In this document: positions 1 through 64,000 of the stretch, in pieces | How positions within the stretch are numbered: position 1 is the first letter of the stretch | Layout: each line of letters starts with the position of its first letter | Assembly: GCA_025331435.1 (NCBI GenBank) | Contig: JAIWNI010000005.1 | Location: forward strand, 186,001-250,000 | Reading direction: 5' to 3' | Source of the DNA: Choanephora cucurbitarum | Taxonomy: Eukaryota; Mucoromycota; Mucoromycetes; Mucorales; Choanephoraceae | Length of the DNA: 64,000 nucleotides | Notes under the pieces: model-generated | The model's database searches: none | Told to the model about the DNA's origin: nothing | The model's input: the letters and a program-made list of their open reading frames with translations, nothing else | Made by a program: the position numbers and the translations under genes

Positions 1-3000
1 TTATTTTCCTTTTAGCATTTACCTAATCGACATGTTCTCGAACAGAACACAGGTGGTTTCTGTGTCCGCAGAACAGTATTCAGGCAGCTAAATGAAAAGA
101 GTCTTCCATTAAACAACTATGCAGTATCTATCAATATGTACACATACGCATAACCAATTCTTCCTTTAAATTCGTGTGGATTAGGATGGACATATCGACT
201 AGTATCCATTACCCTTGTCGTCTGCTTTTCCTTTGTCTTCTTTGTCACTTTTGAATCGTCAGTCTGCAAAGTAGAGAATGTCTCAACTGTGATGGATGTA
301 ATTGCTTGTTTTGTCATAGTCAACTTTCTAAAGGTAATCTGTCTTCGTATAAAACTATGATTTAAAATGAACATATAATCAGTTTATTTAAAAGAAAGAA
401 AGAAAAACGGAAAATGACAGCTACTAATATCGTGATCGATTATCAATGCTGAAATTGTGACTTATTGAAGTTATAGTATAGTGATTTCGAAATGGTTCGT
501 TCATTTCCTCCTCATATGTCATTTCCATCCTTAGTGGCCAATCAAATCAATCCCAAATATGTCATACTTTTCTTAGACTTGACAAGGCTTTTCGCTCTAG
601 AAAGAAGAAAGAGAGCCACCTTTAGAACAGAATTGTCAAGCTAATTGTTGCAAAAGTGCTTGGATTAGATGATATCTTAGAAAAAAAGAGTAAGGCTTAA
701 TTGCCTCTAATGCATATCCGCGGTATTTTATGCTTTGTTTTTTTGCGTAGTAAATCTTCTCTCGACGGATACTTGAATATTTAAAGAGACTTACTCAAAA
801 AAAAAAAAAAAAAAAAGGATTGATTAGTTTAATGGCATGTATCCTTATGAGGGATGAAGAGAGCCAATGAAGTTCATTGAGTGTATTTTTATGTCAACAT
901 TTAATGAACATTATCCGTTGCTTGAATGGAGTGTGTATGCTACAGATGCCATCCAATTAGCCTATTCTTTATTATGTGGTCAATTAAGAGAGAAGGTACG
1001 ATTGGTTAGACTAAACCATATTACAAGTTGGATTGTAAGTTGAATTGGCATCAATGGGCCCTTTTAGTCGTTTATTGCATTTCTGTTTAGACGAAATAAG
1101 ATTTTGCTAATTTAAGCAACTAAAATCCTGGAAGAGATAAGCATGCGTATGTAAATGATATTATCGGACAGGTTGTTTACGATAAACAACACGAAACACA
1201 AAGAAGAAAGAACAGAAAAAAGGGACGATTGATGACAGAAAAGAGCTGTTAACTTTGCAAATATAAAGCAACCTTTATAATCAAAACTACCATTTAGCTC
1301 AATTTGTCAAAGTAAAGAACCATTACGGCTTCAAATACATATTCGTTAGAATGCATGTTTTTCTAATGGAACAGAAGCAATGGCTTGAATTGAATCTATC
1401 AGCTCGCAACATGCCACTCTTCATACTTTCCGATGATTTTGATCCTCAAATTGACATACGTGAATGTATAGCTTTACCAGAACAGTTTGCTTTGTTCTAG
1501 TCAGTTTTCTTTTTTTTCCTTTTACAGTCCTGCCTATCTTTGATCCAAATTAAATGAACTGCTTTCTTTATTGTATATCGAAGCAGGCTTATTGTTTTTT
1601 TATGCTTCTCCAAAAGAAGATGTAAAGCATTGATTGATTTAGCAGGTTGACATTGAGTCCTTTGATCTACAAAATGCTTGAGAAAAGTGGTTTTATTGTT
1701 TTCGTTGAATCTTTTGTATGTTACTCGTACAGTTTGTACTAAAAGTACACATAAATGTATCAATTGCTCTATATACTTCGAAATAGAAACGAATGACTTT
1801 AGGGCCACTTCGTGTAATGAATGGCTCATTGAGAGCGTTGAGATAAGATAGCACTGTATTACACGACTGCAATCAACATAGGCTGAGAAATATACTTTAT
1901 GCTAAAAGAAAAAGGAGTTGAACCCCTGCATATCATGTTCAGGATCAACCAAAATCACCTTTGTAGTTTGATGCGAAGACAAATCTGTATCGTCAAGGTG
2001 TTATATAGCTTTGCGCAAAACTAGAAAGATAAAAGGAGGTAGGTATGCTGCTTCACTCATATCCGTGGACAGTGTTTTTCTGTTTTCTTTCTATAGCCTT
2101 TTCTTTCTTTATCCTCTACATATCTACACTTTGCTTGTAAACGAGGCAATAAGAGTAAACAATATGTTTTATGCTGAACTATCTGTACTACACGGTGGTT
2201 ACCAGCAAACCATTTATTGTATTTACCAGGCGAGCCCTATCACCTTTTCCTTGTGTTCTACGTCAGCGTCAGTCATCGAATCTAAAAGTCTTGACAGATA
2301 GATAGTTTCCTTCCTAAATCAATCAGTCTTAGATCATAAAACCTGATGTTTCCACTCATATATTGTCATCCGTATTTCATTAGTACAAACATTTTGAACA
2401 AGATATTATCTTTATCAAGCCTGCCCCTACTTGAGCTCAATAGAAGCAATTTCTCTTCAGCTTTACAGCACATCCGAAGTCAATCTATCTGGCTCGACTT
2501 ATAATCAAAGATCTTAAACGATACATCTAAACGACCAACAAAGTTAGCAAGTTACTTTTTTGATAATAAAACACTTACCCAAGTCGCTTATTATACTTTG
2601 CATACAGCCAGCGCTTCGCTTCGCTTACAAAGAGACGCCATTTTGTTGTTGGAATTAGTGTTGAAGTAACTGATGGTTCTTGAGAAAGCAAGGAGGGTAT
2701 GCTGGAAGAGTAAAATTACTATTACAGAAACGGCAATAGCAAGGGAAGACATTTTATCTCTCTTGAACTTGCAATGCAACGATCTCGAACAGAAGGACAG
2801 TTAAAGTTGTAGCAGATCAAAAAAAACCTTTGATTTCCCTACAGGTTACTTTGTCTTGCTTTATAATACGTGCTTTTCCATGAGTAAGTGTGTTAATACA
2901 ACAGGTACATGTCTGTGAAGTATGGTTCTCATTCACGATACATACAGTTGCATACCTTACATGTATGTCTTGCTTTCAAGTACCACTATACTTTAGATTA

Positions 3001-3743
3001 TTTCGAATTCTTGAGCTTGCGCCATACCCGCAGCCACTAATCATTATTACTAAGATCTTTTCTTTCACTTCCTTCCCTTCTTTTCTACAGATATTTTCTT
3101 AAGAGGAATCAACCTTCAGATATGCCTAACATTACGAAACTATAGAATTGTACAAGAAGTGCGTTGAAATTGTTCAATGATTCAGTGCAAACCATACAAT
3201 TCAGTTTTAAAGATTAACATGAATAGATGACAATTCATGCAAACAATTTCATTGTCCTTATTGAAACTCATCTCAAAAAGTTATAGCTGTTAAGATCAAC
3301 AAATCTTTGATAGATAATGCATAGTATGTAGATGCTCTATCTTTCTGTCACAAGATAAGCCGTTTTATCTCAGAATACAATAGCAATGAGCTGCTTTTTA
3401 TATGCAACGATCGAATAGAGAGTCTCAATTCTGAACTTAAATAAAAGTTCATCAACTGAACCAAAGTTACACTTTTCATTATAGAGCACCTCTTTATGAA
3501 AACATATTTTGTATCTTTTACCAGACCCTGAATGTTGGGAAGGCATGAAAACCAAAGTGCCTCAAAACTCATATGCATTGATTTTCTTTGATTCTCCTCA
3601 CAATTAGAAAAGATTTCCCGCAATGCCTTGTGACAGTCTTAGTCATTTTATTCGACTTTAAAGTTTCGGCATTTCAAAATAGAATATAAAAAGGGCAACT
3701 ATATTCCACATAGCATATACAGACTTTTTGTTCATGGGAAAAA
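1..3743. other. Gene-poor stretch with coding-like scraps
   Basis: No complete gene could be built here. The most coding-like piece is on the plus strand at about 893-996, reading STFNEHYPLLEWSVYATDAI and onward to a GT donor; an exon at about 1041-1091 (LNWHQWALLVVYCISV then stop) can follow in phase. No start or family could be assigned. A short minus-strand frame at 2591-2752 starts with a hydrophobic, signal-like stretch (MSSLAIAVSVIVILLF) and may be a small secreted peptide or chance. The rest is AT-rich with simple A/T runs. Confidence 0.3.
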
Positions 3744-4479
<736 letters not shown>

Positions 4480-4673
4480 GTGGTTTGGACAACTTCCTTT
4501 TGTTCTAATAAAGAAAGTCTTGTAGAGCTTGGCGAAAGTAAATCCAACAAGTGATTATAATAGAGTTTGAGTGCTTCTTAGTTTGCTGACTGTATACCTG
4601 TTAATTTTCTAAGTAATAGCACTTTAATAACTACAAAAGTTACCATAAATCACATACGTCTCTGGCGAAAACT

Positions 4674-5332
4674 TGATTGAACCTTCGTGTTTGCGTCTTA
4701 CTGAGATCAATAACAACTACTTTGTTGGTATCCCTAAAGAACTGGTTCGTACATTGAGACAAGCGAAAACAACCAAATCGATGTTTCTTCATAATTCCTG
4801 ATATATGGAAACACTACTTTCGCAAGACTCATTCCTCCATTTCACAATAATTTATGTATACCATTTGATCGATTATACAATGAGCTTGGAGATAGCATTC
4901 AAGTTGAAAAGCATACTCAAAGACTACCTGGATATTTCTGCTTGGCTTTAAACCAACAAAACTCAGTAACGGTAAGAAAGCAAAGACTTCTTTTTGGTTT
5001 GCAATTCGTAAACCTTGTAAAATCTAACTGCTTTCAACCTCTGTTGCATCAGAGAGTTAGAGAACATATATTGGGGAGCATTTGATCACTTGCCTTTTGT
5101 CGTTGGTTGAAAAGAAAGTATTGGCTTCAAGTTCTGAAAACATTGTTGATCATAAAGTTAAAAGTATACATACAAACTTAAAAGTGCCGTTTCATCTTAT
5201 GTATTATACAGAACAGGTCCAAAGAGAACGATGTGATTGCAGAGGATTTAGTGAAGGAAGATACGAAGCTTTTTGATGCGGTTATTAAGAGTACATTAAG
5301 ATTGAATCATAAATAGAAATTCTGGGATACAG
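4674..5332 (+). CDS. Unassigned spliced gene candidate (partial model)
   Basis: I do not recognise this protein. Several coding-like blocks run on the plus strand: about 4674-4782 (CLRLTEINNNYFVGIPKELV and onward), then about 4829-4972 (LIPPFHNNLCIPFDRLYNEL and onward to LNQQNSVT), then about 5060-5108 (LENIYWGAFDHLPFVV), and finally about 5215-5317 ending NRSKENDVIAEDLVKEDTKL through TLRLNHK and a stop. A 44-nt GT-AG intron joins blocks one and two in phase, and a GTAAGA donor joins two and three. I could not place the last junction or a start codon cleanly, so it could be a gene with an unusual intron or a decaying copy. The start is upstream of, or hidden before, the first block. Confidence 0.35.
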
Positions 5333-5863
5333 TTTACCTGTTGTTGTCAGTGATTTCTGATACAATAGAAAAAATAGTATTGATACTATCCAGCCGGCTT
5401 ATCTACAGTAGCTGTTCCTCCTCATACAAACACCCATATCACAAAGCCATCAGAAACATTTCGAAGTACTACTTAAAGCTTTTATAACTACAATACCCAA
5501 CATAAATAAATCCTGTATTGACAGATCAAATTATGCTTATTTGATTTTAAGCATTGCATGTTAGATACTGTTTCTTTTCTTTTTACATGAAAGCCTACTT
5601 CTTTGAGAAGGATTGTTTTTAGTGTTCAAGGATGTTGCATTAGACAGAGCAAACTAAACTAATCAAGAGCTCCATTTACAAAAGTAAACCATAGTGATTC
5701 TGATATTTAGTGCAGAAAAGAACAAAAATCCTTGTATTATGTAATAATCACACCGAACAATTTGTAAAACAACTATCCGAGCCGCATATTTACCGGACAT
5801 TTGCCGGACAAATAGCCAAATTTATAGCGTCATTATTGTGCAACTGGTTTCTACTAACAAGTA
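5333..5863. other. Intergenic region upstream of the original tRNA-Tyr locus
   Basis: No gene seen. This is the original 5' flank of the tRNA-Tyr gene before the retrotransposon insertion, because it directly precedes the 15-bp tRNA fragment at 5864-5878. Confidence 0.5.
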
Positions 5864-5878
5864 CCGGCCTTAGCTCAG
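5864..5878 (+). repeat. Target-site duplication, left copy (tRNA-Tyr 5' fragment)
   Basis: The 15 bases ccggccttagctcag are identical to the first 15 nucleotides of the tRNA-Tyr gene at 10659-10673. The match stops exactly at both ends: the preceding bases differ (a versus c) and the following bases differ (gtgaaac versus ttggtag). This is the upstream copy of the insertion target and is all that is left of the tRNA on this side. Confidence 0.9.
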
Positions 5879-6158
5879 GTGAAACATTATATTTTATTAT
5901 ATACAACAATTCTTTGGGCAACTCTATGGAGCATAAGCCGAATTGGATGAACTAAACTAAATAAAAGAGTGGGAAAAAGTACAAAAAACCCAGCAGAAAA
6001 ACGAACAAAAGGGAAAAGAGGAAACAGAAGGACAGGAAGAGAGAGCAACAGAGTACTGAGACAACTTTAGAGCCCAAAGGCAGCACCAACGGATGGGAAC
6101 TTTGATAATCACTTACCACCGTGGTTGCGCAGTGAGCAGGCTAAAGAGGTCATTTTGT

Positions 6159-9100
6159 CTATGGAGAGATCGGAGGAGAAGGAGGAGAAGGAGGAGGAGG
6201 AGGAGGAAGCCATGATCCATTTGGATCAGGTTCTGGAGCGATGGTAGCAAGAGGATGCACCAGAGAGTCTATTGCATGAAGCAATTGGAGAAGAGAGGAC
6301 CAAAAAGGAGGGGGACCAGTGGAAGCCTTTACAGGCAGAGAGTTGAGGGCATGGTCGATCGGATGAACGCCAGCCGGAGGAGAAGGGAGGTCGAAAAAGA
6401 GGGATGGATCAAGTGCACTACAAGACAAGAAATGATCTCTTGAAATATAGGCACCGGAGAGGCAGGGACATTCTTCACGAAGATTCGCAAAGCGACCAAG
6501 ACGCCAACGAACAAGCCTACTGCGAGCAGTAGTTGTCATTGGGAGGTAGAGGATTGGATCCGGCTTTGAAGTGCACGGACGACAGGCACGCAAGAGGACA
6601 GCACGGCCACGAGAAGCTTGAGTTGCCATTTGGCGGTTGAACTGATCCTGCCAATATCGCCTAAAGTGAGCACGAAGCTCAACATTAGAGACAGGCGGTG
6701 GATCAGGGAGAGAGAGGTAGAGAGCATTCTGTTGAAGAAGCTTAGAGAGGCGAGGGTACCGTAGTTGATCACGTAAGAGCACAAGCAAGCAGTCATCAGG
6801 GAGGTATTGTACACGAAGGACGTACCTTGTGACAAGGACATTGTACCTATGAATCATGGCAGGCAGGCAAGTGATGTGTTTTGCTACTTGAAACCAAGAG
6901 CCACCAATGAACATACGGACCAGCCGGTTTTGAAGGTCATCGAGCTGTTTCATATCTGAAGAGGAGATACGGGCAATAGCCAGGCCATACTCTATCTTGG
7001 GACGGATAAAGCAGGCATACAGTCGAGAGGACAGGAGGAGAGAGAAGCCGTTACGGTGGACACCTACTGAGACCAGCAGGGCCATGGTCTTGACAGCCTT
7101 AGCTGCACGAAAAGAGACAAGATCTGGACCAGAAATGCCCTTTGAGCGAAAAGGTACACCGAGGTATACAAATTCGTCAACGAGCGGTAACGGTTCATCG
7201 TACAACGTCAATCGTGGGCCATCAGGTCGTGCGTTGAGGACAGCACATTTAGACGGACTCCAGCGATATCCGAGGGAGCGAGAATGCTCAGCAGCAATGT
7301 TCAGCATCCGTTGGACCTGACTACGAGAGCCAATGATCGCAACGTCGTCCGCAAAAAGAAGACAATTCAGAGGAATTGGAGAGGTAGAAGGCGAACCAGG
7401 TGGACATACCAAAGTAGTACCAGCCGAGGCAGCAGAGCGAAGCGCAGAGGGAAGAGAGTTGATGTACAGAGAGTACAGATGCGGGGAGAGAACAGAGCCT
7501 TGGAGAACACCAGTGACAGGAGAGAAAGGCGCAGAGGAATGGTTAGCGATCAGCACCGAAATCTGAACGTCATCAAACAAGTTGATGAGCAATCCGAGAA
7601 GTGGGCGAGGTAGAGAAGAATCAGCCAGAGCATTCCAGATGACACGTCGGTCAACAGTGTCATAAGCAGCCTTGATGTCAAGGAAAGCAACCACAGGACG
7701 GCAATGATTGGTAAGCAGGTAGTCATGCATCAAGTCATGCAAGCAGAGGGCTTGATCCAGAGGGCTACGCTGCGGGCGAAAGCCACCTTGCGCAATGTCA
7801 AGTGGAGGCGAGTGTTCATAGAGACAGTCAGAGATGGCAAACTCAAAGAGCTTACGCATAACCGACGTCAGAGAGATTGGCCGATAGTTTGCAGGATCAG
7901 AGGGATCGTTTTTCTTGTGTATCGGAAATACACTGGCTAGACGCCAGAGAGAAGGAGTGTAAGACCATTGATAACACAGAGAGAAGAAGAGAGAGAGGAG
8001 CGGGGCAAGGTCCGTTGCAACGGCCTTCAGCATTTCTGCTTTCAGGTGATCGCTACCCGGTGCCTTGCGTAGAGGTAACCGCTTGATGTGATCCATGATA
8101 GCATCTACAGAGAAAATGTCCAAATCATCAGGCAGAGCAAAAGGAAGCAAACTATCGTGAGGTGATGGAGCAGAAGGGCGAGCGTCAGGCGCAGGCAAAA
8201 GGGAACCGTTGTAGACAGTGGCCAAGTGAGAGGCCATGGTATCCACTGATGCAGCAGGACCGTCAGGATGAGCATAGGTTGATGAGCAGTCACGACGCCT
8301 TTTTATCCTTGAAAGAGTGGCCGTAGCTTTAGAGAAATCTTTTTCAAGTTGGGCACAGAAATTCTTCCAAGAGAGACGTTTTGCCTTTGATACCAAACGA
8401 CGGAACGAACGATGAGCATCAAGATGCAACGACCACCAGTACGCTTTGTCAACACCTAGGGCGTGACGCCACATACTATAACAGCGATCGCGTTCACGAG
8501 CAGCAGACTCGATTTCCGAAGTCCAGTATTTCTTCCACCACTTACCAGACCGAGGTGCTCTCACACCAACCGATCCATCCAAGGAATCGTAGAAGCACTC
8601 ATTAAGAGTAGCATTCAGACCATCAATGTCAGGGCGGCATGTAGGAGGAGAAGCAACCAGAGCGGACAGCGCATCACCCAAGGGCGAGACACTAGTCCTA
8701 AACCTGGACCTAAACAGAGCTAGCGGTTCCGTGTCTTGCAAGCGAGACAGGTTCCAAAGCCGTCTAGGAGCCAAGGTTGGCGCCGAAGCACCAGCAGCCA
8801 CAGACGCATAGTCGAAAGACAGAGTCAACAATCTATGGTCAGAGCCAAGAGACAAGTCAGATTCTACCACGATCTGAGCCGAACGCATATCCTTTTCAGG
8901 TATATTTGTTACGAACAGATCGATGATGCTACTCACTTCCCTTTCACGCCGAAACGTAGAAAAGGTAGCAACACCTGGAGAAAGAGACGAGTTAAGCACA
9001 GCCAACCCACATTGTTCAAGCCATGTTGCCATAGCAAGTCCACGGGGATTGGTAGCGGAATCACCGGTAAGAGCACCAAAACGAGCATTGAAGTCACCAC

Positions 9101-9530
9101 AGATAATGGAGTCAGAGTGAAGGGGGATTTGTTGTAAAGCGGATAACACCAGATCATTAGAGATACTGGGTGGAAAATAAACACAATGCACATTGACCTT
9201 ATCAATTTTCAGTGAAAGAGTGTATGCATTGAGGGAGGGAAGTTGAGAGACAGAGTGTTGGCAATGAGGAGAGATGAGTGCCGAAACACCACCAGAACCA
9301 CGGTTGTTTGCGTTTATTAGCTTCTTGCCATAGAGATGGTACTGAGACCACTCAACTGGAAGAAAGCCAGATGTGAGCCAAGTTTCTGTCACAAAGAGGA
9401 CATCGGTGTGGAGGACATGGGATAGGACATCGTGGATGGTTGAGGCCCGAAGGCCATTAGCATTCCAGATGCTTAGAGAGAAGGAGCGGAGAGGGGTGGG
9501 TATAGAGAAAGGATCTGTAAGAGGACTCAT
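6159..9530 (-). CDS. LINE ORF2: endonuclease and reverse transcriptase, 1,123 aa
   Basis: This is the enzyme of target-primed reverse transcription: the endonuclease nicks the target and the reverse transcriptase copies the element RNA. The N-terminal 240 residues form an APE-type endonuclease with IWNANGL near 21, TETWL near 48, GDFNARFG near 146 and SDHRLL near 229. The reverse transcriptase follows: APGSDHLKAEML (about 490), YRPISLTSV (about 555), FLDIKAAYDTVDR (about 620), GVLQGSVLSP (about 680) and the catalytic FADD at about 725-728. Near 1015-1032 a C-x-C...H-x4-C cluster (ECPCLSGAYISRDHFLSC) resembles the terminal zinc motif of other LINE ORF2s. No RNase H domain is visible. The C-terminus ends in an odd run of prolines and serines, encoded by GGA/GGAG repeats on the plus strand. 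The start ATG overlaps the ORF1 stop as TAATG. Confidence 0.95.
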   Translation of the reverse strand: MSPLTDPFSIPTPLRSFSLSIWNANGLRASTIHDVLSHVLHTDVLFVTETWLTSGFLPVEWSQYHLYGKKLINANNRGSGGVSALISPHCQHSVSQLPSLNAYTLSLKIDKVNVHCVYFPPSISNDLVLSALQQIPLHSDSIICGDFNARFGALTGDSATNPRGLAMATWLEQCGLAVLNSSLSPGVATFSTFRREREVSSIIDLFVTNIPEKDMRSAQIVVESDLSLGSDHRLLTLSFDYASVAAGASAPTLAPRRLWNLSRLQDTEPLALFRSRFRTSVSPLGDALSALVASPPTCRPDIDGLNATLNECFYDSLDGSVGVRAPRSGKWWKKYWTSEIESAARERDRCYSMWRHALGVDKAYWWSLHLDAHRSFRRLVSKAKRLSWKNFCAQLEKDFSKATATLSRIKRRRDCSSTYAHPDGPAASVDTMASHLATVYNGSLLPAPDARPSAPSPHDSLLPFALPDDLDIFSVDAIMDHIKRLPLRKAPGSDHLKAEMLKAVATDLAPLLSLFFSLCYQWSYTPSLWRLASVFPIHKKNDPSDPANYRPISLTSVMRKLFEFAISDCLYEHSPPLDIAQGGFRPQRSPLDQALCLHDLMHDYLLTNHCRPVVAFLDIKAAYDTVDRRVIWNALADSSLPRPLLGLLINLFDDVQISVLIANHSSAPFSPVTGVLQGSVLSPHLYSLYINSLPSALRSAASAGTTLVCPPGSPSTSPIPLNCLLFADDVAIIGSRSQVQRMLNIAAEHSRSLGYRWSPSKCAVLNARPDGPRLTLYDEPLPLVDEFVYLGVPFRSKGISGPDLVSFRAAKAVKTMALLVSVGVHRNGFSLLLSSRLYACFIRPKIEYGLAIARISSSDMKQLDDLQNRLVRMFIGGSWFQVAKHITCLPAMIHRYNVLVTRYVLRVQYLPDDCLLVLLRDQLRYPRLSKLLQQNALYLSLPDPPPVSNVELRAHFRRYWQDQFNRQMATQASRGRAVLLRACRPCTSKPDPILYLPMTTTARSRLVRWRLGRFANLREECPCLSGAYISRDHFLSCSALDPSLFFDLPSPPAGVHPIDHALNSLPVKASTGPPPFWSSLLQLLHAIDSLVHPLATIAPEPDPNGSWLPPPPPPSPPSPPISP

Positions 9531-9532
9531 TA
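9528..9532 (-). promoter_or_regulatory. TAATG stop-start junction between LINE ORF1 and ORF2
   Basis: On the minus strand the ORF1 stop TAA and the ORF2 ATG overlap in TAATG. UAAUG junctions are known to support termination-reinitiation in the insect LINE SART1; use of the same mechanism here is inferred. Confidence 0.75.
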
Positions 9533-10468
9533 AAGAGACATTACAGAATCACTATCGTCAGAGCCGGTCTTTGAGAAAGCAAAGGACTTGGCACGGGGAT
9601 CTTGAGCCTGTTGGCGAGAGTGAGCAGCGGCGACAGCAGAACGGAGATCGGTGTCATCGATCCATCCCCAATCCAAAAAGGAACGGGCAACAGAACCGAC
9701 AACAACAGGACGAAGGAAAGAGAGAGTGTCAAGAGCACGACCGTTAACCAGCTCATGCATTTGAGCGGCACGTTGGTCGACCGACAGAGAGGCAAACTTG
9801 GGATCAGCAAGGTTGGATGGATCCAAAGGATCGAAATCCTTCACAAGCTCAGCGCCAGCCTTCTGCATGACAGCAGTGAATTGCTCCACATACTGCACAT
9901 GCATCAGGACACCGAGAACACCAGAAGCAGGAAAAGAAATGTCAAGGACACGGCCGGTATCAACGCCAATGCGGCGAAGACGAGAACGAACCTCAGATCT
10001 ATTGATCTTACGAGAGCGGCCAAGGTAAACATATTTAAAGCCTTGAGGACCTTTGGCCCCAGGGCTCATAAAAGCACGAGCAGCAGCTACACGCTTTTTG
10101 GTAGAAGGTGCACGAGCCTTCTTGGCAGGTGCAGCAGCAGAGACAGGAGAGGAGAGAGCAGGTTTGGCAGCAGCAGCGGCCCAAGAAGAAGCAGAGGTAC
10201 CATTTGTATCATCTGATACAGAGCGTACAGGATTAGCTACCTGTGAGTTGACTAAATTGAGAAGTCTTTCATTCTCAGAGATTAGTTTTTTATTTTTTTC
10301 CTCAAGGGAAAAAATTTTTTCTTGAAGAGACTCGATATGTTTGAAGAGCCCATCATGTTGTTGAACCTGTTGTTGCAACTGCAACACAAGTGTCTGAAGA
10401 TGTTGCAAGTCAACGGGTTGATTGCGAACAAAAGAGGTGGGTGCAGTTTGTTGCATTGGTGTAGTCAT
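9530..10468 (-). CDS. LINE ORF1: coiled-coil RNA-binding-type protein, 312 aa
   Basis: First cistron of the retrotransposon, presumably the nucleic-acid chaperone that packages the element RNA. Residues of about 20-75 form a Gln/Leu-rich coiled coil with heptad leucines, followed by an Ala-rich, Lys-rich basic stretch (about 95-135) and a C-terminal domain (about 140-300) with a pattern like VYLGRSRKINRSEVRSRLRR. No CCHC knuckle or clear RRM is visible by eye, so the fold is uncertain. The start ATG at 10466-10468 follows a leader of about 190 nt. The stop TAA at 9530-9532 shares one base with the ORF2 start. Confidence 0.85.
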   Translation of the reverse strand: MTTPMQQTAPTSFVRNQPVDLQHLQTLVLQLQQQVQQHDGLFKHIESLQEKIFSLEEKNKKLISENERLLNLVNSQVANPVRSVSDDTNGTSASSWAAAAAKPALSSPVSAAAPAKKARAPSTKKRVAAARAFMSPGAKGPQGFKYVYLGRSRKINRSEVRSRLRRIGVDTGRVLDISFPASGVLGVLMHVQYVEQFTAVMQKAGAELVKDFDPLDPSNLADPKFASLSVDQRAAQMHELVNGRALDTLSFLRPVVVGSVARSFLDWGWIDDTDLRSAVAAAHSRQQAQDPRAKSFAFSKTGSDDSDSVMSL

Positions 10469-10651
10469 CTTGAAAACTAACTTTCAAAACGACTCGTATA
10501 AATGTGAAAATAGAGGTACTGGTGGTCTAAGCTTTGTTGCAAGTTATGTCTATGAGCGATGAGAGTGTTTGTGCGTTGCCAGTATACTTCTTGAGTGTAT
10601 GAGCAATGTAATTGGCTAGTTCTTGAGCTTCAAGTCACTACAAAAAAAAAA

Positions 10652-10658
10652 GTTTCAC
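10652..10658 (-). repeat. LINE 5' terminal heptamer (GTGAAAC)
   Basis: On the minus strand the element begins GTGAAAC followed by ten T. The inverse heptamer GTTTCAC closes its 3' end at 5879-5885, so the termini are a 7-bp inverted repeat. Chance cannot be excluded at this length. Confidence 0.6.
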
Positions 10659-10673
10659 CCGGCCTTAGCTCAG
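10659..10673 (+). repeat. Target-site duplication, right copy (part of intact tRNA-Tyr)
   Basis: Identical to 5864-5878. This copy forms tRNA nucleotides 1-15, so the insertion left a complete tRNA gene on this side. Confidence 0.9.
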
Positions 10674-10741
10674 TTGGTAGAGCGGAAGACTGTAGTTAAT
10701 CTGTCATCTTTAGGTCACTTGTTCGAATCAGGTAGGCCGGA
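10659..10741 (+). tRNA. tRNA-Tyr (anticodon GTA) with a 10-nt intron
   Basis: The 7-bp acceptor stem CCGGCCT pairs with AGGCCGG, with discriminator A at 10741. The D arm is GCTC/GAGC. The anticodon stem GAAGA pairs with TCTTT (one G-U), anticodon GTA lies at 10692-10694, and the T arm is ACTTG TTCGAAT CAGGT. A 10-nt intron at 10696-10705 sits after position 37, the usual eukaryotic place. The A and B boxes are intact. The gene lies immediately beside the 5' end of the antisense LINE. Confidence 0.92.
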
Positions 10742-10747
10742 CTTCTC

Positions 10748-10751
10748 TTTT
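10748..10751 (+). terminator. Pol III T-run terminator of tRNA-Tyr
   Basis: Four T residues seven bases after the mature tRNA end, the usual RNA polymerase III stop. Confidence 0.7.
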
Positions 10752-11346
10752 GATAATTTTGATAAAAAGTGAGACGTTTCTGTGTCGTTAGAACACATGT
10801 TCTAGTTTTTTGCAGTAACTTGTTAGAGGGGATCAACAAACACAACACTACAGTTAGGCAACAAATTTATAAGCAGTAACCATTATATTATTAGCCACCC
10901 AGTTATAAATGTAGATAGAATAAAGAGAAACCATGTGTTTTATGGAAAGAGAATACATTGATGAAATGTAGCATCGAGGGAACTCAAGCCGATATAACAA
11001 GATGATATATGTTGATGCTTAAACAGAACAACCTAGAACACAATAGTCGCTCTTTTTAACAGTTATATATTCTCGAGAATTGTACTCTTAAATTGAGCGA
11101 CTACTGTATAGATTTCAGTTCAGAGAATTCAGAAAATAATCGAGTACGTTTCAGGTCATCTAGATGCATAACACATGTATCAAGAACAAGCGAAATGCCG
11201 TATGGTATGAAAATAGATTTCTTTTTAACAATGATTCAGGGAGATCCGAATACCAATTCGATTTCGAAAGCAATAGACGTAGCTCCAAGTATTGATCATT
11301 AGTGAAATTTATTTATTTACAAGACAATGTGTATTATAATGCTCTA
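10752..11346. other. Intergenic region downstream of tRNA-Tyr
   Basis: About 600 nt of AT-rich sequence between the tRNA and the 3' end of PEX6. No convincing gene; short frames here lack coding character. Confidence 0.5.
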
Positions 11347-15286
<3,940 letters not shown>

Positions 15287-15640
15287 GAGTAAAGAAGAGA
15301 AAGGAACTTGTCAAAGCAGACTTTCTCGTCCAAAGTTTACTTACCCCTTTTGTGACTGCATGAGAAAAAATAGAATGATTGCATAAATATAGACGTTGTA
15401 CTACTCCGAATCTATATAAGTCCTATTGAAATGAATGAAACTGGCCTCAGAGGGTGCTTTACAATACTAACTAGTTCACTCTTTGTGAAGTCAACTTGAT
15501 TACGGCAAACAAACTCAACAATAGACTTTCTCTGTTTGAAAGCTATCCTTAGATATTAACAGCCTTGCTGACAGTGTATCATACATTGTGCAAATTAGTC
15601 AATGAACACTCTTTATTCAGTGCGACTAATTCAGTCGTTG

Positions 15641-17211
15641 TCATTTTGCTGCTGTACTAGAGAGCTCTCTATCTAAAGTGTCTTGTGTAGTGTTTGTCCA
15701 GTTACCAATAGACCAATCAGATACACTTCCTACAAATTTCTCTTTGGCCAATTCTTCTCCTGAGATCTTAAGTGAACCTACCAAAGAACCTTTTTCAAAA
15801 AAAAAAGAAGTGAGTTGATTTGTCCAAGTCATGGTTCTATCTCACTTTTTACCTCCAACCCAACCTCTAATGTTGTTCATAAAGATACGGCCAGCACCTT
15901 TTTCTTCTGGGTTGTCTATAAACTGAATTGATTTATGGAGTCGTAACAAAGATCCGTATTTTCGTTTCTCATGATCAACTGGATCACGCATAATCCTCAA
16001 TAACTCTTGCTTCATTCTGGCTTGAATACCAGGTAAAAGAGAGGTGCCACCAATGAACAACATGGAAGAGATCAATGGTTTGCGCAAATCAGATTGAAGC
16101 TTCAATAAAGAATCTAAGATACAATGGGTAACACTGGGTTCATCTTCATCGCCTTCAAACAAGACTTCAACTGTTCTTTCACGAAGCCAGCCTGGAATCA
16201 ACAGATTGGCTCGGGTGCCGTCCTTGAGTGAGATAGGATAATAAAGGTCTGTGGCGCTACTGAGATTTCGGTAGGTCTCTACAATGTTCTCTTGTTGTTG
16301 GAGTTGTTGTCCAATCATCATGGGCGAACAGAAGATTACTTGTGATTTGATGTCTTCCAGTAATTCAGGTGTCAAGACATGGTCGGGTATACTGTTATGG
16401 GGAGCAAGTGAAAGGTGAAGATTGGAAGGGGGAATGAAGCGGCCATGTTCAAGCAAAAGTTCTTTTAATCGTCTTGTGACAGCTTTACCAGCTAAGGGTG
16501 TGGTTGAGATATAGGGTATTAGAGGACGAGATACATAGATAGGAAGCACACTGGTCTCTAGATGGCCAATATCAACCACAAGACCGCTTGTTAAGCCTGT
16601 AGTTAAAAGGGCCATCAAATGAATTGGGACAAACGATATTGAAGGCACCTGAAAGTAATCAAACAACAATTTTGCCATCATTTGCTTCAAGACAACTGGA
16701 GCTAGAGGTGATTCACATATAATGACTTTTCTTGATTTAGGATCTGTCAACAATAACCTGTACAAGCATGAGTTATCGTCAACAACATTTGTGCATAATG
16801 CCTTCTTTACCGAAAATAGATATCGTGCAACAAACGCTTAAGGCGTTCTTCAATCTGCTCTAAATTGCCTTTGGCCATGATATCTAAGCTATATAATTCG
16901 TCAAGCTAGGACAGGTTGAATTTTAACTACACAGACACAAGGCATACTGTATAATACTCTACCTCTTTGTTGACTCGAATCAACTCTCCATCGTCATCTC
17001 GGTAACGTTCCAGATTAGACCAAGTTGGAACCAAGTGTCGAGGTGAAGATTCACCTGAGAAACCACACTTGATATAAAGTGAACCTATATCCAAGACAAC
17101 TCTATCTTCTGTACCATAGATAGAGTGTCGACGTGCAAAGCTGTGAAATGACGAGGATGAAGTGTAGTTTGACAAATAGTTGGATTCTGGTGAAACTGAG
17201 GTTGTAGTCAT
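15641..17211 (-). CDS. ARP10: Actin-related protein 10 (dynactin pointed-end), 465 aa
   Basis: Actin-fold subunit capping the pointed end of the dynactin Arp1 filament and helping cargo attachment for dynein. Exons: 17211-16963, 16905-16811, 16757-15853, 15789-15641 (1,398 nt, in phase). The N-terminus holds a phosphate-1-like loop, VLDIGSLYIKCGFSGES, after a Ser-rich leader of about 40 residues. The middle has ICESPLAPVVLKQMMAKLLF and a phosphate-2-like VVDIGHLETSVLPIY; a later FIGGTSLLPG corresponds to the adenosine motif. These are weakened compared with actin, as usual for the Arp10/Arp11 branch, which is why I prefer it to actin or Arp1. It lies head-to-tail between PEX6 and BiP. The Hook gene at the right end of the window also belongs to dynein transport, although the two are far apart. 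Confidence 0.8.
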
Positions 17212-17460
17212 AGAACACTCTTTTGGTAACAAAAGTTTTTAAGGAAAAAAAAAAAGAACTAGTGGTATCAAAATAAAAGGAGGGACCTGAAATTTCTTTT
17301 CTGCTCTCTCTTTATCATGCGTGCAATTTGAGTGTATTCTTATTGGAATTTTTCTTTTTATTAGAAAAAAAGCTGTATATAGGTGTGTATATAGAAAAAA
17401 AAAATGTATGAAATATGATTAAAAAAAGAAAAAAGAGTTGAATGAAGGAGGGGGTAAAAT

Positions 17461-19505
17461 TTACAATTCATCGTGATCTCTCAAAGGTTCTTCGTCAGAA
17501 CCAGCAGAGGAACCATCGGCATACAACTTGGTAGTGATGGGGTTGATGACAGATTCTAATTCTTCACGCTTTTCGTCAAAGTCTTCACGGAGAGCAGTGG
17601 GGTTTTCATCAATCCAGGCAAGCTTGTCCTTGATGGCATCTTCAATAGCTTCCTTTTCGTCAGCAGAGATCTTGGTGGCAAGAGCACCATCATCAGCCAA
17701 TTGACTCTTGATAGTGTAGATGTAGTTTTCCAACTTGTTCTTGGATTCAGTACGTTCACGAACAGCCTTGTCTTCTTCAGCGAATTCTTCGGCTTCCTTG
17801 ACCATACGTTCAATTTCTTCTTCAGAAAGACGACCCTTATCGTTGGTGATGGTGATGGATTCAGACTTGCCAGAGGCCTTATCGGCAGCACTGACCTTCA
17901 AGATACCGTTGGCATCAATTTCGAAGGTGACTTCAATTTGAGGAACACCACGAGGAGCAGGAGCAATACCGTTCAATTCAAACTTACCAAGTTGGTTGTT
18001 GTCCTTGGTCAAGGCACGTTCACCTTCAAAGACTTGAATCAAGACAGTAGGTTGGTTATCGGCAGCAGTAGAGAAGATTTGAGACTTCTTGGTGGGGATA
18101 ACAGTGTTACGGGGGATGAGCTTGGTCATGACACCACCAGTGGTTTCAATACCGAGAGTCAAAGGGTTAACATCCAGCAACAAGACCTTGTCAGAGGATT
18201 CTTCACCAGAGAGAATACCACCTTGAACAGCAGCACCAAAGGCAACAGCTTCATCAGGGTTGATACCCTTAGAGGGCTTCTTACCGTTGAAGTAATCTTC
18301 AAGGAGCTTTTGAACCTTAGGGATACGAGTGGAACCACCAACGAGAACGATTTCATCAACCTTGTCCTTAGTGAAACCAGCATCCTTGATAACTTGTTCA
18401 ACAGGCTTCAAGGTCTTACGGAACAAGTCGTTGTTGAGTTCTTCAAACTTGGCACGAGTCAAGGTTTCAGAGAAGTCCTTACCCTGGAAGAAGGATTCGA
18501 TTTCCATACGGACAGACATTTGAGAAGAGAGGGCACGCTTGGCGTTTTCAACTTCACGCTTAAGCTTACTCATAGACTTGAGGTCGGTAGTGATGTCTTC
18601 ACCGTTCTTCTTCTTCCAGACCTTGACAAAGTGATCAATGACACGAGCATCGAAATCTTCACCACCCAAGTGAGTGTCACCGGCAGTAGCCAAGACTTCA
18701 AAGATACCATCATCAATAGACAAGAGAGAGACATCGAAGGTACCACCACCCAAATCGTAAACGAGTACGTTCTTTTCACCACCAGTCTTGTCCAAACCGT
18801 AAGCAATAGCAGCGGCAGTGGGTTCGTTAAGGATACGAATGATGTTAAGACCAGCAATAGTACCGGCATCCTTGGTAGCTTGACGTTGAGCATCGTTGAA
18901 GTAGGCAGGGACAGTGACGACAGCGTGAGTGACGGGCTTACCGAGGTAGGCTTCAGCAGTTTCCTTCATCTTGGTCAAGACCATACCAGAGATTTCTTCA
19001 GGAGTGAAGACCTTGTCCTCACCCTTGACCTTGACTTGGATGTTAGGAGCACCGTTCTTGTTGACGATAGTGAAAGGGAAGTGCTTAGAGTCGTTCTTGA
19101 CTTCCTTGTCGTTAAAACGACGACCAATGAGACGCTTAGCATCAAAGACAGTACGGGTAGGGTTAGCAGAGAATTGGTTCTTGGCGGCATCACCGATCAA
19201 ACGTTCGTCGTCAGTGAAAGCAACATAAGAGGGAGTGATACGGTGACCTTGGTCGTTAGCGATAATTTCAACACGGCCGTTCTTTTGAACAGCAACACAA
19301 GAGTAGGTTGTACCCAAATCGATACCAATGACTATAGAGATTTGGAACGCGTCATTAAGAAATCCTAACCAGTACCTTTGTCTTTTTTTTTAAACTTACC
19401 AGTTCCATAGGCTTCTTTATCATCAGCAGCTTGTACGGTAGGTGCACTGATAAACAGTGTAAAGAGAATGGCGAAAAGGGCCAGTAAGGTGGCCTGTTTT
19501 TGCAT
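17461..19505 (-). CDS. KAR2: ER Hsp70 chaperone BiP/Kar2, 658 aa
   Basis: ER-lumen Hsp70 that binds unfolded proteins, drives translocation and senses ER stress. Exon 1 (19505-19400) encodes a signal peptide ([20 protein letters not shown]..., cut near AQAA/VQAADD); exon 2 is 19331-17461. The nucleotide-binding domain starts with [12 protein letters not shown] and contains [14 protein letters not shown] and [10 protein letters not shown]. The linker is [16 protein letters not shown], followed by the substrate-binding domain and helical lid. It ends in HDEL, the ER retrieval signal. The 658-aa length fits the family. Most of the coding sequence is one long exon with strong codon bias, and a 555-codon open frame runs antisense to it; that frame is a coding shadow. 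Confidence 0.97.
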
Positions 19506-19563
19506 CTTTATGTATAATGTTTAAGTAGAAAAAGAAAAAAAAAGAAAAAAGTAAATTTGACGG

Positions 19564-19574
19564 ATTTATTTATA
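19564..19574 (-). promoter_or_regulatory. TATA box of BiP
   Basis: TATAAATAAAT on the minus strand about 60-70 bp upstream of the BiP ATG. Confidence 0.6.
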
Positions 19575-19649
19575 GAGTGGACTTTGATTCAAATCGTATT
19601 CCATGTATCAGAATTTGATTGGCTAATAGTTAATTTAGTTTTATAGGCC

Positions 19650-19660
19650 GCCACGTTAAT
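19650..19660 (-). promoter_or_regulatory. UPRE-like ACGTGG element upstream of BiP
   Basis: Minus strand reads TTAACGTGGC, containing the ACGTG core bound by Hac1/XBP1-type bZIP factors, about 150 bp upstream of the start. A CCAAT (minus strand, 19618-19622) lies about 28 bp nearer to the gene, so the arrangement is not the mammalian ERSE. The link to the unfolded-protein response is inference. Confidence 0.4.
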
Positions 19661-19680
19661 TCAAAATGATGTGCCTTCAC

Positions 19681-19711
19681 TCACTCTCTCTCTCTCTCTC
19701 TCTCTTTTTTT
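19681..19711. repeat. (TC)n microsatellite followed by T run
   Basis: Perfect TC repeat of about 12 units then seven T, in the upstream region of BiP. Confidence 0.8.
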
Positions 19712-21000
19712 GTCTCTATTATTTAAAAATGATCGAATCAAATTTGCCCAAGTCAATTTTTAATAAATACTTTCCATTTATAAGACATTGATGTGACAGC
19801 CCTGAAATCACTTGTGGCTTTCTAATATCTAAAAATGCAGGCACACACTATGGCTTTTAAAGTGGGACCTGAATCTGTCTATCTTGAAACTTGAGCAAAC
19901 ATATCCATTCACGTAATTCCTTTTTACTTTTTAATTAATCCGCTTTGGCCTCATTCATGCTTATGGCACTCAATGAGGATGACTTTGAAATTCTCAGCAG
20001 TGGATTTTTAATGCGATCTTGAAAACTCAGATAGCGTAACAATAAACATGAGCAAAACAAAGAAAACAGCAAGGGATTCCTGTCTATAACATGCAAGTCA
20101 GTTCAATTCTATCATATTGAACGCAAACAAACTACGCTTGAGTGTCTTTCCATTCTTTAGTATGTGTCTCATTTCATTACACCAAAAATTTGGTTAATTT
20201 GATGGAGTTTGAACATTCACAAACAAATGTATCATGAACAGGTACTATCGATCATGATAACAGCTCTCTTGTTTTCTCTTTAGAGTATCAAGCTCAAGGA
20301 GGCGACTCTTTCAAGTTCGCTGTAATCAACTTCTTCTAAAGCAAAGTTCTATTTGAAAGTTGAAAAGTAGTCTGTATTCAAACACAGAAAGCCAATGAAG
20401 ACATGCTGCAAATCTTTGTCACATATACGCGTGCACGTTGAAAACCTTAAATAAAATGTCAATTGTATAAACAGAAAAAAAAATCGAGATAAACAAGAGC
20501 CTAAGGGCTTCTTTATTATTCAAACATGGCATTGAAACGATTGGTTATATTTAGGTAAAGAAAGCCTGGATAATTTACGATTTTGCTTTCAACATTATGG
20601 ATTTTTATTTGCGGACAATCGTTTTTAATTATTGCATACTTTTACCGATTATACTTCCATGGCATATTTTCTTCTTTTCCTCTTCTTCAAATATAATCGG
20701 CGTAATGACTGGTTCTCTTGTCTATGTTTATCTCAATAGATTCGGTGGATTTAAGAAAACTGGCACACCTTTCTTTCGAGGCCATATGTCTCCTAGTGGG
20801 ATGTGTGTGGGTATCACGCCAGACTGTTCTACAGATAGTAGCTTTTTACCTCAGAAATACACGCAAAAACTGTGATGTACCTCTGTTCTGATACACATTC
20901 CATGAGCTCTTTAGAGAAAAGAAAGCGAAAGCTTTTTATTAGCAGTAACTGACAAAAGCTATTTATCAGATAAAAAATATCCAACATTCGTAGAAACACA
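19712..21000. other. Intergenic, no gene seen
   Basis: AT-rich; short open frames (for example plus strand 20597-20875) have a hydrophobic start but no recognisable domain or splice partner. Confidence 0.4.
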
Positions 21001-21001
21001 T

Positions 21002-21142
21002 TTAACGCTCGCATTTTTCTATCAGTCTCTGAACACACTTTATTCTATCATGAGCAGACAGAGCAATTTTATTTAATGGATTCAGATGAGTCTGCGTATG
21101 GCGTCTAAGATTAGATGCAACAGAGAAACATTTGCTACACAG
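21002..21142 (-). pseudogene. C2H2 zinc-finger exon fragment
   Basis: On the minus strand a good acceptor (CTCTTTCTGTGTAG) is followed by codons reading KCFSVASNLRRHTQTHLNPL and ending RLIEKCER, stop. Together with the preceding cysteine this is a C2H2 finger with the C-x2-C-x12-H-x3-H spacing and the linker-side SNLRRH core. I could not find an upstream in-phase exon carrying a start or the partner finger; the preceding intronic reading also encodes LCSKC. It is either the last exon of a small finger protein or a relic of one. Confidence 0.4.
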
Positions 21143-22026
21143 AAAGAGAGAGAATAACGAAATAAAAACTCTATTTAGGTTTTTTGTAACATTTAACTTA
21201 ATAAACAAGACATCTTGTTTTTCTGATCGTGTAACTGAGAAGCATCTCTTTCTATTTGTAGTAGTGATGAGTCGATCTTGTAAGCTTTTGCTTTTTTGTT
21301 CTAGTATTTTAGCAGAATACGGATGTAAAATGCTTTGAGAATGCATCTTGTATGGAAGAAGACTCTAAGACGCCATCTATGAACATTAGGACTTACAGAG
21401 AACCTCAATCATCTTATGAGGTCAACAGCATTTATATCTAGCTATGAATGATAGACGCATCATGTCTAATCTCGTTAATCGTTGACAGCGTTAAACTAAT
21501 TTATTCCTTTTGCTAAAAATCATGTTATGCCTTGATGCAAATCTGTTAAAACCTTACGATAATCAGACGAAGGGTAGATACAATGGCATGTATAGCATTA
21601 CCTTAGTTTTTGTAAAAAGATTGTTACTGCACTTTTAAAGAGAAGACATCTTCTATGATTGGTGGATTAGACAAACAAATATATCAAGTCTATACCACCC
21701 TTTGTACTACACTCTTTAAACAAATCACTTATATAAATATCGCGTCAAAATGGTTCATTGTTATGACTATTTTTTTTTTTGCAAACTGAATGATATAAAT
21801 ATATCACTGTAAAAAAAACCTTACAGTGTTAGTCGAGTTTTGACTATACTTTGCTGGTTTTTTTATTATTACTGCTTCTGATAAAACACTCACCCATACA
21901 ACAACAATAGTAGATTTCTTTGTGAAATATTGACCTGAGAATGATAGATGAAATTTTCAAAATTTATCTCGGCTACTATAGTTTGGTTGGATTATTCAAT
22001 GAGCTACCAAGAATGTTTTCAATTGA

Positions 22027-22429
22027 GTGTATACTACTTTGGATCATCATTCGGATAAATCGTTTAGTCGCTCAATAAAAAGAGAAACCTCAAGGGACAG
22101 ATTCTCGAGGCGCAGAGCTATATTAACTAGTGTCCCAAGGGACAAAACATCAAGGGAAAGATACCCAAGGGACACCAACTCGAGAGACATTGGCCCAGAA
22201 AAAGAATCTCTGGAAAAAAGCATATTTCTTTGAGACTCTTGCATCCTATTATAAAACTAAACAGGCAATTGAAGAGAACCGACTGAAGCCAGAAAAAATG
22301 ATGTCAGGAACTGATATGCGCAAACAGAAGATTGAGCTATTTGATCCCAAAGAAGAGTTTAAAAAAGAAACTGAAGTCTTTTCAGAGCAACTCAAGCATT
22401 CTCAAACTCAAACGAAATTAGGAGGATAG
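22027..22429 (+). other. Coding-like charged block, unassigned
   Basis: Two overlapping plus-strand frames: an Arg/Ser-rich one (22027-22233, with RETSRDRFSRR and repeated RDxxSRE motifs, from the repeated bases aagggaca) and a charged helical one (22130-22429, ending in a Lys/Glu-rich stretch). No intron joins them convincingly and no family is recognised. Possible relic. Confidence 0.25.
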
Positions 22430-22939
22430 AAGATATATTTCTATCTGCATATGTGCTGAGTGTATTCTGACTTGCAATGAATTAGCATTAGTTTGGAGAT
22501 GACTAGGTGGGCTACTGCTTGCTTTCTTTGTAGAAACTGTATACGTTATTTAGACAGAAAGAAGCTAAACAAAGCTGGTCTGAAGGAGCTCGATGGCTAC
22601 TCTTGAAGATCTGGAAATAAGCTTTTTCACCTCAAAGATCTAGTGTTAAAGATGAACCTTATAGTTTTCTTGCTCCGCGTATATCGGATATTGGTTATGT
22701 GTCACTTTAATTGTAGAGGAGTTAATAGGAACAAGAAAAGTGAACTGGCGGCATAAACTAGCAAGTAAACCCCTTTCCCTTCTTCTTTACTGTATGTCTT
22801 TACTCTTCTTCTCTTGTCTTGAAGAAAAGTCAAAGGGAAAAGATGATCACGTCATAACTACGTGAGAATTGGCCTACCAAAGTGACTGCGATAAAAATTT
22901 CAGTAGGGACCCTGCTTTTGGAGGGCAAGGAAAAAAAAA

Positions 22940-23545
22940 TAAGGGTATAAAAAGGGTCCTTTTTTCTGCTGTTTTTTTGTTTCCTTATCCTAACCCCGAT
23001 TATGGTACGTTTGAACAACGGTCGGTTCACCTTACAGAAAAAACGTTGTATAGTTGCGTTCTGGCCCCTAAAGAGGATTCGCTTATACCGTTCCATTATG
23101 TTTGGTGCTGAGATGTTGATGCGCGGACTGACGGGTATAGCTGTTCATAGTCCTCACGAGAAGCATTCCAATCTTCGTAGTGGGATCTTTATTAAGGTTC
23201 TTTTCGAGAGGCATTCCATACCTCGTAGAAAGGGACTGCAACAGCGGCTTTGTCTAAAAGGCTGTGGCATACACCTGACACTTAAAAATGGCTATGGATC
23301 GCTTTTGGCGACTTGGCTTGGCTTTCCCTTCCTGCGAGGCGCCTTGACATGCAAAACTAGCCGGTGGACGACGATGAAGTTACTGCGCTCCTTTTAGATA
23401 GGGATCCTCCGTGTGATCCGACTTATAAGCGACTTCTACGCAGGGAAGCCCAACTTATTAACGGTGATGGAGTATTCTTTTTCCTCCTTCTGGGAGGTTT
23501 TTGGCACGGACTTCGGTCGGTGTGAAATACCTAAAGAAAATGAAA
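22940..23545 (+). other. GC-richer coding-like island with TATA box, possible transposon relic
   Basis: This block is visibly richer in G and C than its flanks. A strong TATA (gggtataaaaag, 22942-22953) precedes an ATG at 23002 that opens a 131-codon basic frame to 23397. A second coding-like stretch in another frame follows (about 23360-23525: VDDDEVTALLLDRDPPCDPT, then YKRLLRREAQLING). Two imperfect copies of a 24-nt hairpin lie at about 23157-23180 and 23205-23228. Composition and broken frames suggest a decayed mobile element, but no transposase or RT motif is visible. Confidence 0.3.
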
Positions 23546-24979
23546 ATAATGACTTTATTTGAGAAAATCAAAGGCTTGTGTATAAAGAGGAAAAGAGTGC
23601 TATTTTTTTTTCTTATCAATATGAGTACTTCATCAACAGTTTATTGACTATTGAATAACACACTTTTTTGTAACATAACGTATAAATCTCAAGAAAGAAG
23701 AAGGGTTTCTTGGCTTATTGTTGCATATTTATCAAATACACTTTGTCTAACTTTTTGTTTATCTGGTATGTTGCATGCTTGAGAGATCTAGTTGAGGAGG
23801 AAAAGCTACATCTCTACTATCTCAAGAGTTTGATTTCAGGTGATCTCTGCAAAGATATGAGCTTCACTGTTGTACTTCAATGCTCATAGACACGAAGACT
23901 TCTTTTTTTTTATTGTAGCTATGCAATCAATCAGTGTATGTCTCCAACAATCGGCGATCCCCAACTCTTCTAATCTGTTTAGTGACTTGATAAATATTGA
24001 CGTCGACTTGTTCCTTTATCGATATAGACTATGTGTTCTTTTGCTTCTAGTGCATGACAAAGGCAGGTCAGTCAAAGTTTGTCCACGATGCGCGATTATG
24101 GAAATAGTCAACGGAAAACTATGTTTTTCGTACAATAGAACACAACTTGAAGAGTAGGTGCTGCTTTGAATCGTAAGAGTTGCGCTCAAGACACGAACTG
24201 ATGTTATGTCAACCGCACTTCATTCACGATTAAGAGTCAAGTAGGAAAACTGAGCTTAATGTAGTACTCGAAAACGGAAAGTATAGGAGGTTAAAATTTG
24301 TTCAAAAACACACTTTATGATGTTTGTTACAGACTAAGCTCTCTTCATTAGAGACGACAGGCTTGTTATATGAAACAATTTCCACGTCTTCGTTTTTATC
24401 AGCTACGTTCCTCGTGAATCACAGGAGGGATATCCTTGCTAACATGCTTATCCACTTTGAAGGTCAAGAAAAAGAAAAAACTTTCATGATGGATCTAATT
24501 GCAAAAAATGGCCTTTTCAAAGCCTGCAACTTGGTCAAGAAAACCTGATGGCGTTGATTTTTTTTCATAGTGTATTAGAAGATAAAATAAAAGAGATTGC
24601 TTCAATTAAAACTCAAGTAGATTGAGTAAGATGCAGACAATGTTTATTGAGGCAATTATAAAGGCTATTTATACTAATGATAATACATAATTGGAAAGAT
24701 TGAGTAGAACCAATTGTCAATAGATCAAGAAAAAGAAGTAATGCAGAACACTTAACTCGCAACAGCGTTACTTATCCACCTATCAAAAATGACTACAAGT
24801 GATAGTCCAGACGAGTACATGCACTGTTAACTGAAGCTGTACAAAAAAAAAGTCATTCCTCAAGACTGCATCAATTAGATTAGCCCACTCTTTCCTTGGC
24901 TCTCAACAAAACTGAAAAAAAAAGATGAAATGAATTCTTCAATAAGAATCAGTTTTATTAGTCATAAAATACAAGGATA
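23546..24979. other. Intergenic, no gene seen
   Basis: AT-rich; short frames at 23870-24157 and 24324-24548 show no domains. The last part is the 3' flank of BTA1. Confidence 0.4.
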
Positions 24980-27515
24980 TTAAGGTTTAGTAGCTCTGTA
25001 GAAACTAGCATACATATTGACACGGTCTATAGCTTTACCCGGCTGTCGAATAGCAAGCGCATCCACTTTAAAGCCATGTTGAATAAACAAACCATTATAC
25101 CAAGGCTTGGTGCCTGCACTTCGCCAATAGACCTGACCACCACTCTGCAAAGCACGCTTCATCTCACTGATCTCATTGTTTAATTCTTCGCATGATTCAG
25201 GATCAAACCAGTCCATATGATCCATGACAACCAACCGAGTCAAGTATCCATCTGACATGGACTGAAGTGCATCTAGAATGGATTGAGTATGTAAGCGAAA
25301 CGATTGCAGGGCACCTGAGGACTAAAGGTAAAAGGTTAGTTTTCAAGCGTGAATCAAGTTCAGAGACTGAATTTTACCTTTAATGTCTCAAAACCATCTC
25401 TTGTAAGATAAGAAGGACAGCTGTCTTTGCTGTAACGTTGTTTTAAGCAGAGATAGTAAAAGTACTGGTCATGACTGAATAAAGAATAAGAAGGAATAGG
25501 ATCTAGTGTGTTCTCAATATAGTCTTGTGTAGTACACTCCTTTAGAAACATGTTCATTTGATTGATAGGCACTACATCAGAGCATGTCAGTTTCCTTCCT
25601 TTTTTTTTTTTTTTGGCTTACCACCAAGAGCATTCCACATAAACATAGGGTTATGCAAGACCTTTTGAATCATAGGAGAAAAGATGGCAGGGCGAATCTT
25701 TGAGTTCCAAATGGCCGTCTGTTCTTCAATGGTAGAGGCAGTTGTCATGGCATCAATGTCTTTACCTAAACCTTGCATCCGAATCCACCATTCAAGAATA
25801 GACAAGGCCAGTCCAGAATAACCAGTCTTGTAGAACTTGTGGCTGAACCTATCTTTGTTATGACTCCAGTACTGGAAAGCATAAGAACTGAGATGAGGAG
25901 AGATAACATCATGCAACAGAGTAGAAAAGTGAGGGTGTTGACCATCACCAAACATTCGCCAAAAGTCAGTGTATTCCAGAGAGGTGATACCAGCCAATTT
26001 CAATTCAAGCAAATGATTCTAAATTAAGGAGTCTATTGTTTACACTGTACAAAAAACTGGTTATTAAACTTACTTGGCATGGATTCATGTCAATGCAGTG
26101 AATTCGTTTAGGCTGTGCCTTCAGAGCATATTCCAGGGCATTATCACCCGCAGATGTAATGACAAACATCACATCTTCTTTTGTCAACTGAAGGTATTCC
26201 AGATCCACACGGGGATCTTCCCAGGTAAAGGCATAGATATAAGATCTGAATTGAGTATGACAGGCAAGTGCTGGGTTATAATCCAGTCTCCATTGTTTGT
26301 TTTGATATGCAAAAGAGGAACGACGACTGGATGAGGAAGGACCACTCGCTATACTGTCTGCATCATCCGTGATTTCCATCAGACCAGCGAGCTCATTCTG
26401 ACGCGCAGGAGAACAGCCTAGCCAAACATAGTAGGGCATCTGGATCAAGTAAGGGATGATAAAATGATTACGGCGATTGAGTGACTTGATAGTGCCAAAT
26501 CTGTATTCTAGATAATCACGACGACCAGGTGCCAGTTGAATATGATCCAGTTCAAACCATGCTTGCCAAAAGTGTCGAGTGAACCAGTTGCATTGTCGGT
26601 TCTGTTGAGGAGACCATTTCTCAGCAGGTGCATTTGTACGACCAGACACATAAAAGTCGACAACACCGACAACACCTTCAGGGGCTAATAAGGACTGAAT
26701 ACGATCCACCACAGGATAGAAATGGTCCATCATGGATACTGTGATAATATGAATATCTCTATTTTGATTGGTCTAGATGACTTACATGCATATGATACAG
26801 TCACCAAACCCACCTGTCCTTCAAGTTGACCAGGAAGTTCAAAGGTGGCTGCATCTTGACAGACAACAGTAACATTCTTCCAACCTTTGTGAGCAAAACG
26901 TTCTTGAGCCACCTGGCAGAGTGAAGGTGTAAGATCTACCAAGATGACCTGTTCAAATTGATCCACTGGAAAGGACTCATGCATGGTTTCAATATTCCAG
27001 CCTAGATATCATCAATCCACTGGGACTCTTATCTTATTTCTCAATTACCTGTGCCACCTCCAAGGTCAACCCAAATAGGCTTTTTGTTCATCATACCAGT
27101 AGCCATCTGTTCTTTCAATTGAGCAGCACACAACTTAAGCATCGTCTTTCTGCCTCTCAACAGGGATTGGCGTGAATGATCATAGACTTTAAATAGATGA
27201 GTATGTCAAACATTGCCGTAGTGTCTATGACTTACTTTTAGCTTGATCTTGATAGAAAGATTCAAGTCGGCTCTGTTGATCATTGCCATGATGGCCAATG
27301 CGTTTAAAGAAGCAGGAATACATGAATTGGATAGGCACCTTGAGATGATCCCAGGCAACCAACAATACCATTGTCAGGCCCACAACAGCATAAAGAGATA
27401 CACTCACCCATGTCTGATCATGGACAAACAAATCTAATTGGGCAAGATAGGTAGTGACTAAAGAGAGAGGCACAAGACTTAGGCGTAAGGTCAATGGAAG
27501 ACGTAATTTTGACAT
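24980..27515 (-). CDS. BTA1: Betaine lipid (DGTS) synthase Bta1, seven exons, 743 aa
   Basis: Bifunctional enzyme making diacylglyceryl-trimethylhomoserine, the phosphorus-free membrane lipid of many fungi and algae; it moves an aminocarboxypropyl group from SAM to diacylglycerol (BtaA) and N-methylates three times (BtaB). Exons: 27515-27236, 27186-27049, 27001-26786, 26738-26074, 26018-25622, 25571-25378, 25321-24980, all in phase. Residues of about 15-60 are hydrophobic (probable membrane segments), then the methyltransferase half with VDLGGGTG (about 132-139) and ILVDLTPSLCQVAQ. The C-terminal half, from about residue 330, is BtaA-like with FTWEDPRVDLEYL, SAGDNALEYAL and IHCIDMNPCQ. The near-terminal DHMDWFD motif also fits BtaA. 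Such enzymes act at the ER and are commonly induced by phosphate shortage; no obvious promoter signal was seen. Confidence 0.92.
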
Positions 27516-27719
27516 TGAAAAGTAAGAAAGTATATTAAAAAAAGCTAAAAAGCTAAAATTATTATTTTTTAAAAAAAAATAAAGAAGCACCACATGACAT
27601 TGTTGATCCAATAACTTAATAAAAAATCGGAACGTTGATCCCCTCCCTCCCCCTTAAACACCTGACTTGAGTTGACATGAGTTGAGATCAAATAACACGA
27701 TTGGCTGTCATGTTTTATT

Positions 27720-29120
27720 TTAGTTTATTTTATCTTCAAGTTCTTCTTCTGATACCTCTTCAGGTAAACCATGTTGGCGTCTCCAAGCCAAGAAATCATC
27801 ATATGTCTTTACCTGACCACCACTCTGATCAACCACACGTTTAAAGACAGCCAATGAAGTCTGGAATCGACGTTTGTGATTGGAGAACCAGTAGGTAATA
27901 TTGCGTGGTTTAAGGCCTGTCTGTTTCTGTACCTGTCGTCTCTGTTCCTTTGTCAGCTTTTCTCGGCTACTGTAGATACTGAAGAAGACTGTCTTGAGAT
28001 AATGCGTGGTTTGTGCATCATAAGAGGTAGCTGTACGACGCGTGTATTTCCTTTCAGTACGTTCTTTTCTTGTTCGACCTGTTCTTTTCTTCTTCTTCTT
28101 CTTTTCTTCTTCTTCTGTCTCTGTTTCTGAGGCAACATAATCATCTTCATCTACCTGTGTTGTCAGATCACCCATGGCTTCACTGACAGAGCGAATGGGG
28201 GATGGCCAATCATAGCTATCAGATTCAAAAGAAGTTCCACTAGTCAGATAAAAGGGTCCAGCACACGTGGGAGAGGTGGGAAGGGAACTGAAGGAACGAT
28301 AGTCTGCACAAGAAGGTGTGACAGGCAGAGACCAGCTTGTTTGAGTATCATAGGGCATCATGTTATAAGTGTCGAGGGTATGGTTCGATAGATCTTCTAG
28401 ACTCACACTGTCTGGATTCACCATGGTCACATGATCACTCGTATCACCCATGACAGGAATAGCATCTGAACGGTTTAAACAGGACATATTCTTCTTTATC
28501 TGAGAGGCAGCATCCATCAAGGGTTGAATGGCCTCTAATGGACTCTGGCTGAACCAAACACGGCCATTTTCAATCAACTGAAAGACTTGATGAACAATCT
28601 CAATGCGATCCTTGAGACGTCGAAAGGCAGAGAACATACAGCGAGGTTCAGATGTCATGTCATTGTTATCAGGGTTTGATTTGACAATAGAGACCAGCAA
28701 GAAGTGGATCTGAAGGGCAGCTGATTTAAGCCATGCCTGAATACGAGGTCGATGGTGAGGGTGTCTTGCACTTGAGATGGCCTGTTGAAGTTTAAGCCAG
28801 AGATGGCAGAAGGTCATGCTGTCCTTGTGTCCAATAAAGCTAGGTAGATCAGGAAACTCTTGAAGGATCTCAAAGAACAAGATAGTCTCGGCTGAAGGGT
28901 GTTGATATTCTCCTTCCATTTCTTCAAGATAGACTTCATTCAAGGCATGCACTAGACTATCATCTGACAGATGCGTATGAGGGGAAGAAGAGGAGAGGGA
29001 AGAAGGGTAGGTAAGGAGGACAGGTGATTCAGGTAGTTCTTGCTTTATGTAAGCAGTCAAATCAGGCACATAGGAATCATGCGTGTTTGACATGATCAAC
29101 TGTTGATAATCAGAATACAT
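27720..29120 (-). CDS. Homeodomain transcription factor, single exon, 466 aa
   Basis: Putative nuclear regulator. The homeodomain lies at about 360-418, with helix 3 reading ITYWFSNHKRR: the invariant W, F, N and R of the recognition helix are present. It is preceded by an acidic-then-basic tract (EEEEKKKKKKRTGRTRK), a likely nuclear localisation signal. The N-terminal 330 residues include a helical region (FFEILQEFPDLPSF..., KDRIEIVHQVFQL) with no recognised family. There is no TALE three-residue insertion. It could be related to the homeodomain proteins seen in fungal development or mating, but nothing here decides that. An uninterrupted frame from ATG to stop supports the single-exon model. 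Confidence 0.85.
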   Translation of the reverse strand: MYSDYQQLIMSNTHDSYVPDLTAYIKQELPESPVLLTYPSSLSSSSPHTHLSDDSLVHALNEVYLEEMEGEYQHPSAETILFFEILQEFPDLPSFIGHKDSMTFCHLWLKLQQAISSARHPHHRPRIQAWLKSAALQIHFLLVSIVKSNPDNNDMTSEPRCMFSAFRRLKDRIEIVHQVFQLIENGRVWFSQSPLEAIQPLMDAASQIKKNMSCLNRSDAIPVMGDTSDHVTMVNPDSVSLEDLSNHTLDTYNMMPYDTQTSWSLPVTPSCADYRSFSSLPTSPTCAGPFYLTSGTSFESDSYDWPSPIRSVSEAMGDLTTQVDEDDYVASETETEEEEKKKKKKRTGRTRKERTERKYTRRTATSYDAQTTHYLKTVFFSIYSSREKLTKEQRRQVQKQTGLKPRNITYWFSNHKRRFQTSLAVFKRVVDQSGGQVKTYDDFLAWRRQHGLPEEVSEEELEDKIN

Positions 29121-29466
29121 AGTAAAAAGTTAAAGAAAGATCAATTAGAGTCTAAATAGGTTTTTACCTTTTTACTTATGAAATTGAGTCTAATCTGATA
29201 ATATAAAAATTACAGGCTTAGAACAGGTTAGAAATGGTTTTTTTTATATGCATAAGAGATCCATTAGTTTCCATTTATAGAGAACAAAAGAAAGACATAA
29301 AGAAACATAGCCCATGAACAAAGAGAAGATTTAAATAAATCAAATGAATAGACCCTACAAAGAAAGAAAGAAAGATATTGATGTCTAATACCTTACACAG
29401 CATGAAAGAATAATGACAGGTTAAACACAGGTTATCATTCGATTTATTTATCCTAATTAAGGCTAA

Positions 29467-30750
29467 TTACACTTCTTCATCACGCACAGGGGTAAATTTG
29501 CCACGATCATTATTTCGCATTCGACTAAAGAAAGGTAAGTTGATCCAGACCATGCCTACCAACAGAAGCAACAGGGCCAATAAGCCTATCAGTTGAACAT
29601 GACTCTTGGCTGTCATCTCTGGTTCATCTTCTAATGGTGGCTGTTGAGATTGAACTTGAGATGATTTCTCTATATCATACAGTCTGGCCTGTTCATCCAC
29701 AATTCCCTTGGCTGGTCTGACCTTGTATTTTCCAGAATGAAATCTTGACTGAGGGTCATCCAGTTGTTTCATCAGTGCTTCTGTCAACTCTATCTTGGGC
29801 ATATAACTCTCTGCTTTAAGGATACTCTCAGCTACCTTTTGATGAAAGCCTTTTTTTTTTTAAATAAGTCATGTGTCCATTGGATTTTATAAAAGTTATT
29901 TACCTAATGTGAAATGGACCTGTTCTTTTGATCCACACTGTTTCTTTCCTAAGCATGGATCTAGATAAGGTGGTTCTGTCAGTTCAAAAAGAGCAGGATC
30001 AGCTATGATATCATGAATGAGAGAGTGAATGTCCATATAGTCCATTTTGAGTGCATAATGATGCTTATTGAGATTGGCAACATCTCTCTCTAATCCACGA
30101 TTGATTTCAACAGCAGCCTGACTTCGATTGAGTGCACTGGTGCTTTTCAGTGGCATAGAGTCAATAGGTGGAATGTTGAACACAAGAAATCGATCTGATA
30201 AGAACACTTTTAAGGCTGCTTTCTAATACACTCCATCAGTGGATTCATTCCAAAAGAGAAAAAAAAAATAAAATTTACCAGTTGCTGTGCAATACAATCC
30301 GTCACCTTTTTAACCTCAATCTCATGTTGCCCTATCATCCAAATTAGAATCACTTGTGGTATATTATCATTGACCTTACCAACATGTCTTCCCATTTCAA
30401 GCACATCTTGTGTACCAATCCAGAAAGCATAGACTGTTTCTTCTGGCTTCAGATTCAATCGAAGTGTATAATAAGCTTCTAACTGATCCTTTAGACTGGG
30501 TATGGTATTAGATCCATATAGAGTGTGGTCACATACAGATCCACTCAAGGCAAAACTATAGAGAGATGCATTCCACCCGAGAGCCAGATATTCACTCCAA
30601 TTAGGATGATCTGATAAGGTGATTAGAGAAAACAAAAAGATCATCTTACTGTTTGTTACCTGGATTTAAATCACCAAAGACAACTAAATTCTTGACTGCT
30701 GTTGCCATAGAAACAGTCAACAGAGGAAGTGTAGTCCATAGCAACCTCAT
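29467..30750 (-). CDS. GDSL/SGNH-family membrane protein with lost catalytic residues, 374 aa
   Basis: Exons 30750-30660, 30610-30279, 30222-29904, 29849-29467 (1,125 nt, in phase). The N-terminus is a signal peptide (MRLLWTTLPLLTVSMATA). The body matches fungal GDSL lipase/acylhydrolases: WSEYLALGWNASLYSFALSG, SVCDHTLYG, PSLKDQLEAYY, ETVYAFWIGTQDV. The catalytic blocks are changed: block I is FGDLNP where the family has GDSxSD, block III is GTQD instead of GxND, and the C-terminal D-x-x-H site reads EQVH. It is therefore probably a non-catalytic relative. After a stretch of about 70 polar residues there is one membrane helix (VQLIGLLALLLLLVGMVWI) and a short basic tail, giving a type I membrane protein. 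Function is unknown. Confidence 0.85.
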
Positions 30751-31158
30751 ATTAAAAAAATAAAGAGAAAGAAAAAAAAAGAAATAAATTAATTTATAAA
30801 GGAGCTTCAACTCATCAAAATAGAAATTGACTGTGTGACATGCTAGTGTATATAATTTTTTTTTTCTTTATTTTGAACTAAGAAAAAAGTTATATATATA
30901 TGTGTTTTCTGCCTGTTAAATGGGCAAGTGTTTGAAAGAGAAGACGGTCAACTTTCTTTAAAACTGAAGTTTAATTTTCTGTAAATAAAGGGCGATCCTC
31001 TTTATTTTTCCATTTTACCGAGATTTCGATTTGTACTCCAATAGAACAGCTCTTTTTCTTAAATCCTCTTTCTTTGCCTATTATCCTTTTCTTCTTCTTT
31101 TTTTCTTTCTTTTTTTTTTTTTTAATTATTTCTAGCCTGTACATGCTGTCAATAGAGA
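30751..31158. other. Divergent promoter region
   Basis: About 400 nt between the GDSL-like gene (minus) and the MFS gene (plus), with A/T runs, a TATATATA stretch and a strong CT/T tract just upstream of the MFS start. No further gene. Confidence 0.5.
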
Positions 31159-33201
31159 ATGCCTAATTCCATAGATTCAATTGACCGAGACTTATTTCCA
31201 ATTCCAGCTGTTGTTCCTGATTCAACTATTCAATATGATACTAACAGCAAACGACACTCTTTCTTAAGTTCCATACCCTCTGATGAATTAAACCTGACAG
31301 CATCCTGGAGAATGAAATTACTGGTGTTGCTATGCATGTTATCATTACCAGGTAAATCTAAATGATGGCAAGCTTATTTTCTTTCTGTATAGCTTATTTT
31401 TTTTTTGTTTAGTTGGATGTCATTTCTTGGAAGCAACAGTGGGAACATTAAAGACAACATTAAAGACAGTAAGTAAGGGTGTTGTTTATTTCTAAAAGCT
31501 AACATTGTCCAGTCAATGCAAATCAACAATACACAATTCAGTATTCTATTATCATCAGTCACACTTGTGAATACAGTCTTGCCATTGTTTGCAGGCATCT
31601 TTATTGACGACATTCATAGTCTGGGACCCATTCGAGCCACCACCCTTGTGAGCTGTGTGATCTTCTTGGGCAGTGTCCTGGTCTCGGCTGGCAGTAGTTA
31701 CAACAGTTATGCCTGTATGATGGTTGGACAGGTAGTGTATGGCCTGGGTGGTGGTATGTTGGTCACGATGCAAGAAGGCATTCTCTCTCGATGGTTTCGA
31801 GATAAAGAGATCACCATCGTCATTGGCCTTTCTCTCTGTGTCGCTCGTCTGACCAAGTTCATTGCCAAGCTAATTGCCTATCCTATCATGAATGCAACAG
31901 GTGGCAATGAACTCTGGCCAATTCATATTGCTACCATCTTCTGTGCCTGTGGTGCAGTGATCAATGTAGGCTATTGGATTGTGATGTGGCGCAAAGGGTT
32001 AGCAACACCCACAGGTAAAGAGATCGTTCAGTATCAGGGTCGATATAAAAATGAATTTGGCAAACAAGAGAAAACAAAGGGAGAGGATGAACGATCGTAT
32101 CCTGCCTATGTCAATCGAACAGCCAAGAAAAACTTCAAATGGTCTTGTCGTGTTCTGCTGTATTTACCAAGTACCTTTTGGATGATTCCTTGGGTTCAGT
32201 TGGCCATGTCCAGTGTTCTCAGTAGTTTTGATGATGTGGCTACGTAAGTCATAGAGGAAGGGCATCAGACAAATGAAACTAACAGAATCTCATAGTGAAT
32301 ATGTTGAATTTCGATACAATACCTCTAAAGTCATGGCAGGCGTAAGTGAGGGAAGCTAGGCTCTATCATTCCACTGTTGGAACTGACTTCTTCATTAGTA
32401 TCAAAGTAGTTTAACACAGGTAGTTCCTATTGTGGTAGCACCCATCATGGGCATTGTAGTCCATCGATACGGTAAACGATTGTCTACATGTAAGTGATAA
32501 AAAAAAAAAGAAGTGAAATAACTCAGAAACCAACATGTTTAGTGTTCTTGGCCACCTTGATCTTGATTACCTCGATGGTCCTGTTGGCCTATACATGGGT
32601 CACACCAGCCGTAGGCATGATTGTCTTTTCATTTGCACTTGCACTAGGACCTGTCTCTCTCTTGAGTTCAACTTCCCTCTTACTCCCTCATGAACTGGCT
32701 GGTACAGGCATGGGACTTCACAAGTGTGCAAACAACATTGGCACAACCATCCTGTCTGTCTTGGTGGGGTATGTTCAAGACTTGACGTTCCATGACGGTG
32801 ATCCACATGACGATATCACCGATCTCCAAACTGAATATGATGGTGTCATGATCCTCTATGTTTCAATAGCAGGTGTGGCTGCCTTGATTGTCTTTCTGTT
32901 CTGGTTTCTGGATCACAAGTATCTGTCTGGCTGGCTTCAGGCAGATAAGAAGGAAAGAGACAGACGTCTGGAACAGGTGGAGATCAAGGAAGAGAATGAA
33001 AAAGCACTGTATATGCATGCCGATCAAGATGAATTAGATAAGGTGCATCATGAAAAACTAGAGGCGCTTCAGCTGATTGGCTCTAAATTGAGAGAGACCA
33101 AGAGCTATGTGTATCTGACTATCTATGGCTTTTGGTTGATTGTCTCTTGGGGTATCTTTTTTGCCTTTGCACTGATGCCTGTGTATCAAGATTATATGTA
33201 A
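31159..33201 (+). CDS. MFS transporter, MFSD1-like, six exons, 591 aa
   Basis: Multi-pass transporter of the major facilitator superfamily, substrate unknown. Exons: 31159-31351, 31413-31468, 31513-32243, 32296-32341, 32399-32489, 32543-33201. Membrane segments run through both halves: LLVLLCMLSLPG then ILLSSVTLVNTVLPLFAGIF and TTLVSCVIFLGSVLVSAG in the first half, and LATLILITSMVLLAYTWV and VGMIVFSFALALGPVSLLSS in the second. The sequence RYGKRLST resembles the MFS loop motif. The cytosolic tail is unusual: a charged segment (KKERDRRLEQVEIKEENEKA) followed by another hydrophobic segment near the end. Similarity to the MFSD1 lysosomal dipeptide transporter branch is a guess from the NNTQFSILLS-type start and VPIVVAPIMGIVVHRYGKR. 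It ends only 58 bp before the next gene. Confidence 0.85.
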
Positions 33202-33259
33202 AATAAATAAGGTGTGTGACGCCACATTTCTTTTTCTTTCTTTTTTTTTTTTTTAAAAC

Positions 33260-34516
33260 ATGGCAGTTGTCTTACGGTTCAACAGACGATGGTTAATATC
33301 CATAGCTCTGTTGAGTTTGTTCTTACTGTCTTGTGTGTTATTAAAGAACAGATCACCAGCACCTCCAGCACCACCACTTCCTATCCGTGACAGTCCCTCT
33401 TATTGGCCAACACCTCTAGAACAAGCATTTTGTCGACCCAAGATATATGTCTATAAAGCACCCTCCAGTTTCCAAGTATCTCAAAAGGTACAAGAAGAAC
33501 AATGCCATGAATCAAACTACAACTCAGAGATCATCCTTCACAACCAACTGACTGATCCCACCAGTCCCATCTACCATCACTACGTGACAGAAAACCCAGA
33601 AGAAGCCGATTTCTTTCTTATTCCCTTCTTTGGTGCCTGTTACCTCTACCATTGTTGGGGTTCACATGGCTGGGACTGGAATGAACGGTGTGATGTTGAC
33701 CGTCTCTATGTGGATCCAATGATGGACATGGTGATCCATCAATACCCTTATTGGAACCAATCAAACGGAAAAAACCATATCATGATTCACCCCATGGACA
33801 AGACATTTACCTATTATCAACACCATGCACGTTTCCAGCCTGCTATCTTCATGACCACAGTAGGCGATAAACGACAGAAATGGATGGATCGTCATCGTTA
33901 CCATCGAGATATAGTGATACCTTCTGCCACACGCATGATCCATCACCTCCAAATCAATCCCCTAGACTATCTGACACCCGACGGTCATCCCAGATCCGGC
34001 AAACGAGACATCTTTGTGCTCTTTCAGGGTTGCTGTGATAATGTCAAGCCTGAAGATGAATATTCCAACGGGATTCGGTCGCTGTTCTTTGATCATTTCA
34101 AGCATTATCCAGGGTATGAGATAGGACAGGTGATTGCTGATCTGGAGTATGTCAACAAGCTGTCTCGAGCGAGATATGGTCTGAGTCCGATGGGCTGGAC
34201 CTTGGATACCACTCGTATTTGGGAATTCATGGCGTTTGGTGTAGTGCCTGTGGTGATTGCAGATGGTATCATTGAGCCCTTTGAGTTTGATGTGGATTGG
34301 GATTCGTTTGTTGTGCGTGTACGTCGTGATGAGGTGCATCGGTTAGATCAGATCCTTAGGAAAATGGATGATCAGACGTATGAGTATAAGCGTCGAAAAC
34401 TTTGGGAATATGGGCGTCGTGTCGGTCTCGAGATGGATGCCTGGCATTATATTGTACGTGATCTCTGTAGAATGGAAAACATCAATGCTCCAGTCAATCT
34501 CGGCTTAGGCTATTAA
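33260..34516 (+). CDS. Exostosin-type (GT47) glycosyltransferase, 418 aa
   Basis: Type II Golgi-type membrane protein: residues of about 10-30 form a signal anchor (WLISIALLSLFLLSCVLL) after a basic N-terminus, followed by a short Pro-rich stem. The catalytic part matches the exostosin fold: KIYVYKAPSSFQVS, ADFFLIPFFGACYLYHCWGS, and the C-terminal YGLSPMGWTLDTTRIWEFMA then FGVVPVVIADGIIEPFE, the usual GT47 nucleotide-sugar region. The sugar and acceptor cannot be told; Mucorales walls contain glucuronic acid and fucose polymers, so a wall or glycoprotein role is possible. Single exon. The ATG follows a CT/T-rich leader lying in the 58-bp gap after the MFS gene. Confidence 0.88.
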   Translation: MAVVLRFNRRWLISIALLSLFLLSCVLLKNRSPAPPAPPLPIRDSPSYWPTPLEQAFCRPKIYVYKAPSSFQVSQKVQEEQCHESNYNSEIILHNQLTDPTSPIYHHYVTENPEEADFFLIPFFGACYLYHCWGSHGWDWNERCDVDRLYVDPMMDMVIHQYPYWNQSNGKNHIMIHPMDKTFTYYQHHARFQPAIFMTTVGDKRQKWMDRHRYHRDIVIPSATRMIHHLQINPLDYLTPDGHPRSGKRDIFVLFQGCCDNVKPEDEYSNGIRSLFFDHFKHYPGYEIGQVIADLEYVNKLSRARYGLSPMGWTLDTTRIWEFMAFGVVPVVIADGIIEPFEFDVDWDSFVVRVRRDEVHRLDQILRKMDDQTYEYKRRKLWEYGRRVGLEMDAWHYIVRDLCRMENINAPVNLGLGY

Positions 34517-34637
34517 ATCTATTTATTTATTTTTTAATTTTAACTTTATTATAACAAGAGAGATAATAAAATAATCTACATTCCTCTATAGACAAGCCAT
34601 GTTAATGATACATACATTTCCATTTTTTAAAAGTAAC

Positions 34638-35063
34638 CTACCTTTGCTTCATTTGCATGATCAAAGCCACCTTCTTTCCAACCATAGCACCAAACAGCTT
34701 ACGGTTACGTTCGATATTCTTTCTTCTTCTGGCAACATTAGGCTTTTCGTAATATCGGTTAGCACGTAACTCTCGACGGACATTGTTTTGCATCAAAATA
34801 GAATTCAAACGTTTGTAGGCCACGTTAGGATTAGTGACAGATCCGATAGAACGACCGACATAGGGATCGAGTGATGTAGAGAGTTCACGAGGTGTACTGA
34901 GCTTTTGGTTAAAAAAGCTAGGCATACCAGGGGCCTCGTCGTCTGTAGGTAGTTCTGTCTGTCGAATCACATTAGAAGTGGAGATAGAACGCATCCATTG
35001 CATGGGTGTAGCTGGTGCTGTGAATCGATGGGTCAATTGAGATAATGCAGATCGAAGGGCCAT
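34638..35063 (-). CDS. MRP21: Mitochondrial small-subunit ribosomal protein bS21m, 141 aa
   Basis: Component of the mitochondrial small ribosomal subunit. The N-terminus (MALRSALSQLTHRFTAPATP) is basic and Ser-rich, a typical matrix-targeting signal. The C-terminal 50 residues are the bS21 domain: NNVRRELRANRYYEKPN followed by the Arg-rich ARRRKNIERNRKLFG. I chose the ATG at 35063 because the frame continues upstream only through a leader with a TATATATA and GA tract. Single exon. Confidence 0.88.
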   Translation of the reverse strand: MALRSALSQLTHRFTAPATPMQWMRSISTSNVIRQTELPTDDEAPGMPSFFNQKLSTPRELSTSLDPYVGRSIGSVTNPNVAYKRLNSILMQNNVRRELRANRYYEKPNVARRRKNIERNRKLFGAMVGKKVALIMQMKQR

Positions 35064-35272
35064 TCTATATATATAAGAGAGAGAGAGAAAGAGAAAAAAA
35101 GAAAAAGAAAGCTTTGTGGGTTTAAAGCACGTCACATACAAACAGAAGAAGGGGCCCAACTTGTGTTAAAACTCAACTCAAATCAATGGATTCTTTCTAA
35201 GCATACAGTGTTTATATATATAAAAAAAAAGGAAGTTCATAAAGACATGTAATTTCTAAAATAAAGAGTGGA
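35064..35272. other. Short intergenic spacer with TATATATA and GA tracts
   Basis: Contains a TATA-like tract (35066-35077) and GA-rich leader just upstream of the bS21m ATG, then the 3' flank of the HMG-box gene. Confidence 0.5.
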
Positions 35273-36184
35273 TCATAGGCTGTAAAGAAAAGGTTGAGTC
35301 AAGACAGTAGGTGGAGTATGTATTTGTGGACCTTCACCTAGACTATAATAGTTTATGTTTCCTGAAGGATTGGTACGGACATAGCGAGGAAATGGAGTGC
35401 TGGAAGAAGAAGGGTGTGGAAGAAGCGAGATATAGCATGGTAAAAGATTGTAGTTATCTCCATTGAATGCATAGTAATTTGGATAGGCTGTATTGTGATC
35501 AAGATAAGAATTATAGGCTTCCTTCTGGGTTGTTTCTGTTGTCATCGAGACATTGAGATCATAACTGTTGACAGGCGATCCACTCTGAGACAAGACAGAG
35601 GGATAGACAGTAGAGGCAGGAGAAGAGGCATAGTAAGGGGGACAGAGCAGTTGGGTATCATAAGGTGTGGTATGGATGGGTGAAGATCGAACGACAATTG
35701 GCTGGTCTGCAGCAGGACTGGCACGATCTCCCTTCTGATCCACCAGATAGGTAATGCTATGTCGATTGTCCTGTTGCATGGCCAAGGGTTTACTCTGATA
35801 GAGTGCATACAGGCTCTGCTTGTTGTCATGATCACGCGCAGAGAATTCATGACTGGCTCGCTTTCGGTATGCTCTTGGTTTGGTCGTGCGCTTTCGAGGA
35901 GAGAATTTGTAGTCAGGGTACATTTTGCGATGATCTACTTTGAGTCTGTCTGCCTGATCCTTATAGGACTGTTTTTCCTTAGCCGACAGTTCTTTCCACC
36001 ATTTTGAGATGATCTTTGAGATATCGCGATGATTGGCTCCGGGACATTGGCGTACAATTTCCTTTTGGCTTTGAAGTCGAAAGATCATGAAACTGTTGAG
36101 TGGACGAGGAATTTTGTTTTGTTTCTTGGTCTGCGTAAATGGAGGAAGAGGTTCAAAGAGAGCTGGTTGAGTAATGTTGTCCAT
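35273..36184 (-). CDS. HMG-box transcription factor (MATA_HMG type), 303 aa
   Basis: DNA-bending regulator with one HMG box at about residues 24-95: IPRPLNSFMIFRLQSQKEIV, then NHRDISKIISKWWKELSAKE, ending YPDYKFSPRKR. The start motif PRPLNSFMIFR and the tail YPDYKFSPRKR are the marks of the MATA_HMG group, which includes fungal mating and sexual-development regulators such as Ste11 and SexP/SexM. The rest is low-complexity Ser/Pro/Tyr-rich, a possible activation region. The neighbours here are not the genes that normally flank the Mucorales sex locus (triose-phosphate transporter and RNA helicase), so I take it as a paralogue, not the mating-type gene. Single exon. Confidence 0.88.
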   Translation of the reverse strand: MDNITQPALFEPLPPFTQTKKQNKIPRPLNSFMIFRLQSQKEIVRQCPGANHRDISKIISKWWKELSAKEKQSYKDQADRLKVDHRKMYPDYKFSPRKRTTKPRAYRKRASHEFSARDHDNKQSLYALYQSKPLAMQQDNRHSITYLVDQKGDRASPAADQPIVVRSSPIHTTPYDTQLLCPPYYASSPASTVYPSVLSQSGSPVNSYDLNVSMTTETTQKEAYNSYLDHNTAYPNYYAFNGDNYNLLPCYISLLPHPSSSSTPFPRYVRTNPSGNINYYSLGEGPQIHTPPTVLTQPFLYSL

Positions 36185-38730
36185 AATGTGTTATGAAGAA
36201 AAGAAATTGGTGTTGTTCTGCTGTAGAGATGATCCATTATATAGTCAAGCAACAGAATCTAATTTTATGTTTAATCTACTCTGTAATAAACAACTTGCAT
36301 GACAATGAATGTCTATTTTAGATTGTAATTTATAGTATCATTTAATATACAAACAAAGAATCAGTCATTCTGTTTTCCCCCCCTCTCTCTTTTTTTTTTG
36401 TTATTATAGACAATATGTAATAGACATAGATTGTGTGACATTTTCTTTCTTTAGAATTGACATTGAGAATTATATTATAGGCAATGATTGGCTAATTATG
36501 CTTGAAATCGACATGCAACTTTATTTCATTGTTTAACCAAAAACATAAAGATGGCTGTAACCTATCTTCAATTGACTAAACTCTGTTTCTGAAACAACAG
36601 TTGACTAAAGATCTATAAAAAAAATATCGAATGTTGTGCAAGTACACCCATACACACAGAGTCTTATTTTATTTTCTAAATCAGGAGGAATTTTCCATGT
36701 TGATTGACAATCATCTTTTAATGAATCTATCAACATTTCATTGTTCTAAAATAAATTTGATGACGATAGTTTTCATCGAATATTATCGGGATAGATCCGA
36801 TATGACTTGATTGTTAGAAAATGATAGATTTCAATCTTGGAAAGGAGGGGGAGGGGGGTCAATGCTTAGTTAAGGTTGAGTGATCATCAGTTGGGGGGTA
36901 GTGATCACACATAAGCCAATTACCATTACAAGACAAAAGAAAAACAATGAACGCGTCTATAATGGATTATTTCTTTTGAGTCGTTTGTTTACCTGGATCC
37001 AAATTGGAAATTCAACAATAAGATCTGTACAACACACACGATTGTTTCAAGTCACAAAAAAAAAAGAGAATCGTTTGCTTCTCTTTAGCTGTAGCACATC
37101 ACAGACTAGCTTATTGTGAAGCCACGTTGCTAAAGAGAAATAGAAACTCCACCTTACAATTTAGTTTGTGCAGCTATTGACAATAGAAGGTTTCATTGTG
37201 TGCTCATTCAATCATAAAGACCCCATTATGAACAGAATAAATTATGTAGTCAACTTGTGTGTTGGATGGCTGGGCTCATAAAAAAAAAATTCTAACCAGC
37301 TACGTAAGATAAACAAAGCACATTCCCTTTATGAATGACGCTACTTGAATTCATTGGGTTGTTATTAGAAATCAATGGCGTAGGTTTCTAGTTTACCAAA
37401 CATAGTAAACTGTGGCTGGAAAGAGAGAGAATCCTAAAATGAACATTTGTCTTGTTTGTTCAACAAAGCAGGGTTTATTCTTGTGTTCAATTTCTCATGG
37501 TAAAAAATCCTATGCATCTATTTTCTTTTTTTTCTTCCCGACAAAGAGTTCTATAGGAAAAGTGTCAACAAGACACTGGTCATCATGGGGACAAATTCAG
37601 GCACCAAAAAAAAATTTTTTTTTTTACATGTCCGTTCCAGAAAAAAAAATAAGCTAACACCGCCAAAGTTCATTATCCGCTGTCAATATGATCACTTCCA
37701 AAAGAGAACAAGAGTAACTCTTTCTGATTTGTTGTTGTATGCCACGTTGGGCTTATACACTTATCTCAAGAAACAATAAACCACCAAAAAAGCAGTGACA
37801 TATTCTGACATCTAACATCATTATCCAACAAAGGTGGTCAATAGAACTCTTGATAGAATTCAACTAGACAGTATACCCAACTATTTATTTTCACATCATA
37901 CAAGTTACACCAGCTACATCTGGTGATGAAAAGAGAGAGAAAAAAAAACAAATTCCGATGTAAAGTATTGTTTAGATAAATCACATTAGTCTAGCAACAA
38001 ATTCACCTCTAGTAAACTGAGAGAGAATGTGTTTCAGTTTAGCTACATACAAGCATTCATTCTTTAGAATCTTCTGGTGTATAAATACATACAGAAAAGA
38101 AAAACTATGGACGCGCTTTGTTTTTTTTTCTGACCCTAATGCATTCAGGGCCAAAATAAATCTTACTGCCATTTGTAGTATCTTTTGGAACACAACCAAA
38201 ACGATCACAAAAGGGGATGATTCCGGCGGAGGTGAACTTGTTCCACCCCTTTATTTTCGTCATGATACTTGTTATATTTTAATATAACTTATTCAAGATA
38301 CAATAGGACACAGAAAAAAAGAGCTATTTATCCTCTATCTGAGCCATTTAACAAAATAGAAATTCGCGTGATATATCTATTCAGAATGATATTTCATGCA
38401 TACTGTTATTTAGTGTAATCTAAACTTTATTTGTCTTTACTGTATATATTCATCACACCATATTTTCATAAAAAAAAAAAGAAGTAGCGGCCATCTAAAC
38501 TAACTAAAAGTGTGTATAATGACTGAGGAATGATGGTGATGATTATCATGTAAGGCTGCATATGGTGTGCAGATAAGTTGTTCGAATTTTAAGTTCAATT
38601 TGATGTAGAGTTACAATCATGTTGTTACACAATCATTTTTCCTGATTTCATATAAAATTCCAAATTTCTACTTTCTTTTTTTAATTTTTATTTACTTTCT
38701 TCATTCTATACCTATCTATTATTTATTATT
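36185..38730. other. 2.5-kb intergenic region, no gene seen
   Basis: AT-rich with several homopolymer runs, for example A/T runs near 37600-37625 and a G-rich stretch near 36840-36860. Short open frames show no conserved motif. The last part is CT/T-rich leader for the gene starting at 38731. Confidence 0.45.
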
Positions 38731-39776
38731 ATGCTTCGAGTCTATTCTGTTCTCTATATCGAAAGATTATGGAACCATAGTCTATCTTCTGATGTTGTCA
38801 AACAAGTGCCTGTCAAGACTACTTATGGTACTGAAAGAGAGATTACTGAACCTTTGACTGTTTCAGAGCAGATCATTGAGAATGTAGACAATCAACAAGA
38901 AGGTAGGTTTGTCATTTAACTGTTTAGGGAAACATAAACTTATTTTGTGTGATAGTTCATCCAACTAAAGAACAAGAAATTGTTGTTGTTGAAGAAGTTG
39001 CTGTTGAAGAACAAAAGGCGCCTTCTACCTCTGAATCTATTGCTGAAGTGGAAGAGGAAATTGTACATGAACTCTCTGTTGCTGAAGAGACAGTGACTGA
39101 AGAGCCCATTGTTCAAGCTGTTGTTGTCGAAGAAGAGCCTATTGTTGAAATTGCTATTGTTGAAACTCCTATTGTTGAAACTGTCCTTATTGAAGAAGTG
39201 CCCATTGTTGAAGAAGAGTCCATTGTTGAAGAAGAGTCCATTATTGAAGAGTCCATTGTTGAGACTGCTATTGAAATACCCGTGATAGAAAAGATAGCTA
39301 TCAAAGAACCAGAAATGATCGATGAAGACCTCATGATTGAAATCATCCAAGAATCCCCCATTCAAGATCTGATAGAAGAAGTGGTTCCTGTTCAAGAAGA
39401 AAAGCAAGTCATCACTACCTTGGCCATCAACACAGACCGTTATAACCAAATAAGCACCATCATAGAATCTCCTGGAGAAGACATTTATTCTGCAGGTGTA
39501 GCTGATCACTCGACATCCGTTTCATCTTCTTCATCTATTTTGTCCCCCCTGACCCCAACCTCTGTACAATCATCCGGTTTCCACTCCTCTCAGGTACTTG
39601 AAGACATTGAATTCGAAAAGAAAGTACAGGCCCTTCCTGCTCCTCAACCCAGAAAGAGAACAACCTCTCTGTTCAAGCGAGAGACTGACAAGATCAACGA
39701 TAAGCGTAAGAGCTTGACAAAGAAGTTGAAGCGTGCTCTCACTGTAAAGGCCGAAAACAAACGTTACTCTGTGTAA
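38731..39776 (+). CDS. Acidic repeat protein with PIVE repeats, 330 aa
   Basis: I do not recognise the family. Exons 38731-38902 and 38956-39776 (993 nt, in phase). The N-terminal 60 residues are ordinary, then residues of about 60-190 are a Glu/Val/Ile-rich low-complexity region with repeated P-I-V-E and S-I-V-E units (DNA repeats of cctattgttgaa type). A Ser/Thr-rich segment follows, then a strongly basic C-terminus (RKRTTSLFKRETDKINDKRK, KKLKRALTVKAENKRYSV) likely to be helical. The acidic middle and basic end suggest a scaffold or lipid- or nucleic-acid-binding protein, but no function can be given. The repeat part may vary in length between strains. Confidence 0.75.
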
Positions 39777-40684
39777 CGAAAACAATGTACATTTCCGTAC
39801 AGCTTTAATTCATTCTCCATGTATCTATATTTCTTTTTGAAAATCAACAACCAAAAAAAAAAAAACGAAAAAAAAAAAGGAAAGAAAAAAAGCTTAACTT
39901 AACCCATACACACATCTTTATATATATATACATATCACTCTGTTTCTTTTTTTTATACATATCTATCATACATATTATATCCATATACCATCTCATTTTC
40001 AAAAATAAAAATGACCTTTTTTCTATCAGTGCCACTCAAAAATATATATGTGATACACAAGTCAGGTTTTACAAAAGTGCATGCGTACAAAATATAGGTC
40101 AACTGAGATACATCCTTCAAAATTTGTTTTTGTAAATAGATGCCTCAGCTAAAATATCGCATGATGAATTCGTTTCAATAGAACGATGAGTTCTTGCCTT
40201 GAAAAGGAAATGCAGCGATACATCCCCTTTTTATTGTTTTTGTTCTGCTACATTCGATGAAATCATAAGGAATTTAAATAAAATGTGCTTTTTATGCAAA
40301 TCTTTCCCTTTTATCTTTTTTCTGTAAGTATAGACAACATGCTAAGCAGAATGAACGTATTTCTGTCTACTCTGCATTACTGCAACCTGCCATTTTGATT
40401 CAGAAGTTGTAGGAGGATAAGTGCAAACAACTCTTACTAAATTTTCTTTTCAGCTGATATTTCAATTCTTGAAGCATTTATTTGTGTTACAAAAACAAAA
40501 AAGCCAGAAAGGCGTTTTTGTTATTCAATTGTCTGTGTGTTTTTTTTATTGTTTGTGCAAAAAAAAAGAGAAAGAAAGAGATGAATGCATGAGAGATAGA
40601 CGCGTTAAATAATATATTAGTATTATTATTGTATGTACATATCAGATATTAAAAAAAAAGAAAGAAAGAAAAAGAAAGCTATTT
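39777..40684. other. Convergent 3' intergenic region
   Basis: Lies between the ends of two convergent genes (acidic repeat protein and bZIP). A-rich and AT-rich runs, no gene. Confidence 0.5.
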
Positions 40685-41626
40685 TCATTGTGGTTGAGAA
40701 TGTACAATTTCAGAAGCCATCATCATATCAGTATTGGGTGTGATGACACCTGCACTATGGAAGGGCATTGTCAGATTACTTGATATACTCTGAATCATAC
40801 CCATGGTAGTCCCATTTGACTGAGCAACTCGACAATCCCTGTGCGCAAGTAATAATGTCTTGAGATTGATGACTTCTTCTCTCAGCATGGTCGCCTGTGA
40901 TTGGAGTTGTTCGTTGTCTGTCGAGAGAAATTCTACCCGATGCTGCAGGTCAGCCAACCACTGCTTCTTTCTCTGCCGACATTTTAATGCAGCCTGCCGA
41001 TTTCTTTCTAAAAAGTGTTTTCGTCTCTCTTCTTCATTACCCTCCATGGCCATGCTCTTCTTACTCTGACCGTTCTTTTGCTTTCGATAGGTCTGTTTGG
41101 ATGGAATAGAACTTTCTGTATGACGTCGGACATAAGGTGCTCCAGTCATGTCTACCTCTTCTTCTTCTTCTTCCATTGAAGGCATAAATGAATCTGATGT
41201 GGTAGGAATAATAGGCAGACTACCACGATGATGATAGTTATATTGGCCTGAATAGAAATAAATGTTTAAAAAGACAACCACAAAACAATAATCATCCGTA
41301 CCATTTATCACATTATGACTCTGCTGCGGTGAAGCATAAGACGATGTATCATAGATTGTGTTGAATGCTTGAGATGGGTTGAGTTGTTGCATAGTTGAGT
41401 TCATGGTCAGATTTGGACTGTTCTGCCAATGATACCTAGATTCCATGGTTGCACTGTCTTCTTCTTCTTGGTCTGGAGGTATAGGGTAAGACGGATTAAA
41501 CATAGGTTTATATTGCAATTGGTCCATGCTGTTCGGACTATATAGTTGTTGTGTCGGTGAGAAATCATTGTTTTTACCAGTGTTATTTTCATGCTTTGAA
41601 TTCGATTTATCTAAATAGGAAACCAT
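40685..41626 (-). CDS. bZIP transcription factor, Atf/CREB type
   Basis: Basic-leucine-zipper regulator. The basic region reads RRKHFLERNRQAALKCRQRK, with the N-x2-A-A-x2-C-R signature of the Atf1/CREB group, followed by a zipper with heptad leucines (WLADLQHRVEFLSTDNEQLQ and onward). The N-terminal half is Ser/Gln/Asn-rich. The uninterrupted frame is 313 codons, but 41248-41301 looks like a 54-nt GT-AG intron (donor GTACGG, acceptor TTCAG) whose removal keeps the frame and joins NVING to QYNYHHRG, giving 295 aa. The retained version adds 18 hydrophobic residues. Atf-type proteins usually act downstream of stress MAP kinases; that role is inferred. Confidence 0.85.
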   Translation of the reverse strand: MVSYLDKSNSKHENNTGKNNDFSPTQQLYSPNSMDQLQYKPMFNPSYPIPPDQEEEDSATMESRYHWQNSPNLTMNSTMQQLNPSQAFNTIYDTSSYASPQQSHNVINGTDDYCFVVVFLNIYFYSGQYNYHHRGSLPIIPTTSDSFMPSMEEEEEEVDMTGAPYVRRHTESSIPSKQTYRKQKNGQSKKSMAMEGNEEERRKHFLERNRQAALKCRQRKKQWLADLQHRVEFLSTDNEQLQSQATMLREEVINLKTLLLAHRDCRVAQSNGTTMGMIQSISSNLTMPFHSAGVITPNTDMMMASEIVHSQPQ

Positions 41627-41861
41627 TAGTTTAATAAAAGAAAGAGAGAAAGAAAGAAAGAAAAAAGAAGACGTAATTGAATTTTACCCATTTATTTATT
41701 ATTGACAAAAAAAAAATAGAGAGAGAAGAATAGAAGAAAAAAGAATATTTCGTTATGGGAATTGTCAACACCGCTTATTATAAGATTCGCATGGCATTTC
41801 AATAGATCGGATAAGTCAAACCAATAGATCGGGTTTTCTTTCTTTCTTTTTTTTTTCTCGC
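41627..41861. other. Upstream region of the bZIP gene
   Basis: GA- and T-rich tracts, no gene. Confidence 0.4.
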
Positions 41862-42013
41862 CTTTCTTAAGGCTATATTCTCACTCTTGTCAATTGCTAT
41901 GTCTTGCTTGCAACAAATGAGAAGGATCCTTTCTTTCTTTCTCTGTCCAAACATTTGTCTCTGCTCTTTCTTTCTTTTTTTTTTTTTTTGTAGTTTTTAA
42001 TATTTTTTTCAGT
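41862..42013. repeat. Inverted repeat, left arm (152 bp)
   Basis: Matches the reverse complement of 43557-43707 base for base apart from one length change in a T run. Starts ctttcttaaggctatattct and ends at ttttttcagt. Confidence 0.9.
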
Positions 42014-42032
42014 CTATAGACGATGTAAAACC

Positions 42033-42308
42033 AATGAGCTTGTAATTGTCTGCTTATGTTCCTGTATGTCTGTGTGCTCATTGCCTTTAGGAATCGCTCT
42101 TCAGTTTACCCCCCCCCCCCTCTCTCTCTCTTTCTTTTTCTTTCGCTTTCTTTTTCCCTCTCTTTCTCTCCATCCTGCCTTTCCCCTTCTCTCCATCCCC
42201 CCTCCCCAAATTTCTACATTTGTTTGTAGCACGGACAGAAAATTCTATAATGTTCTGCAACTCACAATCAGAAAAAAAAACAGTAAGGATAAAACGAACT
42301 GAAAAAAA
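42033..42308. repeat. Direct repeat, first copy (276 bp)
   Basis: Identical to 43291-43567 apart from one C in a C run (12 versus 13) and the end. Contains a poly-C plus CT-rich tract. The open frames within are repeats of each other and not genes. Confidence 0.9.
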
Positions 42309-43290
42309 AAGAAATACACTCTATTATCTACAAACAGCTACAGCTTGTCAATGTTCAATTTAACGTATACAAATGACACTTTCGACTTTCATTTAAGCCA
42401 TTCATAAGCTTGTCTTTCGGGAACCAAGATCATGCCCTGTTTAATGACTTGGAAGAAAAATAAAGCGTCTTTCTGAGGAAGATACTTTATAATCTATATG
42501 ATTGACATCTAGGGGACCTCTAAGAAAGAGAGTAATTCTTTTAGTTTAAAATTCTCCTTGGGCGCATAAATACAGTTTCGTTAGTACATTGTGCATGTCT
42601 TAAACCGGATCAACTTAATACATTAACTACATGGTTGTCAAGCCAAAGTTGTCAATCTACTCTCTATCCCTCTGCTTTCTATCTTTTCTGCTTACTCTCA
42701 TAAAAAAAGAAAAGGATACATCTCTTTAGACCAACTTAGTTAGAAAGCTCCTGATGAATATGACACACAATCAAACATGGAAATGAAAGGCATGGTGATC
42801 CAAGATTTGAATTAATTCATATTCAGTCCAACAAACAATCAGACACTTTCTTTTGAGTCATAAGGTAAATGAGCATTCAAGAGATGTTACGTCATTAATA
42901 TCACGAAGCGACACAGTGTCTCTCTCTCACTCTTTATAAAGTGTTATAGATGAGGCTACAGGTTGTTTATATGTAAAAAAAAAAAAAGGATGATCTTATG
43001 ACTGGAACAAACAAGACATCTTAAAAGAGACTAGGTATTTCCAAATAAGTAAAAACGGTATAGTTGTACAGATCTATGATAAGTCTTTTGTGCCATTCTT
43101 TTTGATTACTTCTGTCTCTCAAAAGCAATTGAGCTTAAACTCTATACTTAAAAAAAAAAGTCGTTGGACCTTGTTGCAGCTATCATGAAGGAAGCTTACC
43201 TAAAAGAAGGTAATCTGAAACCGCTTAGATCTAGATCAGTCCTTTCAGTTAAATACCATTTGAAGAAGATATCTTTTGACCAAAGAGAAT
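42309..43290. other. Unique spacer between the repeats
   Basis: About 980 nt of AT-rich unique sequence, no gene seen. Confidence 0.4.
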
Positions 43291-43567
43291 AATGAGCTTG
43301 TAATTGTCTGCTTATGTTCCTGTATGTCTGTGTGCTCATTGCCTTTAGGAATCGCTCTTCAGTTTACCCCCCCCCCCCCTCTCTCTCTCTTTCTTTTTCT
43401 TTCGCTTTCTTTTTCCCTCTCTTTCTCTCCATCCTGCCTTTCCCCTTCTCTCCATCCCCCCTCCCCAAATTTCTACATTTGTTTGTAGCACGGACAGAAA
43501 ATTCTATAATGTTCTGCAACTCACAATCAGAAAAAAAAACAGTAAGGATAAAACGAACTGAAAAAAA
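43291..43567. repeat. Direct repeat, second copy (277 bp)
   Basis: Copy of 42033-42308 in the same orientation. Its last 11 bases (actgaaaaaaa, 43557-43567) overlap the start of the inverted arm, forming the junction. Confidence 0.9.
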
Positions 43568-43707
43568 TATTAAAAACTACAAAAAAAAAAAAAAGAAAGA
43601 AAGAGCAGAGACAAATGTTTGGACAGAGAAAGAAAGAAAGGATCCTTCTCATTTGTTGCAAGCAAGACATAGCAATTGACAAGAGTGAGAATATAGCCTT
43701 AAGAAAG
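43557..43707. repeat. Inverted repeat, right arm (151 bp)
   Basis: Reverse complement of 41862-42013. Fused directly to the second direct repeat. Confidence 0.9.
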
Positions 43708-46039
43708 TCATGGAGCTTCCAAGTTCTTGTGGTTGATTTTAAGTTTTACAGTTTAAAAATAGCCAAATACGCCCAATTACACATGGAGTTTTCCAGTCCT
43801 TTGGGTTTTCTCTCCATTTTCGTCAATTTTTTTTTCTCGGAACATGTTAAACTGATTGAAACTTTATTCCAAACACATGATGTACAAGAGGTTATCTCAT
43901 TCTAGGCTTTCATATAGGTACATTTGTTGTCAAAAAGGAAAGTTATCTATTGCATTTAGGGAAATAAATTCAATTAAAACAATAGGAAAATCATACAAAT
44001 GTTATCAACCGAAAATGACACCATCCATCATACTAAAATAAGTAAGAAAAAAGTTTGTACCCATTGTCTTGCTCCGAAAGAAAAAAAAAGTAGAATGTAA
44101 CCTTTTGGATAATGAGACTTATTTGATAAGTAATAATTGCTTGGTTGCTTTACATAAAGAAGTGCTTTCTCCCTTTTTCTCGCACGCTCTCTCTCTCTCT
44201 CTCTTTTTTTCTTGGGGTTATAAACTACACAAAGGATTTTTTTTATATTGCAAGATAGGAAAATCTTTTTCATTTTTTTTTATGCAGCGTGTTTATTTGA
44301 AATACCGACGATGTGTGAAGATGACATTTGTTAAAGATGTGTGTTAAATAAGAACGAGAGCAAGGCAGATCCATATGATTTCGTTGCTCATACTGATGTT
44401 TGGTGGGAAAAATAGCACATTGGATGTACTGACTGTTGCTCGTAAAACCAGCACTTTTTGAACCTCAATTTTAGTATAGAGCATGAATCCCCGCCTTTTT
44501 CTGTTTTTTTATCTTTTACAGTCAGTATACCTCACTTAGTTGTGTTGTGCATCTACAGTAATTTCTCTGCTTTAGCACATTCAAAATTTCAATAATAGAG
44601 GCTGTAGCCTTAGGCTCAAAATAATTTGATAATTCAGGTTTTATTCCCTGTACTTTTCTCTCTAAAGGACAAGCAAAGGAGAGTAATTTCTCGGCTTAAG
44701 CACAAAATCCTCTTGACCAAGAATCAATCCAAGTGTCGATATAAGAGTGATATATCTCAAATATATAGGGATGATTAAACAGATATCGTTGATGTATTTG
44801 CACTCTGAACAGAAATACTATGCAAGTGGATACCGAGACAAGCAATATCAACAGAGTACTGCAACATAGTAGCCTGTTTTATTTAAGGAGATGGAAAAGT
44901 GTATTCCGCAAAAGAAGAAGGAATATAGCCAATTGATGTATGAAAGATATGCTTGTATTCTGTCTTGGTTTTTCCAATGTGCTTCAGTCTTTTTGAAGAC
45001 ATAAAAAGGATAATTGGGCATCAGTCATCGTAGTCAGTTGCATCTTCTTATTTTTATTATCACTCGCTTCTTGTTCATTGTCATTCCCTTCTTAGACTTT
45101 GCATTAGCTTGCATATAGCAATAATTTGTCTTGTTCTAATAGATATTGACTCTTGCGACTCTAGTTATTAGATTTGATATGAAGAACATCAACTGAGAAG
45201 CGAGACAGTGCTCAATATCCAGTTATCCTTTCAGAACTTATTAAAACTGTGATGGTCTATTCTCAATTCAAACACCATTGCACTCACACTAATGTTGAGT
45301 ATCTTGAGTGTCATTCAAAGAAGTTTACGAATTGATACTAGAGAGTGTATTTTTTCTCATTTTCTTCTCCCAATTTTTTTGTGTACATCTCTGTTTCATA
45401 TTATGAAGAGAGAAAGATCAAATCTTGTGTGCTAACCTTAAAACTGACCCTTAACCCATTTAGAGTTGATCGATACATGTAACACTATGTTGTTCAAAAA
45501 AAAACAGGCACACTAGATCATTTCGAATTGAGTGGAAAGCATGATCAGTCTTTCTTTCTTATAAACTGTGCAATTGATAGATATCCCTGAGTTTTGTTGA
45601 TAGCTGACCTCTAATAATGCAAGAAACAAAAAAGCGCAGTTTTATTTTCATTACCACAATTTAGTTACTAGCTTTCAATCTAGAAAACAACAACAAAGAA
45701 AGCTGATTGTCAAGATGATATAGGGCCAAAGAGGACATTGTTGTGAATTGCTCCTCATACTCTTGACAAAGAAAAGCCATGTATTGTTTCATTTAAATAA
45801 GCCCTTCCTATTGTTGACAAGTATTCAGGCTTTGAACCAATCGGTTTCATGCTCCCTGTGACTATTTTTCTTTTTCCGAAAACCCAGCAAGAACTCAAAA
45901 AAAAAAGTGGTATAGGTTATAATTTGACATCCAATAGTAATAAATGTCTAGGATCCCTTTTTTTTTTCTTCCTTCCTTCTTTCTTTCTTTTTTTTTTTTA
46001 CCTTAATTACTACCCTTTATTATAGAGAAAGGAAAAAGC
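43708..46039. other. 2.3-kb intergenic region
   Basis: No gene seen. It holds a (CT)n run at about 44187-44204 and an imperfect 23-nt repeat at 44557-44579 and 44682-44704 (agtaatttctc then gcttnagcaca). The end is a T/CT-rich leader for the carrier gene. Confidence 0.45.
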
Positions 46040-47211
46040 ATGTCTACGCTTGAAATAAAAAACCAGTTGCCAGTTATTTCAGCACCCAAGTTTAAAGACA
46101 ATCGAACTTATGTTCATTTTATTGCTGGAGGGTAAACTACGAACAATTCGATACGATGAAATGAGAAGATCTAACCTATTATCTGTACATAGTGTAGGTG
46201 GTCTTATGGGTGCTGTATGCACTTCACCACTTGATGTAGTCAAGACTCGCTTGCAGGTAAAGTAGACCTTATATCATTCTGTTATCAATGGACTCATGGA
46301 AGTGATGCTTCTATTAGTCAACATTCTATCAACAAACCATGAAACAAAGCAAGCTGCATAAATCCAACCTTGTCCTTGGTCATTTCTTAGAAACAGGCAG
46401 ATTATTGATGTGAGTAGCGAGTTGACGAAATGTATTCCTTCTCAGGAAAAGCTAAAATGGTTGTAGTCGTATCAAACAAGTAGAAGGATTCCGTGGTTAT
46501 TTTAAAGGGTTGGGTCCTAACCTGATTGGTGTTATTCCTGCTCGATCCATCAACTTTTTTACTTATGGTAACGGTAAAAAGATGTACACAGATTTGTTTG
46601 GTCAAGAAGATACCCGTGTTCATTTGATCTCTGCTGCCACAGCAGGCATCGTGACCTCAACTGCCACCAACCCTATCTGGGTCATCAAGACTCGACTTCA
46701 ACTACAGGGAGCCAACAATGGTATGCGAAAATACAGAGGTAGCTGGGATTGTTTGACAAGTATAATCAAACAAGAAGGATTTGGAGGTCTCTATAAGGGT
46801 ATGAGTGCCTCTTACTTGGGTGTGGCTGAAGGTACCATTCAATGGGTTGTCTATGAAAACTTGAAGCGAAAATGGAAATCTTCCGAGACAGACAACATCA
46901 ATGCTACCAAGATCGGCGGTAAGACAGCGCAGGATTGGGCAGGTCATTTAGGTGCTGCCGCTACCTCCAAATTCATTGCTGCCTGTATTGCTTATCCTCA
47001 TGAAGTTATCCGTACTCGTCTAAGACAGCCTGCTGATCAACATGGTGTCAGAAAATACACTGGTCTTTGGCAATGCTTGCAGTTGATTGTAAAGGAAGAA
47101 GGTATGGTTGCTCTTTATGGTGGTATGACTGCTCATCTGATGCGAGTGGTACCTAATGCAGCTATCATGTTCTTCTGTTATGAGGCCATTGTACAGAAAT
47201 ATGGCGCTTAA
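46040..47211 (+). CDS. RIM2: Mitochondrial carrier, pyrimidine nucleotide (Rim2/SLC25A33-36) type, 330 aa
   Basis: Inner-membrane carrier with three repeats. Exons 46040-46131, 46193-46256, 46318-46409, 46467-47211 (993 nt, in phase). Carrier signatures P-x-D/E-x-x-K/R-x-R are present in each repeat: SPLDVVKTRLQ, NPIWVIKTRLQLQ and YPHEVIRTRLRQP. The first repeat has a long matrix loop (STFYQQTMKQSKLHKSNLVL), and IKQVEGFRGYFKGLGPNLIG follows. These features fit the Rim2/SLC25A33/36 pyrimidine-nucleotide exchangers; a folate or NAD carrier of the same subfamily is the main alternative. Exon 3 to 4 uses the second of two possible acceptors (46465-46466), since the first gives a stop. Confidence 0.88.
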
Positions 47212-47438
47212 GAAAACAACTCATATTCTTGTAATTCATCTTTCTTTACCTTAGAATCTCTTTCGATTATTGTACCATATTTGCATTCTCTTTTCTAACA
47301 TATTTCAACTTACATATAATCATTTTCGTATTTAAAAAAATAAAAAATAAAATAAAAATGACCAATCAAATTCATGCCAAAAGAAAATTTAGCCCTTTCT
47401 TTTTTTTTTGTCTCATCTTTATCCTCTGTTATTTTATC

Positions 47439-47663
47439 ATGTCGCCTACTATCACAAACAGTCAAATGCCTTCTGATGCTGACTTTGACTTACAAAGCTG
47501 GCTCAAGGAGATTGAAGGTGCCGAAAGTCTAATGACTGAAGTAGAAACAAAAGCAGATAGTTTGGAAGCTAAAGTAGACGCTCTCTTACGCGAAGTCACC
47601 TTACCTCCTAATCAAGACACTTCAAAGACAGAACCTCAAAACGAACCAAAGAAGGAAGAGTAA
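47439..47663 (+). CDS. Small acidic coiled-coil protein, 74 aa
   Basis: Not recognised. The frame opens at 47358, but I prefer the ATG at 47439 (MSPTITNSQMPSDADFDLQS) because a T/CT-rich leader of the kind seen before other starts here lies just upstream; the longer version would begin with a hydrophobic stretch encoded by that tract. The core is a single heptad-patterned helix (WLKEIEGAESLMTEVETKAD, then SLEAKVDALLREV) followed by a polar Pro/Lys/Glu tail. It looks like a small complex subunit. Single exon, between the carrier and PPE1 genes. Confidence 0.6.
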   Translation: MSPTITNSQMPSDADFDLQSWLKEIEGAESLMTEVETKADSLEAKVDALLREVTLPPNQDTSKTEPQNEPKKEE

Positions 47664-47815
47664 AAAGCAAACAACAACAAGAAAAAAAAAAAAGACTGTA
47701 TACCCTCGCTTCTTTTTATGAATAAAATATGTATAAAGTATTTCTACTGCTAAATAACACTACGCCATATTTTTCTTTCTTTTTTTTTTTTTTCTCTAAA
47801 CATTATTTTGACGCC

Positions 47816-49045
47816 ATGTCTTCACTACAGAAGGAGATGTTTAAAAAACCAAAGCCATCTGTGCTTGGAGGTTTGCCTGAAAATCCAGAGGCAGACAATA
47901 GCTTGAATCAGTAATATTTACAGTTGAAAAAAAGAAAGGCCAATTTGAACTCCCAACTTATTGATAATAGACCAAGTAGAGCTAGACGTCATAAAGAATA
48001 TACACCTTATGCTTGGAACGATTATTTCGATGAATGCCTAGACATACCCATTCCAAATACACTCGATATATCCTTTTTTATATGTATATAGTTATTATTT
48101 TCAAAAGATTCGAATACTATGCTTTATCCTTAATGTATGATACTATACATCTTTCGTATTTATAGAACATTGCCCAAAAGAACAAACGGCCCTTTGTTCG
48201 TGATGCATCATGGTGCTGGCTCATCTGCTCTTACTTTTGGGTTGGTAGCCAAACAGATCAAGCAGCTCACACAGGGCGAGTGTGGTGTGATGGCATTGGA
48301 TTGCCGTGGCCATGGTGCTACCAAGACAACCCACACTGACTTCTCACTTAAAACCCTATCGACTGATTTGATTCAACTGATCCATGCTACCATACCCGAA
48401 TCCCAAGATATTGTACTTGTAGGTCACAGTATGGGTGGTTCTGTTGTTGTGGAAGTAGCTCACCAACGGATCCTGACAAATACTCTGGGTGTTGCTGTCT
48501 TGGACGTGGTAGAAGGTTCAGCCATGCAGGATTTAGTGAGCATGAAGCGTATCTTGAGTTCAAGACCCAAGAGATTCGAATCCAGTGAACATGCCATTGC
48601 CTGGAGTATGCAGTCCAATACCCTACGCAATCTTGAGTCTGCTCGTCTCTCTATTCCTGCCTTATTGGATGCACCTATCGATACATCTCAATGGACTTGG
48701 ATCACTGATCTTGAGAGTACAGAACCCTTTTGGCAAGAATGGTTTGAAGGTCTTAGCCAGAAGTTTCTCAGTTTTCCTACGGCCAAATTGCTTTTGTTGG
48801 CAGGTACTGATACATTGGATAAACCATTGATGATTGCTCAAATGCAAGGTAAAAAAAAAAGATAAAACTATTGAAACATACCCTTTCTCAATGCTATTGT
48901 GTTAGGTAAATTTCAATTGGATATATTCCCTGAATCAGGCCATTTCTTGCAAGAAGATGTACCTTCCAAGACAGCCATGTGTCTTGTTGAATTTTGGAAA
49001 CGAAATAGACGTTTAGTGTTACCACCTAAAGTGCAAGTAAAATAA
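47816..49045 (+). CDS. PPE1: Protein phosphatase 2A methylesterase (PPME1/Ppe1), 343 aa, with AT-AC intron
   Basis: Alpha/beta hydrolase removing the C-terminal methyl ester of the PP2A catalytic subunit. Exons 47816-47910, 47971-48067, 48149-48848, 48906-49045. The protein has the N-terminal [13 protein letters not shown] region, [12 protein letters not shown] (oxyanion loop), [11 protein letters not shown], the nucleophile elbow [17 protein letters not shown], and the C-terminal catalytic His in [18 protein letters not shown] marks the tail-binding region. Introns 1 and 3 are GT-AG. Intron 2 (48068-48148) has no workable GT-AG solution: every GT donor leads to a stop. An AT-AC intron with the U12 donor ATATCCTTT and branch-like TATCCTTAAT restores the conserved FRIYRTLP in phase. 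The apparent TAA at 47912 lies in intron 1. Confidence 0.9.
48068..48148 (+). other. Probable U12-type AT-AC intron of PPE1
   Basis: 81 nt. The 5' end ATATCCTTT matches the U12 donor consensus, TATCCTTAAT at 48125-48134 matches the U12 branch site (TTCCTTAAY), and the 3' end is AC about 15 nt after the branch A. Splicing keeps phase 0 and joins PIPNTLD to IFRIYRTLP. Confidence 0.8.
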
Positions 49046-49104
49046 AATCTGTAAGGGACTGTTCTTTTTTTTTTCTCTTTTTTATTACTTTTCTTTCCTT
49101 AGTT

Positions 49105-50692
49105 ATGAGCCATAAAAGACCACGAGAAGAAGAAGAAAAGAAAAGGAGAATTAAGCCACGATTCTTACTTGAAGGCCTTTGCAATCTTTATGGTAACATC
49201 TCTACTGACTATTATAACCAACTTGTTGAAGAATTCACCGAGATCGCTCGACCTCCATCTACACCAAAGTCATCAACCAAAGATCATGCCTGGCTCAATG
49301 TGTCCCATCGAATGCATTCTTTACATCAGATCGCTCAAGAAGAAGCAACTCAATACAACCAACGTAATAAAATAGAACGTGATTGCGAATACGAGATCCA
49401 TCCAGTCGTCCAAAAGAATCAGACGTTTCAAAGTCAACTTCAACATCGTCACCAGCTTTCTGGCAACAAAACTGGTCTGGCTTCCTTACCCGACTCACTT
49501 CGTCGATATTACCTCTTTCTCAGTCTAGAGCAGTCCACTCGCTCTCGAAAGGAAAGCTGGGATCTCTCGATGGTCGGTCAATCCTGTTGGACACCCGAGG
49601 AAAAGGAAAGATTCTTTTGTGCTCTTGAACGATGTAGTCGTCATGATCTAGATGAAATCAGTCGACGTATAGGCCCAACCAAGACTGTGGTTGAAGTGGC
49701 TGCCTATATGGATTTGTTGGATGCAGCAGCCAAAGGATTGGACATGCCTGTTGAATGGACAGATGCTTATTCGGCTCGAGAGATGTCGCCTATCTTTATT
49801 CTTCAAGAGCAACAGATGGCGCATGCATTGGAGCAAAGATTAGAGACAGAGACGCATGCTAAACATCAAGCTCTCTTGACTGAACCTTCTGATGACATAG
49901 ACAAAGCGTTAGAACTGTTTGAACTTTGGCAACTTTCCTCCCTCACACGATTGTAAGCTACCACTACTATTATTATTATTTTGGTTATGAAGGATGATGT
50001 ATCGATTGATTTCTTTCGATAGGTTCAGTGGTATTAATGATATGACAGTGTTGGTCAGTACAATTGTTCAAATGTATGAATTGTTAAAACGATTCTTGAA
50101 AGACATGGTAGCTGAGCTTCATGCTGAGTTAGTAGGCAAAGAAAATCGAATGGTAACGCGTGCCCGCATGAATCGTATGATTGCCAAATATCGAAAAATG
50201 CGAAAGGATGATGTTCGATTAAAGCATCTAGATATTGTTAGTCTGTTGGATGGAGATAGAGCATTTCATCAATACTATGTGGAGTCCAAATCGGTTAGTT
50301 TCTTGGCTAAGCGAAGACGTATGGGTTGGGTGGTGGCTGATCAACCTACTCAGCCTAAAGCGACTACCAATACAGTAGATAGTTCAGATGAGGAAAAAGA
50401 ACTAAATGAAGATACAGACAATGAGAATGAAGATGATGATATGCTAAAACCATTTGACGAACAAGATGAATTGCCTGGATTTATCTGTCATTTTGAAAGG
50501 GATTTATCGAATCAGTATGAAACTGTTCATGTCTCAGAAACTCTACTGGATGAATCAGATGAAAAACAGGAACAAGAAGATGAAGCATTAGAAGATAGAA
50601 TGAGGCAATTGGATCAAATCAATGAAAAGACATTGATTGAAAGTCTTGGTTTCTATGATACAGAAACAATCTATCACCATAGAAACCGATAA
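49105..50692 (+). CDS. SANT/Myb-domain nuclear protein, Rrn5-like, 505 aa
   Basis: Exons 49105-49952 and 50023-50692 (1,518 nt, in phase). The N-terminus is Lys/Arg/Glu-rich (RPREEEEKKRRIKPR). A SANT-like domain lies at about 153-195: CWTPEEKERFFCALERCSRH, then DLDEISRRIGPTKTVVEVAA, in the CW-x-E-x-FF-AL form seen in the Pol I upstream-activating-factor subunit Rrn5 and related proteins. A second conserved-looking region in exon 2 (RMNRMIAKYRKMRKDDVRLK) is followed by a very acidic segment and a helical end. I infer a role in RNA polymerase I initiation, but only the SANT domain is solid; other SANT proteins are possible. Confidence 0.65.
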
Positions 50693-50808
50693 CCCTCCAT
50701 TTTGTCTTTATATACACCTATTATACCTATTCTCTCCTCTCTTTTTTTTTTCTGTACATAAACTTATGCCCCATCTTACTCATTCTTCTTTTCTCTACCT
50801 TGCTTTTA

Positions 50809-51624
50809 TTATTCAAACGATTTTAAACTTCGGATAAATCGATCTACAGCTATTCTAAACAACTCATTTGAAATATTGCCCGGAGGAGGAGGAGTACCGC
50901 TTGTCTGTGTTGTGTTGATCATGGCACTATGTTCATCACTATTAGAAGAAGGCTGTTGAGATAAAAAGCCATGACTGATTTCCCATCGTGTATCATCAAA
51001 GCGCATCAAACCATTCTTGACAACAAACTCAACATACAATTGAGTATAGATCTGCTTCAAGACAAGACGTAAATTCTCGGTCTGAGGATCCGAATTCATC
51101 ACAAACTTAAGTCCAGTAGGTGTTTCATAGTAATGCAAACGATAGGTAGATGTCTTGTAAGAGATAAATCCATCTTGACTAACCAATAACATAAATCATC
51201 ACGTTCATCATCCTATGGCCTTTACTTACTTTCCACTTAATTTGCGAACAAAGTTACGTAAAGACAAGACAACACCATAGACTAACTTGGCCTCTTCTTC
51301 AATAGAGATGACACTGCCTGCTGCCATACCACTTTGTTGCATGGTTTGATTATGGGTATCTTCAGTAGCACTGCGCATCATGGGTGAGCTATGGTTTGAT
51401 GTCGCACTCGATGTAGAAAAGCGAGACGATGAGTTGGCTAGACTGCCGAGTCGACTGTTGCTCGTGTTATTGTTGGTGTTGCCTAGTTGGCTATTGCTGT
51501 TGCTAGTCGCGTTAGTAGTAGAAGAAGCCAGGTTGGTCGTGTTGGGCTTATTGTTATGTGACCATTTTTGATAATAAATACATTGACAATGTCTATCAAA
51601 TATGTATAAGTTATAAATCGTCAT
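50809..51624 (-). CDS. BET5: TRAPP complex subunit Bet5 (TRAPPC1), 254 aa with Asn/Ser insertion
   Basis: Longin-fold subunit of the TRAPP complexes that activate Ypt1/Rab1 in ER-Golgi traffic. Exons 51624-51230 and 51178-50809 (765 nt, in phase). The start MTIYNLYIFDRHCQCIYYQKW and the later LVYGVVLSLRNFVRKLSG, FISYKTSTYRLHYYETPTGL, KFVMNSDP and LKQIYTQLYVEFVVKN are the family core. Between the first strand and the helix there is an insertion of about 80 residues of Asn/Ser/Thr (about 27-105), and the second half carries another Ser/Pro-rich loop, so the protein is longer than the usual 140-170 aa. Confidence 0.9.
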
Positions 51625-51899
<275 letters not shown>

Positions 51900-52099
51900 G
51901 AGCTTTTGTTATAGTCCACAAGCTAAACTGTAATGATTTTGTTAGAAAGAGAGTATGATGTACTTCATTCTTAACACAAAGAACCTCAATACAAATTTGC
52001 TAACATAGTCCAAGAGAGAAAGCAAAGCTGTTCAGTTGGTCATAAACTGACTTTGAATCAACGGCATGAAAGTAAGAAGATGTAGATTTTTATGCTGCT

Positions 52100-52429
52100 T
52101 TATTTCGTGATACGCGCATAATCAGGCACAAGAATAGATGGCAAAGGTACCTCTATTTTATCCAACCAACTGGTTTTTCGTTTTTCAGATTCAATACTGA
52201 TACAACTCATTTTCCGGAACAACAGCACGCCTTCATTCTGTGCGTCTCGTGCTTTAGCTGATTTGGCCAACACGTCTCGAAGTATCTGCTCATCCGCTAC
52301 ATCCTATTGAGTCCGGGTTGCCTTATGTATACTCCAAGTATTCAACCTACCATTATTAGGTGTCTTTGAGCGACTTCTCTTGTCAGGCTTTGCCTTTGGT
52401 GATTCCTTCTTGATGTGTGAGTCAGCCAT
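52100..52429 (-). CDS. Small Lys/Arg-rich protein, two exons, 91 aa
   Basis: Not recognised. Exons 52429-52351 and 52296-52100 (276 nt, in phase). The protein starts MADSHIKKESPKAKPDKRSR, then has a helical segment ADEQILRDVLAKSAKARDAQ, and ends FRKMSCISIESEKRKTSWLD then PLPSILVPDYARITK. The junction relies on the second of two nearby acceptors (GATGTAG), since the first gives a stop. The basic, Ser/Pro-rich start suggests a nuclear protein, but there is no clear family. Confidence 0.55.
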
Positions 52430-52576
52430 CCTCCCCTTTTTCCTATAAAAAGAAAGAGAAAAAAAAAAGGAGAAAAAAGAGAAAAAAATTATTCATGCTT
52501 TTCCCCAAGTACTATGAAAGTTTGTTTATCTGATAATTACTCTGATCTATTCACTTTAACCAAATATCTTTATGCT

Positions 52577-52874
52577 CTAATTGCTTTTATTCTTTTGAGG
52601 TAGAGTCAGAAGAAGGTGATAAGGGATAGCATAGAGCGTAGGTTTGCGTGCAAAAGAAGGACCCACAGGTGAAGCATAAGTACTATTGGGGTCTACAATA
52701 GAGAAAGCAGTAGGCCTTCTTCGGACTGTGTTACAAAGTGGATCTTTTGTTTCATGCAAAGCTACATCTTTTGCACTCATGAATGCATCGAAACAGCTTG
52801 TACATCGATAGCAGTCTAACAGTCTAATGAGATGACAAATGACTCTAGTTGTATCAGCATTTACCTTGATCCAT
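52577..52874 (-). CDS. Small Cys-rich protein (zinc-knuckle or half-LIM-like), 82 aa
   Basis: Not recognised as a named gene. Model: exon 1 52874-52865 (only 10 nt, MDQ), exon 2 52815-52577, 249 nt, in phase. The start of exon 2 reads CYRCTSCFDAFMSAKDVALH and ETKDPLC: cysteines and a histidine spaced like a zinc-binding half-module, followed by a basic SRRRP-like stretch and a hydrophobic Tyr/Leu-rich end. The 10-nt first exon is a weakness; an internal start (MSAKDVALHETKDPLC, at 52780) is the alternative and would lose the first cysteines. Confidence 0.45.
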
Positions 52875-53273
52875 TCTTGTTGGAAAGCAACAGTAAAAAG
52901 AACAGCAATTCACTAAAACAGCATTCTTTTCTTTTGCTTTTTTTTCGACCAACAATGAACAACCAAGACAAAGAGGCATGAACTAATGTGGAGTCATTCA
53001 GCTATCATTGTTGATTTAAAATAAGCTTCTGTCGGAGAAGGAGAGTAAGAAAAGCAATACGATAATCAGTCACGCAAAACTCAAAGAGGCTTAGTTGAAT
53101 CCATTCAATCATTTAGATAAAGAAGTAGAAAAAGAGTTCAAAAAAAGACAGAGAAGAGGAAACCAACATCAAGCATGACTCTCAGTTAATGAAACCTCTG
53201 TTTTTTTCTCTCTGTCTCTTTTGCCTTTTTTTTATTTGATTTACTTTCCTATCATTTCAAACAGTTTTTTCCC
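52875..53273. other. Intergenic region
   Basis: About 400 nt between the small Cys-rich gene and the 3' end of RPL21; A- and T-rich tracts, no gene. Confidence 0.45.
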
Positions 53274-53923
53274 TTACAAAAGAGTTTCGTAAGCAATAGG
53301 AGCAATGGTTTGAGGAACATTGAACTTGGTAGAAACATGACGAGCCTCACGAGGTTGAACAGGGAGTCTCTTCAAGTTGAAGGAGACTATGTGAAATGGT
53401 GAGTATACTATATACAACTATATTGAGTATCACTTACCACCGGCTTCCTTGGCTTCCTTCTTCTTTTGAGCGTTGGCCTTGACACGGTCCAAGAATTCTT
53501 GACGACACTTGGAGTGCTTGATGTGTTCAATGCGGATGTTAACACGCTTTTCCATGAAGCGGTTACCGACCTTCTTGTGAACAATGACACCAACGGAGGT
53601 CTTGGTGACGTTGTAGATGACACCAGTACGACTAAGAGGATGATGAATAAAAGAAAGAAAAAGGAAATAGACATTTTTGATATTTACCCGTGGTAGAACT
53701 TGTGGGGCATACCCTTTTGGACAGCAGCGTTGGCCTTGATGTCAACAATATCACCAACCTTGTAGGTCTTCAAGTAGGTGGAGAGAGGAATAGCACCGTG
53801 TTCTCTGAAGTTACGAGAGAACATGTGGCGAGTACGAGCACGAACTATTCAACAAGGTTCAATCAATATTGTTTCTTTGTAGGCTTATCCCATGTTATAC
53901 ATACGACCGAATGAGTGAGGCAT
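53274..53923 (-). CDS. RPL21: Large-subunit ribosomal protein eL21, four exons, 160 aa
   Basis: Cytosolic 60S ribosomal protein. Exons 53923-53905, 53844-53688, 53631-53438, 53386-53274 (483 nt, exactly 160 codons plus stop, the family length). The sequence begins MPHSFG then [20 protein letters not shown], then [53 protein letters not shown] and [20 protein letters not shown], all standard for eL21. The first exon is only 19 nt, a common arrangement in fungal ribosomal protein genes. Confidence 0.96.
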
Positions 53924-54638
53924 TTCTAAAGATTACAAATAAAAAGATCAATGAGTGACTGAACGTAACAAAGAGACGCTTGACAACAACACATAGAGAA
54001 AACAAGTGTTGTTGATTAGATACATACTCGTCTATTTTAGATCCTTGTTTAAAGGTTACGAGAAAGAGAAGGAATATCAAGATTTTGCCTTTGCTGTCGA
54101 ACTAAAAAAAAAAAATTCAGTCTCCCTCATGATTGGCTGAAAAGAATAATTAGCAAGTCACTGAGCAAGTGTTGTGGCTGAAACAGGCCAAGGCTTTAAT
54201 GATTGTGAGAGGGGGGGGGGTTATTTTAGTTTGTAGAGTGATCTCTAAGGTCAAGCTCATTGATTTATATATACCAAAGATTTCCTTTAGCTGTTCCTGA
54301 GCAAAATAAAACACAAGAAGAAAACAAAAGCAAATGTCTATTTAGTCCATAGTGTTTCTCTCTCTCTCTCTCTCTCCTTTTCTCTGCCCTGGATTGTTAT
54401 ATAAATTGGATCAAGCTTTTTTTTTTTATCTTTTACCTGTCAAATCAATATGTGATTTGATTCTGCCCAACATAGATATCCACATGCTGTCTATTTCTCT
54501 CAGTCATATGCTACATTCAAAAATCCGAGAATTTAAAGTCCTACAAAGTTACATGTTGGCAATTTACCTACAACGTCATGTTAGCCTTTAATTTATCCTT
54601 TTTTTTTTCTTTTCTTTAAACACTCTTTTGATCTCACA
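53924..54638. other. Divergent promoter region of RPL21 and SF3B6
   Basis: About 715 nt containing a G run (54211-54220), a (CT)n tract at 54357-54376 and a T/CT-rich leader just before the SF3B6 start. No gene seen. Confidence 0.5.
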
Positions 54639-55242
54639 ATGAACCCAGCAGTTAAATTAGCAGGCCGAAATAACGTAATGACTAGTAGATAAATACTCAT
54701 TGCGCGTCTGTTGTACTTATCTCTATTTTATTATATATAGGTACGTTTACCACCCGAAGTCAATCGAGTTTTATTTGTTAGGTAAGATGCCACGATTGAC
54801 TCATCTATACCTTGCCTCGAAATTGATCAGAAACAATAGAAACCTACCATTCAAGATCACAACAGAAGAAATATATGAAGTGTTTGGTAAATATGGACCT
54901 ATTCGACAAATTCGAGTGTAAGTCGCCACCTACAAAGTAACCCAACCTATCAACTCATATACGTATTTAGTGGCAATGCTTCAGATACAAGAGGTACAGC
55001 ATTTGTAGTGTATGAAGATATATTTGACGCAAAAAATGCATGCGAACACCTACAGGGTTTCAACATTTTGGGTCGATATTTGATTGTTTTGTATTACCAA
55101 CAGAATAAGGTGACCAAGAAGATGAATCTACAAAAGAAGGAAGAGGAAATTCGAGAGATGAAAGCGTAAGTTGATAGGGCAGATCTTATTAGATGTTGGC
55201 TGACAACAATTTGATAGACGTTATGGTGTGGATGACGATTAG
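54639..55242 (+). CDS. SF3B6: Splicing factor 3B subunit 6 (SF3B6/p14), five exons, 124 aa
   Basis: RRM protein of U2 snRNP that contacts the branch-point adenosine. Exons 54639-54674, 54741-54781, 54840-54917, 54971-55165, 55218-55242 (375 nt, in phase). The protein reads [45 protein letters not shown] (RNP2 region), [17 protein letters not shown] (RNP1), [20 protein letters not shown] and the Lys/Glu-rich tail ending ARYGVDDD. In exon 3 the acceptor at 54838-54839 is chosen over an earlier one because it gives RNLPFKI without an insertion. Confidence is very high. Confidence 0.95.
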
Positions 55243-55414
55243 ATGATTGTTTGCTATGTATTTAAAGACGAGGGGATATTGTAAAGAAAGTCAAAGACGA
55301 TTAAACAAACAAATAATCAAAAACGAAGACAATAAAGCACTCCACTCTATCTCCTCCTAAGCTTCCTTCTTCTTCTTTGTTATCTATTTTGTTTCTTTAG
55401 ACTTTTCTTCAATT

Positions 55415-56699
55415 ATGTTGTTCATGTATATTTTCATAATAGCTATACCTTCACTTACTTTAGCAGCGCCTTTTAAAAACACAGAAAAAGTAATTCAAGT
55501 TCAGTTGACAGGTTATTATCATGGCAGTGGTAAGCAAAAGTCTTTTGTTGGGCACAAAGAGAAAGAAACTTGACATGAATCGCTTTCTTTAGGCTATTAC
55601 GGTCAGATCAAGCTGGGTGAACCTGCTCAGAAATTCAATGTGGTATTTGATACAGGCAGCTCGGATTTCTGGGTTGTCTCGCATGATTGTCAGACAAGAG
55701 AATACTGTGCTAGACATCGTAAATTCACTCCAGCACTCTCCAAAACCTACAAAGCAGCCAAAGGAAATCCTTCATTAAGTATCAAATATGGCACTGGATC
55801 AATTGATGCACGGATAGGACAGGATCGTCTTATCATAGGCAACAACCAGATGATTGAAAACCAAACTGTAGCTGACGCCACTAAACTATCACACATCTTT
55901 AAGAACCTACCAATTGATGGTATCCTTGGCTTAGGTCTACCTAAACTAAGCAAATCAGATCAAACCAAGCCAGCTTTTGTGGAGAACATGGTCATGCAAG
56001 GTTTGATTGATAAGCCTATCTTTGCTGTCTATCTTCAGCCGTTTGGCGGAGAGATTGATTTTGGTGGAGTAAATCCAGCACGCTATAGGGGACCCATCCA
56101 TTATGTTTCATTGACAAGTGAATCCTATTGGATGACTAATATGACAGAGGCTAGTTTTGATGATTATCAGATGGGCCCACAATCCGTTATTGTGGATTCA
56201 GGTATATGGTTTTCGTGTCTCTCTCTAATTATCTCTATATTACTAAGAAACATGTTGAATCGATAGGCACAACGCTTTTGGTCACTTCACCTGAACATGC
56301 TGCAGCTATTCATGATCGCATTCCAGGAGCATTTGAAGCCAGTAGTGGTACTTACAATATACCTTGTGAGCTAAAGGGAAGGCTGCCCAATTTAGATATC
56401 AACATCAATCAACATGTCTTTTCGGTCAGTTCTGAAGATTATGTCCTTGTGCCTACTACAGAAGATGAAGAGATGTGTGTATCTGGCATTTCTGGTCAAG
56501 TCATCAAGAAGGATCATTGGATTTTGGGCGATGTATTTATTCGAGGACATTACACTGTAAGTTACTTTCGATTCATTTCTTATTTTGATTGTTCTAAAGT
56601 TGGCAATAGGTATTTGATTATGCTAATAAGCGATTAGGCTTTGCAGAAAGCATTCGCGATTCTACTTTATCATTTGAACAATATGATGATTATTGGTAA
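55415..56699 (+). CDS. Pepsin-like aspartic protease, four exons, 367 aa
   Basis: Secreted endopeptidase of the pepsin (A1) family. Exons 55415-55529, 55593-56201, 56267-56556, 56610-56699 (1,104 nt, in phase). A signal peptide (MLFMYIFIIAIPSLTLAAP) is followed after only about 20 residues by the mature-type start YYGQIKLGEPAQKF. Catalytic Asp 1 is in FDTGSSDFWV, the flap in IKYGTGSI, and catalytic Asp 2 in IVDSGTTLLV; WILGDVFIRGHYTVFDYANK and LGFAES close the C-terminal lobe. The usual propeptide of about 45 residues with its inhibitory lysine is absent from this model. Confidence 0.9.
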
Positions 56700-58211
56700 A
56701 ATTAATTACTTGTTTTTTGCGAACACAAACGATTGTTTGTTGATCATTTTCATATTAAAAGAAGAAAAGAGAAATAAGGGTATGCAGAAGGAGAAAAAAT
56801 CAAAGTTGAAAAGACCAGAAATGTTTAGTTTGTTTGATATAAAATCAACAAATCATTTGAAAAAGCCCATATATGCATTGGCATGTTTTACTTTTCTTCT
56901 TTTTCTTCAAAGGCACAGGCTTCCAATTAGTTCTGATGAATATGAAGCAGACTTGTTCAAATTGAAAAGTGGAGGGGAATAGTCTGATGATAGTTTGACA
57001 GCCTTTTACCTGGGCAGTACTACGATTTTGTTATCAAGAAAGTGTTGCCATTAAGACTTTACTTGGTCAATTAGGCTGTGCTGTTATGAAAAGCAGAGAG
57101 AAGCCTTTTTTGTTTAAGAAAAAACAGTTGAATAACTAGAGATCGAGGACTGAAGATAAGCGAAGGATATCAAAGCCTTTGACAGGTTTCAGACATGTGT
57201 CTTTCTGAAAGGCGTATGGTTTAGTTTTCCTAGGCAACTTTGCAAACTGAGGCCTTATTACATACTAGCTCTTAGTTTTTAGCTTGGCAACATACATATA
57301 TTCAGAAAGCTCAATTCAATTTTAGTTGTCTGGCGGTCGAGAGTTGTGTATGTGTGCGTATATGCAGTAGCCATTCCCCTCATTTTTGAAATCCAAATTT
57401 CTGCAGCTATGCTGAGATTGTTTTGGTGCTCTAAGCAGCCCACTGTGCTTTTGTTTGAGTTTCAATTGCTTCAATGGTTAGTGATCTTCTTAAACCAAAC
57501 AACAATAACAGGTTTTTTTTTAGAGCTTCGTTTACGAGTACAGCATATAGATATGAATTGACAACAAACTCTGTAGTAACTGATTCTTCAGACTAAGCCA
57601 TGTATTTGAGTTGACTCTTTGTTATTCTGAATAAAGCAAACATCAGAACAATAAAGTTGAAAGCGACCTTCATAGTTACACAGAAATAATGAACAAATAA
57701 AGCAATATATTGGTTTCCGTAAATACATCTTTCTTTCTTTCTCTCCTTCCTCTCTACCTAATTGAGTTCAATGAGTCACAGCCAAAAAAGAGAACTTAAG
57801 ACGCTGCAGTTGATATCTTAGAAATTGCTTTAACAAACGCTAAGCAATGGCTGTGTTACCATGTTCAATAAAGTAAATGAAGCTGATGCATGTTTGCGAC
57901 TTCAAGATAAAGAGACAGATAAGATTTTCGTGACTTTTTGACGCAAATCTCATTATCGCATACCAATCAAAAACAGAATTGGACCAGTAATTACCTACTT
58001 CCTTTGATTTGGCCATCACAGTAAGCCTCTTTCTTGAAAAGCTTGTCAAGCAAAGTTAAGTTACACAAAAAGAATGTGAAAGACAAAATCTGAAATAAGG
58101 ATCAACTGATATTGATCTCGGACACACTTTTCATTTTGCACTACATCAAATTCCAAAAAAAAAAACGACTCTTTTTTTTTTCTCAATATCTAATTGTTGC
58201 TGCTTAACAGT
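56700..58211. other. 1.5-kb intergenic region, no gene seen
   Basis: Short frames (for example 56641-56982 and 57346-57561) continue from or resemble no conserved domain. T-rich leader at the right end before the bHLH gene. Confidence 0.4.
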
Positions 58212-59492
58212 ATGAGTTATTCCAACCACCATATGGAATGGCCTTATCACCTAAATAATGGAAACCAAACATCTTCTCTAAATGAAGCACCTCTACAAGA
58301 ACCTGTTGCGTTTGAAGGTAAGTAAAATGTAGATCACGTTTCGCTTCTTATTCCTCATCTCTACTTCCCCCCTCATCTTGTAACTTGCCTAGACTTTCAG
58401 TTCAGTTTAGGTCTTGACCCTAATTTCTCCATGCCTGTCCCGTTAGATATGATGCCACCGCCTTCACAACCTATGACAGATACCGATTTCTTTGGTTCAA
58501 TCGCACAACCACCACCACCGCCACCTAACATGACAGTGTTAGATGAACAAGATCATAAAGCATTCGATCAATTCTTGGACCAGTTTTATGTGGATCCAAA
58601 TATGCAAATTGACCCTCAAATCATGTGCAATAGCTTAATGCCTTCATCTTATTATTCACCAAGAAATAGTAAAGAAGAAAAGGAAGAAGAAGAATATCGT
58701 CAATCTTCTATTCTCCAGTCATTAGACGAACACCAAAGACGATTTGTCAATGAGAAACCAGCTCCTCCATCTTTTCATCAGACGCATAACATGACTTTAT
58801 TACCACCGCCCCATTATCAACAATACCAGCCAACCAATGAATTCAAACAACCTTATTACCCTAACAGTAGTGGTAGTGGAGGAGGAGCTATCCGTCGAAG
58901 CAAACCACACAAAGAATTACTGACTGAAGAAGAAAAGCGCAATAACCACATTGCATCTGAACAAAAGAGACGCAGTATGATTAGGTCAGGGTTTAAGGAC
59001 CTAACAGAGATTGTACCTACCCTAAAGAATATCAACAATTCAAAAAGCACAGTTTTATTTAAAGCAGTCGATTTTATCAAATACCTTGAAAAGAGAAATA
59101 AGAGTCTAAGAGAAAAGATCAAACATCTTGAAGTACGTGTAGAAGTAGAAGGTAGGATGAGTGTTCTGAATCATCCTCCCAACCTAAAAGACACAAGCAT
59201 GAAAGCACCAAGTATACCTATTCACACCACATCTACTTCTTCATCATTACCTGCATCCATACCACCAGCACCCTTTCAACAAACACACGCAGCACTTCTT
59301 CAGCATAAAACACAACAAAAGCAACTGATGGAACTACAAGAGAAATTGCAGTTACATCAAAGGGCACTTGCTCAAAAGACACATACATTTCACTATGAAA
59401 AGCCTCAATCAAAAGAGCGAGAAAGCAAGAAACAAGACAATAACAAAAATGAGAGTAATCCCAAATTACTTAAAACAACTGTCTCAGCATAA
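58212..59492 (+). CDS. bHLH transcription factor, two exons, 401 aa
   Basis: Exons 58212-58317 and 58393-59492 (1,206 nt, in phase). The basic helix-loop-helix is at about residues 202-268: EEEKRNNHIASEQKRRSMIR, then SGFKDLTEIVPTLKNINNSK, STVLFKAVDFIKYLEKRNKS. The basic region carries the H-x3-E-x2-RR pattern (H at NNHIASEQKRR), so E-box binding is expected; the helix-2 and short zipper-like extension resemble the Ino4 and SREBP-side groups. The N-terminal half has Pro-rich and poly-Pro segments (PPPPPP), and the C-terminal half is Gln/His-rich. Target genes cannot be told from the sequence. Confidence 0.9.
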
Positions 59493-59526
59493 CCACAATG
59501 ATAATAAAGTTCTTTTCTTTTTTTTA

Positions 59527-60292
59527 TTAAGATGTAGGTCGCTCGTATTTCTTTAAAAGTGCCTTTTTTCTTCCTTCCCAATTGTTTTGATAGGCTACTG
59601 ACAATTCGTCAGCCGAAAAAGAAGGTTGATGTTTAACCTGTTTCTTAGGTGGTGGCTGGTTCCATTGATAATATGTCGAAGTTCGCCTTAGTGATCGGTC
59701 ATTTGGGTTCAGTAATGGTCTCCCTTCTTCTTCTTCTTCATTGTCTTGTCGATTTCTGTAATAACGGCATAAACAGCAACACAAGAGAACCAGTCCGATG
59801 AAGGCAATTGTCAACATAGCCCCGCTTAGTAGAGTAATAGAAAACAGAGATACTTTGTTGTTAGATATAATACAATAGACGTCAGACAAGAGGTCATAGG
59901 CTTTCTCTCCTCCTTTTCAATTACCATGACATTGTTGATAATAGGTGTCGCCTAGCTGACATGGTGATTCAGTGCCAACCCAGTTTGTTTGAAAGCATCT
60001 TCCTAGCTCACTACAGTATCCACATCCTGAATGAGCTATACATGAGTTACAGGTAGTCCATTGACTACAGTCTTTAAGAAGAAGATAAGTCTTGAGATAA
60101 GCGTATTGGCTTTACATATATGTATGTCTACCTTGTGTTGTTACTAGGACCATAAAAAAATATACGTAAGAAAAAAAAAGAGAGAGAAAAGAATGGATTG
60201 TGAAACAAGGAAAAAAAGAGAGAGAGAGAGAATTTATAACAGTGAAGTAACTTACCAGCGATTAACAGAAACACACTTACACAATTTGTCAT
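59527..60292 (-). CDS. PSI-domain type I membrane protein, four exons with a 12-nt micro-exon, 173 aa
   Basis: Exons 60292-60256, 60143-60132 (12 nt), 60071-59925, 59852-59527 (522 nt, in phase). The model has a short hydrophobic leader (MTNCVSVFLLIAVTTQ), then a Cys-rich module DCSQWTTCNSCIAHSGCGYC and CFQTNWVG with the spacing of PSI (plexin-semaphorin-integrin) domains, one membrane helix (LLSGAMLTIAFIGLVLLCCC), and a cytosolic tail with Cys, acidic EEEEEG and Tyr-containing motifs. Skipping the micro-exon also keeps the frame (both junctions are phase 1). The exact splicing is a by-eye model. Confidence 0.65.
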
Positions 60293-60718
60293 GTTCAGGC
60301 AACAGTGATATCTTTAAGAGACAGAAAGGAAGTTATAGACTCAAGTATCTTCTATCAAGGTGTTTTGATTTCGCTTTTGATCTGGTATTATCTCTTACTA
60401 GAGTTGAAGCTTATTTCCCATTATGCTGTGCTATCTTTATTTTGTACTCAAAGATCAGACAGCTCTTGATCTCGATACATATTTTTGGCTCGTTCTTTTG
60501 GACTACTTGTTGAAACATGCAAAAGTTGCTCTTTATGTTTCGTACACTATCCTGTTATACTACAAAGAGAGAATGTTACCCGGTTACTTGTAAACCAAAA
60601 GCACAAAGGCTTTTCTTGTCTTCTTTATAGGTAAAAATATATGTAAATAAAATAAATAAATATGTATGTATGTATGAATGTATGTATGTATGTATCAGTA
60701 GCATATGTAAAAAAAAAA
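60293..60718. other. Intergenic spacer with tandem ATGT repeats
   Basis: About 430 nt. A (TATG)n-type tract lies at about 60659-60690 (tatgtatgtatgtatg...). No gene seen. Confidence 0.5.
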
Positions 60719-63607
60719 TTAACATAATCTTTGTCTTAAATGTACATCCAACGCTTTTCTTTGTCTACCTAGCCATGAAGAAGGCGTTGATCGAACAGCC
60801 AGTGGTGAATTGCCTCTATCGTTACGTCGTACAAGATCATACCATGCTGAGATGATCAACTGCTGCTCAATCTTAGATTGTTGACGTACATCATGGATTT
60901 GTTTCTGTAACAGAATGGTAAATTTGAGTGTCACTAACACAGAATGGTACTACTTTACCTTCAGCAAATCATGCTCTTCTTCCTTAGTTCTTGGTGTTCT
61001 ACTCAACAGACCAGTTTGCTCATCTGTCTTGCCCACATTAGAGAATCGAGCAGTCATTTCTTGCAACAGTTGGTTGTATAACTTGATCATCTGTATAGTT
61101 TTAAAGAAATTAAGTACTCAATACATTGTAGAATTCTATGAATACATACATCTCTGACTTTGCGGATTTTTCCTTGTGTTTCGTTTATTTCTTCCTGGAG
61201 ATGAAGCACATGAATTTGTAGACTGGCATTTTGCTCTTTGATTATTTCAAGATCTTGACTAAAATAGGGTTTTTGTTAGCATGCATTCGTACGCGCAACT
61301 TATAGATAGTTACTTACTCGCTTAGTCCTGGTCTGTCTGCAAATGATTCTTCTGCATCTCTATTATTGTTGATGCCATTCAGGTAATTGGCTTCAACAAG
61401 CATACGATTGATGTCGTGCAGTTGCATTTTAGTTATATCTTCCAATCGATTTACTCTATCTTGTATCTTGACATGCTCTTTTTCGAAATTTTCTAGACTG
61501 GCCTTGTCCTTGGCTACACTACGTGTGCCTTCTGAAACAATTGTTTCCAGGCGAATAGTGCTTTCCTTGAGACTACTGGATTCCTTTTCCAAATCCAAAA
61601 TACGTGATCGGAATGCCATAATCGTCTGTGTTTGATTTAACAAGGAATCAGGAATACCATTTCGTATCTGCGTCAATTCTTCTCGTAACTTGTTTCTTTC
61701 TTCTATCACAGACTCGTAGTCCTAATCACAATCATGGTTTAGATCAAGAAAGTTGGAATGCTATTGTTCTTACCTTTTGAAGTTGTGCTTTATGGGTTTT
61801 CGATGTTTCTACTTCTTCAGTATTGCTTACGGGAGATGTTTTTGATTCCATCTCTTTAATCTGTCGTTGTAATCGACTGATAGTTAACCGTCTAAGAGAA
61901 CACAGATACGAGTTAATGATGTAAAATGGCATATCAGAAAATGAATATGTTACAATTCAGTGACATTGGCTTTCTTCATGTTTTCCTCCATCGTATTGCC
62001 ATCTTCATGCCATACATCTTCATCAATCACTACACTAGCACGATGACTGACCACCTTGTCCATTGTCTGACCACCACCAAGTTCAAGTTCCTTGATATGC
62101 TCCTCCAGTAATTGAACCTGTTCCATATTACGGTCGCGCTCTGTTTCAAGATAGGCACAACTTTCAGCCATCAGTTTCAACTCTTCTTCTAATCGATTTC
62201 TCTCTTTCAGAATTTCGCGGTTGCTTGATTCGAGCTGTTGTACTTGATCTTTATAGGAATCCATTAAGGTCTTGAAGGCCAACACTTTACGATATTCATC
62301 TTCTACTTGATGACTTCTTTCAAGTAAATTTGAATTCTGGTCTTCGAGTGCTTTGATCTGTCTTTTCAAATCAGCTGACTCATCTATCTTCCGCTTGTAC
62401 TTCTCAATAGCATTTTCCATCTTTTGCATCTTTTCGTAAGCATGCTTGTATTCTTCTAGTTGATCTCGTAAGACAGCAGCCTCTTCTGCCTGACCTGTCA
62501 ACTCCTCTACTTTCTTTCTTAACTCGCTGATTGAAGCCAAATGTGTTTCCATCAAGGTCTCTGTCTCTTGGCGTCGATCTTCACTACGCTCTCTATGGAA
62601 AACAATGTCAGTATAGACTACTGATAGGTCATAACACATACAAGTCCTGTTTCAAATGTTCGATTTCAGTTCTCATCACATAATCTGCTTTCCCTGTACT
62701 GTTGGCTTGACTAATCGCTTCATCCATATCATGTAAACGTGTCTTTAGATCCTCCTTCTCAGCTAATAAATCCTCCTAGAAATTCCACAAAATTAATGGA
62801 TATACTACAGACTCAATCTTTAAACTTACAAAGCGTTCACGAAGTTCGCCGTATTCTCCCAACAGTTGACTATGAGATGTCTCAAACTGCTTTTTCTCCA
62901 ACAAGATCTTTTCAAATTCAAGTTGATATCGATAGGGCATGTCTTCTAACTGAAACGATTTTGTGCCTGATACTGTTGAATGACCAGAGAGATAAGAAAG
63001 TCGATTGTTACTGTTGGTGTCGGGCTCTGCATTGAAATGGCTCATGACTTCTTCAATTGAAACCATAAGCGCGTGCTGGCTCTTTTGCGTTAGACTTTGA
63101 ATCATTTCAATATATCGCTTGTTGTTATCAGATTGAACAGCAATAGCAATCACAAGCTGACACATCAGCAAGAGTTCGTGGAGGTCAGCGTCTTTAGCAA
63201 TAGCAGTTAAATTGACGTTGGGCAATAGATCAGGGTCTTGCCCGACAATGTCTTCAAAATAACGAGTGATAAGCTTATGAAGCTTCTTTTGGTTGTTGAA
63301 TCGAACAACCCAATTACTGGCTGTTTCAGTCGGTTTTATCTGCTTAAACCATTTTGCGTCGCTAAAAAGAAATTAAAGTGTTAAGCTGATCGTGATGACA
63401 AAAGACAAACAAAGAGATTACATGTCGGATAAGATGTCGGAAAGAACAACACCATCTGCTAATTCAACTACTGTGTCGATGGGATATGATTTACATTCGA
63501 AAGTGTTTATCTAAAAACGAGGCCAGGTTTGAGTCAACAGTTTAGAGAGAAAGAAGGGAAAGAAACTTTACCCATTCGACAAAAGCATCTTCCATAGCTG
63601 CTTCCAT
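60719..63607 (-). CDS. Hook-family dynein-adaptor, ten exons, 792 aa
   Basis: Hook proteins link dynein/dynactin to early endosomes through the FTS-Hook-FHIP complex. Exons: 63607-63572, 63510-63422, 63361-62830, 62775-62642, 62592-61954, 61891-61774, 61721-61318, 61258-61150, 61090-60959, 60904-60719 (2,379 nt, in phase). The N-terminal about 165 residues are the Hook CH-like domain: DAFVEWINTFECKSYPIDTV, VVLSDILSDIDAKWFKQIKP, SNWVVRFNNQKKLHKLITRY, then LLMCQLVIAIAVQSDNNKRY. A Gln/Glu/Lys-rich coiled coil runs over most of the rest, with the MIKLYNQLLQEMTARF segment near the end. The C-terminal basic part holds GRQRKALDV. ARP10 in the same window belongs to dynactin, but the two are 43 kb apart. 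Confidence 0.93.
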
Positions 63608-64000
63608 TTTTGAGAAGGTCATAGGTGTAAATACAATAGTTGTTTAGGTCTATATACAAATACTTTTTTCTCTCCCTAACGCACACACACACACACACAC
63701 ACACACTTTAAACAGTAAAAGAGGAGAAAACGAAAAAAAAATGATATCTTCTTTTTTTTCTTTTGTCGGTGTCCCTTAATAATCTAGTTCCCTTTTTTGT
63801 AAAAATAAAAAAATCTGTTTGTTCAGAACGAGCCACTTCGGTGTTACTTAGCAATGAGTTGCATAACAACTATCCAGTTTAAGCACGATGCCAGTTGGTA
63901 AGTTTGTTTTCTATTTGAGCACCTGATCTACATTCTTTCTCTTTTTATCAGTCTGACTTGGTAAAATTACATAGAAAAACAAAATCAAACAACAAAGATT
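63608..64000. other. Right edge: upstream region of Hook and a possible new gene
   Basis: Contains a (CA)n run of about 13 units (63680-63706). A possible plus-strand gene starts near 63889 (ATGCCAGTTG, then GTAAGT) and continues after an intron at 63952 as SDLVKLHRKTKSNNKD, but the phase of that junction is not settled, and the window ends here. Confidence 0.35.

Follow-up and report, generated by a model that had tools for sequence, protein, structure and literature searches.

A LINE family of a Mucorales genome found at one position in several tRNA genes, with the tRNA sequence left complete

The LINE copy in the tRNA-Tyr gene

The window, the stretch of 64,000 nucleotides that was analysed, contains a copy of a LINE lying antisense inside a gene for tRNA-Tyr(GTA). 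The following features were identified:

5864..5877, + strand, left copy of the target duplication, a truncated 5' stub consisting of the first 14 nt of tRNA-Tyr
5878..10658, - strand, LINE copy of 4.8 kb, antisense to tRNA-Tyr, with its 3' end at 5878 and its 5' end at 10658
5878..6158, - strand, 3' UTR, ending in ...ATAATGTTTCACC, with no poly(A) tail
6159..9530, - strand, ORF2 of 1123 aa, with AP-type endonuclease and reverse transcriptase and a Cys/His-containing C terminus
7152..7922, - strand, reverse transcriptase domain of ORF2, residues 537-793 (PF00078), with FADD at 726-729
8829..9467, - strand, endonuclease domain of ORF2, residues 22-234 (PF03372/PF14529)
9530..10468, - strand, ORF1 of 312 aa, with an N-terminal coiled coil and a conserved C-terminal half of unknown fold
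10639..10658, - strand, 20-nt filler at the 5' end of the window copy
10659..10672, + strand, right copy of the target duplication, nt 1-14 of tRNA-Tyr
10659..10741, + strand, complete tRNA-Tyr(GTA) with a 10-nt intron (ARAGORN; Rfam 56.8 bits)

The complete tRNA gene, which a first-pass annotation of the sequence had already placed to the right of the LINE, was recovered both by ARAGORN and by Rfam, and it is identical over 83 nt to an empty tRNA-Tyr gene on contig C9. The sequence CCGGCCTTAGCTCAG is present at 5864-5878 and again at 10659-10673. In the 33.4 Mb of the assembly this exact 15-mer occurs five times, as two pairs in which stub and intact copy lie about 4.8 kb from each other, and one empty gene, which is far beyond chance.

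The same annotation had read the repeat as a 15-bp duplication, with the insertion after tRNA nucleotide 15. The exact repeat is indeed present on both sides, but the true duplication is 14 bp. At the Lys-CTT gene on C294, the Ala gene on C19 and a non-tRNA site on C5, base 15 is A in the right copy and G in the left copy. Since the left-copy G persists where the target has A, this G belongs to the element, and base 5878 of the window was assigned to the element for the same reason, placing the junction after nucleotide 14. All three informative pairs give 14 bp, and because one of them lies at a non-tRNA site, the stagger probably belongs to the enzyme. The remaining pairs do not distinguish 14 from 15 bp, since their base 15 is G or a further stub stands on the right.

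Both reading frames are open, as described initially, with ORF1 read from 10468 to 9530 and ORF2 from 9530 to 6159, and the ORF1 stop overlaps the ORF2 start in TAATG. The coiled coil of ORF1 gave a weak profile match to that of L1 ORF1p (E 0.0011). The ORF2 family profile matched human L1 ORF2p over endonuclease and reverse transcriptase (E 3.9e-49), and the alignment marks residues N23, E49, D146, N148, D204, D231 and H232, which we take to be the positions of the L1 catalytic residues. In 54 aligned sequences the marked endonuclease and reverse transcriptase residues are invariant or nearly so, in agreement with the catalytic motifs noted before. An RNase H domain in ORF2 was not listed by Pfam. 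With an AP-like endonuclease followed by a reverse transcriptase, the sequence identifies the element as a non-LTR retrotransposon of the AP-endonuclease type. PDB scores of ORF2 to L1 and R2 do not by themselves name a LINE clade.

Distribution of the family and its target position

The 33.4-Mb Mucorales assembly contains at least 23 matches to the family; after removal of three internal fragments, 20 copies with a preserved 3' junction were left. Fourteen of these 20 junctions abut exactly on nt 1-14 of an identified tRNA (Tyr, Ile-AAT, Lys-CTT, Lys-TTT or Ala-AGC), with base and orientation in the tRNA gene the same in every case. Three others abut on an A-box-like fragment whose tRNA was not assembled, so that 17 A-box-like junctions are spread over 11 contig places, and the last three lie in non-tRNA sequence. 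The site on C147 (TGGCGAATAGCACA) was considered as a tRNA start; this 13-mer occurs only at C147, and the copy was counted as non-tRNA. Thus, independent copies share one target position, which makes this a target-specific LINE. Of the two possibilities raised at first, a tRNA-targeting lineage or a lucky insertion, the junctions favour the former. Copies at unrelated sequences, which had been named as evidence against it, account for 3 of the 20 and not for the other 17.

The hallmarks of LINEs are present in the family, namely a constant 3' end, 5' truncations (C19, C113:248566 and C294:10709) and target site duplications. The common 3' end was found at 18 of the 20 junctions and is slightly different in two diverged copies. 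The 5' end of the window copy is truncated, and its 20-nt filler is absent from the nine other 5' ends that were aligned. Eight of these end in GCGAAAGAAA(A/G)G(T/C) beside a tRNA or stub, and the ninth stops short of this point. The inverted ends GTGAAAC...GTTTCAC, named in the first-pass annotation as the element ends to look for, are therefore not a family trait.

At 6 of the 11 loci (C303, C90, C294, C19, C292 and C40), the same tRNA is complete on the far side, as was expected from the window. This did not hold for C175, with an Ala stub on the left and an Ile tRNA on the right, or for C251, where no tRNA was found in the 554 bases remaining on the contig after the LINE. At C347, C113:359374 and C235 the contig ends inside or just after the LINE, before the right side is visible, and the contig of the C147 copy also ends before that point.

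Near-identical copies occupy different tRNAs: the Tyr copy on C90 and the Ile copy on C292 are 99.2% identical, and the Tyr copy on C303 and the Ile copy on C347 are 99.1% identical. This shows one family rather than isotype lineages, which uses at least five isoacceptors as targets, and 'tRNA-Tyr-specific' would be too narrow a label. A guiding role of the element's antisense tRNA stub in the choice of isotype was ruled out by the same copies.

A search with the extended A-box patterns TRGCNCARNNGGNNAGAGC and TRGCNCARNNGGTAGAGC identified nine tRNA genes. In seven of these the LINE lies directly upstream, and the 60 bases preceding the tRNA match it at 57-60 positions; the seven include all three tRNA-Ile(AAT) genes and two of the three tRNA-Tyr genes found. 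The Tyr gene of C9 and the Lys-TTT gene of C112 lack the element. At the seven LINE-bearing genes the complete tRNA sequence is retained, with Tyr equal to the empty gene; the three Tyr copies are mutually identical with or without a LINE, and so are the three Ile copies. The target gene thus appears to be restored in sequence at seven genes, and the restored tRNAs may be expressed. The shorter motif TAGCTCAG is also present in four genes that do not carry the LINE, one for tRNA-Cys and three for tRNA-Phe.

Arrays of the element were also identified, with four junctions before one tRNA-Lys on C294 and three on C235, which suggests repeated landing at one gene. Some of the arrays may have arisen by later duplication, as two copies on C19 share their truncation point.

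Among the matches listed, numerous protein relatives come from Mucorales, including Mucor saturninus and M. velutinosus. In the same genome, eight diverged relatives of ORF2 were found with 34-70% amino acid identity (C146, C326, C357, C112, C16, C350, C295 and C256). A motif scan of the nine pieces of DNA carrying them gave no 3' end resembling that of the family, and the 3' ends of the relatives could not be delimited. ARAGORN identified a single tRNA on these pieces, a tRNA-Thr on C146, and the relative there (65-70% identity) begins less than 1 kb from it. Similarity to ORF1 was absent in the 751 bases read on C146, and the 60 bases before the tRNA-Thr do not match the LINE. For insertion sites of relatives outside the genome, the scan of viral contigs was empty, and other genome contigs gave four pattern-matching stretches, none of which encodes a relative.

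Insertion mechanism and alternative explanations

We consider it very probable that an AP-endonuclease LINE family lands at one position of tRNA genes, rebuilds the tRNA through a 14-nt stagger and lands there again. The endonuclease would recognise the A box and nick the tRNA-like strand just past the invariant A14 (TAGCTCA^R), which in the window would correspond to 10672/10673. This would free the 3' end of tRNA nt 1-14 as a primer, on which the element RNA would be reverse transcribed starting at its fixed 3' end, and the opposite strand would then be cut 14 nt off at tRNA position 1 (10658/10659 in the window). Once the stagger is filled in, the element would have a 14-nt stub next to its 3' end and the whole tRNA gene next to its 5' end. 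The renewed target would be open to further hits, which would give rise to arrays, and even essential tRNA genes present in few copies could be occupied. The assignment of the nicks to strands follows the model of target-primed reverse transcription. The span from the nick after A14 to position 1 is precisely the 14 nt of the stagger, and no shorter stagger would rebuild the whole gene.

Targeting might also come about by tethering, with the ORF1 or ORF2 protein bound to the Pol III machinery (TFIIIB/TFIIIC) on tRNA genes, as proposed for TRE5-A, and the endonuclease adding only a short CA^R preference that fixes the exact base. The ORF1 protein of TRE5-A is described as interacting with TFIIIB subunits (PMC5911963, in the part used here). 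The genome contains TAGCTCAG 790 times and its reversed control 630 times, so that the short motif alone is insufficient to explain targeting, yet all 14 TAGCTCA junctions correspond to tRNA nt 1-14. The CA before the G is moreover the sole sequence common to the three off-target sites. However, a LINE match touches the tRNA in none of the 36 control tRNA genes without TAGCTCAR, implying that occupancy by Pol III does not suffice by itself, and the off-target copies show that cutting is possible elsewhere. Tethering is plausible on these grounds, and we regard it as somewhat doubtful.

Three other explanations were weighed. If the copies had moved from one tRNA locus to another chiefly by recombination or gene conversion, instead of repeated insertion, the shared truncation on C19 and the Ala and Ile sides of C175 would be accounted for. 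This is nevertheless very unlikely, since the stub matches the tRNA for four different tRNAs, the 5' truncations differ, and off-target copies have duplications of their own (14 bp on C5, 14 or 15 bp on C113). Random insertion, after which only harmless copies such as the tRNA-restoring ones survive, agrees with the 3 of 20 junctions located elsewhere and is contradicted by the 14 at one base and in one orientation. Intergenic DNA should shelter random copies just as well, and with seven of the nine extended-motif genes occupied this explanation is extremely improbable. Finally, the adjoining of the element's 5' end to the tRNA at seven genes could mean that the tRNA is carried as part of the element, like in tRNA-derived repeats. 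This can practically be dismissed: the tRNAs differ between copies that are about 99% alike, which contradicts it, the stub on the opposite side changes along with the tRNA at six loci, and Tyr (C9) and Lys-TTT (C112) are present without the element.

Comparison to known systems and implications

LINEs with a restriction-like endonuclease and DNA transposons are already known inside tRNA genes. The former include NeSL-1_TV for tRNA-Pro, LIN15_SM for tRNA-Arg and LIN25_SM for tRNA-Glu, which share with the present LINE the specificity for tRNA genes. In the relevant part of PMC4640811 they are placed near NeSL, a clade with restriction-like endonuclease, and use one isotype each, with no tRNA-restoring duplication described for them. 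The present LINE differs in its N-terminal AP-type endonuclease, its at least five isoacceptors and the restored gene. Among the DNA transposons, several Dada families have their insertion sites at tRNA nt 8-13, in overlap with the A-box motif used by the present LINE, and are named for their main isotype, with some using more than one. Their DDE transposase produces a 6-7 bp duplication that leaves the tRNA disrupted, according to the sections consulted of PMC3706591 and PMC8869645, whereas the present element encodes a reverse transcriptase and has a duplication of 14 bp.

The dictyostelid LINEs TRE5, TRE3, NLTR-A and NLTR-B are associated with tRNA genes without destroying them, and TRE5-A has an AP endonuclease like the present LINE. 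They are described as lying upstream or downstream of the tRNA, and NLTR-A and NLTR-B have an RNase H domain (PMC5006619 and PMC5911963, as far as drawn on here). The variable distance outside the tRNA seen for TRE5 and TRE3 is in contrast to the fixed A-box position at 14 of 20 junctions, where the cut would lie inside the A box and the duplication would rebuild the tRNA. NLTR-A is the nearest known in position, 2-6 bp upstream of the mature tRNA; target site duplications are not mentioned in the main text of PMC5006619, and it deserves re-inspection for stubs. Grem-LINE1 of Mucor is a mucoralean LINE with ORF1 and ORF2 like the present one, but is set apart by its description as pericentric, and the word tRNA is absent from the main text (PMC7377519). 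In our literature search, no report was found of a tRNA-restoring LINE using several low-copy isoacceptors.

Target-specific LINEs are thought to need multicopy targets, as each insertion kills one. Utopia, a LINE of U2 snRNA genes, is kept in a low-copy essential RNA gene, with at most 10 intact U2 genes per Phytophthora genome. It disrupts its targets, disrupted genes outnumber intact ones, and Kojima and Jurka found this persistence hard to explain, as stated in the pertinent part of their paper (PMC4640811). For the present LINE, the problem would be avoided by target renewal.

It seems rather likely that the cut spacing is an evolved, host-sparing trait, which may have been selected for host survival. 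Thereby the element would be freed from high-copy targets, would saturate low-copy essential tRNA genes and land on them indefinitely, and the host would read all its detected tRNA-Ile(AAT) genes from 5' flanks supplied by the LINE. The family suggests an alternative route to persistence, in which the duplication itself repairs the target and scarce essential genes are occupied without loss of sequence. It also provides a natural insertion site, common to several tRNA genes, at which the sequence of the gene stays intact, and how a LINE endonuclease and the second cut set the length of the duplication becomes directly testable.

The LINE insertion in tRNA-Tyr

The window corresponds to C303:186001-250000 in an assembly of 33.4 Mb, and its LINE lies antisense within a tRNA-Tyr(GTA) gene. 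On the right, the element's 5' end directly adjoins tRNA position 1; on the left, a stub, a truncated copy of tRNA nucleotides 1-14, borders its 3' end.

5878-10658, ORFs on the minus strand: LINE copy with ORF1 (312 aa) and ORF2 (1123 aa)
10659-10741: complete tRNA-Tyr, found by ARAGORN and Rfam

Both ORFs are open, and the tRNA on the right is complete, as was stated in the first-pass annotation. With a 30-nt body pattern and at most 3 mismatches, three tRNA-Tyr genes were identified in the assembly, identical over 83 nt; the one on contig C9 is empty, and those on C90 and in the window carry the LINE.

In ORF2 an AP-type endonuclease is followed by a reverse transcriptase, and human L1 ORF2p was aligned from endonuclease to reverse transcriptase with a profile of 54 relatives (E 3.9e-49). 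For ORF1, a coiled coil was the sole feature found. Where named among the matches listed, relatives of the proteins belong to Mucorales and related Mucoromycota. With one protein of the window at 88% identity to Blakeslea trispora, this points to a mucoralean host, probably from Choanephoraceae. The ORF1 stop and the ORF2 start overlap in TAATG (9528-9532), which suggests that the two ORFs may be translated in a coupled manner; a TAATG stop/start overlap is likewise present in SART1. The 5' end of the copy carries a filler (10639-10658) whose final 7 bases mirror those at the element's 3' end, a pattern that template switching might leave.

Junctions of other copies and length of the duplication

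The 3' region of the element, used as a query, matched at 23 places, a lower bound. Three of the matches are internal fragments (one on C246, two on C57); without them, 20 junctions, preserved 3' ends with flank, remain. At 14 of these the stub corresponds exactly to the first 14 nucleotides of a tRNA that could be identified (Tyr 2, Ile-AAT 3, Lys-CTT 4, Lys-TTT 1, Ala-AGC 4), with the element antisense to the tRNA in every case. Three more, in an array on C235, have the A-box-like stub GCTTCCTTGGCTCA; outside C235 exact matches to it were found at two places only, ARAGORN identifying no tRNA at either. The remaining three (C113:248566, C5, C147) lie outside tRNA-like sites, so that the expectation of other copies at tRNA fragments held except for these. 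A lucky insertion had been considered beside a tRNA-specific lineage; 14 of 20 junctions at tRNAs of five isoacceptors support a tRNA-targeting family rather than an isolated event.

An intact tRNA opposite the stub, also expected, was seen at six of the 11 tRNA-like loci (C303, which is the window's contig, C90, C294, C19, C292, C40), each time the same tRNA. On C175 (stretch L044) a tRNA-Ala stub lies to the left and tRNA-Ile to the right, for which recombination, misassembly or an unusual insertion are possible explanations. On C251 no tRNA was found in the 554 bases remaining beyond the LINE, and at three loci the contig ends before the 5'-side flank (C347, C113:359374 and C235, here inside the third LINE copy).

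The duplication had been given as 15 bp, with insertion after nucleotide 15. The right copies at Lys-CTT and Ala-AGC have A as base 15, yet on the left the element is preceded by TCAG, and the non-tRNA site on C5 has the same pattern. Since G is kept on the left although the right base is A, the G belongs to the element's 3' end, and the target duplication is 14 bp; with G as base 15, as at C113:248566, Tyr and Ile, the two lengths are indistinguishable. The C5 copy, whose identity to the window element is no more than 81-84%, shows the same length, which argues for the stagger being a property of the enzyme and not of the tRNA.

LINEs are established to use target-primed reverse transcription, where the first nick is made in the strand that is joined, by its 3' end, to the 3' end of the element. 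The first nick would thus fall on the tRNA-like strand after A14 and the second cut on the opposite strand at tRNA position 1; given an enzyme-determined stagger, the position of the nick would set the outcome of a whole tRNA.

Target genes and their recognition

Two extended A-box patterns traced nine genes (Ile-AAT 3, Tyr 3, Ala 1, Lys-CTT 1, Lys-TTT 1), and seven of them are preceded by 60 bases of which 57-60 match the LINE. The others are Tyr on C9, with no element match within 5 kb, and Lys-TTT on C112, where the comparison covers 20 upstream bases only. Exactly three Ile-AAT genes were identified (35-nt body pattern, at most 3 mismatches), all with the LINE. As controls, 40 of 52 Rfam-listed tRNA genes were used (7 were already in the dataset, 5 were left out), a list that is incomplete since Rfam scored only 63 of 1531 candidates. 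Within 59-60 upstream bases each, no LINE match touched the tRNA in any of the 40; weak matches of 12-18 bases lie away from it in four (Cys L076, Val L086, Gln L089, Thr L090).

TAGCTCAG occurs 790 times in the genome, against 630 for the reversed control, and in four of the 40 controls (one Cys, three Phe), yet all 14 junctions with TAGCTCA are at tRNA starts; the short motif is insufficient for targeting. Either a longer sequence would be read at the target, or Pol III factors would assist by tethering, the latter being conceivable but somewhat doubtful.

Other sequences also recur beside tRNA genes. Two recurring ends, ...AAGACGAC and ...TTCATTATATTTCA, read by eye, precede seven of the 40 control genes at a distance of ~7-12 bp (stretches L072, L075, L091, L095 and L083, L094, L101), a position like that of Ty3-type tRNA-targeted LTR elements. 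A repeat at window ~10757-11110, possibly a downstream-targeting element, is common to the region up to 600 bp downstream of nine of the ten tRNA genes compared, the tenth having 21 bases only. The nine include the empty tRNA-Tyr; beside the window, the stretches concerned are L036, L039, L044-L047, L052 and L053.

Probable repeated insertion, age and relation to known elements

Four tRNA-Lys stubs precede one intact gene on C294, and three stubs form the array on C235, an arrangement that suggests repeated insertion. The C19 array has two copies truncated at an identical base and, judged from this, would contain a duplication. On C251 the LINE 5' end is interrupted by sequence like a repeat that elsewhere stops 9-12 bp short of tRNA genes on their upstream side; if this repeat is an LTR element that seeks out tRNA genes, recognition of the tRNA would have persisted after its restoration, a lead and not a proof.

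Among nine long copies, similarity over the length they share ranges from 90.5 to 99.2%; greater divergence is seen in the C5 copy and in a piece on C294 (81-87%). The ORF2 frame is stop-free over at least residues 1-1120 in four copies, including that of the window. From this similarity and the four open frames we infer that the family was recently active.

On C137 (L107), tRNA-Cys at ~2288 is directly preceded by AAAGAAAAGT, with which some LINE 5' ends also terminate; it may be what is left of an earlier LINE. In the 2.4 kb compared by BLAST there was no LINE match. A diverged relative with stops (65-70% aa) at C146:225550-228530 (L053, L054) starts less than 1 kb from tRNA-Thr in the same relative orientation; a search for its junctions found none.

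In the accessible parts of the literature, LINEs with a restriction-like endonuclease sit inside tRNA genes (PMC4640811), dictyostelid LINEs lie beside them (PMC5006619, PMC5911963), and Dada DNA transposons insert at tRNA nucleotides 8-13 (PMC3706591, PMC8869645); the part of PMC5035012 available, on R2, names tRNA genes merely as a class of LINE target. Among titles and abstract beginnings, with subscription journals mostly outside coverage, no description was found of a LINE that restores a tRNA gene through its target duplication. The element belongs to a genuine target-specific LINE family, which appears to be new in combining an AP-type endonuclease, an A-box target common to several isoacceptors and a gene sequence that is restored exactly.
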